In this document: piece by piece, positions 1 to 64,000 of the stretch
Layout of the letters: every line of letters starts with the position of its first letter
How positions within the stretch are numbered: the stretch's first letter is position 1
DNA from: Sphingobium scionense
GTDB lineage: Bacteria; Pseudomonadota; Alphaproteobacteria; Sphingomonadales; Sphingomonadaceae
Length of the DNA: 64,000 nucleotides
NCBI RefSeq assembly: GCF_014197035.1
Contig: NZ_JACIEU010000004.1
Coordinates: forward strand, 124,001 to 188,000
Reading direction: 5' to 3'
Made by a program: the position numbers and the translations under genes
Notes under the pieces: model-generated
The model's database searches: none
Told to the model about the DNA's origin: nothing
The model's input: only the letters and a program-made list of their open reading frames with translations

Positions 1-336
1 GCGGGTCCAGACCGACATCTGCATCTGCCCATCAGGCCGCTGCATCCGCAATGTCGCAATGCAATAGGTCTCGCTGCCGGCCCGGTCGCCATCGAGCGCG
101 ATCACCATGTTGGTCATCTGATGGCAATGGGCCAGCAATCCGCGATGATCGGCGCAGATACGGTCTATCACGCCACGCCCGCTCCCCTGATAATAATCGC
201 CATAATCGGCCGTGCCATCGACATGCCAGAGGCCATGGCCGAGCGGCACGTCGAGCCGATCGACGGCACGGGCATAGAGATGCAGCGCATCGGCAATGGC
301 CTGCCTATCCGCCACCGGATCACGCGACGCGCTCAT
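1..336 (-). CDS. SnoaL-like (NTF2-fold) protein, partial, 3' end outside window
   Basis: The first 112 residues are visible and the gene continues beyond the left edge. The ATG overlaps the stop of the upstream short-chain dehydrogenase by four bases (ATGA), so the two are probably co-translated. The sequence has the SnoaL/NTF2 pattern: an N-terminal helix (ALHLYARAVDRLD), then LWHVDGTADY, then a helix with HCHQMTNMVIALDGDRA. These domains form cone-shaped pockets used by polyketide cyclases, dehydratases and ring-modifying enzymes. The catabolic neighbourhood favours an isomerase or hydratase-like role, but no substrate can be named. Confidence 0.7.
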   Translation of the reverse strand, partial: MSASRDPVADRQAIADALHLYARAVDRLDVPLGHGLWHVDGTADYGDYYQGSGRGVIDRICADHRGLLAHCHQMTNMVIALDGDRAGSETYCIATLRMQRPDGQMQMSVWTR

Positions 337-1142
337 GCGTCGGCGCCTTGAAGGTCGCGCATGGCCTGCGCCACCGCGAGGATGCGGGCACGCCGAGCAG
401 CAGCCGATTGCGGCGCATAGCCCTGCTCCTCATCCGCCAGCCCCCAATGATGGACCGGCCCATGCGGCAACCGCTCCAGCCCGACCCGCGCAACATCATC
501 GGGCAGGGCCAGATCGGCCGGCAGCGCCGCGCCGCGACTGGTCAGGAACCGCCGCAGTTCGGGCGTATCGGTGCGCCCCAGGATCAGGTTCAGCACATCC
601 ACGCCATGGGGCTGCAATTCGGCCCATAGCGCCTCGCCCAGGCACAGGTCGAACGCCTTGCTGCCGGCATAGACGCCAAGGCCCGGCGCGCCGCCGTAAC
701 AGGCGCCCGATCCGACCAGGATGATGCCCCCCCTCCCCCGTGCCCGCATGGCCCGGCCCAGAAAGTGACACAGGCGCATCAGGGTCATGACATTGCGGCC
801 CACCAACGCCATCCAGTTGTCAATATCGCTGTCAAGGAAATGGGTGCCATGCGGATCGGCGCCGGCATTGGCGATGAACAGCCCGACCTCGCGGTCTCCG
901 CACAGTGCGGCGATCCGATCGGCGGCGTCCGCATCCGCCAGGTCCACGCTCGCCCACAGGCATTCGGTATCGTAGCGGGCAGACAATTCCGTCGCCAGAC
1001 CAGCCAATGGGGCTTCGCGCCGCGCGAGCAATATCAGCTTATATCCCTGCGCCGCCAGTCGCTCGGCAAAGGCGCGCCCTGTCCCCTCCGATGCGCCCGC
1101 GATCAGCGCCCAGGGGCCATAATGCTGCTGCAACCCAGTCAT
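333..1142 (-). CDS. short-chain dehydrogenase/reductase (SDR)
   Basis: A 269-residue classical SDR, cytosolic and NAD(P)-dependent. The N-terminal Rossmann glycine motif is AGASEGTG (residues 15-22) with Ala where Thr is usual. NAG follows at about residue 91, then a serine segment GSGACYGG and the catalytic YAGSK. The acidic or basic residues that choose NADH or NADPH cannot be judged safely, although the RR after the second strand hints at NADPH. It is the first gene of a two-gene minus-strand unit with the SnoaL-like protein. Confidence 0.85.
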   Translation of the reverse strand: MTGLQQHYGPWALIAGASEGTGRAFAERLAAQGYKLILLARREAPLAGLATELSARYDTECLWASVDLADADAADRIAALCGDREVGLFIANAGADPHGTHFLDSDIDNWMALVGRNVMTLMRLCHFLGRAMRARGRGGIILVGSGACYGGAPGLGVYAGSKAFDLCLGEALWAELQPHGVDVLNLILGRTDTPELRRFLTSRGAALPADLALPDDVARVGLERLPHGPVHHWGLADEEQGYAPQSAAARRARILAVAQAMRDLQGADA

Positions 1143-1331
1143 CCGCTTTCCTTCCCATCAAGGACGCCAATCCAACAAACCGATCCCTCCGGCACAAGGG
1201 CGGGTGCAGGGCATCGCCGGGGCGTTGCGATGGTCCGCCCGGTTTCGCATGCCTCATCCTCCGCCTATGATATAGTCCGTCTCACGGCCGCCGGACGTCG
1301 GGACCAGACCTGTTGCATTGAGAGGATGCCA

Positions 1332-1646
1332 ATGAAAACTGTCCTGATCGCCACCAGCCTGTTGTTCGCTGCTGCCGCGCCACAAATCGCCATGGCACAG
1401 GCCCCTGCCGCATCGCCCGCCCCGGCCTATAGCGTCGAGACGACCGACATCGGCACATTGCTCGACAATCCCGCGACCAAGGCGGTTCTCGACAAGAATC
1501 TACCCGGCTTCACCGCCAATCCGCAGATCGACATGGCCCGATCGATGACGCTGAAGGGCGTGCAGCAATATGCCGCCGATACGCTGACCGACGCCGCGCT
1601 CGCCAAGGTGCAGGCCGATCTCAACAAGATCCCGGCCAAGAAATAA
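1332..1646 (+). CDS. small secreted protein, unknown function
   Basis: A 104-residue protein with a clear signal peptide (MKTVLIATSLLFAAAAPQIAMA) and an Ala/Pro-rich mature start. The second half contains IGTLLDNPATKAVLD and LKGVQQYAADTLTDAALAKV, a short helical module that I recall as a free-standing protein or as a C-terminal tail of secreted hydrolases in sphingomonads (memory, not checked). The start at 1332 is preferred over the in-frame ATG at 1326, because AGAGG at 1321-1325 then has normal spacing. It runs convergent to the TetR gene downstream. Confidence 0.7.
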   Translation: MKTVLIATSLLFAAAAPQIAMAQAPAASPAPAYSVETTDIGTLLDNPATKAVLDKNLPGFTANPQIDMARSMTLKGVQQYAADTLTDAALAKVQADLNKIPAKK

Positions 1647-1654
1647 GGATAAGG

Positions 1655-1676
1655 CCGGCGCGCACAGTCGCGCCGG
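1655..1676. terminator. bidirectional terminator-like hairpin
   Basis: A perfect 8-bp inverted repeat CCGGCGCG / CGCGCCGG with a 6-nt loop lies in the 38-nt gap between two convergent genes (stops at 1646 and 1685). There is no U-run on either side, so it is terminator-like rather than a textbook intrinsic terminator. Confidence 0.45.
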
Positions 1677-1684
1677 GTAACCTG

Positions 1685-2275
1685 CTAGGTGCCTCGCCCG
1701 TCGGCATCCTTGCCGGTGGCGTGGCGCATCAACGCCTCCACCATGGTCAGCGCCTCGTCATGGCCCAGCGTCACGCCCAGGCTCTGCTCCATCACGATCG
1801 ACCGGGCCATGCCCGCCGCCAGCACGGAAAGCCCCACCGGCGACAGCCCCGCGCCATCCGCCGCCGCGATCGCCTGCGTCTGGATATCGCGCAATTCCTC
1901 GACAAAGGCGGCGATTTCCTGCCGGATCGCCTTGCGGTGGTTGGACAGGGCCATGAACTCCAGCACGATCGCGCTGCCATCCGGATCGGAATTGAGCTGC
2001 CACAGCGCGCGCAGCGGATCGGGCGTATCCAGCCGGCTCGCCAGCTCTTCCTTGAACCGGGCCGACAGGCTGCGGAACAACTCCAGCAGCAGGTCATCGG
2101 TCGTCGCGAAATGATAATGGACGAGCGCCGGCGTGACCCCGACAATCTTGGCCACGCGCCGGGTCGTGACGGCGGCATAGCCCTCCTCGACCATCAGCCT
2201 TTCGGTCGCGGCCAATAGGGCACCGCGCGCCGAAGCCCGTTCCTTCCTGCCGGCGCTGGTTATGCCTTTTGCCAT
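1685..2275 (-). CDS. TetR/AcrR family transcriptional regulator
   Basis: 196 residues. The N-terminal TetR helix-turn-helix spans about residues 15-62 (AATERLMVEEGYAAVTTRRVAKIVGVTPALVHYHF), followed by a helical ligand domain. That ligand domain resembles the second TetR of the window (3899-4468) over its whole length, for example PLRALW, HRKAIRQEI and the LGVTLGHDEALTMVEAL segment. It lies 12 nt downstream of a small hypothetical gene and behind the MaoC-type dehydratase, so it is probably the last gene of that operon. The effector may be an acyl-CoA or the pathway substrate, by inference only. Confidence 0.88.
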   Translation of the reverse strand: MAKGITSAGRKERASARGALLAATERLMVEEGYAAVTTRRVAKIVGVTPALVHYHFATTDDLLLELFRSLSARFKEELASRLDTPDPLRALWQLNSDPDGSAIVLEFMALSNHRKAIRQEIAAFVEELRDIQTQAIAAADGAGLSPVGLSVLAAGMARSIVMEQSLGVTLGHDEALTMVEALMRHATGKDADGRGT

Positions 2276-2287
2276 CGCGCCTGCGGC

Positions 2288-2536
2288 CTATTCGTCCAGC
2301 ATGTCCATCACGTCGCGCGCGGCGTTGCGATCGGCTTCATCCTCGAAGGCGACATCCAGATCAGGCGCCGCGCCCAGCATGTAGAGCAACGTCCACAGGG
2401 CGAAGCGCCGGGGACGGTCGGTCTCCAGCCCGAAAGCCACCTGCATCCGCTCGATCCCGGCCGCCATGCCCTCGGGCGGTACGCTGGCAAGGTCGTCGGT
2501 GCCGAAATAATGGCGAAACTGATCGTCTAGGTCCAT
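2288..2536 (-). CDS. small conserved hypothetical protein
   Basis: An 82-residue soluble acidic protein starting MDLDDQFRHYF and ending RDVMDMLDE. The middle (RPRRFALWTLLYMLGAAPDLDVAFEDEADR) looks like genuine protein with a helical core. The reading frame stays open upstream, and a non-ATG start near 2581 (CTG overlapping the MaoC stop) is also possible. I chose the ATG at 2536. It sits between the MaoC-type dehydratase and TetR genes, spaced for one transcript. I recognise no family or function; a small accessory or regulatory partner of the dehydratase is a guess from position. Confidence 0.55.
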   Translation of the reverse strand: MDLDDQFRHYFGTDDLASVPPEGMAAGIERMQVAFGLETDRPRRFALWTLLYMLGAAPDLDVAFEDEADRNAARDVMDMLDE

Positions 2537-2577
2537 CGCCGCGCTATCCCACAGCGCGGCGCGCTTGACCAGATGGA

Positions 2578-3750
2578 TCAGGCCGGTCGCCGGGGCAGTT
2601 CGATCTCCGCCTTGGCCGTGGCCAACACGGCACCGGCCTGATTGGCCATGCGGCAATCGACCTGCACCATGTGCCGGCCATCCTCGTCCACGAACTTGTC
2701 GAGGATGGTGCCGGTGGTGATGGTGATGTCGCCGGTCAGCGCCGGGCTGCGATAATTGCAGGCCGAATGGCGGATCATTCCCCATTCGCCCGCCCAGCCC
2801 GCGAAATAATCGGTGATCCACGCCCCCATCGATGCGCCATAACCATAGCCGCGCGGCATGCCGATGAAGCGCGCCCAGCGCGGGAAGAGATGGCCACGCG
2901 ACGGGCCGACATAGGCGCCGTCGGTGAATTCGGGATTGATCGCCTCCATCACCGGATCATTCTCATGGCCCGCCATTTCCTTGACGAAGCCCAGCGCCTC
3001 CATGTCGAGATCCGTGCGCCGGTGGGTGCCGCCCCATTGGGTGAAGATGTAGGATCGCCATTCGGTGGCGAAGGAGACGATCGAATGCGGGCCGACCACC
3101 CGTTCGGGCAGCGCCGCGCCGACCGTCGCATCATCCCACCAACGCCGGTCATGACCCAGATCATGGAGCATCTGGATCCACTGCATCTTGCGCGCTTCCA
3201 GTTCCTCCAACTGATCATCGGTCCAGACCGGATCGTCAAAGCCCTCGGTCGGGACATTGTCCTTACCCGCTTCCTGGCTGTAGCGGATCGAGGTGGAACG
3301 CTGCTTGGCGATCAGGTCGCCCTGCTGGTTATAATAGAAATTGTCACCGCGCTGGAAGCAGGTCGGGCCGGCGAACTTGGTGTCCTTGATCGTGTAATCG
3401 AACGGGATGCGCTCGTTGAGGATGCGGTCGCCCGCGACCATGCGGGGGCCATAGAACCACCATTCGTCGCCACCGAACAGCATGTGTGAATTGGGCACAC
3501 GGCCGATGCAGGACGGCGCGGAGCCATGGGCGCAGTCCATCGTCACGGCAAAGCTCTGTGGCGCGACCATGCCGCCCCAGCGGCTCTGCGCGGCATAGCC
3601 CGCATCATAATGGAGCCGGTTGGGATAATGCATCGCCTGCACCCAGCGGCGGATATCGCCATTGTTGATCGGCTCGACCATCCGGGCGGGCTGGATCGGC
3701 TTGCCCAGATAATTGTCGATATCCGAACAATCGAGTGTCGGCGTGGTCAT
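2578..3750 (-). CDS. MaoC-type (double hot-dog) dehydratase/hydratase
   Basis: 390 residues, the length of a tandem hot-dog MaoC protein. The N-terminal half carries the MaoC_dehydrat_N-like pattern (PARMVEPINNGDIRRWVQAMHYPN). The C-terminal half carries a MaoC-like segment, GPHSIVSFATEW then NYRSPALTGDITITTGTI. Members hydrate enoyl-CoA or dehydrate hydroxyacyl-CoA esters, and sphingomonad catabolic islands often hold such two-domain versions. The ATG at 3750 is supported by GGAGAGA six bases upstream; an upstream extension of the frame is not protein-like. It is divergent from a TetR gene across 148 nt. The substrate is unknown. Confidence 0.8.
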   Translation of the reverse strand: MTTPTLDCSDIDNYLGKPIQPARMVEPINNGDIRRWVQAMHYPNRLHYDAGYAAQSRWGGMVAPQSFAVTMDCAHGSAPSCIGRVPNSHMLFGGDEWWFYGPRMVAGDRILNERIPFDYTIKDTKFAGPTCFQRGDNFYYNQQGDLIAKQRSTSIRYSQEAGKDNVPTEGFDDPVWTDDQLEELEARKMQWIQMLHDLGHDRRWWDDATVGAALPERVVGPHSIVSFATEWRSYIFTQWGGTHRRTDLDMEALGFVKEMAGHENDPVMEAINPEFTDGAYVGPSRGHLFPRWARFIGMPRGYGYGASMGAWITDYFAGWAGEWGMIRHSACNYRSPALTGDITITTGTILDKFVDEDGRHMVQVDCRMANQAGAVLATAKAEIELPRRPA

Positions 3751-3898
3751 GGATCGTCTCTCCGCAAAGGTCTTGTTTGACACCAAGGCTAGCGACGGCC
3801 CGGCGTAGCGACTTGACCAAAATGGACAGATGCCCGGCCATTGCCGCGCCCCGCAAAATTGCCCAGAAGCGGAGGCGGAGAAGGACGGAAGGGACGAT
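3751..3898. promoter_or_regulatory. divergent promoter region between MaoC-type and TetR genes
   Basis: This 148-nt gap separates the divergent starts at 3750 (minus) and 3899 (plus), so it must hold both promoters and probably the TetR operator. CTTG-N8-CAAG at 3772-3787 is a weak dyad, and TTGACC at about 3813 is a possible -35. I could not find a strong palindrome. Confidence 0.4.
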
Positions 3899-4468
3899 AT
3901 GGCTACCGCTCGCAGACTAGGCGCCGAAGGATCGCAGAACCGCGCCCGCTTCATCGACGCGGCCGAAACGATCCTGACGCAAGTCGGCGAACATGGTATA
4001 TCCGCGCGGCAGGTAGCGCAGCAGGCGGGCCTGAAGACACAGCTTCTCTATTATTATTTCCGTACCATGGATGATCTGCTCCGAGCCGTGGTGCAGCGAA
4101 TCAACGACCGGCGCATGGGCCGCTTCGCCGAGGCCCTCGCCGCCCCCCGCCCGCTGCGCGCCATGTGGGACATGATGCGCGATCCCTCGACCGCTGCCCT
4201 TGCCGCAGAACTCAGCGCCATCGCTCATCATCGCGAGGCGGTGCGGGCGGAGATCGTCACCGCCGCGCAGGCCTTTCGTGCGTATCAGGCGCAGGCGGTG
4301 GCGACGCTGCTGCCGACCGATAAGGCCGCCAACGCCAGCGGCCTGGTGATGATCGCCGCCTCGCTCGCCCGCATGCTGGTCAGCGAAACGGCACTTGGCC
4401 TGACCGAGGGCCATGATCAGGCGCTGGCGATGATCGAGGCGATGCTGGACCAACTCGAAGCCAAATGA
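3899..4468 (+). CDS. TetR family transcriptional regulator (paralogue of 1685-2275)
   Basis: 189 residues from ATG 3899, supported by GGAAGGG at 3887-3893. The HTH region is ISARQVAQQAGLKTQLLYYYF. The ligand domain matches the first TetR of the window in register (PLRAMW, HREAVRAEI, QAQAVATL, LGLTEGHDQALAMIEAM), so the pair arose by duplication. It is divergent from the MaoC-type gene and probably controls it, and possibly the downstream SDR-SDR-TauD genes on the same strand, starting 107 nt later. Confidence 0.88.
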   Translation: MATARRLGAEGSQNRARFIDAAETILTQVGEHGISARQVAQQAGLKTQLLYYYFRTMDDLLRAVVQRINDRRMGRFAEALAAPRPLRAMWDMMRDPSTAALAAELSAIAHHREAVRAEIVTAAQAFRAYQAQAVATLLPTDKAANASGLVMIAASLARMLVSETALGLTEGHDQALAMIEAMLDQLEAK

Positions 4469-4575
4469 TCGCCCCGGCGCTATCGCCGATCCTGGCATCG
4501 CACCACCCTGCTCATCCCTGCTAATGAACTGTTCAGCATCGCGATCCGGTACAGGGCAGCGGGCAAGGAGAGGTC

Positions 4576-5331
4576 ATGGCAAGATTGGAAAACAAGGTCG
4601 CGCTGGTCACTGGCGCCTCCTCTGGTATTGGCGAGGCGGCGGCGCTCGCGCTGGCGCTTGAGGGTGTCACCATCGCTGTCAACGGACGGCGCCGCGATCG
4701 GCTCGATGCGCTGGTCGCCCGAATCGAGGCGGCAGGCGGCACTGCACTCGCCCTGCCCGGCGACGTCTCGGTCGAGGCGGATGCGGCGGCTGCCGTCGCC
4801 GATACGGTGGCCCGGTTCGGCCGGCTCGACATCCTCGTCAACTCCGCCGGCGTCAACGAGGCCGGCGGGATCGAAAGCCTGACCAGCGCCCAGTGGCAGC
4901 GGGTGATCGACATCAACCTGATGGGCACCATCCATGCCTGCCGCGCCGCCTTCCCGGTGATGAAGGCACAGGGCAGCGGCGACATCGTCAACATCTCCTC
5001 GACCGCCGGGCGCCGCTCGGGCTGGCGCTTCGCCGCCTATTCGACGAGCAAGTTCGGCCTGACCGGCTTTACCGAAAGCCTGCGGCAGGAGGGCGGCCAG
5101 GCCGGCATCCGCGTGTCGATCATCGAACCGGGCGCCACCGCGACCGAGATCGCCAGCTCCATCTCCGACCCGCAATGGCGCGACATGATCCAGCAGCACA
5201 CCCACAAGGACGGGGCGATGGCGCCCGACGATATCGTCGCCGGCATCCTGCTCGCCGTCAGCCTGCCGCGCCGCGCCAATGTGAGCCGGATCCTGATCCA
5301 GCCGACCATCGACACGGAGCCGATGCCATGA
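4576..5331 (+). CDS. short-chain dehydrogenase/reductase (SDR)
   Basis: 251 residues, classical SDR. TGASSGIG lies at residues 13-20, followed by a D60-type GDVS segment, NSAG, the ISST serine and YSTSK. The GRRRDR stretch after the second beta-strand suggests NADPH preference. The C-terminal region (ILLAVSLPRRANVSRILIQPT) resembles YdfG-like serine or hydroxy-acid dehydrogenases. A strong AAGGAGAGG precedes the start. Its stop overlaps the next SDR by four bases (ATGA), indicating translational coupling. Confidence 0.88.
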   Translation: MARLENKVALVTGASSGIGEAAALALALEGVTIAVNGRRRDRLDALVARIEAAGGTALALPGDVSVEADAAAAVADTVARFGRLDILVNSAGVNEAGGIESLTSAQWQRVIDINLMGTIHACRAAFPVMKAQGSGDIVNISSTAGRRSGWRFAAYSTSKFGLTGFTESLRQEGGQAGIRVSIIEPGATATEIASSISDPQWRDMIQQHTHKDGAMAPDDIVAGILLAVSLPRRANVSRILIQPTIDTEPMP

Positions 5332-6101
5332 GGCTGGCGGGCAAGAGCGCGGTCATCACCGGCGCGGGATCGGGCATGGGCAAGGCGATGGCCGAACGCT
5401 TCGCGCAGGAAGGCGCGCGGGTGCTGTGCGCCGACATCAGCGGCGCGCAGGATGAGGTCGCCGCGGCGATCGGCAACGGCGCGATCGGCCTGCATGTCGA
5501 CGTGGCCGAGGAAGGGGACGTGCAGGCGATGATCGCCGCCGCCTGCGATGCCTTTGGCCGGGTCGACATCCTCATCAACAATGCCGGCTTCGGCGGCGGC
5601 ATCATGCCGTTGCACGAACAGAGCAGCGACAATTGGGACCGGGTCCATGCCGTCAATCTGAAGGGCGTGTTCCTGGGCATGAAATATGGCGTGATCGCCA
5701 TGCTGGAAAGCGGCGGCGGCGCGATCGTCAATATCGGCTCCGCCACCGGCATGGTCGGGTGGAAGGGCCATGGCGTCTATGCCGCCGCCAAGGGCGGGGT
5801 CAGCCAGATGACCAAATGCGCCGCGCTCGATTATGCCGCGCAGCATATCCGCGTAAATGCCGTGCTGCCCGGATCGATCTGGACCGGGCTGGTGCCGATG
5901 GCAAAGGACCATCCCGAACCGCCGCCCGGTATCTTCCGCGTGCCCGGCATCCCGATGGACCGGTGGGGCCTGGCCAGCGAAATCGCCAATGCGGCGCTGT
6001 TCCTCGCCAGTGACGAGGCGTCCTACATCACCGGCACCTTGCTGCCGGTCGATGGCGGCTATTGCATCGGCTTTTCCGGCATGGCCGCCGAACAGGGTTG
6101 A
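5328..6101 (+). CDS. short-chain dehydrogenase/reductase (SDR)
   Basis: 257 residues, classical FabG-type SDR. Visible motifs are TGAGSGMG near the N-terminus, ADIS at the end of beta-2 (consistent with NAD preference), NNAG, the GSATG serine segment, YAAAK, and the tail TGTLLPVDGGY. It starts at ATG 5328 inside the stop of the previous SDR. A TauD-type oxygenase follows after 18 nt. The three genes look like one oxidation unit: a hydroxylation plus one or two alcohol oxidations. Confidence 0.88.
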   Translation: MRLAGKSAVITGAGSGMGKAMAERFAQEGARVLCADISGAQDEVAAAIGNGAIGLHVDVAEEGDVQAMIAAACDAFGRVDILINNAGFGGGIMPLHEQSSDNWDRVHAVNLKGVFLGMKYGVIAMLESGGGAIVNIGSATGMVGWKGHGVYAAAKGGVSQMTKCAALDYAAQHIRVNAVLPGSIWTGLVPMAKDHPEPPPGIFRVPGIPMDRWGLASEIANAALFLASDEASYITGTLLPVDGGYCIGFSGMAAEQG

Positions 6102-6119
6102 GATCGAAGGAGCAGGATC

Positions 6120-6959
6120 ATGAACGTCATTCACAAGAGCCGCGTCGCCTTCCGTCCGGTCAAGCCGCTGATTGGCGCGGTGGTCGAGGCCGATCGGGAG
6201 GCGCTGTTCGATCCGCAAGTGGTCGCCCAGTGCCGCGACATGCTGGAGGAACGGACCGTGCTGGTCATGCCGCAGGTCCATTTCACCAATGAAGAGCAAC
6301 TGGCCTTCACCGACCTGCTCGGCGGGCGGCTCAACCTCACCAGCGAGGCGACCACCAACAAGGACGAGGACGTCTATCAGGTGACGCTCGATCGCAAGAT
6401 TAACCGGGCGCCCGAATATGTGCTGGGCACCTTCTTCTGGCATATGGACGGGATGCCGATGGAAATGCCACCGCCGCTCGCGACCCTGCTGTCGGCCCGA
6501 CGGCTGGCGCCCAAGGGCGGCCAGACCGAATTCGCCAACAGCTTCGCCGCCTATGAGCAGATGCCCGAAGCGCAGCGCGCCGAGATCGAGGATCTGCGCA
6601 TCATCCACAGCGTCGCCGCCAGCCTGCGCTCGATCGCCGACGCCATTCCCGAAGCGGAAAAGGGCAAGCTGGCGATCGGTATCGAGAAGGAACGGCCGCT
6701 GGTCCAGACCCACAAGAATGGCCGCAAGAGCCTGATCGTCGGGTCGACCGCCGACCGGATCGTCGGCATGGAGCTGGCCTATGGCCGCGCCTATATCGCC
6801 CGGCTCAACGAATGGGCGACCCAGCCCGATTTCGTCTATCAGCATCAATGGCAGGCGGGCGACTTCGTCATCTGGAGCAATACCGGCGCGCTGCACCGGG
6901 TGGTGCCCTATGCCCGCGATTCCGGCCGGATGATGCACCGCACCTCGATTGCGGGCTGA
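6120..6959 (+). CDS. TauD/TfdA family Fe(II)/2-oxoglutarate dioxygenase
   Basis: 279 residues. The iron facial triad is visible as H108-x-D110 (FFWHMDG) and H259 (TGALHR), with the 2-oxoglutarate-binding arginine at R270, eleven residues after the distal histidine as in TauD. These enzymes hydroxylate an activated carbon at the cost of 2-oxoglutarate and often release sulfite, glyoxylate or another leaving group. A good AAGGAG precedes the ATG. It is the last gene of the SDR-SDR-TauD unit and ends 4 nt before the convergent AraC regulator. The substrate is not identifiable. Confidence 0.88.
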   Translation: MNVIHKSRVAFRPVKPLIGAVVEADREALFDPQVVAQCRDMLEERTVLVMPQVHFTNEEQLAFTDLLGGRLNLTSEATTNKDEDVYQVTLDRKINRAPEYVLGTFFWHMDGMPMEMPPPLATLLSARRLAPKGGQTEFANSFAAYEQMPEAQRAEIEDLRIIHSVAASLRSIADAIPEAEKGKLAIGIEKERPLVQTHKNGRKSLIVGSTADRIVGMELAYGRAYIARLNEWATQPDFVYQHQWQAGDFVIWSNTGALHRVVPYARDSGRMMHRTSIAG

Positions 6960-6963
6960 AGGG

Positions 6964-7959
6964 TCAGGCGGGCGCGTGCAAGCGCGCCCGCAACCGCGTG
7001 GGCGACGCGCCGAACCAGTGGTTGCAGCTGCGCGTCATCACCGACTGTTCGGAAAAGCCGAGCTTCTCCGACACATGGGCGAAGTCCATGTCGGTCTGCT
7101 CCAGATAGTAGCGCAATATGTCGCGCCGCACCTCGTCCTTGATCTTCTGGAAGCTCGTACCCTCCGCCGCCAACCGCCGGTGCAGCGTCCGTGGATGCAG
7201 CCCCAGTTCGGCCGCGACCCGATCATTCGAGCAATGGGCGGTCCACAGCCATTGCATGACGATGCCGCGCACCTGCGCATGCAGCGGCGGATGGCGATGG
7301 GGAAATTCGCGTTCGATATAGGCGGTGACGGCGGCGAAGACCGTGGCGTCCCGATCGATCACCGGGCTTGCCATGTCGCGCTCGGAAAAGCTGATCCCGT
7401 CCTCATTCTGGCCGAAATGGACCGGACAGCCGAAATAGCGCCGATAGATGCGCGCCGGCGAGATCGGCTGGTGGCGGAAATGCACCCGCCGCGCCCGTGC
7501 TCGCCCGCCGGTCAGTTCCATAGCGAAGAGATGGCCGACCAGCAGGATATGCTCCATCGCCTGCGCCCGGTTGGGCACGCCGTCGAGCAGGATGTCGTGC
7601 CCGACGAAGACATGCCGAACCGAGGGAAAGCGGCGGAGCCAGACCGCTGCCGCCAGGCTGTGCGCATAATTATGGCTGCACACATAATCGATCGCCGCGC
7701 CGAAGGTCGGCGCGTTGCGCATCGCGTCGCCCAGTGGCCCGAACAGGTCGACGCCGCGCTGGCGCAGGGCAAGGCGCATGCCGAAGTCCGGACAGGCAAG
7801 CCGATGCGCAGCATCCTCGATCAGTGCGATGGTCTGGCGATAGCTGGGCGACGCATCGCTGCTGTCGGCTGCCTCGCCGCCCAGTTCCGCCACCAGTTCC
7901 GGCAGGAACCGCAGCATATGGGCATTGATCGCCTCGAACGCGTCACGATCCTCAACCAT
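6964..7959 (-). CDS. AraC family regulator with N-terminal arabinose-binding-type domain
   Basis: 331 residues from ATG 7959, chosen because an ideal AGGAGGT lies six bases upstream. The N-terminal ~200 residues match the AraC_binding_2/OruR-like ligand domain (YCSHNYAHSL and RRVHFRHQPISPARIYRRYFGCPVHFGQNEDGISF type segments). The C-terminus is an HTH_18 pair (RVAAELGLHPRTLHRRLAAEGTSF and FAHVSEKLGFSEQSVMTRSCNHWFGASP). It is convergent to the TauD gene and likely activates nearby catabolic genes. Confidence 0.88.
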   Translation of the reverse strand: MVEDRDAFEAINAHMLRFLPELVAELGGEAADSSDASPSYRQTIALIEDAAHRLACPDFGMRLALRQRGVDLFGPLGDAMRNAPTFGAAIDYVCSHNYAHSLAAAVWLRRFPSVRHVFVGHDILLDGVPNRAQAMEHILLVGHLFAMELTGGRARARRVHFRHQPISPARIYRRYFGCPVHFGQNEDGISFSERDMASPVIDRDATVFAAVTAYIEREFPHRHPPLHAQVRGIVMQWLWTAHCSNDRVAAELGLHPRTLHRRLAAEGTSFQKIKDEVRRDILRYYLEQTDMDFAHVSEKLGFSEQSVMTRSCNHWFGASPTRLRARLHAPA

Positions 7960-7973
7960 CGCCTGACCTCCTG

Positions 7974-8002
7974 TTCGGACAGGCTGGCACCGCCTGTCCG
8001 AA
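7974..8002. promoter_or_regulatory. perfect 11-bp inverted repeat abutting the AraC-gene SD
   Basis: TTCGGACAGGC and its exact reverse complement are separated by 7 nt. The repeat lies directly upstream of the Shine-Dalgarno of the AraC gene and 43 nt downstream of the corA stop. No U-run follows on the minus strand, so it may be an operator for autoregulation, an mRNA hairpin near the ribosome site, or the corA 3' end. Confidence 0.5.
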
Positions 8003-8045
8003 TAGGTCAAGCGACCGCTACCGCATTTCGGCAGGGCGATACCAG

Positions 8046-9014
8046 TCAGAGCCAGTTGAGCTTGCGGAACCGCCGATAGAGGATGGAGCAGATCAGCAGG
8101 ATCACGCCCAGCACGACGAAATAGCCATAGCGGGTCTTCAGTTCGGGCATGTGCTCGAAATTCATGCCGTAAATCCCGGCGATCGCGGTCGGCACCGCCA
8201 GGATTGCGGCCCAGGCGGCGAGTTGGCGGGTGATCGTGCCGGTGCGCTGCTGCTCCAGCAGATTGCTGAACTCGAACACCGAATTCAGCACTTCGCGCAA
8301 ATCATCGACCATCGTCTGCACGCGCCGCACATGGTCACGCACATCGCTGAAATAGGGCCGGGTTTCCGGGTCGATGCAGGGCAGGTCGATCTTGACGAAC
8401 TTGGTCGCGACCTCCTGCATCGGCGCCAATATGCGCTGGAAACGGATCAGCTGGCGCCGCAGGTTGAAGATGCGGGTTATCTCGTCGCGGCCGAGGAAAT
8501 TGTCGACCGTGTGCTGCTCCATCGTCAGCACCTCTTCCTCGATGCCCTCGACGATCGGCAGATAGCCGTCGACGATGAAGTCGAGGATAGCGTGCAGCAC
8601 ATAGTCGACGCCATGGGCCAGTCGATCCGGCACCGCCTCCAGCGCATGGCGCAGCTCGATATGCCCGCGCGCCGAACCATGACGGACGCTGATGATATGG
8701 CTGTGCCCAATGAAGATCGCCGTCTCGCCATAGGCGATCGCCTGGTCCTCGACATGGGCGGTGCGGGCAACGACGAACAACTGCTCGCCATAAATATCAA
8801 CCTTGGGCAACTGGTCGGCCTTGATCGCATCCTCCACCGCCAGCGGATGGAGATTGTAATTTTGCTGCAGCGTCCGCATTTCCTCGGCGGTCGGGCTGGC
8901 AACGCCGATCCAGACGAACTCCGACTTGTCTTCGGCGCAGTCGATCCGTTCGGTGATCGAGACTTCGCGCACGCGTTGGCCGTTGCGATAGAGATAGGCG
9001 GCAATGACGGTCAT
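8046..9014 (-). CDS. corA: CorA family magnesium/cobalt transporter
   Basis: 322 residues, inner-membrane pentameric divalent-cation channel. The large cytosolic N-terminal domain is followed by two C-terminal membrane segments. The diagnostic GMN motif (YGMNFEHMPE) lies at about residues 282-291 between them, and the tail is basic (RRFRKLNWL). Length and layout are normal for CorA. It is transcribed away from an unrelated secreted-protein gene 62 nt upstream. Mg2+ is the likely substrate; the sequence cannot exclude Co2+, Ni2+ or Zn2+. Confidence 0.92.
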   Translation of the reverse strand: MTVIAAYLYRNGQRVREVSITERIDCAEDKSEFVWIGVASPTAEEMRTLQQNYNLHPLAVEDAIKADQLPKVDIYGEQLFVVARTAHVEDQAIAYGETAIFIGHSHIISVRHGSARGHIELRHALEAVPDRLAHGVDYVLHAILDFIVDGYLPIVEGIEEEVLTMEQHTVDNFLGRDEITRIFNLRRQLIRFQRILAPMQEVATKFVKIDLPCIDPETRPYFSDVRDHVRRVQTMVDDLREVLNSVFEFSNLLEQQRTGTITRQLAAWAAILAVPTAIAGIYGMNFEHMPELKTRYGYFVVLGVILLICSILYRRFRKLNWL

Positions 9015-9059
9015 TCGGGCCTCGAAATCATTCTATTCTGCCAGCTTAGCGCGGCCAGC

Positions 9060-9081
9060 CCTGATCGGGAAGGCGATCAGG
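9060..9081. terminator. hairpin at the 3' end of the 813-residue protein gene
   Basis: A perfect 8-bp inverted repeat CCTGATCG / CGATCAGG with a 6-nt loop overlaps the stop codon at 9077-9079. It precedes the corA start. No U-run is present. Confidence 0.35.
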
Positions 9082-11518
9082 TGGCAGGCGATGGCGCCTG
9101 CACCACCAGCATCGCCCCCTGCGCGTCACGCAGCCGGACATAGAGCTTGCCGTCGGCCAGCGCCGGCATGGTCAGGCTCGATCCGGTAAAGCCCTGCGCC
9201 ACGGGGACGGACTGGTCAAAGGCGGGATTGCCGGCAACAGCATCGACCAGGAACAGATCGCGCCCCTTGATGGTGCAGCCTTGGTCCTTCTGATCCTTCG
9301 GCGCGCAATCGACCGCCTCGATCCGAGGTAGACGCGCGAGCGGCATCAGCGGTTGCCAATCCCCCTGTTCGCGGCCGCGCACGATTCGGAATTGCAGCGG
9401 CCCGAAGGCCGGGCCAAGCCCCGTCGGATCGAGGGTCGCCACCATCACCTGCGGGCCTTGCAGTTGCAGGCCGGAACCGGCTGTCAGCCGGACGCTGGCC
9501 CCGCCATCCTGCGTCGCGATCTCAATCGCATCGGTCATGGTCAATGTGGTGCCATCCTGCGCCTGCACCGAAAAGACAAGCCGGCCATTATTGGGCAGCA
9601 CATCCGATCCGCCCAGCGTCATCGGCAGACCCGTCGCCGCGGCCGGCGTGACACTCTTGTTCAGCAGCGTCACACGCGGACGCGCGGGGGCGAGGGTGAC
9701 CGGCACCGATACGGTGCGGCCATCCTCCAGTTGCACGCGCGCGCTGCCGCCCTCGGCTGGTAAAGTCCCATCGCCCACGGCCGTCAGATGCAGCCGATCG
9801 ACCGAACCGTCGCGGATCAGGCCATCGGGTTTCCAACTACGCCCGCCCAGGTCGACGCTCGCCACCTGATCGAGCCGCTGCCCCGTCAGTTCGCCCCAGG
9901 CATCACCCTGATGCACGGTCAGCCCGTCGATCTTGCTTGCCTGAGCATAGGCGCGCAGGGGCATGGAGAAAGGCTTGGCCACGCCCTGATATTTGACATC
10001 GATCATGACAGGTCCGGCGCGCCGATCGGCAAGCGGAAGCGTCAGGTCCAGCGTATCCCGGCCCTGCACCTTCCAGCCGATCGACTGGGGGACGGTCCTG
10101 TCCTGACGCAGGGTGACGCTCTCGACACAGGCGGGCGCGCCGCCCGTCAGCTTTAGGCCATTGTCGCGACCAACCACCAGGGTCGGCGCTTCACCCTTCA
10201 CCTGCCAGGCCGCATCATCGGGTCGCTGCAAGACATAGTCAGGCCCTTCGAAGCGGTCGAACCCCCATTGCCCATAGACATGGGCGTCAATCGATCCCTT
10301 GAAGTCAGCAGGCCAGGGACCATCGGCGCGGATCACATAGCCGCCTCGGTCGGCCCGCGCTTCCAGCGGATACTCGATCGCCTGGCCCGACGCTGCCTTC
10401 AATTGCACCGTCATTCCGCGCGCATAGCTGGTCGAATAGATGAGCGGCGCGCCCTCGACCGGCAGCACCGTAGCGGGCAATGCCGCGCAGATCGGCCCCT
10501 GCGCGCCGCTGCGCAGGCGCGGCGGGCTGTCCGCCTCGATCGAGGGCATGCCGACCACCATGACCGACTTGGGCTTGGCGAAGGACGGCGCCTTGTTCAG
10601 CATCACTCCGATATTGTCGTCACGGCGCAGGCTGACCGTCGGCAGATATTCGAAGCTCGGGCTGCTGAAGGCGCCGAACATCCGGGCCAGGTCACGCACC
10701 ACACCGATATAGGGACTGTAATAGCCATAGCCCGCCTCCCGCGTGGCGGCGAGTTGCAGCGCCAGATCGGTAGGGGCGCCGATCAGTGTCTCGGCAATCG
10801 AGCTGCTATGAACATCGGCCAGGACCAGTTGGTCCTTATTCTCCAGCAGGCAGGCGGCCTGAAGCTCGATCACCTTGGACAGGCAATCCTCGTTCAGCTT
10901 CATCGACAGGCTGCGCGCGAGCGCCGGGGCGACGCTGCGCAGGAATTCGGGATGGGTATTTTCCTGTGCCCGGATCGCCGTCATGAAGGCATCCAGCCGC
11001 GAGCGATCGAGCGAAGCCTGATTGAGTTCTTGCGTCGCGCGCACGAACTCGCCCGGCTTGCCGCGCACCGCATCGCTGACCGTGCCCTCGCCGCCACCCG
11101 TTTCCGGCACCAGGAACAGCACCATCTGTCGCGCGCCGTCCGGCACGGTCAGGGCAAGGCGGCGATCCTTGTCCTTCTTCTTCCAGGTTTCGGCGCTGTC
11201 GATCCAGTCCTTGGGCGGCGGATTGGTCGCGCCGCGCAGAAAGGCCGACATCAGCACGAAATTGGCGCCCTGTTCCTTGGGCAGGTTGGGCTCGATAAGC
11301 AGCTTGTCGCCCGCCCTCAGGCTCGGCACCTGGCTGATCGGCAAGCTGGTCGTGCCGCGGGTCACGCTGACCTTGAGGTCCGGCCCCACCAGTTCGAACG
11401 GCGCAGGCTCGGCCGCAAGGCCCGGCGTTAGAAGTGCAGCCCCCAGCGCCGTTCCGATCATCAGGCCGATCGGCTTGCGCAGGCGCGCGGTCTGAATCGG
11501 GGCGGAAGGCTGGGGCAT
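9077..11518 (-). CDS. large secreted protein of unknown function
   Basis: 813 residues. A long signal peptide (hydrophobic IGLMIGTALGAALLTPGLA, cleavage near AA-EPAPF) predicts periplasmic or surface location. The N-terminal part repeats the LRAGDKLLIEPNLP and MVLFLVPETGG type beta segments. A central helical region carries cysteines (EDCLSKV, AACLLEN), followed by several beta-rich, Ig-like stretches (GMTVQLKAASGQAIEYPL, RRAGPVMIDVKYQG). I recognise no catalytic motif and no family. It is divergent from the ModE-type regulator (160-nt gap) and upstream of corA, so it may belong to the ModE/di-heme module or stand alone. Confidence 0.75.
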   Translation of the reverse strand: MPQPSAPIQTARLRKPIGLMIGTALGAALLTPGLAAEPAPFELVGPDLKVSVTRGTTSLPISQVPSLRAGDKLLIEPNLPKEQGANFVLMSAFLRGATNPPPKDWIDSAETWKKKDKDRRLALTVPDGARQMVLFLVPETGGGEGTVSDAVRGKPGEFVRATQELNQASLDRSRLDAFMTAIRAQENTHPEFLRSVAPALARSLSMKLNEDCLSKVIELQAACLLENKDQLVLADVHSSSIAETLIGAPTDLALQLAATREAGYGYYSPYIGVVRDLARMFGAFSSPSFEYLPTVSLRRDDNIGVMLNKAPSFAKPKSVMVVGMPSIEADSPPRLRSGAQGPICAALPATVLPVEGAPLIYSTSYARGMTVQLKAASGQAIEYPLEARADRGGYVIRADGPWPADFKGSIDAHVYGQWGFDRFEGPDYVLQRPDDAAWQVKGEAPTLVVGRDNGLKLTGGAPACVESVTLRQDRTVPQSIGWKVQGRDTLDLTLPLADRRAGPVMIDVKYQGVAKPFSMPLRAYAQASKIDGLTVHQGDAWGELTGQRLDQVASVDLGGRSWKPDGLIRDGSVDRLHLTAVGDGTLPAEGGSARVQLEDGRTVSVPVTLAPARPRVTLLNKSVTPAAATGLPMTLGGSDVLPNNGRLVFSVQAQDGTTLTMTDAIEIATQDGGASVRLTAGSGLQLQGPQVMVATLDPTGLGPAFGPLQFRIVRGREQGDWQPLMPLARLPRIEAVDCAPKDQKDQGCTIKGRDLFLVDAVAGNPAFDQSVPVAQGFTGSSLTMPALADGKLYVRLRDAQGAMLVVQAPSPAT

Positions 11519-11552
11519 GTCTCTCTATCCGGCTATCTATGTTTTTCAGCGA

Positions 11553-11573
11553 CCTGTGCGGCTGTCCCACAGG
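11553..11573. promoter_or_regulatory. inverted repeat in the divergent promoter of the 813-residue protein and ModE-like genes
   Basis: CCTGTG-N9-CACAGG, a 6-bp dyad in the 160-nt gap between divergent starts (11518 and 11679). It could be an operator; it does not resemble a ModE box. Confidence 0.3.
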
Positions 11574-11678
11574 AATTCGGCAATTCCAAGGCGATGCCGA
11601 AAGCGCGCCATGCCACCCCCTCGCTGAACCTGTGACAACGGGCTAAGAGGAGCAAATCGCACGCAATCAGGCAGGGCC

Positions 11679-12056
11679 ATGCAGACCGGAACGTTCAAGC
11701 TCAAGATCCAGATCCTTTGCGGGGACGAGATCGCCATGGGTCCGGGCAAGGCCGACCTGCTCGATGCGATCGCGCTGCACGGCTCCATATCGGCGGCCGG
11801 GCGGGCGCTGGGCATGAGCTATCGGCGCAGCTGGCTGTTGGTCGACACGATGAACCGCTGCTGGAACGACCGCCTGGTCGAGACGGTCGCTGGTGGCGGC
11901 CGTGATCGTGGCGCACGGGTGACGGAAGCAGGGCAGGCCGTGCTGGCCGCCTATCGCGCGCTGGAACAGGCCGCACTTACCGCCACCGGTGGACAGGCGC
12001 AGGCCCAGCTTGACGCCCTGCTGCGCCCGATCCCCCTGCCCGCCACTCTTTCATAG
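11679..12056 (+). CDS. ModE-type winged-helix DNA-binding protein (no TOBE domain)
   Basis: 125 residues, matching only the N-terminal DNA-binding domain of ModE: GPGKADLLDAIALHGSISAAGRALGMSYRRSWLLVDTMN and then RVTEAGQAVLAAYRALE. The two C-terminal molybdate-binding (TOBE/Mop) domains of E. coli ModE are absent. Such short LysR-type ModE homologues occur widely; their ligand is often unknown and need not be molybdate. The gene overlaps the convergent di-heme peroxidase stop by six bases (12051-12056). It probably controls the neighbouring TonB/peroxidase genes, where a ModE-box-like palindrome lies. Confidence 0.85.
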   Translation: MQTGTFKLKIQILCGDEIAMGPGKADLLDAIALHGSISAAGRALGMSYRRSWLLVDTMNRCWNDRLVETVAGGGRDRGARVTEAGQAVLAAYRALEQAALTATGGQAQAQLDALLRPIPLPATLS

Positions 12057-13037
12057 TGTCTTGCCACAGGCTTCGTCCGGCATGGCGAAGCGTGGATCGG
12101 TGAGGAAAGTCCGATCGGTCAGGCTGTCGAGGAAAGCCCTGATCGCGATCCGTTCGGCGTCGGTCAGTTTCCGGCCATGGCGCAGGATCGCCACATCCAG
12201 CGTTTGCGCGGACCCATCATGCCACCAGGGGCCGGTCACCGCGACGTTGCGGAGCGGCGGCGTGCGAAACCGCCCGGCATCACTTGCCAGTCCCGTCTTT
12301 TCGGCCAATCCCGGATCGGCGGCCGTCGCCGGTTCCAGTCGATGATAGGCACCGTCGCTGAAATCGCGACCCGCATGACAGGACGCACACCCCTTGTCCG
12401 CGAACAGGCGCTCGCCCTGCCAGGCCGACATCGACAGGGCATCGGCCTGCCCCCGTCGAGCGCGATCATGAGGACTGTCGAGCGAAATCAGCGTCCGTTC
12501 GAACGCCGCCAGCGCCGCCGACACCGTCGCGATGTCGATCCGGCCGCGATGTTCCGGGAAGGCGCGCGCGAACATTCGGCGATAGCAGGCATCGGCACCC
12601 AGCCGACGCGGAAGTTCCGCCTCCATCCCCTTCATCCCCATTTCGATGGGATGTTCGCCCAGCAGCGGCACGGCGACCTGCGCCTCCAGGCTGGTAATCG
12701 CCGGATCTGCGATGGTGAGGCGCGGCAACCAGGCCACATTGGCCAGGCCCGGCACATTGCGCAGCCCTGGATCGCCATGCACGCCGGGGCGCGTGCGATT
12801 CCCATCGGCAAAGCCGCGATGCTGTTCATGGCATCCGGCACAGCTCAACGTGCCATTGGCCGACAGGTCGGCGTCATAGAAAAGGCGGTGGCCAAGCTCG
12901 ACCTTCGCCGCGCTCATTGCGTTGCCGACCGGCACCGGCGGCGGCGCTTCGCCCGGCAGCAAGCTCCAGGTCCATGGCAGCCCCGCCCCGATCAGCAGCA
13001 GCGTCGCGAGCAATAGCGGCCAGTGCGCCGGCTTCAC
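12051..13037 (-). CDS. di-heme cytochrome c peroxidase family protein (MauG/MbnH-like)
   Basis: 328 residues from a GTG at 13037 that overlaps the upstream stop (GTGA). An N-terminal hydrophobic segment (HWPLLLATLLLIGAGLPWTW) exports or anchors it in the periplasm. There are two c-heme sites, C66-AG-C69-H70 and C217-AS-C220-H221. The segment LTSLEAQ/VAVPLLGEHPIEMGM between them recalls the MbnH (MXAN_0977-type) branch more than classical CcpA, by memory. Members reduce peroxide or oxidise tryptophan or other residues in a partner protein. The partner candidate is the small secreted protein encoded immediately upstream. Confidence 0.85.
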   Translation of the reverse strand: MKPAHWPLLLATLLLIGAGLPWTWSLLPGEAPPPVPVGNAMSAAKVELGHRLFYDADLSANGTLSCAGCHEQHRGFADGNRTRPGVHGDPGLRNVPGLANVAWLPRLTIADPAITSLEAQVAVPLLGEHPIEMGMKGMEAELPRRLGADACYRRMFARAFPEHRGRIDIATVSAALAAFERTLISLDSPHDRARRGQADALSMSAWQGERLFADKGCASCHAGRDFSDGAYHRLEPATAADPGLAEKTGLASDAGRFRTPPLRNVAVTGPWWHDGSAQTLDVAILRHGRKLTDAERIAIRAFLDSLTDRTFLTDPRFAMPDEACGKTL

Positions 13038-13561
13038 GGCAGACGGGTCACCAGCACCGTCATCTGCGGATCGCCATTGGCCGCTAGTTGCAGGATATAG
13101 TCGCCCGGTTCCAGGCGGTAATCGACCATCTTGCGGATGCCGGTGCAATCCGGCCCATGGCCATGCGCGGTCGAGGTCGCGGCGGCGCCGTCCTTCACCA
13201 CATCGACCCAGGCGCCACCGCTCAGCGCCACCCGCCAGGTGCCGGGCTGATCGACGGTGAAATGGACGATGCCACCGAAGCTGACACTGCCGCCGGGCTT
13301 GGCCGGACGAAGCGGATAGCTGAGCTTGGGCGTCGGTAGCAGAGCCAGCGCCACCGCCTGCCCGGGCTTCAGCGCGACCTTGCCGGCTCCCTTGGCATCG
13401 GCCGCCGCCTGCATCGGCTGCGGCGCCCGCCAGGATGCCATCTCCGCTGGCGGATCGGCCGGGGCAGCGCAGGCCTGCGCGCCCGTCATCTGGGCGAAGG
13501 CCGATACCGGCACCAAGGCCGCGCACAGGGCCGGAAACAGCAGGAACAGCGGCTGAAGCAT
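13034..13561 (-). CDS. small secreted protein paired with the di-heme enzyme
   Basis: 175 residues with a signal peptide (MLQPLFLLFPALCAALVPVSAFA). The mature part is beta-rich and has conserved-looking features: W44, H100 in HFTVDQPGTWRV, W109, W118, then a TAHGHGPDC box with H133, H135 and C139, followed by GIRKMVDYRLEPGDYILQL. Mature cysteines C31 and C139 could pair. I recall proteins of this type in sphingomonads being labelled homogentisate dioxygenase, which the fold and length do not support. The four-base overlap with the di-heme peroxidase suggests they work together. Confidence 0.75.
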   Translation of the reverse strand: MLQPLFLLFPALCAALVPVSAFAQMTGAQACAAPADPPAEMASWRAPQPMQAAADAKGAGKVALKPGQAVALALLPTPKLSYPLRPAKPGGSVSFGGIVHFTVDQPGTWRVALSGGAWVDVVKDGAAATSTAHGHGPDCTGIRKMVDYRLEPGDYILQLAANGDPQMTVLVTRLP

Positions 13562-13584
13562 GGGCTTCTCTCCCCAAGACAAAA

Positions 13585-13604
13585 CTATATACGGCGGGAT
13601 ATAG
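13585..13604. promoter_or_regulatory. ModE-box-like palindrome between divergent genes
   Basis: CTATAT-N8-ATATAG, a perfect 6-bp dyad in the 75-nt gap between the small secreted protein (start 13561, minus) and the TonB receptor (start 13637, plus). E. coli ModE binds dyads built on GTTATAT and ATATAAC half-sites, so the A/T core is similar, and a ModE-type protein is encoded 1.5 kb away. Confidence 0.5.
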
Positions 13605-13636
13605 CGAGTCGAACGACCAAGAATAGGGGGATTTTC

Positions 13637-15784
13637 ATGCGACAGACCATGATGCGCATTTTGCTGGCCAGCGCCTGCTGCTGGACCGCGACGGCAGAGG
13701 CGCAGGGCGCGCCCGATGCGACCGGCGACAGCGATCGCTTCTCGCTCGGCCAGATTATCGTCACTGCCCCTAGGACCAGCGGGATAGAGATTGACGGCAG
13801 CACCCTGTCCTCCGACGCCATCTACAGCTTCAATCGCACCTCGCTCGACGATGCGGTCAACCTCATGCCCGGCGTGTCCGCCGGCAACAGCGGCGGCACC
13901 CGCAACGAGCGGCTGGTCTTCGTGCGTGGCTTCGACCGGTTCCAGGTGCCGCTCTCGATCGATGGCATCCGTGTCTATCTGCCCGCCGACAACCGGCTCG
14001 ATTATGGCCGCTTCCTGACCACCGACATTGCCGAGGTCCAGATCGCCAAGGGCTATGCCTCCGTGCTGGACGGCCCCGGCGCCATGGGTGGCGCGATCAA
14101 CCTGGTGACCAGCAAGCCGACCAAGGCGCTCGACATCGATCTGCGCGGGCAGGTCAGCTTCGACAATGACATGGACTATGCCGGCTATACCACGTCGGCC
14201 AAGGTCGGCACCCGGCACGATCTCTGGTATGCGCAGGCCAGCTATGCGCGCAGCTTTACCGATCATTGGGACCTGCCCAATGGTTTCACGCCGCGCGTGC
14301 CCACGCTGGAAGATGGCGGCGCGCGCGACTTTTCAAAGGCGGAAGACTGGCGCGTCAATGCCAAGGTCGGCTTCACCCCCAACGCCACCGACGAATATGC
14401 GCTGAGTTATACCCATCAGGAAGGATCGAAGGGCGCACCGCTGCACATCAGCGACACGGTCACCACGGCCCGTTTCTGGGACTGGCCGTCCTGGGACGTC
14501 ACCAGCGTCTATTTCCTGTCGACCACGGCGCTGGGCGACCGGGCAACGCTCAAGACCCGCGCTTATTATAACCAGTTCGATTCGATGCTCCGCTCCTTCA
14601 ATGACCGGTCACAAACCGCACAGAGCCGGCCCTACGCCTTTGACAGCCCCTATGAAGACAAGGCCTGGGGCGGATCGGCCCAGCTCGATTTCACCGCGAC
14701 CGATGCGGACACGCTGCGCCTCGCCTTCCATTATCGCCATGATGAGCATGTCGAATATCAGACCAGCTTTTCGACGGCCGGCGTCGCCACCACGGAGCCC
14801 AAGCAGACCCAGAGCGAGGCCACCTATTCCATCGCGCTGGAAAATGAGCTGGCGCTGAGCCCGGCGCTCCGCTTCACCCTGTGCGGCAGCTATGACTGGC
14901 GCAACCTAGAACGCGCCGAGGAATATGGCGCCCCGCTCGGCACGTCGGGCACGCCATCGATCATCTACAATTACCCGCGCAGGGACGCCGACACCTGGAA
15001 TGCGCAGGGCCGGTTCGACTGGCAGGCCAGCGATGCGCTGTCGCTCCACGCCAGCCTCTCGTCGCGTGCCCGCTTCCCGACTATCTTTGAACGGTTCAGC
15101 CAGCGCTTCAACACCGCCATCCCCAACCCCGACCTGAAGGCGGAACGGGCGACCAACGCGGAAATCGGCGGCAGCTGGAGCCAGGGATCGATCCGGCTGG
15201 AAGGCGCGCTCTTCTACAGCTGGGTGCGGGACGCGATCTTCAGCGTGCCGACGCCGGCCTATCCCTGCACCGCATCGACCACGCCGCCCGCCGTGCCGAC
15301 CACGGGCTGCGCCCTCACCAACCTCAGTCAGAGCCGCAATGTCGGCAAGGGCGAATATTACGGCATCGAACTGTCGGCCTCGGCGACACTGCTGCCGGGG
15401 CTGGACGCCGGCATCAACTATACCGGTATCAAGCGCGACCTGACCGATCCGTCCAACGCGCGCTTCCGCCCCACCGGCGTCCCCACGCACAAGGGCTTCG
15501 CCTATCTCGACTGGGCACCGTTCGAAAAATTGCACATCGTTCCCAGCGTCGACCTAGCATCGAACCGCTGGACATTGTTCACCGCAAGCCCGGCGTCGCA
15601 ACCAGCCCGCTATTACCGCGCCGGCGCCTATGCGAATGCCAGCCTGCGAATCGACCTGACCCTGACCAACCAGATCGACCTCAGCATCGGCGGGCGCAAT
15701 CTGTTCGATGACTATTACACGCTGACGGATGGTTTTCCCGAACCGGGACGCACCGTCTATGCGTCGGCCCGTTTCCGCTATTGA
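13637..15784 (+). CDS. TonB-dependent outer-membrane receptor
   Basis: 715 residues. A signal peptide is followed by a plug domain (about residues 40-165: GQIIVTAP TonB-box-like stretch, LDDAVNLMPGVS, RGFDRFQVPLSIDGIRVYLP, EVQIAKGYASVLDGPGAMGGAINLVT). A ~22-strand barrel ends in the aromatic signature YASARFRY. These receptors import metal chelates, vitamin B12, sugars or other large ligands using TonB energy. AGGGGG lies 11 bases upstream of the ATG. The divergent neighbours are the small secreted protein and di-heme enzyme, which favours a metal or metallophore ligand. Confidence 0.92.
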   Translation: MRQTMMRILLASACCWTATAEAQGAPDATGDSDRFSLGQIIVTAPRTSGIEIDGSTLSSDAIYSFNRTSLDDAVNLMPGVSAGNSGGTRNERLVFVRGFDRFQVPLSIDGIRVYLPADNRLDYGRFLTTDIAEVQIAKGYASVLDGPGAMGGAINLVTSKPTKALDIDLRGQVSFDNDMDYAGYTTSAKVGTRHDLWYAQASYARSFTDHWDLPNGFTPRVPTLEDGGARDFSKAEDWRVNAKVGFTPNATDEYALSYTHQEGSKGAPLHISDTVTTARFWDWPSWDVTSVYFLSTTALGDRATLKTRAYYNQFDSMLRSFNDRSQTAQSRPYAFDSPYEDKAWGGSAQLDFTATDADTLRLAFHYRHDEHVEYQTSFSTAGVATTEPKQTQSEATYSIALENELALSPALRFTLCGSYDWRNLERAEEYGAPLGTSGTPSIIYNYPRRDADTWNAQGRFDWQASDALSLHASLSSRARFPTIFERFSQRFNTAIPNPDLKAERATNAEIGGSWSQGSIRLEGALFYSWVRDAIFSVPTPAYPCTASTTPPAVPTTGCALTNLSQSRNVGKGEYYGIELSASATLLPGLDAGINYTGIKRDLTDPSNARFRPTGVPTHKGFAYLDWAPFEKLHIVPSVDLASNRWTLFTASPASQPARYYRAGAYANASLRIDLTLTNQIDLSIGGRNLFDDYYTLTDGFPEPGRTVYASARFRY

Positions 15785-15790
15785 ACTGAA

Positions 15791-15833
15791 TGCGGCCGGG
15801 CGGGGATATATGGTTTATCTTTGCCCGGCCGCA
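15791..15833 (+). terminator. GC-rich hairpin after the TonB receptor gene
   Basis: A perfect 11-bp stem, TGCGGCCGGGC / GCCCGGCCGCA, with a 21-nt loop starts 7 nt after the stop codon. Only a short GGTT follows the stem, so termination may need Rho or be incomplete. Confidence 0.5.
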
Positions 15834-15882
15834 GGTTATCGTGATCTGCGGTCGCTATCCTCGCATCGCATCGGGAATGATG

Positions 15883-16113
15883 ATGGTCGATCTGTTTCCG
15901 CCACCGCAGGATCGTGATGCCGGGGCGGACAGCGCCCGGCCGGCCCCACGGCATGATACCGTCCCGCAGCATGGCGACGATATGGGTGGCCCGAAAATCT
16001 GGCCCTTTCCCCATCATCGGATCGAAGCCGGCGTGCAGTTTCTGTCGCGCTGGTCAGGTCCTATTGCCCTTGCCGGGACGCTGCTTCTGATCGGCTGGTG
16101 GCTATTCGCCTGA
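15883..16113 (+). CDS. short single-span membrane protein (paralogue A beside EPS sugar transferase)
   Basis: About 76 residues. ATG codons at 15877, 15880 and 15883 are in frame; GGGA at 15873-15876 fits 15883 best. A hydrophilic Pro/His/Asp-rich N-terminus leads to RIEAGVQFLSRWSG and then one transmembrane helix (PIALAGTLLLIGWWLF) at the very C-terminus. The same QF-hydrophobic-SRW-small-G signature and C-terminal helix recur in the 69-residue protein at 17934-18143. The pair flanks the initiating sugar transferase. I know no named family; a small subunit or regulator of the EPS machine is inferred from position only. Confidence 0.6.
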   Translation: MVDLFPPPQDRDAGADSARPAPRHDTVPQHGDDMGGPKIWPFPHHRIEAGVQFLSRWSGPIALAGTLLLIGWWLFA

Positions 16114-16399
16114 CTGATTTGATTCGACGCCATTTCCCCCACGACCGCGACGAAACTGGCCATATTGCATCGATGACGACTGCGACGGAACGAAGAGGCG
16201 GCAGGACGAAAATTGCCCGTTCAACGGATCGTCGGAAATGTGCGTCCGAATATCCCTCCCCCAATTGTAACAGCCGAGCAACTATGTCCTGCTGCTACGC
16301 AACATAAATCAAAGGCAGCGGATGTCCTGGGGAAAGATCGCCACCGTTTGACGACGGGCGGGCGGACCATGACGTCACGACGCATTTAAAGGGTTGCCG
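16114..16399. promoter_or_regulatory. untranslated leader region upstream of the EPS sugar transferase
   Basis: 286 nt without a credible gene. It is less GC-rich than its surroundings near 16260-16310 and 16380-16400 and probably carries the promoter of the sugar transferase gene. I see no strong palindrome or recognisable riboswitch. Confidence 0.35.
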
Positions 16400-17791
16400 A
16401 TGTCCAAAATTGATCTGGCGATTGCAGGAACCCCCAGTCGCCAGCCCACCACCGCCGCTTTCCAGCGGAACGCGCGCCTGTGGTTGAGCCTGGTTCTGCT
16501 GCTGGCAGACATGATGGCCCTGACCGCAGGGTTCGTCACGGGGCTGCGCGTCGCCGGCATCCCGATCCTGTCGATGGAGGTCTGGCAGCCGCTGGCCGGT
16601 GGCATATTGGTCTATGGCACCATCGCTTTTCACAACCAGGCCTATAATCCGCGTTGCCTGACCAGCATGGCGGCGTCATGCCGCAGTGCGGCAATGGCCT
16701 TTGCCGGAACGCTGCTGATCTTCCTGTTGGTCGTCTTCTCGCTCAAGGTCTCCGACAATTTCTCACGCTTCGGGGTGAGCGCCGGCCTGCTGTTCAGCGG
16801 CACGCTGATCATGATCCAGCGGGTGCTGATCGTGCGCACCGTTCGCCGCCATTTTGCCGAAGGCCTGTTCGCCCAGTTGCTGATCATCGACGACGGCCTC
16901 ATCCCGGACGATGTGAGCGGCATGGTGATCGTCGACGCGCCGACGCTGGGCCTGCGCGCCGATCTTGACGATCCCTATATGCTGCATCGCCTTGGCATGC
17001 TGCTGCGGGACTTCGATCGCGTGGTCATTTCCTGCCCGCTGGAGCGCAAGGCCGATTGGGCGCAGATGCTCAAGGGTGGCAACATCCTGGGCGAGATCAT
17101 CGTCCCCGAACTGGATCCGATGGCGCCGCTTGCGGTGCAGAACCATCGGGGCGTATCGACCCTGGTGGTCGCGCGTGGCCCGCTGAACCTCGCCAATCGC
17201 GCGAAGAAGCGACTGCTCGACATCGTCCTGACCGTGCCGGTGCTGCTCGCCCTCGCGCCCTTGATGATCGCTATCGCCGTCGCCATCCGGCTGGATTCGC
17301 CCGGCCCGATCTTCTTCCGGCAGGAACGGATCGGCCGCGGCAATCGCCTGTTCCACATCCTCAAGTTCCGCAGCATGCGGGTGGAGCAGTGCGATACCGC
17401 CGGCGCCACCTCGACCCAGCGCGACGACAATCGCATCACCCGCGTCGGCCGTTTCATCCGCAGCACCAGCATCGACGAACTGCCACAGCTGATCAATGTG
17501 CTGCTGGGCGAAATGAGCCTGGTCGGCCCGCGCCCGCACGCGCTTGGCTCGACCGCCGAAGACCAGCTTTTCTGGCAGGTCGATCGCCAATACTGGCATC
17601 GCCACGCACTCAAGCCCGGCATCACCGGCCTAGCCCAGATCCGCGGCTTCCGCGGCGCGACCGAAACCCGTCGCGACATTCTGAACCGGGTCGAGGCGGA
17701 CCTTGAATATCTGCATGGCTGGAGCCTGATGCGCGACATCGGCATCCTGGTCGGCACCGCGCGCGTTCTGGTTCACCGCAACGCCTATTGA
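16400..17791 (+). CDS. undecaprenyl-phosphate sugar phosphotransferase (initiating glycosyltransferase)
   Basis: 463 residues. The N-terminal half has several transmembrane helices (for example LWLSLVLLLADMMALTAGFVTGL) and a CoA-binding-like middle. The C-terminal Bac_transf domain starts near residue 268 (KKRLLDIVL, then SPGPIFFRQERIGRGN, LKFRSM, RSTSIDELPQLINVLLGEMSLVGPRP). This is the WbaP/GumD type, which moves hexose-1-phosphate to undecaprenyl phosphate and starts the repeat unit. The ATG at 16400 is preferred over an upstream TTG because AAAGGG at 16388-16393 spaces correctly. It heads the EPS locus but is separated from the main operon by 0.5 kb. Confidence 0.93.
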   Translation: MSKIDLAIAGTPSRQPTTAAFQRNARLWLSLVLLLADMMALTAGFVTGLRVAGIPILSMEVWQPLAGGILVYGTIAFHNQAYNPRCLTSMAASCRSAAMAFAGTLLIFLLVVFSLKVSDNFSRFGVSAGLLFSGTLIMIQRVLIVRTVRRHFAEGLFAQLLIIDDGLIPDDVSGMVIVDAPTLGLRADLDDPYMLHRLGMLLRDFDRVVISCPLERKADWAQMLKGGNILGEIIVPELDPMAPLAVQNHRGVSTLVVARGPLNLANRAKKRLLDIVLTVPVLLALAPLMIAIAVAIRLDSPGPIFFRQERIGRGNRLFHILKFRSMRVEQCDTAGATSTQRDDNRITRVGRFIRSTSIDELPQLINVLLGEMSLVGPRPHALGSTAEDQLFWQVDRQYWHRHALKPGITGLAQIRGFRGATETRRDILNRVEADLEYLHGWSLMRDIGILVGTARVLVHRNAY

Positions 17792-17933
17792 ATTGCAAGG
17801 GCTTGGCCCGGCATTGAGGATTTTACGCATCATGAGCCGGTTTTTGCGATGAGCTGAGCCGGCTTGCACACAGATGTAAACTATTTGTGAACCCTAAAAT
17901 CCTATATTAACGACCGTTCATAAAGTTCCCAGG

Positions 17934-18143
17934 ATGACGGTCGTGACTGATGAATTGGCGGTAGTTGCCGCAACAAAAACCTCCTTATCCGATGCAGGCA
18001 TCGCCGTCCGCGATCTGCCCGAAAACGCTCATACGCTGTCGATCGCCGACCGCGCAGAAGGGGCGATTCAGTTTGTTTCGCGCTGGGCGGGCATTCTTGC
18101 CTTCTGTGCGGCCATCGGTGCGATTGCCTATCTGATCTTCTGA
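17934..18143 (+). CDS. short single-span membrane protein (paralogue B beside EPS sugar transferase)
   Basis: 69 residues from ATG 17934; a GTG at 17943 is an alternative. The hydrophilic N-terminus is followed by RAEGAIQFVSRWAG and a single C-terminal helix (ILAFCAAIGAIAYLIF). It aligns over the last 30 residues with the protein at 15883-16113 (shared R-x-E-x2-I/V-QF-V/L-SRW-A/S-G). It sits between the sugar transferase and the outer-membrane barrel gene. Function unknown; co-location implies a part in EPS assembly or its control. Confidence 0.65.
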   Translation: MTVVTDELAVVAATKTSLSDAGIAVRDLPENAHTLSIADRAEGAIQFVSRWAGILAFCAAIGAIAYLIF

Positions 18144-18169
18144 TCGGGGCCAGTTTCCTTGCCCTCAGA

Positions 18170-18193
18170 TTAACAGCCGCGACCGGCTGTTAA
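18170..18193 (+). terminator. perfect 10-bp hairpin between small membrane protein and EPS operon
   Basis: TTAACAGCCG / CGGCTGTTAA with a 4-nt loop, starting 27 nt after the stop at 18143. It could end the upstream transcript or act as an operator for the large EPS operon. A second dyad, CGCGAC-CA-GTCGCG, follows at 18231-18244. No U-run is present. Confidence 0.45.
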
Positions 18194-18230
18194 CCGCTCC
18201 TTTCGTCGATGAAACGAGCCGTTGTTTTGG

Positions 18231-18244
18231 CGCGACCAGTCGCG
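18231..18244. promoter_or_regulatory. 14-bp dyad upstream of the EPS operon
   Basis: CGCGAC-CA-GTCGCG, 70 nt upstream of the start of the outer-membrane barrel gene at 18315. The A/T-rich stretch at about 18258-18285 that follows may contain the promoter. Operator role is inferred only from symmetry and place. Confidence 0.3.
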
Positions 18245-18314
18245 TCCGGACCCGTGTGCATTACGTAAAAATACGATTAGCATGCCCCTTGTTGCTGCAA
18301 TGCAATAAGGATTC

Positions 18315-19562
18315 ATGCGTTTGGATAATACCCTAAACCCGCGTTTGCGGGCGCCCGCCTGTGCGCCCGCAGCAAATGATTTTTCGTGGCCGCATGCGGC
18401 AGCCATCGCTGCTCTTGGCGGCGCAATCCTGTTCACCGGCGCGCCCTCAAAAGCGCATGCGCAGGATGACGACAAGCGTATCGACACGCTCGGCCTGCAC
18501 CTGACGGCCGGGCTTGATCTTCTGTATGACGACAATGTCTATCGCGTCGATGACCGGGTCGAAGACCCCACCGGCGACCTGATCGTCACGCCCTCGATCG
18601 AGGCGACCTACGCCCATCCGATCGGCCGGCACGACATCCAGATCCGGGCCAAGGCTGGCTATGATCAGTTTGTGTCGGAGGCCCAGCGCAGCAAGCTGCG
18701 ACTCGATGCAGAGGCCAGAGCGACGATTCGATTCGGAGCGACTTGCGCCATCACGCCACGCGCCAGCTACCGCCAGCAGCGTGCCGATTATGGCGACATC
18801 AACGCTGCGACCGAAAATCTCCAGCGCTACTCGACGCTGGGCGCTGACCTGTCATGCGAACGGCCTGGCTTCTTCCCCGTTGCCGGCTATCAGCATGACA
18901 CGACGCGCAACGCCGATGATTTCGACTATGCCGACCAGGACAGCGACAGCTTCAAGGTCGGCCTGGGCTATAACAAGCCCAGCTTCGGCACGCTCACCAC
19001 TTATTATGAGCGGACGGTCAGCGACCGGCGCACGCTGGGCATCAAGAACCGCATCAACGCCTATGGCCTGCGCTTCCAGCGGTCGGTGACGCCGATCACC
19101 CAGATCGATGCCGACCTGCAATGGCTTGACGTCAGCAGCGATTCCGCTGCGGTCGGCAGCTATAATGGCATGGGCTGGGATGTGCGGCTGTCGACCAGCA
19201 TCATCCCGCGCGTGAAGCTGACCGCCTCCACCGCCCGCGACATCATGAATGACAGCCTGATCGCCAGCGGCTTTGCGATCCGGTCCAGCTATCGGATCGA
19301 GGGGGAGTTCGCGATCAGCGAACTGACCTCAGCCGGTCTCTATGCCGACTGGCAGAGGCGCAAGTTCAGACAGGATGCGGCGCTGCGCCCCTTCTCGATC
19401 GAGGCGGACCGCAATCGCCAGTTCGGCGCGACGCTCAAGCGCAAGCTGACCGATCGCTTCGACCTCAGCCTCGACGCCCAGCATTACCGCCGCCGTACCG
19501 ACACCGATGTCTCCAACTATAGCGGCACGCAGGTGACGCTCTCAGCCCTGCTGCGCTTTTGA
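18315..19562 (+). CDS. outer-membrane beta-barrel protein of EPS locus (VpsM/BBP2-like)
   Basis: 415 residues. An N-terminal export segment ends near SKAHAQDDD. The rest is a run of alternating amphipathic strands such as LHLTAGLDLLYDDNVYR, IEATYAHPIGRHDIQIRAKAGYDQF and SLDAQHYRRRTDTD, ending in LSALLRF with the C-terminal Phe typical of barrels. Related proteins sit in EPS loci of the exosortase or VpsM type and probably provide or support the outer-membrane exit. AAGG lies before the ATG. It is the first gene of the long coupled operon. Confidence 0.82.
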   Translation: MRLDNTLNPRLRAPACAPAANDFSWPHAAAIAALGGAILFTGAPSKAHAQDDDKRIDTLGLHLTAGLDLLYDDNVYRVDDRVEDPTGDLIVTPSIEATYAHPIGRHDIQIRAKAGYDQFVSEAQRSKLRLDAEARATIRFGATCAITPRASYRQQRADYGDINAATENLQRYSTLGADLSCERPGFFPVAGYQHDTTRNADDFDYADQDSDSFKVGLGYNKPSFGTLTTYYERTVSDRRTLGIKNRINAYGLRFQRSVTPITQIDADLQWLDVSSDSAAVGSYNGMGWDVRLSTSIIPRVKLTASTARDIMNDSLIASGFAIRSSYRIEGEFAISELTSAGLYADWQRRKFRQDAALRPFSIEADRNRQFGATLKRKLTDRFDLSLDAQHYRRRTDTDVSNYSGTQVTLSALLRF

Positions 19563-19581
19563 CCCGAAGGGAGCTTGACCC

Positions 19582-20430
19582 ATGAGAATAGCGACACGCT
19601 TCCATATCCTTGCCGCCCTCCCCCTGCTGGCGGTGCCGACCGCATTGTCGGCCCAAACCCAAACCGCGCAGGCGCCTGCCGGTGCCGCCGCGGCCGCGGC
19701 GGTTGCCGCCACGCCCGCGCGGCCGGCGGCGTCTGCACCCGCCGGCTATCTGCTCGGTCCGGACGATCAGCTGAAGATTTCGATCTTCGGCCAGCCCGAC
19801 CTGTCGACCGAAACCCGGATCAAGGCCGACGGCACGGTGCTGCTCGCGCTGGTCGGGCCGGTGGATGCGAAGGGCAAGACCACGTCCCAGCTCGCGTCCG
19901 ACATCGCCGCCAGCTATGCCGGTGGCGGCTATCTGACCAAACCCTCGGTCAGCGTCGAAGTGAGCGACTATGTCAGCCGCTCGGTCACCGTGCTGGGCAA
20001 TGTGCCCCAGGCCGGCAATTATCCGCTCGACCGCACGTACACGGTGGCGTCGATGCTGGCCAAGGCCGGCGGCGCAACTACCGCCGGCGCCAACGCCGTC
20101 ATCCTGACCCCCGCCGATGGCAGCGGGGCCGTTCGGATCTCGCTCACCGACATGAGCGCCGGCGCTGGCCGTCCTCTGCAGGCGGGGGACATCCTGTTCG
20201 TGCCGCCGTCCGAGAAGGTCTATGTCTATGGTCAAGTGCAGCAGCCCGGCGCCTTTTCCTACGTCGCGGGCCAGACCTTCCGACAGGCGCTTGCGCTGGC
20301 CGGCGGCCCCACGCTCGCCGGTTCTACCCGCAGCATCAAGGTGAAGCGCGGAGGACAGGAAGTGCAGGCCAAACTGGACGATCCGGTCCAGCCCGAAGAC
20401 GTCCTCATGATCCGGGAGAAGCTGTTTTGA
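19582..20430 (+). CDS. Wza-type polysaccharide export protein
   Basis: 282 residues. The signal peptide (LAALPLLAVPTALSAQ) is followed by an Ala/Pro linker. The Poly_export domain starts at YLLGPDDQLKISIFGQPDLS, followed by two SLBB-like beta-grasp units (VTVLGNVPQAGNYPL and VYVYGQVQQPGAFSY). Wza forms the periplasm-to-outer-membrane conduit in Wzx/Wzy-dependent export. Unlike Wza of E. coli there is no lipobox cysteine, and I see no cysteine in the protein, so it is predicted to be a soluble or barrel-assisted exporter. That would fit the beta-barrel protein encoded just upstream. Confidence 0.9.
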   Translation: MRIATRFHILAALPLLAVPTALSAQTQTAQAPAGAAAAAAVAATPARPAASAPAGYLLGPDDQLKISIFGQPDLSTETRIKADGTVLLALVGPVDAKGKTTSQLASDIAASYAGGGYLTKPSVSVEVSDYVSRSVTVLGNVPQAGNYPLDRTYTVASMLAKAGGATTAGANAVILTPADGSGAVRISLTDMSAGAGRPLQAGDILFVPPSEKVYVYGQVQQPGAFSYVAGQTFRQALALAGGPTLAGSTRSIKVKRGGQEVQAKLDDPVQPEDVLMIREKLF

Positions 20431-21851
20431 CCGCGATCGACCATGATTTCGGGACGCCCCGCTCTGCCGGGACGCTCGACTGGCTCTGGTCGCTGCCGCG
20501 CCGTCTGGCCGGTGGCACCGCTCGCCCTGCCCGGGCCATCCCCGAGCACGCACCGCTGTTGCTGGAGCAGCCGGTCGCGCCGAGCTTTCATCGCGCGGCA
20601 GACCCCGATCCGGTGCCGGACGATGCATCCCGCCCGCTGTCGATGGGCGCGATGGCCACGCCGCTCAAGCCGATCAGCCTGCGCCGGGACTCGATCTACA
20701 GCGCCTTCAGCACCGCCATGCCGGTGACCGACCGTCACGGACTGGCGGGTCGCAACACTGAGTTGGAGAAGCTGGTCGAGGCGATCGTGGTGCAGCGCAA
20801 ACATGCGATCATCTTCGGCACGCGCGGATCGGGCAAGACCTCGCTCGCCCGCGTATTCGGGGATCTGGCGGATGAATCCGGCTGCGTCGCGCTTTACGGT
20901 TCAGCCAGCGGCGAAGCGGATTTCGACGCGCTATTCCGCCCCTTTTTGACTGAACTGCCGATGAGCGGCGCGGGTCAGGAACGCGCGCGCAAGCTGGCTG
21001 CCAGCCCGCTGGACATCAACGGCCTTGCCACGCTGCTGGTCGAGGAAGTGCGTCAGCGCTCAATCCTGATCCTCGACGAATATGACCGGGTCCGCTCCGA
21101 TACCGCCAAGCAGGATGTGGCGACGCTGCTCAAGCTGCTGACCGATATCCATTCGCCGGTGCAGGTGGTGCTGGTCGGCATTGCCGGCGATGTCGATGGC
21201 CTGATCGCCGCCCATCCCTCGCTCCGCCGCCATATCGCGCCCCAGCGGGTCAGCCCGATCGCCCGCCCCGAGCTGGAACTGCTGCTGGCAAGTTGCGGCG
21301 ATAAGGCCGGACTGTCGATCACACCCGAAGCCGTCGAGGCCCTCGCCGGCGCAGCTATGGGATCACCCTATCATGCCCGGCTGTTCGGCATGCAGGCGGC
21401 GCTTGTTACCGAGGCCGGCGGCCGCGAGCAAGTAACCGCCGGAGATGTAGAACAGGGCCTTGCCAGCGCGCTCTACGACTGGGCGGAAATGAGCAGCGCC
21501 AGTCATGGCCTGTTCACTCGTGCCCTGCGCGACAGCGCATCGGGTCGCCGGATGATCGCGCTCGCCGGGATCGTCGCATCGCAGATGTCGGCGATTTCGC
21601 TGGAGCGGCTGCTGCGCGTCGGTAGCGACATATTGGGCGAATATCCGGGCATGGAGGCCGATGCCAGCGATGCGCTGGCCCGGTTGGAGCCTGCCCTCAC
21701 GCCCACGCCGGGCGGCGAATTGTGGATGTTCGAAGATACGCTGGCGCCGCAATTCCTGCTGCTGATGGCCAAGCAGCCCGCGCCGCGCACGGTCGCACCG
21801 ACGCCGGCAGAGGAAATGCGTGCCATGCTCCGAGGAGTGGACGGACTATGA
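20427..21851 (+). CDS. AAA ATPase of EPS locus
   Basis: 474 residues from a TTG at 20427 that overlaps the wza-like stop (TTGA), with GGGAG upstream. A Pro-rich N-terminal ~90 residues lead to an AAA/ExeA-like domain. Walker A is GTRGSGKTS at about 131-139, Walker B ILILDEYD at about 212-219, and GIAGDVDGLIAAHPSLRRH is a sensor/arginine-finger-like stretch. A C-terminal helical part ends in a Pro-rich tail. Exosortase-linked EPS loci hold a similar ATPase, but no exosortase is seen here. Its role is unknown; assembly or timing of the export complex is plausible. Confidence 0.8.
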   Translation: MTAIDHDFGTPRSAGTLDWLWSLPRRLAGGTARPARAIPEHAPLLLEQPVAPSFHRAADPDPVPDDASRPLSMGAMATPLKPISLRRDSIYSAFSTAMPVTDRHGLAGRNTELEKLVEAIVVQRKHAIIFGTRGSGKTSLARVFGDLADESGCVALYGSASGEADFDALFRPFLTELPMSGAGQERARKLAASPLDINGLATLLVEEVRQRSILILDEYDRVRSDTAKQDVATLLKLLTDIHSPVQVVLVGIAGDVDGLIAAHPSLRRHIAPQRVSPIARPELELLLASCGDKAGLSITPEAVEALAGAAMGSPYHARLFGMQAALVTEAGGREQVTAGDVEQGLASALYDWAEMSSASHGLFTRALRDSASGRRMIALAGIVASQMSAISLERLLRVGSDILGEYPGMEADASDALARLEPALTPTPGGELWMFEDTLAPQFLLLMAKQPAPRTVAPTPAEEMRAMLRGVDGL

Positions 21852-23203
21852 CGATGAACCCCCTGGACCTCGCCGCCGCCGTCAAGGCGCGCTGGCGGGT
21901 CGCCGCAATGATCGGCGGCATCCTGTTTCTGCTGATCGCGGTCGCGGCCTTCATGCAGTCGCGCCAATATATGGCGACGACCTCGCTGATGCTGGACCTG
22001 TCGCAGACCGACCCGACCGACACGACCCAGAATCAGGGCCGCGTCGAAGTTGATTCGATCCTGGGCACCCAGACCGATATCATCCGCAGTGCCAAGGTGA
22101 TCAACGCGGTCGCCAAGGAAGCCGGCTTTGTCGACGCCCTGCCTGCCGACATGCCGGCCGATGCCCGGTTGCAGCAGGCTGCCGCGCGCGTGCGCGCTGG
22201 ACTGCTGGTCACAACTGGCCGCCAGAGCAATGTGCTGCAGATCCAGTATCTTGACCCCGATCCGAAGACCGCTGCGCGCGTGGCCAACCTTGCCGCACAA
22301 ATCTACATGCGCGAGCAGGTGGAACTGCGCGCCTCGCCGGCGCGCACCTCGGCCAAATGGTTCAACGAACAGACTGCCGACGTCCGTCGTCGTTATGAGG
22401 AGGCCCAGAGGCGGCTGTCCGATTTCCAGCGCGCGCATGACATCATCGGCATCAACCGCATGGATCTTGAGGCCGAAAAGCTGAAGAACATGTCCTACCA
22501 ACTCACCCAGGCGCAGGCCGAAGCGGCGGCGGCGCGCGGCAAGGCCGGCGCTGGTTCGGTGTCGGACATCGAAGGCTCGCTGATCGTCCAGAATTTGCAG
22601 GAACAGGTCGCGAGCCAGGCTGCAAAGGTCCAGGAACTGGCCAAGACACTGGGTCCGAACCATCCGACGATGGCCGCCGCATCCGCCCAGCTCTCAGAAT
22701 TGCAGGCCAAGCTCGGCGCCGCGCGCGCCAGCCAGGCCGGTGCGGTCAGCGCCAACAGCGTAGCCGCCAGTCGCCGGGAAGGCGATCTGAAGTCGAACAT
22801 GGCCTCGCAGGAAGACCGCATGATCCGCATGTCGGACGTGCAGGACCAGTTGATGGTCATGCAACGCGACGTGGATGCGGCCCGCCAGACCTATGACACG
22901 GTGCGTCAGCGCTTCAATGAGGCGGCGCTCAAGAGCCAGATCTCGCAACCCAATGCCAGCCTGCTCGACGAGGCGGCCGTGCCTTTGCTGCCGGCCAAGC
23001 CCAACCTGCTGCTCTGGCTGGTGGGCGGCATCGCCCTGGGTCTGGTCGGCGGCATCGCGGCGGTCATCCTGATCGAAATCGCCCAGCCCCGCGTCCGCTC
23101 TGCCGCTGGCGTGGCCCGCGCGACCGAGGTCGAAGTCATCACCGAATTGCTGCCCGCCCCTGCACGGGGCGGCTGGCTCCCCAAGCGACAGGAGGCCGCA
23201 TGA
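21848..23203 (+). CDS. Wzz/GumC-type chain-length determinant
   Basis: 451 residues. The N-terminal transmembrane helix is near 18-37 (VAAMIGGILFLLIAVAAFM). A long periplasmic part holds a coiled coil (about 180-350: QTADVRRRYEEAQRRLSDFQ, SQAAKVQELAKTLGPNHPTM), and a second helix lies near 383-408 (LLLWLVGGIALGLVGGIAAVILI). The short cytosolic tail carries no kinase domain. This co-polymerase sets polymer length with Wzy and contacts Wza. It starts with ATGA overlapping the ATPase stop; GAGGAG at 21832 fits. Confidence 0.9.
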   Translation: MTMNPLDLAAAVKARWRVAAMIGGILFLLIAVAAFMQSRQYMATTSLMLDLSQTDPTDTTQNQGRVEVDSILGTQTDIIRSAKVINAVAKEAGFVDALPADMPADARLQQAAARVRAGLLVTTGRQSNVLQIQYLDPDPKTAARVANLAAQIYMREQVELRASPARTSAKWFNEQTADVRRRYEEAQRRLSDFQRAHDIIGINRMDLEAEKLKNMSYQLTQAQAEAAAARGKAGAGSVSDIEGSLIVQNLQEQVASQAAKVQELAKTLGPNHPTMAAASAQLSELQAKLGAARASQAGAVSANSVAASRREGDLKSNMASQEDRMIRMSDVQDQLMVMQRDVDAARQTYDTVRQRFNEAALKSQISQPNASLLDEAAVPLLPAKPNLLLWLVGGIALGLVGGIAAVILIEIAQPRVRSAAGVARATEVEVITELLPAPARGGWLPKRQEAA

Positions 23204-24105
23204 GACTGCGTTCCACGGCTAGTGCCCATCCCCATCTGACCGCCGGCGCCACGACCGGCCTCAAGCCCCGTGCCCGCGACACCAAGGATTTCGCGCAGCT
23301 CGCGGTCGAACATGGCTTCCTGGCCGAAACCGACATCGGCCGGATCGAAGCCCATGGCCATGCCGCCGGCCAGCCCTTCCAGCAGGCGGCGATAGACCTC
23401 GGCCTGCTTGATCCCGAGACGGCGGGCATCATCCTCGCCATGCAGGGCGGCTTCCCGTTGATGGCGGCCGGCGACCAGCGGGTCGATCCGCTGGTGGTCA
23501 GCGCCTTTGACCCGGCAGATGCCTACGCCGCCAAGGTCCGCACCATCCGTGCCAAGATGCGGGCCGTCGCCAAGGATGCCGTTGTGGCGGGCCTGCGCTT
23601 TGCCATCCTGTCGATCGACGCAGGGGACGAGGCCGCCATCCTGGCTGCCAATCTTGCCGTCGTGATGGCGCAGATGGACGGCCAGACGATGGCGGTTGAT
23701 GTCGATATCGATCGCCCCTCACTGGACCGATTGTTCCGCGTAGCGAACAAGGCGGGTCTGGCCGAACAGCTGCTCGGCAGCGCCGCCCTGTTGCCGGCCG
23801 CACGCACGGCTGTCGACCGGCTGTGGCTGATGACAGCCGGTCGCGCATCCGGCAGTGCGTCTAGCCTGGTGACGAAGGGGCCGCTGGCTGAAACCGCTGC
23901 CGGCTGGGGATTGCACGACACGTCGATGCTCTTCTATCTGGCGCATCGGCGCGGCGAGCAGACGCCGTTCGGTTCCATCCTGGCCGGTTTTGATGCCGTG
24001 ACCATCGTCGCCCGGCGCGGGGAAACCGCGATCGGCGACATGCGCCGCGTGATCGACGACCTTGACCGCCATGGCGTAGCCATTGCCGGAACGGTGATCG
24101 CATGA
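23200..24105 (+). CDS. CpsD/BY-kinase-like protein with degenerate ATP site
   Basis: 301 residues. The C-terminal ~170 residues align with bacterial tyrosine kinases of the CpsD/CapB type, and AANLAVVMAQ and AVDVDIDRPSLDRLF (Walker A' region, 165-179) are well kept. Where GEGKST should stand there is G142-D-E-A-A-I, so the P-loop lysine and Ser/Thr are lost, and there is no C-terminal tyrosine cluster. Catalysis is therefore unlikely. The N-terminus (about 30-85, AQLAVEHGFLAETDIGRI then AAIDLGLLDPETAGIILAMQ) resembles the GspE/MshE N-domain, a fold known to bind c-di-GMP. It is probably a regulatory partner of the Wzz protein. Confidence 0.78.
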   Translation: MRLRSTASAHPHLTAGATTGLKPRARDTKDFAQLAVEHGFLAETDIGRIEAHGHAAGQPFQQAAIDLGLLDPETAGIILAMQGGFPLMAAGDQRVDPLVVSAFDPADAYAAKVRTIRAKMRAVAKDAVVAGLRFAILSIDAGDEAAILAANLAVVMAQMDGQTMAVDVDIDRPSLDRLFRVANKAGLAEQLLGSAALLPAARTAVDRLWLMTAGRASGSASSLVTKGPLAETAAGWGLHDTSMLFYLAHRRGEQTPFGSILAGFDAVTIVARRGETAIGDMRRVIDDLDRHGVAIAGTVIA

Positions 24106-24908
24106 GCCTGGAACAGGCCATCCCCCGGCAACCGATGCTGCCACCCGTCTCCACGCAGGATCAGGTCGCCCTGGTCGGTGGCATCCCGGTTTCGACTCTT
24201 TCGCTCGATGCCCTTATCGACCGCATGCTGGGCGAGGCGCCGTTGCGTCGCGCCCTCGACCAGCATGCCCTGCTGATCTTCGACTGCAACGGTCAGGGCC
24301 TGTCGATGAACGCCACGGACAAGGGGTTTCGCGACAATCTGGCCCAGGCGGACCTGATCCATGCCGATGGCCAGATCGTCGTCGCCGCCTCGCGCTGGGT
24401 CGGCCAGCCGCCGATCGCCGATCGATCCAGCACCACCGACATGTTCATCGATAGCCTGGTCTCCGCAGCGAAGGCAGGGGTCAGCTACTATCTGCTCGGC
24501 GGCGAGGAGAAAGTGAACGCCGCCTGCGCCGATCGAATCGTCGAGATGGCACCGGGCCTCACCGTCGCGGGGCGCCGCAACGGCTTCTGGAAGCCGGAGG
24601 ACGAGGATGCGGTAATCGACGCGATCAACGCGGCCGCGCCCGACGTCCTCTGGGTCGGCACCGGCAAGCCGCGCGAGCAGGCCTTTTGCGTGCGCAATCG
24701 CGACCGGATCAAGGCCGGCTGGATCGTCACCTGCGGCGGCCTGTTCAACTATATCACCGGCGACTATCCGCGCGCGCCCATGTGGATGCAGCGCAATGGC
24801 CTGGAATGGCTGCACCGCATGGGTACCCGGCCCAAGGAACTGGCCTGGCGCTATATCACCACCAATCCCCATGCCCTGTGGCTGATCTGGAAGCACCGCC
24901 ATGGCTGA
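24102..24908 (+). CDS. WecG/TagA/CpsF family glycosyltransferase (GT26)
   Basis: 268 residues. Typical segments are DCNGQGLSMNAT, ADLIHADGQIVV, YYLLGGEEKVNAACADRI, NGFWKPEDEDAVIDAINAAAPDVLWVGTGKPREQAF, and the C-terminal membrane-proximal PRAPMWMQRNGLEWLHRM. Members add a ManNAc-type or other sugar to a lipid-linked acceptor, here probably the second sugar of the repeat. ATGA overlap with the preceding gene. Confidence 0.9.
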   Translation: MSLEQAIPRQPMLPPVSTQDQVALVGGIPVSTLSLDALIDRMLGEAPLRRALDQHALLIFDCNGQGLSMNATDKGFRDNLAQADLIHADGQIVVAASRWVGQPPIADRSSTTDMFIDSLVSAAKAGVSYYLLGGEEKVNAACADRIVEMAPGLTVAGRRNGFWKPEDEDAVIDAINAAAPDVLWVGTGKPREQAFCVRNRDRIKAGWIVTCGGLFNYITGDYPRAPMWMQRNGLEWLHRMGTRPKELAWRYITTNPHALWLIWKHRHG

Positions 24909-26175
24909 GGCGCAGGCGGCTTCCGGCCGTACCCAGCGCCTGGGCACCATATTCGGCCGCTTCGGCCTCGCCAGCTTCTCTTCGGCGATCGTCTCGGTCA
25001 GCCATCTGCTGGTCCAGCTCTTCTCGATCCACCATCTCGCCACCACCGGCATCGGCGTGCTCGCCTTCCTGCTGGTCATCATCCAGTTCGGCTACAGCCT
25101 GTCGAACGCGCTGGTTTCGACGCCCTACACGATCGCCGTCAATCAGGGCGAGGATGTCGATCGCGCGGCGCATGGCTTCTTCTTTCCGGTCAACCTGCTG
25201 CTCTCGCTCAGCCAGGGACTAATCTGCGCCGCCATCGCCTGGACCACCGCCTCGCCACAGGCCGCCCTGGTCTTCGGCCTCGCGGGCACATTGTCGCTGA
25301 TCCGCTGGTTCGGTCGCTCCAACGCCTATGCCCATCATGCGCCGATGCAGGCCGCCCGGTCCGACATCGCCTATGCCGCGACCATCCTCATTGGCCTGCT
25401 GGTCGCGATGCGTACCGGCGCGGACCTGACCGGCATCGGCACCATGCTGGTCGCCGCCAGCCTGGCCGGCCTGCTACCCTTCGGCAGTCCCTATCTGCGC
25501 CGCCATGTCGCCATGTCGCCGCTCGCCGCCCTGCGCGCCTATCGCCCGGTGTGGAAGGAACAGTCGGCCTGGACCCTGGTCGGCGTACTGTCGACCGAGG
25601 CGACGTCGAACGCCCACAGCTATGCCGTGACCCTGCTCGCCGGCCCCACCGCCTTCGCACCGATCGCCGTCGGCATGCTGTTCTTTCGTCCGGTCAATGT
25701 CTGCATCACAGCCCTCACCCAGTTGGAGCGCCCGCGCATGACCCGCGCTGTGGCACGCGGCGATCATCAGGGCGCGATTCAGTCGGAACGCATCTTCATG
25801 GGCGCCCTTGTCTTCCTGTGGCTCGGCACCTGCGTCGTCGCGGCCGCCGCGCTCTATTTCTTCCCCGGCCTGATCCTCAAGCCCACGCTCGACCATGAGC
25901 TGGTCATCACCGCCGTCGCGCTTTGCGCGCTGCTCTCGCTGGTCCAGTGCGTGCAGACACCGATGAGCGTCATGACCCAGGCACGCAAGGCGTTCCGTCC
26001 GCTCGCGGCGCAGAGCCTGCGCAGCTGCGGCATCGGCGTGGCGGCCGTCACCTTGCTGACGCTGCTGGTCGCGCCCGTCTTCTCCATCGCCGGCGTCGTC
26101 CTGTCGCAGCTGGTCATGATGCTCGGCATCTGGCAGCTCGACCGTAGCTGGCGCCGCAGCCAGGCGGAGGGCTGA
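24901..26175 (+). CDS. Wzx-type polysaccharide flippase
   Basis: 424 residues with about 12 hydrophobic helices and few charged loops, in the size range of MOP-superfamily flippases. The N-terminus (FGLASFSSAIVSVSHLLVQLFSIHHL) and the conserved early segment FGYSLSNALVSTP match the polysaccharide biosynthesis branch. It would move the undecaprenyl-linked repeat unit to the periplasmic face. It overlaps the WecG-like gene by 8 nt and is followed by the polymerase after 3 nt. Confidence 0.85.
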   Translation: MAEAQAASGRTQRLGTIFGRFGLASFSSAIVSVSHLLVQLFSIHHLATTGIGVLAFLLVIIQFGYSLSNALVSTPYTIAVNQGEDVDRAAHGFFFPVNLLLSLSQGLICAAIAWTTASPQAALVFGLAGTLSLIRWFGRSNAYAHHAPMQAARSDIAYAATILIGLLVAMRTGADLTGIGTMLVAASLAGLLPFGSPYLRRHVAMSPLAALRAYRPVWKEQSAWTLVGVLSTEATSNAHSYAVTLLAGPTAFAPIAVGMLFFRPVNVCITALTQLERPRMTRAVARGDHQGAIQSERIFMGALVFLWLGTCVVAAAALYFFPGLILKPTLDHELVITAVALCALLSLVQCVQTPMSVMTQARKAFRPLAAQSLRSCGIGVAAVTLLTLLVAPVFSIAGVVLSQLVMMLGIWQLDRSWRRSQAEG

Positions 26176-26178
26176 GCG

Positions 26179-27561
26179 ATGGCAAGCACGCCCTGGCATC
26201 GTGATGTCCCCACGCCACGCCTCGCCCGGCCGGGCGAGGCGGCCGCCAAGAAGACCGAAAGCGCCCGGCTGATCCTGGTCGCGCAAATCTTCTATTTCAC
26301 CTTCCTGATGCTCGTCTTTATCGGCCAGCAGCCCTTCGCCTCGCGGACCCAGGACGAGCTGGTCGCCATGGCGCAGGAAAATAGCGGGTCGGATCTGTTC
26401 AAGCAGGCACTGTTCATCGGCTTTGCCCTGCTGCTGACCGGCGTGCAGCTGATCCGCCGCTACCCGCCGCGTTATCGCTTCACCCTGTGGCCGCTGGCGA
26501 TCATGCTCGGCTGGTTCTTCCTTACCTGCAGCTGGGGCGTTGATCCCTTCGTATCGTTCAAGCGGGCGATGCAGCAGCTGATCGTGATCTACATCACCTT
26601 CAGCGCGCTCAGTCTGATCGGTCCCGAAAGGCTGCTCCAGGCGTTGCGCTACGCGCTCATTCTGTCGCTCGTCATCTGCTGGGTCTCGCTGCCGCTGACG
26701 TCGGCGGCGGTCCATCCGCCGACCGAGAGCGACAAAGCGCTGATCGGTGCCTGGCGCGGCTTTTTCTTCCACAAGAATATTGCCGGCGCGGTCATGGCAT
26801 TGACCTTCATGGTCGCGGCCAATGCCTGGGTCGATACCAAGAAATGGTATTACGCCCTCTTCTCGGTGATGGCCTTCGTCTTCGTGATCGGCACCAAGAG
26901 TAAGACCTCGCTGGCCCTGTCCTTCGCCATCCTGGGCGTCTGCGCCGTCTATCGCGCGCTGAGCGATTCCACCCAGAAACGGGCGGTGCTGCTGATCATG
27001 GTTGCGCTCGGCATGGTCGGCGTGCTGTGGCTCTATGTCGCCTTCCAGCCGGTGGTGGAGCGGATCTTCGCCGACCCCACCTCCTTCACCGGTCGCGTGT
27101 CCATCTGGGAAGTCGACCTCGCCTATCTCAAGGACCACCCCTTCCTGGGCGCGGGTTTCGGCGGCTTCTGGCAGGTCGGTGACCGCAGTCCCTCGCTCGA
27201 TTATCTCAACCAGGCGTTCCAGACGCTGACCGCCCATTCGCACAATGGCTATCTGGAAATCCTTGTGACGACCGGACCGCTGGGCCTCGTCATGCTGCTG
27301 CTCACCTTCCTCGCCCTGCCCGCCATCTGGTTCCTGACCGGGGCCACGCCGCAGAACCGGCCGATCATGGTGCCCTGCTTCGCGATCTGGGTCTTCGTCC
27401 TCTACCAGAATCTGCTGGAAACCTCCTTCTTCGACAAGGATCGGCAGGTCTGGGTGATCTTCCTGGCGGCCATCGCCGCCGCCCACGCCACCTACAAGGC
27501 GCGCCCGCTTCCCCAGTGGCGCCGCCGCTTCCTCGCCCGCCCGGAGGCTTCCCATGGCTAA
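26179..27561 (+). CDS. Wzy/O-antigen ligase-like polymerase
   Basis: 460 residues, about ten transmembrane helices and a large periplasmic loop. The Wzy_C signature region (GRVSIWEVDLAYLKDHPFLGAGFGGFW, then TAHSHNGYLEILVTTGPLGLVMLLL) is clear, including the HNGYLE motif of O-antigen ligase and polymerase proteins. Context within a Wzx/Wzz/Wza operon favours the repeat-unit polymerase rather than a lipid A ligase. It overlaps the next gene by 8 nt. Confidence 0.88.
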   Translation: MASTPWHRDVPTPRLARPGEAAAKKTESARLILVAQIFYFTFLMLVFIGQQPFASRTQDELVAMAQENSGSDLFKQALFIGFALLLTGVQLIRRYPPRYRFTLWPLAIMLGWFFLTCSWGVDPFVSFKRAMQQLIVIYITFSALSLIGPERLLQALRYALILSLVICWVSLPLTSAAVHPPTESDKALIGAWRGFFFHKNIAGAVMALTFMVAANAWVDTKKWYYALFSVMAFVFVIGTKSKTSLALSFAILGVCAVYRALSDSTQKRAVLLIMVALGMVGVLWLYVAFQPVVERIFADPTSFTGRVSIWEVDLAYLKDHPFLGAGFGGFWQVGDRSPSLDYLNQAFQTLTAHSHNGYLEILVTTGPLGLVMLLLTFLALPAIWFLTGATPQNRPIMVPCFAIWVFVLYQNLLETSFFDKDRQVWVIFLAAIAAAHATYKARPLPQWRRRFLARPEASHG

Positions 27562-28483
27562 TGTCGTCATCTGCATCGCGACCTGTAACCGGCCACAGGG
27601 GCTGCGCCGCACCCTGGCCTCGCTCGCCGCGCTCGAAACCCGGCACCGGATCGAAGTTCTGGTGGCCGACAATGACGCCCGGGACCAGCAGGGGCTGGCC
27701 GTGGTGGAGGCACTGGCGACATCCGGCTATCGCTGGCCGATCGAGGCATTGCTGGTCCGCGAACGCGGCATCCCTCTGGTCCGCAATGCCCTGGTCGGGG
27801 CGGCTCTCGCCCGGCCCGGCGTCACCCATGCGGCGATGATGGACGATGACGAAGCGGCCTGCCCCGGCTGGATCGACGCGCTGGTGACGGCCGCCGACCG
27901 CTGGGACGCCGATGTCGTCGGCGGCGCGGTGCTGCGCGAGATGGACAGTCCGCTGCCGGCCTGGGCATCGCGCCATCCCCTGCTCCAGCCCAAGCGGCGG
28001 GACAAGTCAGGCCCTGTTCCGCTGATCGACAGCACCGCCAACGTCCTGATATCCGCCAATGCGCTGCGCCGCATCGGCGCCCGCCCGTTCGACGAGCGCA
28101 TGGCGCTGACCGGCGGGTCAGACAAGCAGCTCTTCACCCGGATGCAGCGCGCCGGTTTCCGCTTCGCCTGGTCGGAGGAAGCGCTGGTCACCGAACTGAT
28201 CCCGGCCAGTCGCGTCACCGCCAAATGGCTGCTGATGCGTGGCTATCGCGTCGGCATGACCGACATGATCGTCGCCCGCGCCCATGGCGGCGCCCTTCGT
28301 GCGGCGCTGAGCGAAAGCCCCCGCATCGCCGTCGGATTCCTGGTCGGCGCGGTCGGCCCCCTCACCACATTGGACCGCGGCAAGCGGGTGGAGCGCCTCG
28401 GCAAGCTCTATCGCGCCGCGGGCAAGATCGCCGGCCTCACCGGCATCCATTATGAAGAATATCGAAAGGTCCATGGCGCATGA
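27554..28483 (+). CDS. family 2 glycosyltransferase
   Basis: 309 residues, GT-A fold. CIATCNRPQGLRRTL opens the nucleotide-binding domain, VLVADNDARD follows, and MMDDDEAACPGW holds the DxD metal site. GGSDKQLFTRMQRAG is the acceptor/base region. It resembles the glycosyltransferase at 32583-33521 across the domain (VADND, VRNA, DDDE-x2-PGW-x-DAL), so the two are paralogues. Donor and acceptor are unknown. Cytosolic, acting on the lipid-linked repeat unit. Confidence 0.88.
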   Translation: MANVVICIATCNRPQGLRRTLASLAALETRHRIEVLVADNDARDQQGLAVVEALATSGYRWPIEALLVRERGIPLVRNALVGAALARPGVTHAAMMDDDEAACPGWIDALVTAADRWDADVVGGAVLREMDSPLPAWASRHPLLQPKRRDKSGPVPLIDSTANVLISANALRRIGARPFDERMALTGGSDKQLFTRMQRAGFRFAWSEEALVTELIPASRVTAKWLLMRGYRVGMTDMIVARAHGGALRAALSESPRIAVGFLVGAVGPLTTLDRGKRVERLGKLYRAAGKIAGLTGIHYEEYRKVHGA

Positions 28484-29421
28484 CCAATATTCCCTTCTTT
28501 TCCGTCGTCATCCCGCTCTACAACCGCGCCGACGTGGTCACCGACACGATCCGGTCGGTACTGGCGCAGGACTGGACCAATTTCGAGATCGTCGTGGTCG
28601 ATGACGGCTCCCATGACAATCCCGGCCCGGTGATCGAGGCGATCGGCGACCCGCGCCTGCGCTATATCCGCCAGGACAATGCCGGCGGCGGCGCGGCACG
28701 CAATCGCGGGATTCTGGCGGCCGAGGGTCGCTATATCGCCTTCCTCGATTCCGATGACCTGTTCCTGCCGGGCAAGTTGTCGACCATGGCGGAAGCGCTG
28801 GCCGGAGACGACGGCCGGACCGTTCTCTATTCGCGCATGAAGGTGGACCGGGGCGTCGACCGCTACTGGATCCGCCCCGATCGCGGCATCCGCGAGGGCG
28901 AGGATGTCGGCGAATATCTGTTCTGCGCCAATCAGTTCATGCAGACATCGACGATGGTCGTGCCGACCCGGATGGCGCAGCAGGTATTGTTCGACCCGGC
29001 GCTCAAGAAGGGGCAGGATCTCGACTTCTGCGTCCGCCTGCAGGGCGCGGGTGCCCGTTTCCGCATGATCGACCGGGCGCTCACCATCTGGCTCGACGCG
29101 ACCGAGGCTGGCCGCACCTCCTATGTACGTGGCTATGAAACCTCGCTCGACTGGCTCGATCGCTGCGGCCATATGCTGACCAACCGGGCGCGACGCGGCT
29201 ATCGCGCCACGGTGCTGGCCTATCATATGGCGCCTGTCCGACCGGTCGCGGCCATTCGCGACCTGGCCATCGGCCTGACCGCCGGCGGCGTGCCGCCCCG
29301 GGTGATCGCGCGCCAGCTACTGCGTTCCTACATGCCCAAGTCGCTCTATCGTTCGCTCGTCAACGGCTTCGTCCTGCGCTTCGGCAAGGCCGATGCCCTC
29401 AGTAGCGGCGCCCGCTCGTGA
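28480..29421 (+). CDS. family 2 glycosyltransferase
   Basis: 313 residues. The start FFSVVIPLYNRADVVTDTIRSVLAQ, VVVDDGSHDN, AARNRGILAAEGRYIAFLDSDD (DxD) and KGQDLDFCVRLQGAG are typical GT2 elements. It is closest in the window to the following gene (29421-30386), sharing PRLR, AARN-x-GI, GRYIAFLD and the P/F-x-D-x2-F-x-VRL-x3-G region, which points to tandem duplication. ATGA overlap at both ends or nearly so. Confidence 0.9.
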   Translation: MTNIPFFSVVIPLYNRADVVTDTIRSVLAQDWTNFEIVVVDDGSHDNPGPVIEAIGDPRLRYIRQDNAGGGAARNRGILAAEGRYIAFLDSDDLFLPGKLSTMAEALAGDDGRTVLYSRMKVDRGVDRYWIRPDRGIREGEDVGEYLFCANQFMQTSTMVVPTRMAQQVLFDPALKKGQDLDFCVRLQGAGARFRMIDRALTIWLDATEAGRTSYVRGYETSLDWLDRCGHMLTNRARRGYRATVLAYHMAPVRPVAAIRDLAIGLTAGGVPPRVIARQLLRSYMPKSLYRSLVNGFVLRFGKADALSSGARS

Positions 29422-30386
29422 TGTCGGCCTGGCAACCTCCGTCGGCGCTACAGGAACAGGCCGCCTCACCGCTCTTTTCCGTGGTCATCCCGACCTATCA
29501 GCGCCGCGAGAAGGTTGTCGCGGCGGTGCTGTCCGCGCTCGACCAGACGGTTTCGCTGATCGAGGTCATCGTCGTGATCGACGGGTCCACCGACGACACC
29601 GAACAGGCCTTGCTAGAGATTGACGACCCGCGCCTGCGCGTCATCGTCCAGCCAAATCGCGGTGCATCGGCCGCACGTAACGCCGGCATTGCGCAGGCAA
29701 AGGGGCGCTATATCGCCTTCCTCGACTGTGATGACCGCTTCCTGCCGCATCACCTTGCCGACCTGCTGCCCCTGCTGCAACAGGACGAGAATGTGGTCGC
29801 CTATGGCCAGGTGCTGGTCGATCGCGGCGAGGGGCGCAATTTCCTCAAACCCCCGCGCGCCATCGCGACCGGCGAGACGATCGACCGCTATCTCATGTGC
29901 GATCGCGGTTTCATCCAGACCAGCAGCCTGGCGCTCAGTCGCGGCCTCGCCGACAAGGTCCGCTATCGCGAGGATGTGAAGTTCGGCGACGATACCGACT
30001 TTGCCGTTCGCCTGGCGCTGGCCGGCGGCCAGTTCAAGATGACCCCCCGGCCCGGCACGATCTGGGCCGACCGCGACGCCGAACATCGATTGTCGGCGGT
30101 TCGCGGCAGCGTCGGCAGTCTCATCTGGCTGCGCGACCTGCGCCCCCACATCTCCGCCCGTGCCTTTTCCGCCTATATGGGCTGGCATGCGGCCAAGAGC
30201 ATCTGGCCGACCAGCCGGTTTCAGGCGATGCGCTATTATCTCGGCGCGGTGCTGCGTGGTGCCTTTGGTCCGCGTCTGGCGGCTACCGTGCTGATGCAGA
30301 TCATCCTGCCCGACCCCATCTATCGCCGGATTTCCGACCGATGGATCGACATGGCCCAGATGGTGGGCGGGAGGCCGCGCCTGTGA
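29421..30386 (+). CDS. family 2 glycosyltransferase (tandem paralogue)
   Basis: 321 residues from ATG 29421, sharing one base with the upstream stop (TGATG); a GTG at 29418 would add one residue. GT2 motifs are FSVVIPTYQRREKVVAAVLSALDQ, VVIDGSTDD, NRGASAARNAGIAQAKGRYIAFLDCDD and FGDDTDFAVRLALAGG. The C-terminus has amphipathic helices but no clear transmembrane span. It transfers one sugar of the repeat, identity unknown. Confidence 0.9.
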   Translation: MSAWQPPSALQEQAASPLFSVVIPTYQRREKVVAAVLSALDQTVSLIEVIVVIDGSTDDTEQALLEIDDPRLRVIVQPNRGASAARNAGIAQAKGRYIAFLDCDDRFLPHHLADLLPLLQQDENVVAYGQVLVDRGEGRNFLKPPRAIATGETIDRYLMCDRGFIQTSSLALSRGLADKVRYREDVKFGDDTDFAVRLALAGGQFKMTPRPGTIWADRDAEHRLSAVRGSVGSLIWLRDLRPHISARAFSAYMGWHAAKSIWPTSRFQAMRYYLGAVLRGAFGPRLAATVLMQIILPDPIYRRISDRWIDMAQMVGGRPRL

Positions 30387-31504
30387 AGCGTCGCGAATTT
30401 CTGGCCGGCGGCATGGCGCTGGCGGCAACCCTGCCTGCTGGTGTCGCGGCCGCCGCGATGCCGCCGGGGCTCGCCACCCATGCCCGTGCCAAGGGCCGCT
30501 ATTTCGGCGCGGCGGTCAAGTCGCGCCAGTTGCGCGAGGATACCGGCTTTACCCAGGCGGTGGCGCAGGAATGCAATATCCTGGTGCAGGAATATGAGCT
30601 GAAGCGCGGCACGACCGAGCCCAAGCCGGGCCAATATGATTTCAGCGGTGCCGACCAGATCATCGATTTCGCCCGGAAGCATGACATGCGCGCGCGCGGC
30701 CATGCCCTGGTCTGGTATGCCGCCCAGCCCAAATGGCTGGAACCCGCACTGCAGGCCGCCAGCGATCGCGGCCGCCAGAAACTGATGACCAGCTATATCA
30801 CCACCGCCATGCCCCGTTATGCCGGCCGCATCCAGGAATGGGACGTGGTGAACGAAGCGCTGGAACCCAATGACGGCCGCGCCGACGGCATGCGCGCCGA
30901 CAGCATGTGGATGCAGGCGCTGGGCGAGCATTATATCGACATCGCCTTCCACACCGCGCGCGAGACCGATCCCAGGGCGACCCTGTTCCTGACCGATTAT
31001 GGCATCGAACATGACTCGCCGCGCTGCGAACGGCGCCGAACCGCGATGCTCAAGCTGCTCGACCGGCTGAAGGCGCGTGACGTGCCGATTGACGCGATCG
31101 GCATCCAGGGTCATCTCAAACCCTATAAGGAAGGGTTCAACGAGCGCCGCTTCGCCGATTTCCTCGACCAGTTGCGCGGCTATGGCCTGAAGCTGGAGAT
31201 TACCGAGTTCGACATTGCCGACATTGGCGGACCGCCCAACCCGGCCAAACGTGACAGCGAAGTTGCCAGTGTCGGCCGTGCCTTCATCGATGTCGCGCTG
31301 GACAATCCGGCGATGCAGGCCGTGCTCTGCTGGGGTCTGTCGGACCGCTATTCCTGGCTGTCCAACTACAAGGATTATAAATGGCCCGACGGCCAGTTGT
31401 CGCGCGGATTGCCGCTGGACGGTTCGCTGCGCCGCAAGCCGCTGTGGGACGCCATCGCCGCCGCCTTCGATGACGCGCCGCCGGCCGGGAGACATGCCGC
31501 ATGA
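30383..31504 (+). CDS. GH10 endo-1,4-beta-xylanase-type hydrolase with Tat signal
   Basis: 373 residues from a GTG overlapping the upstream stop (GTGA). The N-terminal KRREFLAGGMALAATLPAGVAAA is a twin-arginine export signal. The GH10 barrel follows: HDMRARGHALVWY, then the acid/base EWDVVNEAL (E158), and the nucleophile KLEITEFD (E275). GH10 enzymes cut beta-1,4 xylan or related beta-glycans by a retaining mechanism. Its place inside the EPS operon, before the acyltransferase, implies that it trims, releases or edits the organism's own polymer in the periplasm rather than feeding on xylan. Confidence 0.9.
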   Translation: MKRREFLAGGMALAATLPAGVAAAAMPPGLATHARAKGRYFGAAVKSRQLREDTGFTQAVAQECNILVQEYELKRGTTEPKPGQYDFSGADQIIDFARKHDMRARGHALVWYAAQPKWLEPALQAASDRGRQKLMTSYITTAMPRYAGRIQEWDVVNEALEPNDGRADGMRADSMWMQALGEHYIDIAFHTARETDPRATLFLTDYGIEHDSPRCERRRTAMLKLLDRLKARDVPIDAIGIQGHLKPYKEGFNERRFADFLDQLRGYGLKLEITEFDIADIGGPPNPAKRDSEVASVGRAFIDVALDNPAMQAVLCWGLSDRYSWLSNYKDYKWPDGQLSRGLPLDGSLRRKPLWDAIAAAFDDAPPAGRHAA

Positions 31505-32586
31505 GAATTTCCTCGCTCACGGGCCTGCGCGGCGTCGCCGCCGTTTCGGTCCTGCTCTACCATATTCCCCACGCACCAGCCTTTCAGGCTTTCGCGATCC
31601 CGCTTTTCTCGCGCGCCTATCTGGCGGTCGATCTTTTCTTCATTCTCAGCGGCTTCGTCGTATCCTACGGCTATTATGACCGGCTTATGCACAATCTGGG
31701 ACGATCCAGCTATATGGACTTCCTGATCAACCGCACGGCCCGCGTCTGGCCGTTGCACCTGATCGTGACGCTGGTGTTCATGGCCCGCATCCTGGTCAAT
31801 GTGTCGGGGACACAGGCGATCCCGCTCGACCTGCCCAATATCCTCACCAACCTGCTGATGATCCAGAGCTGGGGATGGGGCACGCAACCGATCGCCGGCA
31901 ACAGCTGGTCGGTCAGCACGGAGGTTGCGGCCTATCTCCTCTACCCGCTGATCGCGATCATGGCCTTTTCTCGCTGGGCCTGGGCGCAACTGGCGCTGTG
32001 CGTCGGCATTCTGGTGCTGGTCGCCAGTTCCGGCCGGGGCGCCAGCGGGCCGCTGGATGTCAACGATCATGACACGGTCCTGACGCTGCTGCGCTGCCTT
32101 GCCGGCTTTGCGCTGGGCGTCCTGACCTATCGCATCCGCGACATGGCGCTGACCCGCAGCCTGCTCGATGGCCCCGGCCGATTTGCCGCCATATGTGTCA
32201 TCATCGCTGTCGCCTTGATGCTACCCCGAGCGGCCGACGTGCTGGTCGTATGCCTGATGCCGGCTCTGGTGCTGACCTGCTATTATGATGGTGCCGCCGC
32301 CCGCGCGGTGATGGCCAACCCGGTCAGCTATCATCTGGGCCTCATCAGCTATTCCATCTATCTGTGGCATCCGCTGGTGCGCGACATCATGGCCCGTGTC
32401 ATGGGGACCGCCCATCGCCACGGCTTTGTCGGCCATGATTGGCTCTTCATCGCCGCCATGCTGGTCGCGACCTGGCTGCTTTGCTGGGCCAGCTATCGAC
32501 TGATAGAGGTGCCGGGCCACAAGTTCATCAAATGGCTGCAGCGCGGTGGACGCCCCCACCCCGCCCCGATGGAGGTGACCGCATGA
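31501..32586 (+). CDS. acyltransferase 3 (OafA-type) membrane protein
   Basis: 361 residues with about ten membrane helices. The N-terminal RISSLTGLRGVAAVSVLLYHI contains the conserved histidine of the acyltransferase-3 family, then LAVDLFFILSGFVVSYGYYDR. SWSVSTEVAAYLLYPL and the C-terminal SYSIYLWHPLVRD are also typical. It probably adds acetyl, succinyl or a similar group to the EPS. ATGA overlaps join it to the GH10 gene and to the next glycosyltransferase. Confidence 0.9.
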   Translation: MRISSLTGLRGVAAVSVLLYHIPHAPAFQAFAIPLFSRAYLAVDLFFILSGFVVSYGYYDRLMHNLGRSSYMDFLINRTARVWPLHLIVTLVFMARILVNVSGTQAIPLDLPNILTNLLMIQSWGWGTQPIAGNSWSVSTEVAAYLLYPLIAIMAFSRWAWAQLALCVGILVLVASSGRGASGPLDVNDHDTVLTLLRCLAGFALGVLTYRIRDMALTRSLLDGPGRFAAICVIIAVALMLPRAADVLVVCLMPALVLTCYYDGAAARAVMANPVSYHLGLISYSIYLWHPLVRDIMARVMGTAHRHGFVGHDWLFIAAMLVATWLLCWASYRLIEVPGHKFIKWLQRGGRPHPAPMEVTA

Positions 32587-33521
32587 TGCCCCATAACCCA
32601 ACAATCTGGATCGCCATCCCGACCTACCGTCGACCGGGCCAGTTGCGCCACCTGCTCGAAAGTCTGGCCGCCGTCGTCCAGCATGAGAATGTCCAGTTGC
32701 TCGTCGCCGACAATGATCCGGTCGGGCAGGAAGGCGCGATGGTTGCGCACGAGATGCAGGATGACCCCGACTATCCGCTGCCGATCCGTGTCCTGCATGT
32801 GCCCGAACCCGGCCTCTGCTCGGTCCGCAACGCGATCGTCGCCACCGCGCTGGCCGATCCGGCGATGCAGTATCTGGCGATGATCGATGATGATGAATGG
32901 CCGCAACCTGGTTGGCTCGACGCGCTACTCGCAGTTCGAGAAATGTGCGGTGCCGATGTGGTTGGCGGCCCGGTCGACGCCCATTTCCTGCGGCCGCCTC
33001 CCCATTGGGCGCGCGAAGTGCTGGTCTTCCGCGCCGAGGATCGGCCTTCGGGCGCCACCGACATGCTGTGGGCCAGCAACAACCTGCTGCTCAGGCGCAA
33101 GGCATTGGAATTGCTGCCCGCGCCCTGGTTCGATCCGCGCTTTAACCAAAGCGGTGGCGAGGATCTGGATTATCTCACACGCCTGCACGATGCCGGGATC
33201 AGCTTTGGCTGGGCAGCGGATGCGCGGGTCAGCGAATGGGTTCCGCCCGAACGGGTACGGCTCGGCTGGGTGCTGTCCCGCATGTGGCGGATCGGTTTTA
33301 CCGAGACGCTAACCCGCCGGAAGCATCGCCCCGGTCTTCCGGGCATGCTTGCGTTGTTCGGCCGGACGCTGGCGGTGTTCGCGATGCGCACCGCCGGCCT
33401 CCTCGCGCTGCTGCTACCCGGCGCGCGACGGGTCGACATCGCCGGGCAGTGGTTCAAATGCTGGGGCCGCCTCTACGCCCTGACGGGCCGGGGCAGCCCG
33501 ACCTATTATGGCGCGGAATAG
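32583..33521 (+). CDS. family 2 glycosyltransferase
   Basis: 312 residues. IWIAIPTYRRPGQLRHLLESL, LLVADNDPVG, LCSVRNAIVATAL, AMIDDDEWPQPGWLDALLAV and GGEDLDYLTRLHDAG mark a GT2 enzyme, paralogous to 27554-28483. A C-terminal hydrophobic stretch (ALFGRTLAVFAMRTAGLLALLL) may anchor it in the membrane. It is the last gene of the coupled operon, and its end overlaps the convergent GH16 gene by 16 nt. Confidence 0.88.
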   Translation: MMPHNPTIWIAIPTYRRPGQLRHLLESLAAVVQHENVQLLVADNDPVGQEGAMVAHEMQDDPDYPLPIRVLHVPEPGLCSVRNAIVATALADPAMQYLAMIDDDEWPQPGWLDALLAVREMCGADVVGGPVDAHFLRPPPHWAREVLVFRAEDRPSGATDMLWASNNLLLRRKALELLPAPWFDPRFNQSGGEDLDYLTRLHDAGISFGWAADARVSEWVPPERVRLGWVLSRMWRIGFTETLTRRKHRPGLPGMLALFGRTLAVFAMRTAGLLALLLPGARRVDIAGQWFKCWGRLYALTGRGSPTYYGAE

Positions 33522-34900
33522 ATTTTGAAACTGCGGATGGTCATGTCGCCGCTGCCATCGTCATAGGCGCCCGTCGTCTTCACCGCGACATTCATCAGCG
33601 GATAGAAGCGGAAGCCCTTGAACGGGTTGACCGACTGGTAGGTTTCCTTGCCGTCGACGAACCACGTGATGTAATCGCGCTGAATATCGACCGCGAACTT
33701 GTGGAAATCCTGCGAATAGCCCGACAGACCATAGGCCTGCTCGGTCTGGATGACGATGCCGCGCTGGTCATAGCGGGTGCTGTTGGCGCCGACATGGATG
33801 GTCTGGCCGACATGACGATCGAAATCCCAATAGCTCTGATAGCCAAAGCCTTCATAGATATCGATTTCCGGCGGCCATCCGCTGGTCGAGATCAGCCAGA
33901 AAGCCGGCCAGGAACCGCGCCGGTTGGGCATCTTCGCTTCCCACTCATATTGGCCATAGCCGATCTGCGAGGCGAGGAAGTTGCGGCCGTCCAGGATCGA
34001 CGCGCCGTAATTATAGGTCACGCCCTGATAGCTGATCGGCGTCTTGAGCACCTGGCTATGCAGCACCAGACCCTTGTTGCTCCAATAGACCGGCCCTTCG
34101 ATCCCCGGATAGGTGGCGGTGTCGACATAGAGGCCGGTCTCGCCATTGCCGGTCTGCGCCCGGCCATGCGACAGGGTGGTGGCCCAACGGTCCCAGCCGC
34201 CGTCGACAGACCGCTTATGGGTGTCCTTGAGCAGTTCGAACTGCAACGTGCCCGAAGCCGCGAAGGTCCGTGCTTCGCGGAAGGTGCCGGTTGCCTTCTC
34301 GGTCGCCGCGACATAGGCCTTGGCCGTGACGGTCGCCGTCGACTGCCCCTGCAATGCGCCCCAGGGCGCCTCACGCAGCTTCACGCTGAACTGCTGGCCA
34401 TCGGTGGCGCTGATGACCGGCACTTCCACCGTCTGTTCCAGCGGATCGCCCGGCCGGAAGATGACGACGGTGTCGACCGTCTTGTAGTTTGTGCCCGACG
34501 TGGCCTTCAGCGTACCGGTACCATTCACCGTGGTGATCCGCGCGATCACCGTGTTGGGCGTCGCCCGATCGAGATAGACCGGGACATAGGCCGTGCTGCT
34601 GCCCGGCTTGTAGGTGGCGTTGCCGATCCAGAGCGTCGCCTTGCCCGGCAGAACCGTGCCATTGGCGAAGTCGAAGTCGGCAAAGCTGTTGCTGGTGCTG
34701 CTGGTCGTCGCCGCGCTGGTCGTCGTCGCACTGCTCACACTGCTGCTGGAGATAGTGACCGAGCCGCTATCGGCCATGCTGGTCGATGAGCTGCTGGTCG
34801 TACTGGTCCCGCCCGACAGGATCGTAGCGGCGCCTGCCGCGAAGACAGACGTGATGATGGCTCCGGCTCCGATCATGGAGCCGGTCGATTTGCTGCGCAT
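33506..34900 (-). CDS. GH16 family beta-glycan hydrolase, secreted
   Basis: 464 residues. An N-terminal hydrophobic segment (GAGAIITSVFAAGAATIL) is followed by a Ser/Thr-rich linker (about 31-72). A Calx-beta-like beta domain (about 85-195: STAYVPVYLDRA, TDGQQFSVKLREAPW) comes next, then the GH16 jelly roll with PPEIDIYEG, giving catalytic E345 and E350 with D347 between. GH16 enzymes cleave beta-1,3/1,4 glucans, agars or bacterial EPS (ExoK and ExsH of rhizobia are precedents). Convergent to the EPS operon, it probably depolymerises the locus product at the surface. Confidence 0.9.
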   Translation of the reverse strand: MRSKSTGSMIGAGAIITSVFAAGAATILSGGTSTTSSSSTSMADSGSVTISSSSVSSATTTSAATTSSTSNSFADFDFANGTVLPGKATLWIGNATYKPGSSTAYVPVYLDRATPNTVIARITTVNGTGTLKATSGTNYKTVDTVVIFRPGDPLEQTVEVPVISATDGQQFSVKLREAPWGALQGQSTATVTAKAYVAATEKATGTFREARTFAASGTLQFELLKDTHKRSVDGGWDRWATTLSHGRAQTGNGETGLYVDTATYPGIEGPVYWSNKGLVLHSQVLKTPISYQGVTYNYGASILDGRNFLASQIGYGQYEWEAKMPNRRGSWPAFWLISTSGWPPEIDIYEGFGYQSYWDFDRHVGQTIHVGANSTRYDQRGIVIQTEQAYGLSGYSQDFHKFAVDIQRDYITWFVDGKETYQSVNPFKGFRFYPLMNVAVKTTGAYDDGSGDMTIRSFKIYSAP

Positions 34901-34966
34901 AATGCAACCCCCGTTTTGGTGTCCCTAAAGGGTCCGCTAGGAGGGTTAACAATTGCTTCCAGGCAA

Positions 34967-35009
34967 CCTCGCCTCGTCGCAAATCAGCCATTTTTGCGAC
35001 GAGGCGAGG
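34967..35009 (-). terminator. strong 17-bp hairpin terminator after ugd
   Basis: A perfect 17-bp inverted repeat (34967-34983 and 34993-35009, loop 9 nt; arm CCTCGCCTCGTCGCAAA) begins 5 nt past the ugd stop at 35015. On the minus strand only TT follows the stem, while the plus strand has TTTT within CTTTTAC. It lies 66 nt upstream of the GH16 start and so insulates it from ugd transcription. Confidence 0.65.
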
Positions 35010-35014
35010 AACTT

Positions 35015-36358
35015 TTACTCGGCGGCTTCAACCAGAATTTCAGGCTCCGGCGCCAGACCGCGACCAACGCTGTCATAGATAAATCCTGCCGCTTCAGCGA
35101 CTTCTGGCCGATAGATGTTACGCAGGTCAACCAGACCATTGCCGGCCATCACGCCGCGCAGGCGCGGCAGGTCGAGCGCGCGCAGCGCATCCCATTCGGT
35201 GACCAGAACGACGGCCGATGCCCCCTGTGCCGCCGCATAGGGATCATGGAAAAATTCCACATTCTGCAGCAGCGGCTGGGCCGTCTCGATCCCTTCGGGA
35301 TCGAAGGCACGGATTTGCGCCCCGCCATCCTGCAGCGCCTGGATGATCGACAGCGACGGCGCATCGCGCATGTCGTCGGTATTGGGCTTGAAGGTCAGGC
35401 CCAGCACGGCGATCGTCTTGCCGCGCACCGAACCATTGCACACGCCGATCACCTTACGCGCCATCGCCCGCTTGCGACTTTCGTTGATTGCGACCGTCGT
35501 CTCGATCAGGCGGATAGGCGCGCCGGCATCCTCTGCCGTCTTCACCAGAGCCAGCGTATCCTTGGGGAAGCAGGAGCCACCATAGCCGGGACCGGCATGC
35601 AGGAATTTTGAACCAATTCGGTTATCAAGTCCGATGCCGCGTGCCACCTGCTGCACATCCGCACCGACCCGCTCGCACAGTTCGGCCATCTCGTTAATAT
35701 AGGTGATCTTCATTGCCAGGAAGGCGTTGGCGGCATATTTGATCAGTTCGCTGGTGCGACGACCGGTGAACAGCAGTGGCGCCTGATTGAGATAAAGGGG
35801 GCGATACACCTCGTCCATAACCGGACGTGCGCGCTCGTCCTCAATACCGACGACGATGCGATCCGGGCGCTTGAAATCCTCGATCGCGGCGCCTTCACGC
35901 AGGAATTCCGGGTTGGAGGCCACTGCGAACTGGGCGTCGGGATTGGTTTCGCGAATGATCCGCTCGACCTCGTCGCCAGTGCCGACCGGCACCGTCGACT
36001 TCGTAACCACAACGGTAAAACCCTTGAGCGCCCCAGCGATCTCACGCGCGGCATCATAGACATAGCTGAGATCGGCATGACCATCACCGCGACGCGCCGG
36101 CGTACCCACCGCAATGAAGACCACATCCGCATCCGCCACCGAAGCAGCCAGATCGGTGGTGAAGCTCAACCGGCCGGCCTTAACGTTACGCGCGATCAGA
36201 TCACCAAGTCCTGGCTCATAGATCGGCACGCCACCTTCGCGCAATTTGGCGATCTTGCGCTCATCCTTGTCGACGCAGATGATTTCGTGTCCGAAATCCG
36301 CGAGGCAAGCGCCCGATACCAGACCAACATAACCCGATCCGGTCATCACGATCCGCAT
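35015..36358 (-). CDS. ugd: UDP-glucose 6-dehydrogenase
   Basis: 447 residues from ATG 36358, supported by AAGGAG seven bases upstream. The NAD-binding motif GSGYVGLVSGACLADFGH (7-24), KSTVPVGTG (120-128), SNPEFLREG (148-156), and the catalytic cysteine C263 in GPGYGGSCFPKDT are all present. A C-terminal UDP-binding domain with GLTFKPNTDDMRDAPS follows. It oxidises UDP-glucose to UDP-glucuronate using two NAD+. Next to the EPS operon it suggests a uronic acid, or a sugar derived from it, in the polymer. Confidence 0.95.
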   Translation of the reverse strand: MRIVMTGSGYVGLVSGACLADFGHEIICVDKDERKIAKLREGGVPIYEPGLGDLIARNVKAGRLSFTTDLAASVADADVVFIAVGTPARRGDGHADLSYVYDAAREIAGALKGFTVVVTKSTVPVGTGDEVERIIRETNPDAQFAVASNPEFLREGAAIEDFKRPDRIVVGIEDERARPVMDEVYRPLYLNQAPLLFTGRRTSELIKYAANAFLAMKITYINEMAELCERVGADVQQVARGIGLDNRIGSKFLHAGPGYGGSCFPKDTLALVKTAEDAGAPIRLIETTVAINESRKRAMARKVIGVCNGSVRGKTIAVLGLTFKPNTDDMRDAPSLSIIQALQDGGAQIRAFDPEGIETAQPLLQNVEFFHDPYAAAQGASAVVLVTEWDALRALDLPRLRGVMAGNGLVDLRNIYRPEVAEAAGFIYDSVGRGLAPEPEILVEAAE

Positions 36359-36673
36359 GACAATACTCCTTGTCCAATTTGCATAGCCGTTCGGCAATCC
36401 TTCCGGACCGGACCTTCCATCCAGACAAGGCACGACAAAGCGCTCCGGAAAAGCCGGATACTTACATCTCGCCCTGACAAAAATCGAAGCCCCAGCCCTT
36501 GGCCAATCGCCGCGTCTGTGGAACCAGCCACCTGTTGACGCGATGCAGCATAAGCCGGGTCAGGAAGCTGTTGCAACGCAGCTTGGCGCTGCGCCAGCAC
36601 ATGTGGACGCAGGCCGAATGGAAAATGCGCCGAACTGCCGAAGAGGGCGGGCGCAATTAACCGGATCGGCGGA
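36359..36673. other. 315-nt intergenic region upstream of ugd
   Basis: It lies between the ugd start and the stop of the DUF2794 gene, both minus strand. Small open frames exist here but lack ribosome sites and protein-like composition. A short dyad TCCGG-N5-CCGGA lies near 36450. The ugd promoter must be in this stretch; I could not place it with confidence. Confidence 0.4.
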
Positions 36674-37021
36674 TCAATCCTCGATGATGCGCATCAATTT
36701 GCGTTCGACGGGCGCCAATATGCCCTGCAACTCCTGCCCGCGCTTGAGCACATGACCCGCTTCGCCCACCAGCGCCCACATGCCCTGGCGGTTACGCAAC
36801 GCCGGCCGTTTCTCGATCCGATATTCAGGACGCTCCGCAGAACGCCGGAAAGCGGAGAAAATCGCCGCCTCGCGCCCCATATCCATGGCATAATCGCGCC
36901 AGTGACCGGCGGCCACCATGCGCCCGTACAGATCCATGATCCGCTGCAGTTCCAACCGGTCAAACCCGACCTGCCCCTGTTGCTGGCCGTTGGGTGCTGG
37001 GAACGGCGTCACATTGGACAT
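36674..37021 (-). CDS. DUF2794 family protein
   Basis: 115 residues, no signal or membrane segment. FDRLELQRIMDLYGRMVAAGHWRDYAMDM, then EAAIFSAFRRSAERPEYRIEKRP and GHVLKRGQELQGILAPVERKLM match the alphaproteobacterial DUF2794 family, which has no assigned function. The ATG at 37021 overlaps the serine acetyltransferase stop by four bases, so the two are coupled. An upstream extension of the frame is only the antisense-like tail of the other gene. Confidence 0.82.
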   Translation of the reverse strand: MSNVTPFPAPNGQQQGQVGFDRLELQRIMDLYGRMVAAGHWRDYAMDMGREAAIFSAFRRSAERPEYRIEKRPALRNRQGMWALVGEAGHVLKRGQELQGILAPVERKLMRIIED

Positions 37022-37737
37022 CAGGCCCGGCCACGCTCCTTGAACAGGGCGACGTCGTCCCCAGGCAGTTCGGGCGCCTGCTTCTGCGCCAGCAACTCGG
37101 CCAGGCGCTTCTGCAACTGCTCCACTTCGCACTGCAGCAATTCCAGCTTCTGCTTTTCCGGATCGAAGCAGTCCGAGCAGGGTGTGCCATAAGGCAGGAA
37201 GTCGCGTTGATAGGCGGTGACATCGACCAGCATCGCACGCGCGGGAATGCCGACCATGGTGGCCGCTTCCGCCACATCCTTGGTGACGACGGCATTGGCG
37301 CCGACACGGGCACGGGCACCGACGCGCACCGGCCCCAGAACCTGCGCGCCCGACCCCACGATCACGCCATTTTCCAGCGTCGGATGGCGCTTGCCAGCGA
37401 TGCCATTGGCGGGGTCCGTGCCGCCCAGCGTGACATTCTGATAAAGGGTAACGTCGTCGCCGATTTCCGCCGTCTCGCCGATCACGGTGAAACCATGGTC
37501 GATGAAGAAGCGCTTGCCGATCTTGGCGCCTGGATGGATGTCATTGCCGGTCAGGAAACGAGACAGGTGATTGACCGCCCGCGCCAGGAAATAAAGCCGC
37601 GCCCGATAGAGGCGATGCGCCAGACGGTGGAAGGCCAGCGACCAGACGCCGGGATAGAGCAGGATTTCCGCCCGCGATCGTGGCGCCGGATCGCGTGACT
37701 TGACCGAATCCAGATAGGCAATGAGATTAGCCAGCAT
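37021..37737 (-). CDS. cysE: serine O-acetyltransferase (EpsC/CysE type)
   Basis: 238 residues from ATG 37737 (AGGGAC upstream; an upstream ATG at 37800 is less likely). Left-handed beta-helix hexapeptide repeats run from about 85 to 175: GNDIHPGAKIGKRFFIDHGFTVIGETAEIGDDVTLYQNVTLGG, then GKRHPTLENGVIVGSGAQVLGP. The DIHPGA-IG and H-G-VIGE elements carry the catalytic histidine. A C-terminal coiled coil (KLELLQCEVEQLQKRLAELL) follows a C-x2-C. It makes O-acetylserine from serine and acetyl-CoA for cysteine synthesis. Confidence 0.93.
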   Translation of the reverse strand: MLANLIAYLDSVKSRDPAPRSRAEILLYPGVWSLAFHRLAHRLYRARLYFLARAVNHLSRFLTGNDIHPGAKIGKRFFIDHGFTVIGETAEIGDDVTLYQNVTLGGTDPANGIAGKRHPTLENGVIVGSGAQVLGPVRVGARARVGANAVVTKDVAEAATMVGIPARAMLVDVTAYQRDFLPYGTPCSDCFDPEKQKLELLQCEVEQLQKRLAELLAQKQAPELPGDDVALFKERGRA

Positions 37738-37925
37738 CAAAACGTCCCTGAACGGACAGGCTCGATCAGCATGTCCCTTTATCCTGTCGCCAGCAAACAT
37801 AGCGATAAGACGGCAATTTTTCCAGAGCGGGTGCTATTTCGTCTTCCGGGCGCAAAACAGAAACTTGCTTGGCCCGCCGAGATATACCAATCATTGCGGT
37901 AGACAATTCGAACAAGGGCTAACGG

Positions 37926-38699
37926 ATGATCGATACTCTCGTCGCCAATTTCGGCGAAATACTCCCCTTCATCCTGATCGGCTTTGGCGCGCAAATCATC
38001 GATGGCGCACTCGGCATGGCCTATGGCGTCATTTCCAGCACCCTGCTGCTCGCCATGGGCGTGCCTCCCAGCCGCGCCTCCGCCAGCGTCCACGCCGCCG
38101 AAACCTTCACCACCGGCGTGTCGGCGATCAGCCATATCCTGCATCGCAATGTCGACTGGAGCCTGTTTGCCCGCCTGGTCATTCCCGGTGTGATCGGCGG
38201 CGTGGCCGGCGCCTATCTCCTTTCCAATATTGACGGCGCGATCATCAAGCCGTTCGTCCAATTCTATCTGGCGGCGATCGGCATTTACCTGATCTGGCGC
38301 GGCTTCCATTTCCCGCCGCACAGCAAGAGCCCCAAATGGGTGGCACCGCTCGGCCTGGTAGGCGGCTTCATGGATGCGTCTGGCGGCGGCGGCTGGGGAC
38401 CGGTTGTGACGTCCAACCTGCTGATCCAGGGATCGAGCCCGCGCCACACCATCGGCACCGTCAACAGCGTCGAATTCATCCTGACCCTGTCGATCAGCCT
38501 GACCTTCCTGTTCCACCTGGGCTGGGAAAGTTTCACCACCTACACGATCGGCCTGCTGATCGGTGGCGTGGTGGCCGCCCCCTTCGGCGCCATGCTGGCC
38601 CGCCATGTCGCGCCTAAAGTGCTGTTCGTGGCCGTCGGCATCATCCTGAGCCTGACATCGGCCTTCGGCATCGCCAAATATCTTGGTTATATCGGATAA
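37926..38699 (+). CDS. TSUP family permease (TauE/SafE type)
   Basis: 257 residues, about eight membrane helices. The N-terminal ILIGFGAQIIDGALGMAYGVISS and the repeat GLVGGFMDASGGGGWGPVVTSNLL are the paired glycine-rich TSUP motifs. Members export sulfite, sulfoacetate or other organosulfur anions. It is divergent from cysE across 188 nt and just upstream of oxyR, a context that fits sulfur or thiol-redox metabolism. The substrate is inferred only. Confidence 0.88.
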   Translation: MIDTLVANFGEILPFILIGFGAQIIDGALGMAYGVISSTLLLAMGVPPSRASASVHAAETFTTGVSAISHILHRNVDWSLFARLVIPGVIGGVAGAYLLSNIDGAIIKPFVQFYLAAIGIYLIWRGFHFPPHSKSPKWVAPLGLVGGFMDASGGGGWGPVVTSNLLIQGSSPRHTIGTVNSVEFILTLSISLTFLFHLGWESFTTYTIGLLIGGVVAAPFGAMLARHVAPKVLFVAVGIILSLTSAFGIAKYLGYIG

Positions 38700-38737
38700 T
38701 TCGCTTATATTCGGATTTCTAATTCAGGAATCCGATA
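38690..38737. promoter_or_regulatory. nested inverted repeats before oxyR
   Basis: TATCGGAT (38690-38697) is repeated as ATCCGATA (38730-38737), and inside it TCGGATT (38711-38717) pairs with AATCCGA (38729-38735). The set spans the permease stop and the oxyR start at 38739. It could be an autoregulatory OxyR site or an RNA hairpin that slows oxyR translation. Confidence 0.4.
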
Positions 38738-38738
38738 A

Positions 38739-39668
38739 ATGTCGAACTACATGCCCACGCTCAAACAGCTGCAATATCTGGTTGCGCTGAAGGAACATGG
38801 GCATTTCGGCAAGGCCGCCGACAGTTGCTACGTCACCCAGTCGACGCTGTCGGCCGGCATCCGCGAACTGGAATCGCTGATCGGCGTCACGTTGGTCGAG
38901 CGGACGCGGCGCGTGGTGCGCTTCACGGCGCTGGGCGACCGGATCGTGGAAAAGGCGCATCGCGTGCTGCGAGAAGCCGAGGAACTGGCGTCGATCGCCG
39001 AAGCGTCCGGCAAGCCGCTGACCGGCGAACTGCGGATGAGCGTCATCCCGACGATCGCGCCCTTCCTGCTTCCGCGCCTGTTGCCCCGCCTGCGTGCGGA
39101 TCGGCCAGAACTGAAGCTCTACCTGCGCGAGGAAACCACCCAGGCCGCGATCGATTCGCTGCGCCATGGCAATGTCGATTGCGTGCTGATGGCCCTGCCC
39201 TATCCGACCGGCGAGCTGGACAGCGAAATCCTGTTCCAGGATCCGCTCTATGTCGCGTTTCCTCGTGACGATCCGACCAATCCGCCCGAATGGATCAAGC
39301 CGGAGATGATCGACGAGAATAAGCTGCTGTTGCTGGAAGACGGACATTGCCTGAAGGACCATGCGCTGGCCGCCTGCAATCGCCCCGACCTGCGCGCCAG
39401 CGCGACGATGATGGGCACCTCGCTCCACACGCTGATCCAGATGGTCGACAATGGGCTGGGCGTCACCATGCTGCCGGAAATGGCGCTGAACGGCGGCATA
39501 TTGGAGCATACCAATATCACCGCCCGCCCATTGCAGTCCGATCATGCCTGGCGCGACATCGCGCTGGTCTGGCGCAAGAACAGCCCGCGCGAGAAGGAAT
39601 TCCATCTGCTTTCAGAGATATTGCGCGACGCGGCGGAGCATCCCGCGATCCGCGCCAACGCCGCCTGA
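38739..39668 (+). CDS. oxyR: OxyR hydrogen peroxide-sensing LysR regulator
   Basis: 309 residues. The LysR HTH (LKQLQYLVALKEHGHFGKAADSCYVTQSTLSAGIRELE) is followed by a substrate domain with the peroxide-sensing cysteines C204 and C213 in LEDGHCLKDHALAAC, exactly the OxyR spacing of nine. It senses H2O2 by disulfide formation and activates antioxidant genes. The only close neighbour on the same strand is the TSUP permease, 39 nt upstream; no catalase gene is adjacent. Confidence 0.92.
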   Translation: MSNYMPTLKQLQYLVALKEHGHFGKAADSCYVTQSTLSAGIRELESLIGVTLVERTRRVVRFTALGDRIVEKAHRVLREAEELASIAEASGKPLTGELRMSVIPTIAPFLLPRLLPRLRADRPELKLYLREETTQAAIDSLRHGNVDCVLMALPYPTGELDSEILFQDPLYVAFPRDDPTNPPEWIKPEMIDENKLLLLEDGHCLKDHALAACNRPDLRASATMMGTSLHTLIQMVDNGLGVTMLPEMALNGGILEHTNITARPLQSDHAWRDIALVWRKNSPREKEFHLLSEILRDAAEHPAIRANAA

Positions 39669-39672
39669 GCGA

Positions 39673-40116
39673 TCAGCGATCCCAGTCCTGCGCCTTGGCC
39701 TCGTCCTCGGCGCGGGACGCGACCCAGTTGCCTGCGCCATCGGCATAATGCGCCTTCTTCCAAAAGGGCGCGCGCGATTTCAGCCAGTCGATCAGGAAGG
39801 CGCAACTTTCCAGCGCCGCCCCGCGATGCCGCGATGCCGTGCCGACGAAAACGATCCGCTCGCCTGGTATTAGCCGGCCATGGCGATGGATGATCGACAG
39901 ACCAATCAAGGGCCAACGCGCCATCGCTTCTTGGGCGATCCGTTCGACCTGAATCTGCGTCATCGCCGGATAATGTTCCAACTCCAGCGCCACCAACCCA
40001 TCCTCGCCGCGCACGATCCCGGTGAAGCTGGCCACGCCACCGCCGCCCAGCGCTTCCAGCGCGGCAAGCTCGGCCGAAATATCGAAATCATCCGTCTGGA
40101 TGGCAATCCGTTTCAT
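39673..40116 (-). CDS. moaE: molybdopterin synthase catalytic subunit MoaE
   Basis: 147 residues. GGVASFTGIVRGEDG, LELEHYPAMTQIQVERI, IIHRHGRLIPGERIVFVGTASRHRGAAL and the active-site region LKSRAPFWKKAHYADG with adjacent lysines identify MoaE. It transfers sulfur from MoaD thiocarboxylate to precursor Z to form the molybdopterin dithiolene. Its start overlaps the moaD stop (ATGA), and its stop is 5 nt from the convergent oxyR stop. Confidence 0.94.
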   Translation of the reverse strand: MKRIAIQTDDFDISAELAALEALGGGGVASFTGIVRGEDGLVALELEHYPAMTQIQVERIAQEAMARWPLIGLSIIHRHGRLIPGERIVFVGTASRHRGAALESCAFLIDWLKSRAPFWKKAHYADGAGNWVASRAEDEAKAQDWDR

Positions 40117-40373
40117 CCACCCGTAACCGGGGGAAACAACGCCAGTTCCCGCGCCGTGCCGATCGCCTGATCGAAACCGACAAATTGCTGGTCCAGCGCC
40201 GCGCGCAACCGATCGGGATCGGCCAGCGCCTCGGCATAGCCGCCACCCCGCGCCGCCAGTCGCGTTACCAGTTCGCCTATGGTCTCATCCGGCGACACGA
40301 GGTCGACGCGCTCCTCATCGCGGCCAATGGCTTCGCGCACCCAGGCAAAATAGACGAGGGTCACAGCGGCCAT
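40113..40373 (-). CDS. moaD: molybdopterin synthase sulfur-carrier subunit MoaD
   Basis: 86 residues, ubiquitin-like. VTLVYFAWVREAIGRDEERVDL opens the beta-grasp fold, and the protein ends in FPPVTGG with the terminal di-glycine that MoeB adenylates. The start at 40373 lies 5 nt after the pgsA stop, and its end overlaps moaE, so the three genes form one unit. Confidence 0.93.
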   Translation of the reverse strand: MAAVTLVYFAWVREAIGRDEERVDLVSPDETIGELVTRLAARGGGYAEALADPDRLRAALDQQFVGFDQAIGTARELALFPPVTGG

Positions 40374-40378
40374 GCCGG

Positions 40379-40942
40379 TCAGTCCATATGCTTGATGCCG
40401 ACGCGCAGATAATCCCAGCCGGTAATCAGCGTCAGGATCGCGGCGGCCCACAGGGTCAGAATGCCGACGCTCTGCACGAAGGGGAATTGCGGTACGGCAC
40501 CGGCCAGGATCAAGGCGCCCAACGCGATCAACTGGAAGGTCGTCTTCCACTTGGCCAGACGCGACACCGGGACGGACACCTGCAGACCCGCCAGAAATTC
40601 CCGCAGCCCCGACACGGCGATCTCGCGCAGCAGGATGATCATCGCGGCCGCGATATGGATGCCGGCAATGTCGCGCGTCGCGGCCAACATCAGGATGACC
40701 GCGCCAACCATGATCTTGTCCGCGATCGGATCAAGGAACACGCCCAGCTTCGACACCGCGCCCTGGGCACGGGCCAGGTAGCCGTCGAAATAATCGGTGA
40801 TGCCCATCAGGCAATAGAGGCCGAAGGCCAGGCCATAGCCAGTGGTCCAGCGTGCGCCCATTTCGCCGGGCCACAACAGGGCCACCAGCAAGGGCACGGT
40901 GATGATGCGCGAAAGCGTCAGCAAATTGGGAAGCGTCAGCAT
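40379..40942 (-). CDS. pgsA: CDP-diacylglycerol-glycerol-3-phosphate 3-phosphatidyltransferase
   Basis: 187 residues, five to six membrane helices. The CDP-alcohol phosphatidyltransferase motif D-G-x2-A-R-x8-G-x3-D-x3-D is visible in DYFDGYLARAQGAVSKLGVFLDPIADK. It makes phosphatidylglycerol phosphate in the inner membrane. The ATG at 40942 begins MLTLPNLLTLSRI, a usual PgsA start. It heads the pgsA-moaD-moaE unit, a linkage that I recall in other sphingomonads. Confidence 0.93.
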   Translation of the reverse strand: MLTLPNLLTLSRIITVPLLVALLWPGEMGARWTTGYGLAFGLYCLMGITDYFDGYLARAQGAVSKLGVFLDPIADKIMVGAVILMLAATRDIAGIHIAAAMIILLREIAVSGLREFLAGLQVSVPVSRLAKWKTTFQLIALGALILAGAVPQFPFVQSVGILTLWAAAILTLITGWDYLRVGIKHMD

Positions 40943-41073
40943 GTCGGCGACCTGCCACAGTCGCGCACCGGGCACAAGCGGAGGCAGCGACAAGTGAACA
41001 GGAAAATGGACAGGCCCGCCTGCAGCGGCTAGACCGCCCACCGGTCGTCCACAGCGAAAAGCCAAACGCACTT

Positions 41074-42393
41074 ATGCAAGCCTCACTCAGGCTCCTCAAC
41101 AAGCGACGTTTTCTGCCGCTTTTCATCACCCAGCTTCTCGGCGCCTTCAACGATAACCTGTTCAAGAACGCCATGGTGCTGTTCGTGGTGTATCAGGTCT
41201 ATAATGACGAGCGGTCCGAAACCTGGTTCAGCGCGCTGGCCACGGGTATCTTCATCATACCCTTCTTCCTGCTATCCGCCTTGTCCGGCCAATTGGCCGA
41301 TCAGCGCGACAAGGCAGTCATCATTCGCTGGGTGAAGGCAGCCGAGATCATCATCATGACGGTCGGTGCAACCGGCCTGGCGCTGATCTGGAGCGGCATT
41401 GCGGTCCATATCCTGGCCATCCCGCTCCTGCTCGCCGCCCTGTTCGCCATGGGCATCCATTCGACCTTCTTCGGCCCGATCAAATATGCGATCCTGCCCC
41501 AGCATCTGCATGATGACGAAGTGCTGGGCGGCACCGGCCTGGTCGAGGCCGGCACCTATATCGCGATTCTGGCCGGCACGATCCTGGCCGGCATCATCCC
41601 GATCGAGGCCGCGGCCGTCGGCGTGGTGGTGACCGCCTGCATCGGCTATTTCGCCAGCCGCGCCGTGCCGCCCGCCCCGTCGCTGCTCGCCAAGCAGCCG
41701 ATCGACTTCCACGTCATCCGGTCCTCGGTCGCGCTGGTGCGGGGCACCATGCACATACCGCGCCTCTATCTGGCGATCATGTCGATCAGCTTCTTCTGGG
41801 CGGTGGGATCGGTGCTGTTCATCCAGTTCCCGCCGCTGGTCAAGAATGTCCTGACCGCCGACAAATCGGTCGCCAGCCTGTTCCTGGCGATCTTCTCGAT
41901 CGGCATCGCCATCGGATCGATCGCGATCAACCGGCTGCTCGCCGGCCATGTCTCGGCCAAATATGCGCCCGCGTCGGTGATCGGCATGGGCTGCTGCATC
42001 ATCGCTTTCCATGTGGTGTGCGACCTGTGGACGCCGGCACCGGGTGGCCAGATGCTGCCGCTCGCCGGTTTCCTTGCCCATCCTCTGGCGATCCCGCTGT
42101 CGCTCTGCCTGCTGGGCGTTGCGACCTTTGGCGGCATGTTCGTGGTGCCGCTCTATGCCTTCCTCACGACCACGGTCGAAAAGTGCGAGGCGGCGCGCAC
42201 CGTGGCGGCCAACAATATCGTCAATTCCGGCGCCATGGTGGTCGGATCGCTGATCGCGATCGGCCTGACCCTGGCCGGGCTGGAAGTGGTCTATCAGTTG
42301 CTGCTGGTGGCGGCGATGTGCCTGCCCTGCGCCTGGCTGGCCTGGCGGCTGCACAAGGCCTGTGACGGCCCTGCCTGCAGCGGCGAGCGTTAG
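41074..42393 (+). CDS. MFS transporter, LplT-like lysophospholipid transporter
   Basis: 439 residues with about 12 helices. The N-terminal FITQLLGAFNDNLFKNAMVLFVVYQ and the loop LSGQLADQRDKAVIIRWVKAAEI, then HSTFFGPIKYAILPQHL, match the LplT branch of MFS, which flips lysophospholipids inward. In many bacteria this domain is fused to an acyltransferase and AMP-ligase; here it stands alone. It is divergent from pgsA (131-nt gap), which keeps a phospholipid theme. Confidence 0.85.
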   Translation: MQASLRLLNKRRFLPLFITQLLGAFNDNLFKNAMVLFVVYQVYNDERSETWFSALATGIFIIPFFLLSALSGQLADQRDKAVIIRWVKAAEIIIMTVGATGLALIWSGIAVHILAIPLLLAALFAMGIHSTFFGPIKYAILPQHLHDDEVLGGTGLVEAGTYIAILAGTILAGIIPIEAAAVGVVVTACIGYFASRAVPPAPSLLAKQPIDFHVIRSSVALVRGTMHIPRLYLAIMSISFFWAVGSVLFIQFPPLVKNVLTADKSVASLFLAIFSIGIAIGSIAINRLLAGHVSAKYAPASVIGMGCCIIAFHVVCDLWTPAPGGQMLPLAGFLAHPLAIPLSLCLLGVATFGGMFVVPLYAFLTTTVEKCEAARTVAANNIVNSGAMVVGSLIAIGLTLAGLEVVYQLLLVAAMCLPCAWLAWRLHKACDGPACSGER

Positions 42394-42599
42394 AAAATGA
42401 AGCTGTAGAAGGCCGTGAAGAAGGCCGAGAAGCTCAGTACGAACAGCTTCCAGTCATTATCGTCGGACACCGCGACATCGCGGCGGCGGCGCGCCTGCGA
42501 CGACGCGTCGTCCGTCAGCTGGAAGATATGACGGGGCAGCCGCTGCCGAAAGGGGTGCCGGGCGGCTTCGTTGGTGAGGACGAGGACTCGATTTCTCAT
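42390..42599 (-). CDS. small hypothetical protein with C-terminal hydrophobic tail
   Basis: 69 residues. A basic N-terminal half (HPFRQRLPRHIF, QARRRRDVAV) is followed by DNDWKLFVLSFSAFFTAFYSFIF, a short aromatic hydrophobic tail that could insert in the membrane. The start at 42599 lacks a good SD; a GTG start near VSDDNDW would leave a ~26-residue peptide. It is convergent with the LplT-like gene (4-nt overlap) and divergent from the penicillin-binding protein. I recall similar short DNDW...F proteins in sphingomonads. Function unknown. Confidence 0.5.
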   Translation of the reverse strand: MRNRVLVLTNEAARHPFRQRLPRHIFQLTDDASSQARRRRDVAVSDDNDWKLFVLSFSAFFTAFYSFIF

Positions 42600-42659
42600 A
42601 AGGATTGGTTAACGCGATATTTACCATTAGTTCCATGGCAAATTTCGTAAAATCCGGGA

Positions 42660-42676
42660 TGTCCCGTCGCGGGACA
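42660..42676. promoter_or_regulatory. dyad between divergent small-protein and PBP genes
   Basis: TGTCCCG-TCG-CGGGACA, a perfect 7-bp inverted repeat in the 107-nt gap. TTGACC at 42680-42685 follows and could be a -35 element, but the spacing to the PBP start is short. Operator or hairpin role unproven. Confidence 0.35.
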
Positions 42677-42706
42677 GACTTGACCGTATCAACAACATAA
42701 TACAGC

Positions 42707-44782
42707 ATGGCCGTGCCGATGACCGAAATGCCCAACCCCGCCCCTACCGGCACGCCTGCCCCGGCTGCTGACGAAGCGCGCCCGTTCGGCGCCGGCCCGC
42801 CCAGCGCCTTTGCCCCGCCCACCCCATGGAAGCGGCGGCTGCAGATTTTCGGCTGGATCGTGGCGGCGGGGCTGGCCGTGCTGATGCTGATCATCGCCTG
42901 GCTGGCAGTGACGGCCCCCATGTCCCGCTCGCTGCAACCCATTGCGCCACCCAGCATCAGCCTGATGTCGGCCGACGGCCATCTCGTCGCCCGGCGCGGG
43001 GCGATCATCGACAAGCCGGTCGAGATAGCGAAGCTGCCCGCCCATGTGCCCCAGGCCTTCATGGCGATCGAGGATCGCCGCTTCTATAGCCATTGGGGTG
43101 TCGATCCGCGCGGCATCGCCCGCGCCATGTGGCACAATGTCTGGTCAGACGGATCGTCGCAGGGTGGCAGCACCATCACCCAGCAGTTGGCCAAGGGCGT
43201 GTTCCTGTCGAGCGATCGGACGATGGGCCGCAAGGCGCGGGAAGCGCTGATCGCCTTCTGGCTGGAGGCCTGGCTGACCAAAGACCAGATCCTCGAACGC
43301 TACCTCTCGAACGTCTATTTCGGCGACAATGTCTATGGCCTGCGTGCCGCGTCGCTCCATTATTTCGATCGGCAGCCCGAACGGCTGACCATTCCTCAGG
43401 CGGCGATGCTGGCAGGCCTGCTGAAGGCGCCATCGCGCCTCGCGCCAACCAGCAACCTGAAGGGCGCCCGCGCCCGCGCCGACCTGGTGACGCAGGCGAT
43501 GGTCGAGGCCGGCTATATCAGCAAGGCCCAGCGCGATCAGCTCGCTCCGGCCCGGCTTGATGTTCGCGAGTCCCCGGATGCCACCAGCGGCACCTATTTT
43601 GCCGATTGGGTGCTGCCGGAAGCGCGCGACCGCGCCGGCGCTGTCTATGGCGCGCAGGAGGTGAAGACGACCCTCGACTGGCGCATCCAGCGCCTCGCCG
43701 AAGCCGCGATCCGCCGCGCGCCGCTGGGCGGGGCACAGGTGGCCTTGGTTGCCATGAAGCCCGACGGCAGCGTCGTCGCCATGATCGGCGGCAAGAATTA
43801 CGAGAAGAGCAGCTTCAACCGCGCCGTGCAGGCGAAGCGCCAGCCCGGCTCCACCTTCAAACTGTTCGTCTATCTCGCCGCCTTCCGTGCTGGTATGACG
43901 CCGGACGACATGATCGAGGATACGCCGATCACCACCGGCACCTATCGCCCGGCCAATCATGGCGGCAAATATCGTGGTCGCATCACGCTCCGCCAGGCCT
44001 TTGCCGCGTCGAGCAATGTGGCAGCGGTGCGCCTGACCCAGAAGGTCGGGGTCGACAATGTCATCAAGGTTGCCCGTGACCTGGGCGTTACCGCGCCGCT
44101 GACCGAGGATCTGAGCCTTGCGCTCGGCACATCGGAAATTCCGCTGGTGGAGCTGGCCGAAGCCTATGCTTCGGTGGCGGCCGGCGCCTATCCAGTGCTC
44201 GCCCATGGTCTGCCACCCGAGGAGCAGGGTTGGTTCGACCGGCTGATGAAGCGTCAGCGCCATTTCAGCGACGACCAGCTCGAAATGATCCGCGACCTCC
44301 TGTCCTCCGCCGCCAATCGCGGCACGGGCAGCGCTGCAGCGTTGCGTACCAGCACCTTCGGCAAGACCGGCACGACGCAGGATAGTCGCGACGCCATCTT
44401 CGTCGGCTATGCCGGCGGCCTGGTGACGGCGGTGTGGATCGGCAATGATGACAATGCCCCGCTGCCCGGCGGCGCGGCCGGTGGCGGCGTGCCGGCACGT
44501 ATTTGGCGCAATTTCATGGCTGGCGCCATCAACGAGCCGGTCGAGAAGGTGCCCGAGGAAGAACAGGATCCCGATCTGGTCAACGCCATCGCCAATGTCA
44601 GCGTGGAAACCGGTATCGGCAATGTCGGCGTAGGCGTCGATCAAGGCGGAATGACCGTGACGATCGACGGTAACCAGATTCGCATTCCATCCGACCAGCC
44701 TTTACCCATGCCGCCACAAGGCACGCCCCCACCGCGGATCACGCCGACCCAGCCCCAGGAAAGCGAACCGCAGCAGCAATGA
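42707..44782 (+). CDS. class A penicillin-binding protein (PBP1-type)
   Basis: 691 residues. A Pro/Ala-rich cytosolic tail and a transmembrane helix (about 47-69) precede the GT51 transglycosylase domain, with E122 in AIEDRRFYSHWGVD and then GGSTITQQLAKGVFL. The transpeptidase domain has S382-x2-K385 (PGSTFKLF), SSN at 435-437 and GKTGTTQDSRDAIFVGY. A Pro/Gln-rich tail closes it. It polymerises and cross-links peptidoglycan in the periplasm. No strong SD is seen before 42707; M5 is an alternative start. Confidence 0.93.
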   Translation: MAVPMTEMPNPAPTGTPAPAADEARPFGAGPPSAFAPPTPWKRRLQIFGWIVAAGLAVLMLIIAWLAVTAPMSRSLQPIAPPSISLMSADGHLVARRGAIIDKPVEIAKLPAHVPQAFMAIEDRRFYSHWGVDPRGIARAMWHNVWSDGSSQGGSTITQQLAKGVFLSSDRTMGRKAREALIAFWLEAWLTKDQILERYLSNVYFGDNVYGLRAASLHYFDRQPERLTIPQAAMLAGLLKAPSRLAPTSNLKGARARADLVTQAMVEAGYISKAQRDQLAPARLDVRESPDATSGTYFADWVLPEARDRAGAVYGAQEVKTTLDWRIQRLAEAAIRRAPLGGAQVALVAMKPDGSVVAMIGGKNYEKSSFNRAVQAKRQPGSTFKLFVYLAAFRAGMTPDDMIEDTPITTGTYRPANHGGKYRGRITLRQAFAASSNVAAVRLTQKVGVDNVIKVARDLGVTAPLTEDLSLALGTSEIPLVELAEAYASVAAGAYPVLAHGLPPEEQGWFDRLMKRQRHFSDDQLEMIRDLLSSAANRGTGSAAALRTSTFGKTGTTQDSRDAIFVGYAGGLVTAVWIGNDDNAPLPGGAAGGGVPARIWRNFMAGAINEPVEKVPEEEQDPDLVNAIANVSVETGIGNVGVGVDQGGMTVTIDGNQIRIPSDQPLPMPPQGTPPPRITPTQPQESEPQQQ

Positions 44783-44903
44783 AAGCCATTGTGACGACAA
44801 GAATTTCCTAGCCTCTTGCCTTCGGGACAGTGCCAGGAAATTGCGTATATTATGCAATCACCCCAAACCCTAAGCCACTGACAAATCTCTGTTTCCCCTG
44901 CCC

Positions 44904-44919
44904 ATATCATCAATGATAT
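44904..44919. promoter_or_regulatory. 16-bp palindrome upstream of hybrid histidine kinase
   Basis: ATATCAT-CA-ATGATAT lies 33 nt before the start at 44953. A second imperfect dyad ATTGC-N8-GCAAT lies near 44841-44858. Both sit in an A/T-rich 170-nt gap and may bind a regulator of the kinase gene. Confidence 0.4.
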
Positions 44920-44952
44920 AGTGTGATTCCCTTCCACTTCAGAGGTCACACG

Positions 44953-46671
44953 ATGAATGGAGCATATGGCCGGGAAGACCATTCCACACAGAGGGCGCTG
45001 GCGGCACGCTGGACCATAGCGGCCGAGGCCATGGAAGCCCTTGCTGGTGCGCGATCCCTGGATGCGGTGGTTAGCGTGCTGCGCGCCTTTGCCCGCCGCG
45101 CAGTGGGCGCGGACGGTATTGCGGTCGTGCTGCGCGATGGCGACAAATGCCATTATATCGCCGAGGACGCCAAGGCGCCATTATGGGCTGGCCAACGCTT
45201 TCCCGCCGAAACCTGCGTGTCCGGCTGGGCGATGCTCAACCAGGAAACCGCGGTCATTGCCGACATATTCGACGACGTTCGGGTGCCGGTCGATGCCTAT
45301 AGCCAGACCTTCGTTCGCAGCATGATCATGGTACCGATCGGCCGGCTCGATCCGATCGCCGCCGTCGGCGCCTATTGGTCAGAACCGGCCATGCCGACCG
45401 ACAATGAAATTTCGCTGCTGGAAGCTCTAGCTCGGGCGGCATCCACCGCGTTGGAGAATGGCCGATTGTTCGGCGCGCTTGAATCCCTGAACGATCATCT
45501 GGACCAGCGTGTGCGCGAGCGCACGAGTGAATTGGAAAGCGCGCAGGACAAATTGCGGCAGATCCAGAAGATGGATGTACTGGGCCAGTTGACAGGACAT
45601 GTCGCGCATGACTTCAACAATCTACTGACGCCGATCATCGGCGGACTGGACCAGATCATCGCCGGCGGCCGATCGGCCGAAGCCATAGCCCGCACCGCCA
45701 ATATCGCGATGCAGGCGGCGGAAACCGCACAGACGCTTGTCAAGCGCCTGCTGGCCTTCGGTCGCCGTCAGCCGTTGCAACCGACGTCGGTCAACCTTTC
45801 CGAGACGCTCGAGAATATGCAGACCTTGCTGGTCAGCACGGTCGGCCCGCAAATCATGCTCCACATCGATGCGGCACCGGACGTGCCGCCTGTGCGCGCC
45901 GACCGACATCAGCTGGAACTGGCCATCCTCAACCTGGTGGTCAACGCTCGTGACGCCATGCCGAACGGCGGCCAGGTCATCATCTCCGCTGAGCGGTGCA
46001 AGAGCCGCCTTCCCGTGCCGCTGATCCCCGGTCAATTTGTCTGCCTGCGCATCACCGACACCGGCATCGGCATGACCCCGGCGGTCAAGGCGTCTGCAAC
46101 CGAGCCCTTCTTCACGACCAAGCCGGTCGGCCATGGCACCGGCCTTGGCCTGTCGATGGCCCATGGTCTGGCCGGCCAATTGGGCGGTGCGCTCGAAATC
46201 GTCAGCGAAGTGGGCCAGGGCACGGAAGTCCAACTCTGGCTGCCGATCGAGAAGCAGAAGCCGGTGGCAGTGGTCGCGGATGGCGATGGCGGCGAGATCG
46301 CAGCAACGCAGGGCAAGGTGCTGCTGATCGACGACAATGCCCTGGTCCGCCATGGCACGCGGGAAATGCTGACCGACCTTGGTTATGACGTGGTCGACAT
46401 CGACAATGCCGAACTGGGGCTCAGCATGATCGCCGCCGATTTCCGGCCCGACATCGTCGTCACCGACCATATCATGCCCGGCATGACCGGCGCCGAACTG
46501 GCGCTGCGGCTGCGCGTCGACCATCCCGAGATCGCGTTGCTCATCATATCCGGCTATGAAGGCGTCGACCTGATCGCACCGGATATTCCGCGGCTTTCCA
46601 AGCCCTTTCGTCGCCAGCATCTTCAGGCCAGCATTGTAGCCGCTCAGGCCCAGACGGTGGGGCGGGCCTAG
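44953..46671 (+). CDS. GAF-domain hybrid histidine kinase
   Basis: 572 residues from ATG 44953 (AGAGGT upstream), no membrane segment. The GAF domain spans about 25-170 (ADGIAVVLRDGDKCHYIAEDAKAPLWAG, ETCVSGWAM). A short coiled coil precedes the H-box GHVAHDFNNLLTPI with H219, then an HATPase domain (NLVVNARDAMPNGG, DTGIGMT, GHGTGLGLSMAHGLAGQLGG). The receiver domain has phospho-acceptor D505 (DIVVTDHIMPGMTG). A soluble sensor, perhaps of redox, light or a small ligand; no output domain is attached. Its stop overlaps the convergent flavoprotein by 4 nt. Confidence 0.9.
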   Translation: MNGAYGREDHSTQRALAARWTIAAEAMEALAGARSLDAVVSVLRAFARRAVGADGIAVVLRDGDKCHYIAEDAKAPLWAGQRFPAETCVSGWAMLNQETAVIADIFDDVRVPVDAYSQTFVRSMIMVPIGRLDPIAAVGAYWSEPAMPTDNEISLLEALARAASTALENGRLFGALESLNDHLDQRVRERTSELESAQDKLRQIQKMDVLGQLTGHVAHDFNNLLTPIIGGLDQIIAGGRSAEAIARTANIAMQAAETAQTLVKRLLAFGRRQPLQPTSVNLSETLENMQTLLVSTVGPQIMLHIDAAPDVPPVRADRHQLELAILNLVVNARDAMPNGGQVIISAERCKSRLPVPLIPGQFVCLRITDTGIGMTPAVKASATEPFFTTKPVGHGTGLGLSMAHGLAGQLGGALEIVSEVGQGTEVQLWLPIEKQKPVAVVADGDGGEIAATQGKVLLIDDNALVRHGTREMLTDLGYDVVDIDNAELGLSMIAADFRPDIVVTDHIMPGMTGAELALRLRVDHPEIALLIISGYEGVDLIAPDIPRLSKPFRRQHLQASIVAAQAQTVGRA

Positions 46672-47840
46672 AGCGCCTGCCCGGCTGCCCAGCCACTGGC
46701 CCAAGCCCATTGGAAATTATAGCCGCCCAGCCAGCCGGTGACATCGACCGCCTCGCCAATGGCGTAGAGGCCCGGCACCTTGGCGGCTTCCATCGTCCGC
46801 GACGACAGGCCGGCGGTGGCGATGCCCCCGACCGTGACTTCCGCCTTGGCATAGCCTTCGGTGCCGGAGGGGATGAAGGTCCAGCCCGCCAGCCGCTCGC
46901 CGATCTGGCGCAGGGTCTTGTCTGGCAGGTTGCCAAGGTCACCCTGCGTGCCGATCCGTTCGAGCAGGGCGTCAGCCATCCGCTCGGGGAAGCGCTCGAC
47001 CAGCACACGCCGCAAACCCGTGCGCGGGCGATTGCGTTTCTCGTTCAGCAACCAGTCCACGCCAAGATCGGGCAGGAAATTGACGTGGATCGGCGTGCGA
47101 TGCTCCCAGTAGGAGGAAATCTGCAGCATCGCCGGACCGGAGAGGCCGCGATGGGTGAAGAGCGCCGCCTCACGGAACCGGGTCTTGTTCCAGCGCACCT
47201 CGACCTCGGCCGATACGCCGGAGAGCGACTGGAACAGCGCATCATCCGGCCCAAGAGTGAAGGGCACGAGCGCCGGCCGGGGCTGCACAACCTTGAGATC
47301 GAACTGGCGCGCAACCTCATAGGCGAAGCCGGTCGCGCCCAATTTCGGGATGGAGGGACCACCGGTCGCCAGCACCAGAGACGGCGCGGACACGATGCGA
47401 TCGCCGAATTTGACGCGGAACAGGCCATCGCCATGGGCGACATCCGTCACCGGCTGGCCGAGCGCCATGGTCACGTTGCCGGCCATGCATTCTTCTTCCA
47501 GCATGGCGACAATCTGTTTCGCCGATCCATCGCAGAAGAGCTGCCCCAGCGTCTTTTCATGCCAGGCAATGCCATAGCGGCCGATCAGGGTGAGGAAATC
47601 CTGCGGCGTATAACGGCCTAGTGCCGACTTGGCGAAATGCGGATTGGCCGACAGATAGCGATCGGCAGCGGTATGGATATTGGTGAAATTGCAGCGCCCA
47701 CCACCCGAAATCAGGATCTTCTTGCCCGGCGCGTCGGCATGATCGACCAGCAGCACCCGGCGGCCGCGCTGGCCGGCGGTCGCGGCGCACATCATGCCTG
47801 CCGCGCCCGCGCCCAGGATTATCGCGTCATAATCGCCCAT
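46668..47840 (-). CDS. BaiN/HI0933-type FAD-dependent oxidoreductase
   Basis: 390 residues. The dinucleotide motif GAGAAGMMCAATAGQRGRRVLLVDHA (10-35) and KKILISGGGRCNFTN are hallmarks of the HI0933 family. LATGGPSIPKLGATGFAYEVARQF and the C-terminal GLYAIGEAVDVTGWLGGYNFQWAWASGWAAGQ complete it. Cytosolic; physiological substrate unknown for most members. It is coupled to the DUF188 gene upstream (TAATG, one shared base). Confidence 0.9.
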   Translation of the reverse strand: MGDYDAIILGAGAAGMMCAATAGQRGRRVLLVDHADAPGKKILISGGGRCNFTNIHTAADRYLSANPHFAKSALGRYTPQDFLTLIGRYGIAWHEKTLGQLFCDGSAKQIVAMLEEECMAGNVTMALGQPVTDVAHGDGLFRVKFGDRIVSAPSLVLATGGPSIPKLGATGFAYEVARQFDLKVVQPRPALVPFTLGPDDALFQSLSGVSAEVEVRWNKTRFREAALFTHRGLSGPAMLQISSYWEHRTPIHVNFLPDLGVDWLLNEKRNRPRTGLRRVLVERFPERMADALLERIGTQGDLGNLPDKTLRQIGERLAGWTFIPSGTEGYAKAEVTVGGIATAGLSSRTMEAAKVPGLYAIGEAVDVTGWLGGYNFQWAWASGWAAGQAL

Positions 47841-48295
47841 TACCGCCCCCGCTTCATCCGCACGATCGCCTCATCCAGCGCGGACAGGAAGCGGGATCGA
47901 TCGGCCTTGGAGAAAGGCAGTGGGCCGCCGACCGGATCGCCGACCGCGCCGGCGCGCAGGTCCGCCATGATCGCCCGCACCGCGATCGCGCTGCCGATCG
48001 AGGCGCTGGTGAAGGGCTTGCCATTGGGCGCGATCACCCCGGCCCCGGCCTTGAGGCAACGGTCGGCGAGCAGGATGTCGGCGGTGATGCACAGCGTATC
48101 CGCACCGGCGCGTTCGGCGATCCAGTCGTCGGCGGCGTCGAACCCGTCGCTCACCACCACGCGGTCGATCAGGTCATGCGCGGGAATGCGGATCGGGCTG
48201 TTGCTGACGATCGTCACGGGCACACCATGGCGGAAGGCGACCTTGTAGATTTCCTCCTTCACCGGGCAGGCGTCGGCATCGACCAATATGTGCAT
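47840..48295 (-). CDS. YaiI/YqxD family protein (DUF188)
   Basis: 151 residues. HILVDADACPVKEEIYKVAFRHGVPVTIVSN at the start, DDWIAERAGADTLCITADILLADRCLKAGAGVIAPNGKPF in the middle and GGPLPFSKADRSRFLSALDEAI at the end match DUF188, a PIN-like/NYN-type fold with clustered aspartates. Biochemical role not established. It precedes the HI0933-type gene in one unit. Confidence 0.92.
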   Translation of the reverse strand: MHILVDADACPVKEEIYKVAFRHGVPVTIVSNSPIRIPAHDLIDRVVVSDGFDAADDWIAERAGADTLCITADILLADRCLKAGAGVIAPNGKPFTSASIGSAIAVRAIMADLRAGAVGDPVGGPLPFSKADRSRFLSALDEAIVRMKRGR

Positions 48296-48393
48296 CGCCG
48301 CGCTGTCCTTTCGTTCCGGCCGTTCGCGGCGGCGATAGGCGGACAGGGACCAACGTGCAATGGGCCGGGATATTAGCCCCGGCCCATCCGCAA

Positions 48394-49479
<1,086 letters not shown>

Positions 49480-50376
49480 ATGCGGCGCGAAGAGCTGGTC
49501 GACCTCAACGCCTTCCTGATGGTCGCCGACACCGGCAATTTCACCCGAGCGGCCGCGCTGCTCGGCACGTCGCAGTCCGCGCTCAGCCATACCATCAGGC
49601 GGCTGGAAACGCGGCTTGGCGTCCGCCTGCTCACCCGCACCACCCGCAGCGTCTCCCTGACCGAGGCCGGCGATCGCCTGTCCGCCACATTGCGCCCGGC
49701 GCTCGACAGCATCGCGACCGAACTCGCCTCGCTGGGCGACCTGCGCGAACGGCCGGCCGGCACCATCCGTATCACCGCCGCCGAACATGCCAGCAACACG
49801 GTGGTCTGGCCAGCATTGCAACGGCTGCTACCGCGCTATCCCGACATCCATGTCGAATTGAGCATCGATTCCGGCTTTGTCGACATCGTCAAGGAACGGT
49901 TCGACGCCGGCGTCCGGCTGGGCGAGGCGATCGCCAAGGATATGGTGGCCGTGCGCATCGGCCCGGACCTGCGCATGATCGTGGTCGGCGCGCCCGCCTA
50001 TTTCGCCAGCCGTCCGGTGCCGCGCACGCCGCAGGATCTGGCCGCGCATGACTGCATCAATCTGCGCCTGCGCAGCGCCGGCGGCCTTTATGCCTGGGAA
50101 CTGGAAAAGGACGGCCATGAAATCCGGGTGCGGGTGGAGGGGCAACTGGCCTTCAACAGCATAGAGATGATCCGCCGCGCCGCCCTCGCTGGCTTCGGCC
50201 TCGCCTTCGTGATGGAGGATCAGGTGCGCGCGGATATCGACGAAGGCCGGCTGATCCCGGTGCTGGAGGACTGGTGCCCGCCCTTTGCCGGCTATCATCT
50301 CTATTATCCCAGTCGCCGCCAGCCCGCCGCTGCCTTCAGCATATTGGTCGACGCGCTACGCTATCGCGGCCCCTAG
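49480..50376 (+). CDS. LysR family regulator of the aldo/keto reductase
   Basis: 298 residues. The HTH (LNAFLMVADTGNFTRAAALLGTSQSALSHTIRRLETRLG) is followed by a substrate-binding domain with the CrgA/PP2551-like pattern (GTIRITAAEHASNTVVWPAL, FDAGVRLGEAIAKDMVAVRIGPDLRM, FSILVDALR). Its divergent place implies control of the reductase gene and its own. Inducer unknown, perhaps an electrophile or aldehyde. Confidence 0.9.
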   Translation: MRREELVDLNAFLMVADTGNFTRAAALLGTSQSALSHTIRRLETRLGVRLLTRTTRSVSLTEAGDRLSATLRPALDSIATELASLGDLRERPAGTIRITAAEHASNTVVWPALQRLLPRYPDIHVELSIDSGFVDIVKERFDAGVRLGEAIAKDMVAVRIGPDLRMIVVGAPAYFASRPVPRTPQDLAAHDCINLRLRSAGGLYAWELEKDGHEIRVRVEGQLAFNSIEMIRRAALAGFGLAFVMEDQVRADIDEGRLIPVLEDWCPPFAGYHLYYPSRRQPAAAFSILVDALRYRGP

Positions 50377-50427
50377 GCCATTTTGCCGCCTTCTCCCCAG
50401 CCGATAACTGTCCTACATGGAGGGGTA

Positions 50428-50850
50428 ATGAGCGCATCCCTCTACAATAACGACATTCTTCGCCTCGCCGCGAACATCCCGCATCATCAGCGGCTGGCCG
50501 ATCCGCAGGCCAGCGTGGAACGGCGGTCGCCGACCTGTGGATCACGCATCACGGCCGATGTCCGCATGGCCGACGGCAGGCTCGCCGAAATGGGCCTGGA
50601 CGTGAAGGCCTGCGCGTTGGGACAGGCATCGGCAGCGCTGATGGCAGCGCAGGCGATCGGCCTTACTGCCGACGAACTGGCGGAGGCCCGCGACAAGCTG
50701 GCAGCCTATCTGTCGGGTGAAAGCGACGATTTGGATTTCTGGCCCGGCCTTGCCGTTTTGGCGCCGGCTCGCAGCTATCCCGCACGCCACCCGTCGATCC
50801 GGCTCGGTTTCGAAGCGATCGCCGAAGCCGCGCGGATGGCGGACGCCTGA
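50428..50850 (+). CDS. IscU/NifU-like iron-sulfur scaffold homologue
   Basis: 140 residues from ATG 50428 (GGAGGGG upstream). SLYNNDILRLAANIPHHQRL and PTCGSRITADVRMADGRLAEMGLDVKACALGQASAALMA match the scaffold fold, with C37 and C62 as two of the three ligand cysteines. The third, expected near the C-terminus, is absent: the equivalent stretch is YPARHPSIRLGFEAI. So it may bind clusters differently or do another job. It is followed by the antiporter gene with one shared base (TGATG). Confidence 0.82.
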   Translation: MSASLYNNDILRLAANIPHHQRLADPQASVERRSPTCGSRITADVRMADGRLAEMGLDVKACALGQASAALMAAQAIGLTADELAEARDKLAAYLSGESDDLDFWPGLAVLAPARSYPARHPSIRLGFEAIAEAARMADA

Positions 50851-52652
50851 TGCCGGTCGCCGAAACCGCCATGTCGGCCACCGACGTCCTCCTGTCCGAA
50901 GGCGTGATCCTGCTTGGCGTCGCCGTTGCCTTCGTCCTGCTGTTCCGCCGCTTCGGCCTGGGTGCGGTGCTCGGCTATCTGGTCGCCGGCGCCCTCGTCG
51001 GCCCACAAGGGCTGGGTCTCGTCGGCGGCGCGGAATCGAAGCTCGCCATCGCCGAAATCGGCATCGTCCTGCTGCTTTTCCTTGTCGGCCTAGAACTCCA
51101 TCCCGCTCGCCTGTGGCGACTGAAGCGCGACATCTTCGCACTCGGCCTGGCGCAGGTGGTGCTGTGCGGTCTCGCCCTCACCGCCATCATCTTCTATTCG
51201 ACCGGCTTCACCTGGGGCGCGGCGATCGCGCTCGGCCTGCCGCTTGCTCTGTCTTCGACCGCGCAGGTGCTGCCGAGCCTGAAATCCAGCGGCCGCATCA
51301 ACTCGCCCTTTGGCGAGAAGGTGTTTTCGATCCTGCTGTTCCAGGATCTCTCGATCGTCCCGCTGATCACCATCGTTGCCGCCTTGTCGCGCAATCCCGC
51401 CGATGCCGGCGGTCCGCCCGGATGGATGCTGGCCGGCTATACCGTCGCCGCGATCATGGGGCTGGTACTGGCCGGCCGCTTCATCCTGCGGCCGTTACTC
51501 AATCTCGTCGGTCGTCAGGGCGAGCGCGAACTGTTCGTCGCCGTCGGCCTGTTCACCGTGTTGGCCGCCGCATCGGTGATGCACAGCCTGCATCTCTCGA
51601 CAGCGCTCGGCGCCTTCGTTGCCGGCGTGATGCTGGCCGATTCCCCCTATCGGCACGAGATCGAGTCGGACGTCGAGCCGTTCCGCTCAATCCTGCTCGG
51701 TCTTTTCTTCCTGGCCGTCGGCATGGTGCTGGACCTGCGCGCCGTTGCTGCCAACCCGCTGTTCGTCATCGGCATGGCGGCGATGCTGGTCGCGACCAAG
51801 GCGGCGATCATCACCCTGCTCGCCCGGCTGTTCGGCATGGCCTGGCAACAGGCATTGAGCGCCGGCCTGCTGCTCTCGCAAGGCGGCGAGTTCGGCTTCG
51901 TCCTCTTCGCGCAGGCGCAAAATGCCTATCTGATCGCGCCGCAGGGGGCGAGCCTGTTCAGCGCGATCGTCACTTTCTCGATGGCGACCACGCCGTTCCT
52001 GATGCTGTTCGCCCGTCGCTTCGAATTTGCGCCGCCCAAGGATCGCGACGATCTGCCGGGGCCGGAGGATGCGCCGCGCGGCACCGCCATCATCGTGGGC
52101 TATGGCCGTTTCGGCCAGACCGTGGCGCAGATGCTGATGGGCCACGGCTTCGGCGTCGTGCTGATCGACAAGAAGCCCGCCCAGATCGAGGTGTCGAGCC
52201 GTTTCGACATGAAGGTCTATTATGGCGACGGCACCCGCATCGACCTGCTCCACCGCGCCGGTGCCGACGAAGCCCGCCTGATCGCCTTCTGCATCGACGA
52301 CCCCTCGCTGGATGGGCGCGTGTTGCAGCCGATTGCCGAAGCCTTCCCCCAGGCGGCGCTGATGGCCCGTGTGTTCGACCGCCGCCAGTTGCTGGCATTG
52401 CAGGATATCGACCTGGCCGGCGTGGTCCGCGAAGTGTTCGAATCGGCGGTCTGCATGGGCGTTCAGGCGATGCAGACGCTGGGCGTGCCACAGGAGGAGG
52501 TCGAGGAAGTCGAGCGCCAATATCGCGAGAATGACGGCCAGCGCCTCGCCCTGCAGATCGAGCACGGCAATCTGCTGGCGGCCAAGGATCTGATGTACCG
52601 CCCCGGCCGGGGCATGCGCCTGCATGCGCGTGGCGATGGAGAAGAAGCATGA
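50850..52652 (+). CDS. CPA2 monovalent cation:proton antiporter (KefB/KefC type)
   Basis: 600 residues. Twelve to thirteen helices make the Na+/H+ exchanger domain (AVLGYLVAGALVGPQGLG, LLLFLVGLELHPARLWRL, SSTAQVLPSL, LLFQDLSIVPLI). An RCK/TrkA-N domain binds NAD(H) (TAIIVGYGRFGQTVAQMLMGHGFGVVLIDKKP, then VYYGDGTRIDLLHRAGADEA). It exports K+ (or Na+) against protons in the inner membrane. Glutathione gating as in KefC cannot be read with confidence. Confidence 0.9.
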   Translation: MPVAETAMSATDVLLSEGVILLGVAVAFVLLFRRFGLGAVLGYLVAGALVGPQGLGLVGGAESKLAIAEIGIVLLLFLVGLELHPARLWRLKRDIFALGLAQVVLCGLALTAIIFYSTGFTWGAAIALGLPLALSSTAQVLPSLKSSGRINSPFGEKVFSILLFQDLSIVPLITIVAALSRNPADAGGPPGWMLAGYTVAAIMGLVLAGRFILRPLLNLVGRQGERELFVAVGLFTVLAAASVMHSLHLSTALGAFVAGVMLADSPYRHEIESDVEPFRSILLGLFFLAVGMVLDLRAVAANPLFVIGMAAMLVATKAAIITLLARLFGMAWQQALSAGLLLSQGGEFGFVLFAQAQNAYLIAPQGASLFSAIVTFSMATTPFLMLFARRFEFAPPKDRDDLPGPEDAPRGTAIIVGYGRFGQTVAQMLMGHGFGVVLIDKKPAQIEVSSRFDMKVYYGDGTRIDLLHRAGADEARLIAFCIDDPSLDGRVLQPIAEAFPQAALMARVFDRRQLLALQDIDLAGVVREVFESAVCMGVQAMQTLGVPQEEVEEVERQYRENDGQRLALQIEHGNLLAAKDLMYRPGRGMRLHARGDGEEA

Positions 52653-52978
52653 TAGCCGTTTTTGCCGCCCTGTCCGCCGCACTCGCGATCGCGGCCGGTG
52701 CCTTCGGCGCCCATGGCGCGTCCAGTCCGCAGGCAGGCGAATGGCTGCGTACCGGTGGCCTCTATCAATTGATCCATGCCGTCGCGGCGCTGGCCGTCAT
52801 CGGCGTTGCGCGGGGTGCGGCCATATTGCTGCTGATCGGTGCGGCGATCTTTGCCGTCAGCCTCTATGCCATGGCGCTGGGCTGTCCGCGCTGGCTGGGC
52901 GCGGTGACGCCGATCGGCGGCGCGATGATGATCGGCGGCTGGCTTTGGGCGGCCCTTGCCTATTGGCAGCGCGGCTGA
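52649..52978 (+). CDS. DUF423 family membrane protein
   Basis: 109 residues, four membrane helices. The start IAVFAALSAALAIAAGAFGAHG and the WLRTGGLYQLIHAVAALAVIG segment are the DUF423 signature (YgdD-like). No function is established. ATGA overlap with the antiporter gene. Confidence 0.9.
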   Translation: MIAVFAALSAALAIAAGAFGAHGASSPQAGEWLRTGGLYQLIHAVAALAVIGVARGAAILLLIGAAIFAVSLYAMALGCPRWLGAVTPIGGAMMIGGWLWAALAYWQRG

Positions 52979-53022
52979 GCCAGCCACTTGCCGCCGCAGT
53001 TGGACACGCCTAGATAATCGCC

Positions 53023-53490
53023 ATGGCAGATCATTCGCACCATCATCATCTCGAACCCACCGGCAAGAAGCTGGCCGACGCGGCGCAGGCTACGCTGGAG
53101 GCGAAGGATGAACAGTGGACGCCGATGCGCGCCGCCATCTTCGACGCGCTGGCGGCCGAGGAAAAGCCGGCGTCGGCCTATGACATCGCCGACACCGTGT
53201 CGAAGGCGCGCGGCAAGCGGGTCGCGCCCAACAGCGTCTATCGCATCCTCGACCTGTTCGTGGCGAACAATATCGCGATGCGGGTGGAAAGCGCCAACGC
53301 CTATATCGCCAACGCCCATCCCGGCTGCCATCATGACTGCATCTTTCTGGTCTGCGACACATGCGGCCAGGTGACTCATATCGACAATGATCCGATCACC
53401 GGATCGCTGCGATCGGTGGCGGAGAAGGCCGGATTCGTGCCGGTACGCCCGGTGATCGAGGTGCGCGGCACCTGCAGCGCCTGCCACTGA
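53023..53490 (+). CDS. Fur family regulator, Zur-like
   Basis: 155 residues. A His-rich start (ADHSHHHHLEP) precedes the winged helix (WTPMRAAIFDALAAEEKPASAYDIADTVSKARGKRVAPNSVYRILDLFVANNIAMRV). The metal domain has C102-HH-x-C106, the structural zinc pair C111-x2-C114 and C151-x2-C154. The CDTCGQVTHID segment is typical of Zur rather than iron-Fur, so it probably represses zinc uptake genes. No zinc transporter gene lies in the window. Confidence 0.85.
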   Translation: MADHSHHHHLEPTGKKLADAAQATLEAKDEQWTPMRAAIFDALAAEEKPASAYDIADTVSKARGKRVAPNSVYRILDLFVANNIAMRVESANAYIANAHPGCHHDCIFLVCDTCGQVTHIDNDPITGSLRSVAEKAGFVPVRPVIEVRGTCSACH

Positions 53491-53500
53491 CGAGCGGTTC

Positions 53501-54070
53501 ATGACCATCATCGAATGGGTCGCAGCGGCGCTGGGCCTGGTCAATGTCGTGCTGGTGGCCCGCCGTTCGCTTTGGAACTATCCGTTCGGCATCGCCATGG
53601 TCGCGCTCTATTTCTTCGTCTTCTTCGAGGCGAAGCTCTACAGCGACGCGCTGCTGCAAATCTTCTTCCTGGTGATCAACGCCTATGGCTGGTGGAACTG
53701 GGTGCATAGCGAGAAGATCGCCGATGGCGGCATTGCGGTCGCGCGCCTCGCCACGCCTGCCCGCCTCGCCTGGATCGCCGGCACCGCGCTGGCCAGCCTG
53801 GCCTGGGGCATGGGCATGGCCCGCTTCACCGACGCAGCCGCCCCCTTCGCCGACGCCATGATCGCCGGCATGAGCGTGGCCGCGCAGATATTGCAGTCGC
53901 AGCGCAAGGTCGAAAGCTGGGTGCTGTGGGTGGTGGTCGACGCACTCGCGACCGGCCTGTTCTGGAGCCGCGGCCTGATCGCGACGTCGATCCTTTACGC
54001 CATCTTCTTCTTCATCGCGCTATGGGGCCTGATCGCCTGGCGCCGCACGATGGACCGGGCGCCGGCATGA
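53501..54070 (+). CDS. pnuC: PnuC-type nicotinamide riboside transporter
   Basis: 189 residues, about seven helices. EWVAAALGLVNVVLVARRSLWNYPFGIAMVALYFFVFFEAKLYSDALLQIFFLVINAYGWWNW is the PnuC core, including the aromatic WNYPFG and GWWNW substrate-site motifs. It imports nicotinamide riboside by facilitated diffusion. Its stop overlaps the NadR-like start (ATGA), so uptake and phosphorylation are coupled. Confidence 0.92.
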   Translation: MTIIEWVAAALGLVNVVLVARRSLWNYPFGIAMVALYFFVFFEAKLYSDALLQIFFLVINAYGWWNWVHSEKIADGGIAVARLATPARLAWIAGTALASLAWGMGMARFTDAAAPFADAMIAGMSVAAQILQSQRKVESWVLWVVVDALATGLFWSRGLIATSILYAIFFFIALWGLIAWRRTMDRAPA

Positions 54071-55089
54071 CCCGCGGCTTCCTGCTCGGCAAGTTCATGC
54101 CGCCCCATGCGGGGCACCAGATGCTGATCGACAGCGCGCGGGCGATGGTGGACGAACTCACCATCCTGGTCTGCTGGCTGCCGGACGATCCCATTCCCGG
54201 CCCGCTGCGGCTGCAATGGATGCGCGAACTGGCGCCGGGATGCCGGGTCATCGGCCATGATGCGGTGGTGCCGCAGGCGCCCGAAGATTCGCCCGAATTC
54301 TGGCCGATCTGGCGGGCCATCGTGGCGCAGGCCCATCCCGAACCGATCGACCTGCTGTTCGCCGGTGAAGCCTATGGCGTGCGGCTGGCGCAGGAGGTCG
54401 GCGGCCGCTTCGTGCCGCTGGGCGCGCGCATCCTGGGCGCCGACCAGGACGGGCTTGGCGGCCTGTCCGCCAGCGCCGTGCGTGCCGATCCCTGGGACCA
54501 GTGGCGCTGGATCGCGCCACCGGTGCGGGCGCATTTCACCCGGACGATCGTGCTGCATGGTGTCGAAAGCACCGGCAAATCGGTGCTGGCCGAGCGCCTC
54601 GCCCGGCATTTCGACACGATCTGGGTGCCCGAATATGGCCGCGCCCAGGCCGAAGTTCACAGTGTCGATATGGACGAGACCGACCTGCTGCTGATCGGCG
54701 CAGCCCAGTCCGCGACAATCGCGGCGGGCAAGCGACTGGCCAACCGCCGCCTGTTTGCCGATACCGACGCGCTGATGACGGCGGCATGGGCGGAGATGAT
54801 GATCGGCCATGTGCCCGATCCGCTAATGTCCTATCCCAAGGCCGACCTCTATCTGCTGCTGGAGCCCGACGTTGCCTGGATCGATGATGGCACCCGCATC
54901 TACGGCGACGCTTCGCAGCGGGCGCATTTCGCCCGGATCAGCCATAACATGCTGGAAAGCGCGGGCGTGAACTGGGTTTCGATCGGCGGGGATTGGAACA
55001 TGCGTTTCGATCAGGCCGTTTCCCTCATTGAAGATTTGGCGCCGCCCGGCATGACGTCAGGGTTCGACTTGGCGCAGGAAAACGAGTAG
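54067..55089 (+). CDS. NadR-like bifunctional NMN adenylyltransferase/ribosylnicotinamide kinase
   Basis: 340 residues. The N-terminal nucleotidyltransferase domain has [10 protein letters not shown] (8-17) and the S/T-x-S-x2-R element at SASAVR (134-139). The C-terminal kinase domain has Walker A GVESTGKS (165-172) and [12 protein letters not shown]. The N-terminal HTH of the enterobacterial NadR repressor is missing, so only the two enzymatic steps (NR to NMN to NAD+) are expected. The link with pnuC traps imported nicotinamide riboside. Confidence 0.9.
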
Positions 55090-55099
55090 GCAGTTCCCT

Positions 55100-57019
55100 A
55101 TGTCAAATCCGTCTACGCCGTTGCTCGATACCGTCCACACCCCCGATGACCTGCGCAAGCTGCAGCCCGACCAGCTCCGTCAGCTGGCCGATGAGCTGCG
55201 CGCCGAAACCATCGCCGCCGTCGGCGTGACCGGCGGCCATCTGGGTTCGGGTCTGGGCGTCGTGGAACTGACCACCGCCATCCATTATGTGTTCGACACG
55301 CCCAACGACAAGCTGGTCTGGGACGTCGGCCATCAATGCTATCCGCACAAGATATTGACCGGCCGGCGCGACCGCATCCGCACCCTACGCCAGGGCGGCG
55401 GCCTCAGCGGCTTTACCAAGCGCGCCGAATCCGAATATGACCCGTTCGGCGCGGCGCACAGCTCGACCTCCATCAGCGCGGCGCTCGGCTTTGCCGTCGC
55501 CAACAAGATGCAGGATAAGCCGGGCAAGGGCATCGCCGTGATCGGCGACGGCGCCATGTCGGCCGGCATGGCCTATGAGGCGATGAACAATGCGCGCGAA
55601 GCGGGCAACCGGCTGGTCGTCATCCTGAACGACAATGACATGTCGATCGCCCCGCCCGTCGGTGGCCTGTCCGCCTATCTCGCCCGGCTGGTGTCGAGCC
55701 GCGAGTTTCTGGGCCTGCGCGACATGGCCAAGAAGCTGGCGCGCAGGCTGCCCAGGCCGCTGCACAAGGCGGCCAAGAAGACCGACGAGTTCGCCCGCGG
55801 CATGGCGACCGGTGGCACCCTGTTCGAGGAACTGGGCTTTTATTATGTCGGTCCGATCGACGGTCATAATCTCGACCATCTGATCCCGGTGCTGGAAAAT
55901 GTCCGTGATGCGGCGGAAGGCCCCTGCCTGATCCATGTCGTGACCCAGAAGGGCAAGGGCTATGGCCCGGCCGAAGCGGCGGCCGACAAATATCATGGCG
56001 TGCAGAAGTTCGACGTCATCACCGGCACCCAGGCCAAGGCACCGCCGGGTCCGCCCAGCTACACCAATGTCTTCGCTCAGGCGCTGATCGCCGAAGCCGA
56101 GCGCGATCCGCGCGTCTGTGCGATCACCGCCGCCATGCCGTCGGGCACCGGCCTCGACAAGTTCGAGCAGGCCTTCCCCGACCGCATCTTCGACGTCGGC
56201 ATCGCCGAGCAGCATGCGGTGACCTTCGCCGCCGGCCTCGCGGCGCAGGGCATGCGGCCCTTCTGCGCCATCTATTCGACCTTCCTGCAGCGCGCCTATG
56301 ACCAGGTGGTGCATGATGTCGCGATCCAGAACCTGCCGGTGCGTTTCGCCATCGACCGCGCCGGCCTGGTCGGCGCCGACGGCTCCACCCATGCCGGCAG
56401 CTTCGACGTCACCTATCTCGCCAGCCTGCCCAATTTCGTGGTGATGGCCGCCGCCGACGAGGCGGAACTGACGCACATGGTGCATACCTGCGCCGTGCAT
56501 GACAGCGGGCCGATCGCGGTGCGCTATCCGCGCGGCAACGGCACCGGCGTCGCCATGCCGCAGGTTCCCGAAGCGCTTGAAATTGGCAAGGGACGCATCG
56601 TGCGCGAAGGGCGCCAGGTCGCGATCCTGTCACTCGGCACCCGGCTGGAAGAAGCGATGAAGGCGGCCGACACGCTGGAGGCCAAGGGCCTGTCGGCCTC
56701 GGTCATCGACCTGCGCTTTGCCAAGCCGCTGGACGAGGCCCTTATTCGCCGGATGCTGACCACTCATGAGGTGGCGGTGACGATCGAGGAAGGATCGATC
56801 GGCGGCCTTGGCGCCCATGTCCTGACGCTGGCGAGCGACCTGGGGCTGACCGACAATGGCCTCAAGATCCGCACCATGCGCCTGCCCGACATCTTCCAGG
56901 ATCAGGACAAGCCCGAGAAGCAATATGCCGACGCGCGGCTGGATGCCGATGCGATCGTCGACACGGTGCTGACGGCGCTGCGCCACAACAGCGCTGGCGT
57001 GGAGGAAGCGCGGGCCTGA
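55100..57019 (+). CDS. dxs: 1-deoxy-D-xylulose-5-phosphate synthase
   Basis: 639 residues. HDVGHQ-like [17 protein letters not shown], the thiamine diphosphate motif [33 protein letters not shown], the catalytic glutamate in [17 protein letters not shown], and [18 protein letters not shown] are all in place. It condenses pyruvate and glyceraldehyde 3-phosphate for the MEP isoprenoid pathway, which also feeds carotenoids, quinones and undecaprenyl phosphate for the EPS and cell wall. Normal length; cytosolic. Confidence 0.96.
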
Positions 57020-57036
57020 AGGTCCGCGCTGGACCT
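57020..57036 (+). terminator. small hairpin after dxs
   Basis: AGGTCC-GCGCT-GGACCT directly follows the dxs stop codon. The stem is 6 bp and there is no U-run, so it may stabilise the 3' end rather than terminate. Confidence 0.3.
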
Positions 57037-57073
57037 CCGCATCCAACTGCCCTAGCCTGCCTTCCGCTGGACC

Positions 57074-58573
57074 ATGTCCGGGAAAAGGCGGTTGGGCAGA
57101 GCATTGGCGGGTCGACATCATCGCTGGTTGCTGCCGCTGCTCGCCGCCTGTTCGCAGAAACCGGCGGTGGAGCCGCCACCGCGCGCCGATGATCCGGTGC
57201 CGGCCACCAGCGCATCCTCGATCATCAGCGTGCCGGTGGAGATCGACCGCGCCCGGATTGCCCAGGCGATCGAACGGGCCATGCCACGACAGCTTTGGCG
57301 CATCGACCGGCCGGGCACGCGCTGCATCCAGCCCAAGCGGGTCAAATTGCTCGGCAAACAGATCAAGGTGACGCCACCGATCGACTGCCACATCATCGGC
57401 GAAGTCACGCGCGGACCGATCCACCTGCGCGGCAATGGGCGCGACCTGATCGCCGACATCCCGATCCATGCGCAGGTCAGCGCCCGTGACATCGCCGGAC
57501 TGCTGAAGGGCGAAACCGCGACCGGCGACGCCATGGCCCATGCCCGCATCCAACTCTCGCTCGATACCCAATGGCGTCCCCACGGCACGCTGAGGCTCAG
57601 CTATGACTGGACCGAGACGCCCGGCATCGACTTTCTGGGTCAGCGCATCACCTTCGCCGACAAGGTCGATCGCAAGATCGCACCGGTCCTGCGTGATCTG
57701 GAGCGACAATTGCCGCGCGAACTGGCCAAGGTCGATCTGCGCAGCAAGATCGAACGCCTATGGCGCGCCGCGTTCACCAGCCTTTCGCTCAACGATCATG
57801 ATCCGCCGGTATGGATGCGCGTCACGCCGCAACGCTTCCTGTTCGATGGCTATAGCAATAACGGCGCGCATCTGCGCTTCCGACTGGGGATCGAGGCGCT
57901 GACCGAAACCGTGGTCGGCGATCGGCCGGTCGATCCTCAGCCGACCGGACTGCCACCCCCCGCCCGCGCACCGATCGATGACGCACTGCATTTCTTCCTG
58001 CCGGTGCGGGCCGATTATGCGCAGTTGGAGCCGGTCATCCTGCGCGCCCTGCACAAGCGCGCCGCACGCCCGTTCGACCTGCCAAAGCTCGGCCCCATCA
58101 TCGCGCGCTTCGACAAGCTGACCGCCTATGGCACGACGGGAAACCGCATCGCGGTGGGCGTCACGCTCGCGGCGCGTCCGGCGGACGGCAAGCTGGGCGA
58201 TACCCATGGCACCGTCTGGCTGACCGCCCGCCCCGTCAACCAGCCCAATTCGGCGCTGGTCCATTTCGAGGATTTGCAGGTGACCGGCAATAGCGACGGT
58301 ATCGGCGGCGATATCCTGATCGCGCTGGCCGGAAGCCCCGCCTTTTCCGCCGCCATCGCCGACGCGCTCAGCCAGAATTTCACCCATGATCTGGAGGAAT
58401 TGAAGAGCAAGATCCGGCGCGCCATCGGCGAACGCAAAACCCAGCATTTCCGTATCAGCGCGCGGCTAGACGATGCGGAAATCGGCCAGATCAGCGCCCA
58501 TGGTCAGGGCCTGTATCTGCCGGTGCGGGCAACCGGACAGGCCTCGATCCGCTACGCTGGCGGACCGCTATAG
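57074..58573 (+). CDS. DUF4403 family lipoprotein
   Basis: 499 residues. A short signal with a lipobox (LLAAC, C26) predicts a lipid-anchored periplasmic protein. The body holds long beta-rich repeats (IIGEVTRGPIHLRGNGRDLIADIPIHAQVSARD, GVTLAARPADGKLGD) that match the DUF4403 family, with a fold I recall as SMP/BPI-like. The function is not known, and a lipid-related role is a guess from fold. Good coding quality throughout. Confidence 0.78.
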   Translation: MSGKRRLGRALAGRHHRWLLPLLAACSQKPAVEPPPRADDPVPATSASSIISVPVEIDRARIAQAIERAMPRQLWRIDRPGTRCIQPKRVKLLGKQIKVTPPIDCHIIGEVTRGPIHLRGNGRDLIADIPIHAQVSARDIAGLLKGETATGDAMAHARIQLSLDTQWRPHGTLRLSYDWTETPGIDFLGQRITFADKVDRKIAPVLRDLERQLPRELAKVDLRSKIERLWRAAFTSLSLNDHDPPVWMRVTPQRFLFDGYSNNGAHLRFRLGIEALTETVVGDRPVDPQPTGLPPPARAPIDDALHFFLPVRADYAQLEPVILRALHKRAARPFDLPKLGPIIARFDKLTAYGTTGNRIAVGVTLAARPADGKLGDTHGTVWLTARPVNQPNSALVHFEDLQVTGNSDGIGGDILIALAGSPAFSAAIADALSQNFTHDLEELKSKIRRAIGERKTQHFRISARLDDAEIGQISAHGQGLYLPVRATGQASIRYAGGPL

Positions 58574-58612
58574 AGCAACCATGTAGTTGCGCGTATCAAC
58601 GGGAAGGTTCAT

Positions 58613-58636
58613 ATAGGCAATCAAGAGGTTGCCTAT
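58613..58636 (+). promoter_or_regulatory. inverted repeat enclosing the SD of the SRPBCC-ArsR operon
   Basis: ATAGGCAA (58613-58620) and TTGCCTAT (58629-58636) are perfect inverted arms around an 8-nt spacer holding AGAGG (58624-58628), the SD for the ATG at 58638. A second dyad GCAAC-N6-GTTGC lies upstream at 58575-58590. This is the natural place for an ArsR-type autoregulatory operator. Confidence 0.5.
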
Positions 58637-58637
58637 C

Positions 58638-59093
58638 ATGACCGACAGCATCATCAAGACGATCGACGTTGCCGCCCCGGTAGAGCGGGTATGGGACGCC
58701 CTGACCGACCATGTGCAATTCGGCACATGGTTCCGCGTCGCGCTCGACCAGCCCTTTGCCATCGGCCAGCCCTCGACCGGGCACATGACCTATCCGGGTT
58801 ATGAGGAGTATCGCTGGGAAGCGCGGGTCGTGGCGATCGAGCCGATGACCCGCTTCGCCTATGAATGGCCCGCAACCGGCGGTGACAAGGCGCTGATGGA
58901 GAGCGGCGTGCCGGTGCCCGAATGGACGCTGGTGGAGTTCGTGCTGGAGCCGATCGAGAACGGCACGCGCCTAACCGTCACCGAAAGCGGGTTCGACGCG
59001 GTGCCCGAACCGCGCCGGACAAATGTCATGCGCGACAATGATGGCGGCTGGGCGGAACAGGTGAAGAATATCCGCGACCATGTCACCGGCTGA
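58638..59093 (+). CDS. SRPBCC/AHSA1 family protein
   Basis: 151 residues from ATG 58638 (AGAGG upstream). IIKTIDVAAPVERVWDALTDHVQFGTWF and TRFAYEW, then TLVEFVLEPIENGTRLTVTESGFDAVP match the AHSA1/START-like fold with a hydrophobic pocket. Such proteins often sit with an ArsR regulator, and some bind small hydrophobic ligands. The next gene starts 14 nt before this one ends. Confidence 0.88.
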   Translation: MTDSIIKTIDVAAPVERVWDALTDHVQFGTWFRVALDQPFAIGQPSTGHMTYPGYEEYRWEARVVAIEPMTRFAYEWPATGGDKALMESGVPVPEWTLVEFVLEPIENGTRLTVTESGFDAVPEPRRTNVMRDNDGGWAEQVKNIRDHVTG

Positions 59094-59412
59094 TATCTTC
59101 GCCGCGCTGGGCGATCCCACGCGCCTCAGCCTCATCGCGCGGCTGGGCGATGGCAATGGCCGGTCAATCGTGCAACTGGGCGAGGGCCTGCCGATCAGCC
59201 GTCAGGCGGTGGCCAAGCATCTAGAGGTTCTGCACGGCGCCGGGCTGGTGCGCAGACGCAAGCAAGGGCGGGAAGTGCATTTCGCGCTGCGCCGGGAAGC
59301 GGTTGCGGCGGCGCAGGACTGGCTCGGCCGGGTCGGCGCGCAATGGGATGGCACGCTCGCCCGGCTCAAGGCCTTTGCGGAAGGGGACGATCAGGCGCCC
59401 CCTTCCCCATAG
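59080..59412 (+). CDS. ArsR family transcriptional regulator
   Basis: 110 residues. The winged helix (IFAALGDPTRLSLIARLGDGNGRSIVQLGEGLPISRQAVAKHLEVLHGAGLVRRRKQGREVHFAL) is typical of the metal-independent ArsR branch that pairs with SRPBCC proteins; no CxC or other metal-binding cysteine is present. It overlaps the SRPBCC gene by 14 nt and probably represses that operon through the dyad at 58613-58636. Confidence 0.88.
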   Translation: MSPADIFAALGDPTRLSLIARLGDGNGRSIVQLGEGLPISRQAVAKHLEVLHGAGLVRRRKQGREVHFALRREAVAAAQDWLGRVGAQWDGTLARLKAFAEGDDQAPPSP

Positions 59413-59413
59413 A

Positions 59414-59848
59414 TTATTGCTGCGGCGGGGTCGTCTGCGTGCCGGTGGCAGCGCGCGCGTCCTGGCCGTCGCCTTCCGGCGCAGCGATGATGTCGCGGGT
59501 GGTCGCGCCCTTGTCGACCACTTCGGTGCCCGGATCACCCGCCTGCGAGCGGATGCCGGCGGCGGCCGTGCCACGGCCGGCCGAGTTCAGCGCCGCGCTT
59601 TCCGATGCGCTGCGCGGGGCCGGACCGCCGAACAGCGCTTCCTGTGCGGCGCGGCTCGAATCGACCGATGCGGCGGCCGGGGTACCCGGCGCGGGCGGGA
59701 CCAGCGCGAAATCGGGCGGCACGACCAGCGGCGCCTGGCGCGTCACCGCGAACTCGTCGGGACGGCCACGATTGAGCAGGCCGTTACCACCACCGCCGCA
59801 CGCCGACAGGGTTGCAACAAGGCCGGCGGCGAGGATCAGTTTACGCAT
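59414..59848 (-). CDS. DUF3035-type lipoprotein
   Basis: 144 residues. A signal with a lipobox (LVATLSAC, C17) is followed by GGGGN and a proline-rich RPDEFAVTRQAPLVVPPDFALVPP stretch, the core of DUF3035. The rest is low-complexity Ala/Gly/Thr. The family is alphaproteobacterial; a link to the outer-membrane Bam complex (BamF-like) has been suggested for some members, which I note as memory. Its start shares a base with the lspA stop (TAATG). Confidence 0.82.
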   Translation of the reverse strand: MRKLILAAGLVATLSACGGGGNGLLNRGRPDEFAVTRQAPLVVPPDFALVPPAPGTPAAASVDSSRAAQEALFGGPAPRSASESAALNSAGRGTAAAGIRSQAGDPGTEVVDKGATTRDIIAAPEGDGQDARAATGTQTTPPQQ

Positions 59849-60360
59849 TACTTCAGGGTCTCCGTCTTTGCGCCCTTCTCGCGCAGCAGCAGCGCCCGCG
59901 CAAGCAGGATCAGCACGCCAATCGTGATGGCCGCGTCGGCCAGGTTGAAAATCAGGAAGGGCCGCCATTCACCGAAATGCAGGTCGGCATAGTCGACGAC
60001 ATAGCCCAGCCGCATCCGGTCGACGATATTGCCGATCGCGCCGCCCAGCACCAGGCCGAGCGCAGCGACGTCAGACCGCGCCTTTTCGCGCCACATCCAC
60101 ACGCCCACGAAGCCGGCGATCAATAGGGTCATGCCGACCAGAATCCAGCGCATCATGTCGTTGTCGGCATGGAAGAAGCCCATCGAGACGCCGCGATTTT
60201 CCAGCCAGCGCAGGCGGAAGAAGGGCAATATCTCGATCCCCGCATCCGCCCGGCTCTGCAGCGCGAGCGGATAGGTGACGGTATATTTGACCAGCTGGTC
60301 GAGCGCGAGGGTGACGATCGCGACCGTCAGCCCGAGCGGGCGATGGTTGATGGCACTCAT
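59848..60360 (-). CDS. lspA: lipoprotein signal peptidase (signal peptidase II)
   Basis: 170 residues, four membrane helices. LDQLVKYTV, ENRGVSMGFF (family NxGxAFG-like box), GNIVDRMRLGYVVDY and FNLADAAITIG hold the two catalytic aspartates. It cleaves prolipoprotein signal peptides after lipidation. ATGA overlap with ileS; the lipoprotein gene downstream is a natural client. Confidence 0.95.
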   Translation of the reverse strand: MSAINHRPLGLTVAIVTLALDQLVKYTVTYPLALQSRADAGIEILPFFRLRWLENRGVSMGFFHADNDMMRWILVGMTLLIAGFVGVWMWREKARSDVAALGLVLGGAIGNIVDRMRLGYVVDYADLHFGEWRPFLIFNLADAAITIGVLILLARALLLREKGAKTETLK

Positions 60361-63275
60361 GCCTTCAACACCTCGTCACAGCGGTTGCACAGCGTGCCAT
60401 CTTCCTCGACCTCGGGCAGCAGACGCCAGCAACGGCCGCACTTGTGCCACTCGCTGGGCTTCACGATGATGCCGTCGCCCACGCCCATCTCGATCCGGGC
60501 GACGATGGCGATTTCGGCGAAGTTCACACCGTCGCTGGGCAGCAATTCGCCCATGGTGACATCGGCCTCCAGGCTGGAGCGGATCACCTTTTCGCGGCGG
60601 AAAGGTTCGATCGCCTCGTTGACCTGCTCGCGCTGGTCGCGCAGCTCCGCCCATTTGTCGTTCAGATGATTGTCGATCCAGCGATGGTCGACCTCCGGCC
60701 ACTCCAGGAAATGGACGCTATCCTCGTCACTTGGGAAGCGGCTCTGCCATACTTCCTCAGCGGTGAAGGGGATGATCGGCGCGACATAGCGGACCAGCGC
60801 ATGGAACAGCGTATCGAGCAAGGTGCGATAGGCGCGGCGCTTGGGGTCCGACTTCGCATCGCAATAGAGGCAGTCCTTGCGGATGTCGAAGAAGAAGGCG
60901 GACAGGTCGCTGTTCGCGAAGTCGAAAATGGCGCGGGTATAGCGGCTGAATTCCAGCCAATTCTCGCTCTTCGCCGCCTTGTCGACCACCGCGCGCAGCT
61001 CCGCGTCGAGCTGGGCCAGACGGTGGAGCATGTAGCGCTCCAGTTCCGGCATCTCGGCGTAGGACACCGCCTCGCTCTCATCATAATCGGACAGGGCGCC
61101 GAGCATGTAGCGGAAGGTGTTGCGCAGCTTGCGATAGGCGTCGGACGAACCGGCCAGCACTTCCTTGCCGATGCGGACGTCATCGAAATAGTCGGTGCTG
61201 GCGACCCAGACGCGCAGGATGTCGGCGCCGCTTTCGGCCATGATCTTGAGCGGATCGACGACATTGCCAAGGCTCTTGGACATTTTCTTGCCCGAGCCGT
61301 CGAGCGCGAAGCCATGGGTCAGCACCGCCTTGTAGGGCGCCTGGCCACGGGTGCCGCAGCTTTCGAGCAGCGAGGACTGGAACCAGCCGCGATGCTGGTC
61401 CGACCCTTCGATATAGAGGTCGGCGCGGGTGCCCTCGCCATAGCGGCCCTCGACCACGAAACTGTGGGTCGAGCCGCTGTCGAACCAGACGTCGAGAATG
61501 TCGTTCACGACCTCATAGTCATTGAGGTCATAATCGGGGCCGAGCAGCGCCTGATGATCAGCACCGAACCAGGCATCCGCACCGGCGCCCTTGAACGCAT
61601 CGATGATGCGAGCATTGACCGATTTATCAACGAGATATTCGCCAGTCTTGCGATGGACATAGAGCGCAATCGGCACGCCCCAGGCGCGCTGGCGGCTGAT
61701 CACCCAGTCGGGGCGCCCCTCCACCATCGAACGGATGCGGTTGGTCGACCGCTCGGGCACCCAGCGCGTATGCTCGATCGCGTCGAGCGCGATCTCGCGC
61801 AGGGTCGGGCCGTTGCCGGTGACGATCGGGGTCGGCATCACGCCGCCATCGACATCGGCCACCACGCCCTCCTGCGGCTTGTCCATCGGGATGAACCATT
61901 GCGGGGTGCACCGGAAGATGATCTTCGCCTTGGAGCGCCAGCTATGCGGATAGCTATGCCTGAAATCGTCCGACGCGGCGAGCAGCGCCCCCGCTTCGCG
62001 CAGGTCGGTGCAGATCGGGCCATCCTTGCCGACGAACTTGGGGTTGATGACCGACCCTTGTCCGCCCAGCCACAGCCAGTCGGCGCGATACTTTCCGTCG
62101 CCCTCGACCGCGAAGACGGGGTTCAGGCCGTTCGCCTTGCACAGCGCAAAGTCGTCCTCGCCATGGTCGGGCGCCATATGGACAAGGCCGGTGCCCGCAT
62201 CAGTCGTGACGAAATCGCCCGCAAGGAACGGACGCGGCTTGGCGAAGAAGCCGCCGAGCGCGTGCATCGGGTGACGCGCAACGGCGCCGGCGAGGTCCGA
62301 GCCTTTGACCAGAGCGACCTCTTGGGTCTGGATCATCACACCCCACGCAGACGCAATTGCATCTTCGAGGCGCTCAATCAGTGCTGGTTCATTCGCCACC
62401 AGAATTGACAAGCCGTTGAGTGCCGAAAATGCAGGCGTTGTTCCGGGATGCACACCCTCTTGAACGGTTTGGACGACAACGACCTTACGAACGGCATACT
62501 CAACCTCAGGCCCATAGGCCAAAGCCTGGTTCACCGGGATCGTCCAGGGCGTCGTGGTCCAGATCACCGCATGGGCGCCGCGCAATTCCGGCGCGTTCGG
62601 CGCTTCGACGATCTCGAACGCCACGTCGATCTGCGTGGACGTGATGTCCTCATATTCCACTTCCGCCTCGGCCAGCGCGGTCTTTTCAACCGGGGACCAC
62701 ATGACGGGCTTGGCGCCGCGATAGAGCTGGCCGCTCTCCGCGAACTTCAGCAGTTCGCCCACGATCGTCGCTTCCGCGTCGAACTTCATGGTCAGATAGG
62801 GATCGGCCCAATCGCCCATCACGCCCAGACGCTTGAACTGCTCCTTCTGCACGTCCACCCATTTGTCGGCATAGGCGCGGCACTGGGCGCGGAACTCGGA
62901 AGGCGGAACCTCGTCCTTGTTCATCTTCTTCTTGCGATATTCCTCCTCGATCTTCCATTCGATCGGAAGGCCGTGGCAGTCCCAGCCGGGCACATAGGGC
63001 GCGTCCTTGCCCAGCAGCGACTGGCTGCGGACGATGATGTCCTTCAGCACCTTGTTCATCGCATGGCCCATATGGATGTCGCCATTGGCGTAGGGCGGGC
63101 CATCATGCAGGATGAAGCGTTCGCGGCCGGCGCGCTTCTCGCGCAGCTTGCCGTAAAGATCCATCGCCGCCCAGCGCGCGGCAATCGCCGGTTCCTTCTG
63201 CGCGAGGCCGGCCTTCATCGGGAAGTCGGTGACGGGAAGGAAGACGGTGCTTTTATAATCGGGCTGGTCGGTCAT
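60357..63275 (-). CDS. ileS: isoleucyl-tRNA synthetase
   Basis: 972 residues from ATG 63275; a TTG at 63290 is a weaker alternative. The HIGH box is PYANGDIHMGH, the KMSKS box is GKKMSKS, and the CP1 editing domain and the C-terminal zinc site (CGRCW and CNRC) are present. It charges tRNA-Ile and edits valine. About 62290-62500 inside the editing region (VVVVQTVQEGVHPGTTPAF to WGVMIQTQEVALVKG) uses visibly more A/T-ending codons than the rest of the gene, which hints at local recombination. Confidence 0.96.
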   Translation of the reverse strand: MTDQPDYKSTVFLPVTDFPMKAGLAQKEPAIAARWAAMDLYGKLREKRAGRERFILHDGPPYANGDIHMGHAMNKVLKDIIVRSQSLLGKDAPYVPGWDCHGLPIEWKIEEEYRKKKMNKDEVPPSEFRAQCRAYADKWVDVQKEQFKRLGVMGDWADPYLTMKFDAEATIVGELLKFAESGQLYRGAKPVMWSPVEKTALAEAEVEYEDITSTQIDVAFEIVEAPNAPELRGAHAVIWTTTPWTIPVNQALAYGPEVEYAVRKVVVVQTVQEGVHPGTTPAFSALNGLSILVANEPALIERLEDAIASAWGVMIQTQEVALVKGSDLAGAVARHPMHALGGFFAKPRPFLAGDFVTTDAGTGLVHMAPDHGEDDFALCKANGLNPVFAVEGDGKYRADWLWLGGQGSVINPKFVGKDGPICTDLREAGALLAASDDFRHSYPHSWRSKAKIIFRCTPQWFIPMDKPQEGVVADVDGGVMPTPIVTGNGPTLREIALDAIEHTRWVPERSTNRIRSMVEGRPDWVISRQRAWGVPIALYVHRKTGEYLVDKSVNARIIDAFKGAGADAWFGADHQALLGPDYDLNDYEVVNDILDVWFDSGSTHSFVVEGRYGEGTRADLYIEGSDQHRGWFQSSLLESCGTRGQAPYKAVLTHGFALDGSGKKMSKSLGNVVDPLKIMAESGADILRVWVASTDYFDDVRIGKEVLAGSSDAYRKLRNTFRYMLGALSDYDESEAVSYAEMPELERYMLHRLAQLDAELRAVVDKAAKSENWLEFSRYTRAIFDFANSDLSAFFFDIRKDCLYCDAKSDPKRRAYRTLLDTLFHALVRYVAPIIPFTAEEVWQSRFPSDEDSVHFLEWPEVDHRWIDNHLNDKWAELRDQREQVNEAIEPFRREKVIRSSLEADVTMGELLPSDGVNFAEIAIVARIEMGVGDGIIVKPSEWHKCGRCWRLLPEVEEDGTLCNRCDEVLKA

Positions 63276-63300
63276 CGAATGTCCGTGCAAGTTTATGAAT

Positions 63301-63407
63301 CCGTTCGCCCTGAGCGAAGTCGAAGGGGCGGGCCGAGGGAAGCGAGGGCTCTAACCGGGCCTCGGCTCCGCTCGGCCGCGTGTCTCGACTTCGCTCGACA
63401 CGAACGG
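63301..63407. repeat. REP-like long inverted repeat upstream of ileS
   Basis: Two 23-nt arms (63301-63323 and 63385-63407) are inverted copies with 19 of 23 matches; the cores are CCGTTCG and GAGCGAAGTCGA. GC-rich nested dyads lie between them. This looks like the extragenic palindromic element common in sphingomonad and related genomes (from memory). No second copy was noticed in this window. It lies between ribF and ileS. Confidence 0.6.
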
Positions 63408-63426
63408 GAAAAGTGGAAGCGTCGCC

Positions 63427-64000
63427 CTACGCGAGGTAAGGCGTTCCCGCAAGGATTTGCCGTGCGTCGTCGCAGTCGCGGGCGATCTGCGCGATCAGCG
63501 GGTCGAGGCCGTCATATTTCGCCTCCGGCCGGAGATAGTGGATCAACTGCACCTCGATGCTCTGGTCATAGAGGCGTTCGGCGAAATCGAAGAAATGCGG
63601 CTCCAGCAGCAGCTTGGGCGGATCGAAGGTCGGACGGATGCCCAGATTGGCGGCGCCGTCCAACACCCGGCCATCGGCCAGCAGCCCGCGCACGGCATAA
63701 ATGCCGAAGGCCGGGCGCAGATAGGGGCCAAGGTCGATATTGGCGGTCGGGAATCCGATGGTGCGGCCAAGCTTGTCGCCATGCTGCACCATACCCTGGA
63801 TCGTGAAGGGGCGCGTCAGCAGGCGGGTGGCGGTGGCGCAATCGCCGGCCTGCAATGCGGCGCGGATGCGGCTGGAGCTGATCACCCCTTCCGCGTCCGT
63901 GACCGGCGCGACCGCTTCGGCCGGCAGGCCCAGTTCGCCGAAGCTGGCGATGGTGCCGCTGCGGCCCTTGCCGAAGGTGAAATCCTCGCCGGTAACGACC
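63427..64000 (-). CDS. ribF: bifunctional riboflavin kinase/FAD synthetase, partial, 5' end outside window
   Basis: The C-terminal ~190 residues are visible and run off the right edge. GEDFTFGKGRSG and ISSSRIRAAL close the FAD synthetase domain. The riboflavin kinase domain has LLTRPFTIQGMVQHGDKLGRTIGFPTANI, YAVRGLLADGRVLDGAANLGIRPTF and EPHFFDF-x-ERLYDQSIEVQLIHYLRPEAKYDGLDPL. It converts riboflavin to FMN and FAD. It is upstream of ileS and lspA on the same strand, a common order in Proteobacteria. Confidence 0.94.
   Translation of the reverse strand, partial: VVTGEDFTFGKGRSGTIASFGELGLPAEAVAPVTDAEGVISSSRIRAALQAGDCATATRLLTRPFTIQGMVQHGDKLGRTIGFPTANIDLGPYLRPAFGIYAVRGLLADGRVLDGAANLGIRPTFDPPKLLLEPHFFDFAERLYDQSIEVQLIHYLRPEAKYDGLDPLIAQIARDCDDARQILAGTPYLA

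Follow-up and report, generated by a model that had tools for sequence, protein, structure and literature searches.

A putative ModE-controlled metal-acquisition locus of Sphingobium scionense that pairs an MbnH-type di-heme enzyme with a non-MbnP secreted protein

A locus of Sphingobium scionense, located in a stretch of 64 kb that was analysed as a whole and is called the window in the following, combines a ModE-type protein, a di-heme enzyme, a small secreted protein (Small) and a TonB-dependent receptor, and with a probability of roughly 55% it constitutes a ModE-controlled metal-acquisition module. This reading starts from gene conservation, the phylogeny of the enzyme, the association of a loop in Small with the enzyme, and a palindrome that recurs at the modA promoters of relatives, all of which were computed. 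Under scarcity of molybdenum (or tungsten) the ModE-type protein, acting as a putative repressor with Mo/W as its signal, would leave the palindrome between two divergent promoters, upon which the TonB receptor, Small and the di-heme enzyme would be produced. Small would be exported, and the di-heme enzyme, carrying His for the usual Tyr ligand, would dock on Small at its RPxxPGGSVS loop and oxidise the protein, most likely at W118, which in the predicted structure of Small would lie together with D120, H133 and H135 on one face of a β hairpin. The matured Small may then bind the metal or a metal chelate and serve its uptake via the TonB receptor. That a bis-His enzyme of the MbnH branch matures a secreted Mo/W scavenger feeding a TonB receptor under ModE, i.e., a non-copper, protein-based route using a new pair, is proposed tentatively. 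If true, MbnH-type chemistry, so far discussed with copper, serves another metal, MauG-family enzymology gains a variant in which Tyr is naturally replaced by His, and whether molybdenum or tungsten is taken up through TonB receptors becomes directly testable. The conserved gene group suggests a so far unknown way to scavenge a scarce metal.

All four genes described in the initial annotation were recovered at their places by an ORF check of the window (Table 1). The sequence details given there are also correct: the di-heme ORF contains CAGCH, CASCH and PLLGEHPIEMG, Small has the three tryptophans W44, W109 and W118 and the HGHGPDC box within its 175 residues, and the TonB receptor is divergent from Small, with Plug and barrel domains above the Pfam cut-offs. 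The ModE and di-heme genes are convergent and overlap by 6 bases. As the stop codon of Small shares bases with the GTG start of the di-heme gene (GTGA), translational coupling from Small to the di-heme gene is plausible. The palindrome, the loop in Small that is linked to the enzyme and the exchange of Tyr for His in the enzyme were first noted in the follow-up analysis reported here.

Table 1. Features of the locus, with positions counted from the first base of the window.
Feature	Position	Strand	Basis
ModE-type DNA-binding protein, TOBE-less, 125 aa	11679..12056	+	ORF, Pfam, NCBIfam
Di-heme enzyme, MbnH branch, 328 aa, GTG start	12051..13037	-	ORF, profiles, tree
His287 codon of di-heme enzyme	12177..12179	-	Alignment
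Small, secreted (predicted), 175 aa	13034..13561	-	ORF, profiles, alignment, structure prediction
HGHGPDC box of Small, residues 133-139	13145..13165	-	Alignment; family-wide
W118 codon of Small	13208..13210	-	Sole Trp retained in 27/27 enzyme-linked rows
RPxxPGGSVS loop, Small residues 85-94	13280..13309	-	Alignment; present only if enzyme adjacent
Palindrome, ModE-box type, between divergent Small and TonB genes	13582..13607	.	PWM and E. coli consensus
TonB-dependent outer-membrane receptor, 715 aa	13637..15784	+	ORF, Pfam, NCBIfam

Small was listed at 82 places, one being the window itself, and 60 of the 81 others were fetched with their flanks, those left unfetched being mostly weaker matches; L043 was left out throughout, its contig and place being identical to those of L036, and so was L118, an unrelated stretch of 2 kb. 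The sequences of Small that were compared comprise 27 with the enzyme beside them and 44 without. L059, in which the reading frame of the enzyme is broken near the C-terminus, was omitted from the enzyme tree, yet it is counted as enzyme-bearing. According to adjacency counts taken from tblastn, Small adjoins close relatives of the enzyme (E < 1e-60) in 18 of 21 genomes, and the three exceptions are L110, a lone His-type copy, and L111 and L112, which are standard MbnP-MbnH pairs. Because identical neighbours are found repeatedly across many genomes, the gene arrangement exceeds chance, and the conserved co-occurrence that the initial annotation had anticipated is borne out. These comparisons support the MbnH-type enzyme and its non-MbnP secreted partner as a new conserved pairing, which is joined by the receptor and a ModE-type regulator; ModE adjoins the enzyme in only 11 of the 27 enzyme loci, which counts against the group being a ModE module.

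The ModE-type protein is indeed TOBE-less, as Pfam finds HTH_1 alone. It is the only ModE-type match in the host genome, and its best NCBIfam match is the ModE DNA-binding domain (TIGR00637) with 70.8 bits at a cut-off of 98.5. A TOBE domain was not matched anywhere in the host genome, which, with regard to how the ModE-type protein would sense molybdate, counts against control by ModE. The palindrome is close to the E. coli ModE consensus box ATCGNTATATA-N6-TATATANCGAT (PMC545781), and with the window excluded from training it reaches a PWM score of 34.8, the next best site in the window scoring 13.8. By leave-one-out scoring it is found upstream of Small in all 27 enzyme loci; it also precedes Small in 9 of 11 receptor-only loci and in 6 of 33 other loci, and at the same threshold none of 877,637 background positions is reached. 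Of the 12 modA promoters of relatives, 7 reach a score of 17 or more, 11 exceed the background maximum of 14.0, and one scores 11.3. In the host itself, the modA promoter is without the palindrome, its best score within 200 bases being -10.9, which counts against this reading. Moreover, a loose form of the palindrome (3 mismatches) is unenriched in the host genome (107 sites vs 101 in the reversed control), with 0.50 sites expected in the window alone; the case for the palindrome depends on site strength and conservation. Since the palindrome matches the ModE box and related elements precede modA, the sequence data make it most likely that the locus is under ModE control, and a ModE box as control element favours Mo or W over the copper precedent. 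The proposal of a metal-related module hence stands as regards a conserved module with a ModE box, and it shifts as regards the metal, for which Mo/W is indicated rather than copper. The E. coli ModE regulon is alike in its box-like palindrome, the adjoining ModE-type protein and the element at relatives' modA promoters; it differs in that the regulator described here is without TOBE domains, the host modA is without the element, and control would extend to a di-heme enzyme, its secreted partner and a receptor of the outer membrane. From the ModE places that do not adjoin Small, 20 loci were picked by hand, and in 12 of these modA-modB are neighbours of ModE.

The enzyme contains two CxxCH heme sites and is assigned by Pfam to the di-heme MauG/CCP family. 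It scores 278.1 bits on TIGR04039 (MbnH), under the cut-off of 362.85, and the MbnP-paired L111 and L112 score 422.8 and 434.8 bits on the same model. The enzyme clade, L110 and eight MbnH sequences form a 35-row branch of the tree (100/99), in which the enzyme clade is sister to seven of the eight MbnH sequences (97/91), the eighth, L124, standing outside both. By this tree the enzyme belongs inside the MbnH branch and apart from CcpA-like sequences, in agreement with the MbnH-like character ascribed to it before. The alignment column of His287, which we take to be a heme-ligand position, holds His in all 26 sequences of the enzyme clade and in L110, Tyr in 8/8 MbnH sequences, and Met in CcpA-like sequences. 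Classical CcpA identity is ruled out by the tree position and by His instead of Met in this column. A ligand set like the one predicted for this enzyme has a precedent in the γ subunit of hydrazine synthase, a MauG/CcpA homologue whose heme γII is bis-His ligated (PMC12607021); enzyme and partners differ and the sequence similarity is only distant. A structure model of the enzyme was poor (mean pLDDT 55.7) and was set aside.

Small has a signal-like N-terminus by eye and no Pfam or NCBIfam match at E up to 1. Its identity as MbnP (TIGR04052) is ruled out by the missing profile match, and judged from its sequence Small is an undescribed secreted protein and a non-MbnP partner. A search of the host genome for MbnP gave no match and was silent in control genomes as well. 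The predicted model of Small (pLDDT 83.9) aligns best with 5iku (VIA-align Z 10.5, rmsd 2.6 over 104 residues), and its fold is predicted to be a PPC-like β-sandwich, found without a sequence match to PPC. The PPC/collagen-binding domains of bacterial collagenases would be alike in this predicted fold; Small differs from them as a stand-alone, presumably secreted protein that has an HGHGPxC box and an enzyme-linked loop and is without a Pfam match. All three tryptophans had been named in the initial annotation. W44 is replaced by Phe in L044, which retains the enzyme, and W109 by Tyr in 15 of the 27 enzyme-bearing sequences, so that W118, present in 27/27, is the only one left as a putative general Trp target and the best candidate for a modification of Small. 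W118 and the HGHGPxC box are also retained in enzyme-less family members, and neither is therefore specific to modification.

Foremost among the alternatives, although unlikely, is a copper module, in which Small would be an analogue of CorA, MopE and MbnP, the di-heme enzyme would convert a Trp to kynurenine at a Cu site with two His, and the ModE-type protein would have been recruited for copper or Cu-Mo cross-talk control. The placement of the enzyme inside the MbnH branch favours it, the partners of MbnH, CorB and SACCP are linked to copper, which counts against Mo/W (PMC3912023, PMC3621798), and CorA binds Cu(I) via two His, a water and Kyn62 (PMC3912023). Groups similar to these would be supplied by W118 with H133 and H135. 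The palindrome, however, is common to Small loci and relatives' modA promoters, and at three loci Small adjoins modA in modABC clusters (L071, L088, L093). The missing MbnP profile match of Small and its PPC-like predicted fold likewise count against a copper module. MbnH/MbnP (TIGR04039/TIGR04052; CorB/CorA and SACCP/MopE of methanotrophs) is likewise a two-gene unit of a secreted partner and an MbnH-branch enzyme, and in methanobactin operons it often has TonB receptors nearby (PMC3621798); here the partner has no MbnP profile match and is PPC-like by prediction, the enzyme is shorter and has His where MbnH has Tyr in the ligand column, and the locus has a ModE-type palindrome and regulator.

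The coupling of Small to the enzyme is seen in the loop P[GS]G[ST]V, which is present in 27/27 sequences with the enzyme adjacent and in 0/44 without. In the tree of Small, five enzyme-less sequences are nested in the enzyme-bearing clade and all are without the loop; where the receptor is present and the enzyme absent the loop is found in 0/11, and L044 and L053, which have the enzyme without a receptor of this locus's type, retain it. The loop tracks the enzyme, not the receptor, and this coupling predicts where enzyme and Small would meet. Y82 was considered as a second enzyme-specific residue; it is present in 27/27 sequences with the enzyme, but the five enzyme-less sequences nested among them have it too, and it is hence untied to the enzyme. 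The loop itself contains no readily oxidised residue, which counts against the module as proposed.

Many members of the MauG/CcpA superfamily are H2O2 peroxidases, and the di-heme protein might accordingly be an ordinary periplasmic peroxidase or electron-transfer protein with Small as a structural or electron-donor partner and no covalent modification. This explanation, slightly less probable than a copper module, would fit the inter-heme Trp of MauG and CcpA, which is unkept in the enzyme clade (I, Y, F, A or W). The same feature separates the enzyme from MauG, the maturase of tryptophan tryptophylquinone, which is alike in its di-heme MauG/CCP family and two CxxCH sites and differs by its Tyr ligand, replaced by His here, the enzyme scoring 140.3 bits on TIGR03791 (MauG), under the cut-off of 443.85. 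An ordinary peroxidase is disfavoured by the grouping of the clade with MbnH, apart from CcpA-like sequences, by His rather than Met in the ligand column, and by the tracking of the Small loop by the enzyme, which a generic peroxidase would not need.

Among class models the receptor matches TIGR01785 best (119.8 at a cut-off of 316.85); the family models that it fits best, none of them above cut-off, describe haem and siderophore receptors, and no relative with a solved structure was found at E 1e-10. The import of an organic chelate of siderophore or haem type by Small and the receptor, with the enzyme altering the chelate or reducing the metal and sparing the protein, would suit these models and L185, where palindrome and ModE adjoin a siderophore-type receptor that exceeds its cut-off, with a ModA-type binding protein next in line. 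It is the least probable alternative. Loss of the enzyme is accompanied by loss of the loop in Small, which suggests direct contact of the two proteins and counts against chelate import.

Among literature titles, in a search beyond whose scope most subscription papers lie, none concerned a TonB receptor under ModE control together with an enzyme of MbnH type. Copies of Small near ruvA/ruvB and mutL, neighbours identified by eye from translations, are without the palindrome and are uninformative on function. In three further enzyme loci, on named plasmids outside the training set (L195, L196 and L198), Small with the loop, the palindrome and ModE are again present, in support of the module, and in L198 a 68-aa TOBE protein adjoins ModE.

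Judged from their sequences, the di-heme enzyme (P0002) and the 175-residue secreted protein, hereafter Small, are a new enzyme-partner pair of the MbnH branch lying beneath a ModE box, and we put the probability that the two are functionally paired at about 0.85. The four genes reported in the initial annotation were recovered with the same coordinates, strands and types, and the GTG start codon of the enzyme is overlapped by the stop codon of Small. In Pfam and NCBIfam the MbnH model is the top match of the enzyme (278.1 bits, below the cut-off of 362.85), and Small matches no model. Two plasmid records (L197:4414-4932, L198:4651-4944) annotate Small as 'homogentisate 1,2-dioxygenase', a name which nothing that we found supports.

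Features of the module in the window
Feature	Position	Strand	Description
ModE-type protein without TOBE	11679-12056	+	ModE DNA-binding domain (NCBIfam model), 70.8 bits against a cut-off of 98.5
Di-heme enzyme, 328 aa	12051-13037	-	CCP_MauG; best model MbnH (TIGR04039)
Small, 175 aa, secreted	13034-13561	-	own ORF
Palindrome TCGCTATATC-CCGCCG-TATATAGTTT	13582-13607	-	in the 75-base gap between Small and receptor; sequence as read on this strand
TonB receptor, divergent	13637-15784	+	plug and barrel domains

We found homologues of Small in 73 of the 298 Sphingomonadaceae genomes, representing 31 of 96 genera, and in 4 of the 288 remaining genomes of the class-wide sample; the closest named relatives of the window locus are Sphingobium species. 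The comparison comprised 71 rows, namely the window, 11 loci of named relatives and 59 of 60 fetched loci, one duplicate having been removed. The co-occurrence in sphingomonads that the initial annotation proposed as a check is borne out, as the enzyme lies 3' of Small on the same strand in 27/71 rows and a receptor of the window's type (P0004) is divergent in 25 of these 27, the match in L052 being a fragment only. A receptor without enzyme is present in 11 of the 71 rows and neither in 33. The ModE-type gene, likewise proposed as a member, lies downstream of the enzyme in 11/27 enzyme loci. Close enzyme relatives (E < 1e-60) were found in 21/298 genomes and are adjoined by Small in 18; of the remaining three, L110 is a solitary copy, and L111 and L112 are MbnP-MbnH pairs above both family cut-offs. 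Three extra enzyme loci are carried by named plasmids of Novosphingobium sp. RL4, Sphingomonas sp. NY01 and Methylorubrum extorquens CM4 (pCMU01, outside the order, with insertion sequences around the locus), and all three have a ModE-type gene, the palindrome (scores 28.7, 22.9 and 31.9) and Small with the loop described below; a fourth, on an S. paeninsulae replicon already represented by genome G244, was not counted. Paralogues of Small adjoin ruvA-ruvB (L081, L084, L090) or mutL-like genes (L079, L082, L085, L087, L095, L101), with neighbours named by eye, and are without enzyme, receptor and palindrome.

Among solved structures, the best match to the enzyme is entry 6e1c, titled 'Di-heme enzyme', which we take to be MbnH. 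In a maximum likelihood tree of 63 rows, the 26 clade rows (the enzyme-bearing loci without L059, whose reading frame is broken near the C-terminus) and L110 form one branch (support 100/98), which is sister to seven of eight MbnH rows (97/91), the eighth, L124, lying outside both. Together they form a 35-row branch (100/99), and the phylogeny, of the kind called for in the initial annotation, groups the enzyme inside the MbnH branch; an adjoining MbnP was confirmed for L111 and L112, the two of the eight MbnH rows checked. One column, which separates CcpA-like rows (Met) from MauG/MbnH-like ones (Tyr) and is presumably the heme ligand corresponding to MauG Tyr294 and to a Met in CcpA, holds His in 26/26 clade rows and likewise in L110 (5418-6467), a relative standing alone without an adjoining Small; it holds Tyr in the eight MbnH rows and Tyr (19) or Met (9) in 28 other rows. 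At the position of the inter-heme Trp of MauG and CcpA, clade rows show I, Y, F, A or W. A bis-His heme has a precedent in a MauG-homologous subunit, that of hydrazine synthase, according to an excerpt of PMC12607021. Residues C151 and C324 of P0002 are invariant in a 10-row enzyme alignment, the first being D/V-Y in MbnH-type rows, and may form a clade-specific disulfide.

Rows of Small accompanied by the enzyme are set apart by a loop, RPxxPGGSVS, at residues 85-94. Of the rows with the enzyme, 27/27 contain the motif P[GS]G[ST]V, vs 0/44 of those without (Fisher value 3e-20, rows treated as unrelated). In a phylogeny of Small, the rows with the enzyme fall into a 32-row clade (98/86) together with five enzyme-less rows (L049, L056, L062, L071, L074), all of which have lost the loop. 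Four of these stem from genomes in which the enzyme had no match at E 1e-30 (G133, G031, G049, G217), and the fifth, L071, is the second copy of genome G067, whose other copy, L042, has both enzyme and loop. The enzyme label changes five times on the best tree and at least three times on well-supported branches, and the coincidence of loop and enzyme has therefore happened repeatedly. The loop tracks the enzyme, not the receptor: it is found in 0/11 receptor-only rows and is retained in L044 and L053, where the enzyme but no P0004-type receptor is present. The simplest reading of these sequences is that the loop would be a docking or reaction site for the enzyme.

That the enzyme modifies Small covalently, as initially proposed, we regard as somewhat favoured. 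Residues kept family-wide in Small are C31, W44, W118, D120, H133, H135 and C139. Among the three tryptophans singled out in the initial annotation, W118 alone is kept in 27/27 enzyme rows and is a tentative candidate. W44, replaced by Phe in L044, and W109, a Tyr in 15 of the rows, were rejected as general targets. The predicted model of Small (mean pLDDT 83.9, good confidence) is a beta-sandwich resembling the PPC/collagen-binding domains found in collagenases (Z at best 10.5, with rmsd 2.6 over 104 residues). W118, D120, H133 and H135 would share one face if strands 117-123 and 130-134 form a hairpin, as their order in the model suggests.

Control of the module by the ModE-type protein, the sole ModE match in the host genome, is very probable. 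The palindrome was found by a search with a ModE half-site; the E. coli consensus is ATCGNTATATA-N6-TATATANCGAT in an excerpt of PMC545781. With a weight matrix built from other loci the window element scores 34.8. Upstream of Small, leave-one-out scores reach the threshold of at least 17 in 27/27 enzyme loci (minimum 20.2) and in 9/11 receptor-only loci. Of the 33 other loci, scored with the full matrix, 6 reach it and 27 stay below 8.4. None of 877,637 other positions in the same loci does so (maximum 14.0). The plain pattern with three mismatches, a weaker and looser test with 0.50 sites expected in the window, gave 107 sites in the host genome vs 101 for the reversed control. The second-best window site is weak (13.8, at 11520-11545) and lies at the start of an 813-aa gene (9077-11518), relatives of which are near the module in L032, L034, L035 and L036.

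For molybdenum or tungsten as the cargo we see an even chance. Among 20 ModE loci of relatives away from Small, which include eleven genomes carrying the enzyme module, modA and modB adjoin ModE in 12 (the identity of the ModA and ModB queries was confirmed). Of the 12 modA promoters, none of which was used in matrix training, seven score at least 17, four lie at 14.3-15.3 and so still exceed the background maximum, and the last has 11.3. Six of the eleven module genomes have ModE adjoining modA-modB (G011, G094, G138, G185, G220, G230), three of them with a modA promoter of at least 17 (G185, G220, G230), and modA adjoins Small in L071, L088 and L093. ModE and the palindrome also adjoin other TonB receptors (L178:1939-4287, L183:1544-3907, L185:4399-6519), that of L185 being siderophore-type, above its cut-off, and followed by a ModA-type binding protein; ModE-linked TonB receptors may thus be a wider theme. 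The copper precedent is a real point against molybdenum: excerpts report that CorA binds copper by two His and Kyn62 (PMC3912023) and that the MbnP/MbnH pair, of unknown role at that time, occurs in methanobactin operons with TonB transporters (PMC3621798). Moreover, no TOBE domain was found in the host genome (12/14 control genomes were positive) and no palindrome in the host modA promoter, so the signal could differ from molybdate. On the NY01 plasmid a 68-aa stand-alone TOBE protein (L198:8808-9014) directly adjoins the TOBE-less ModE, and hence the sensor half may sit in a separate gene there, as if the regulator had been split into two genes. In the host modA-modB-modC locus (L166:3412-8187), a molybdopterin oxidoreductase-like gene adjoins and an opposite-strand gene lies between modA and modB.
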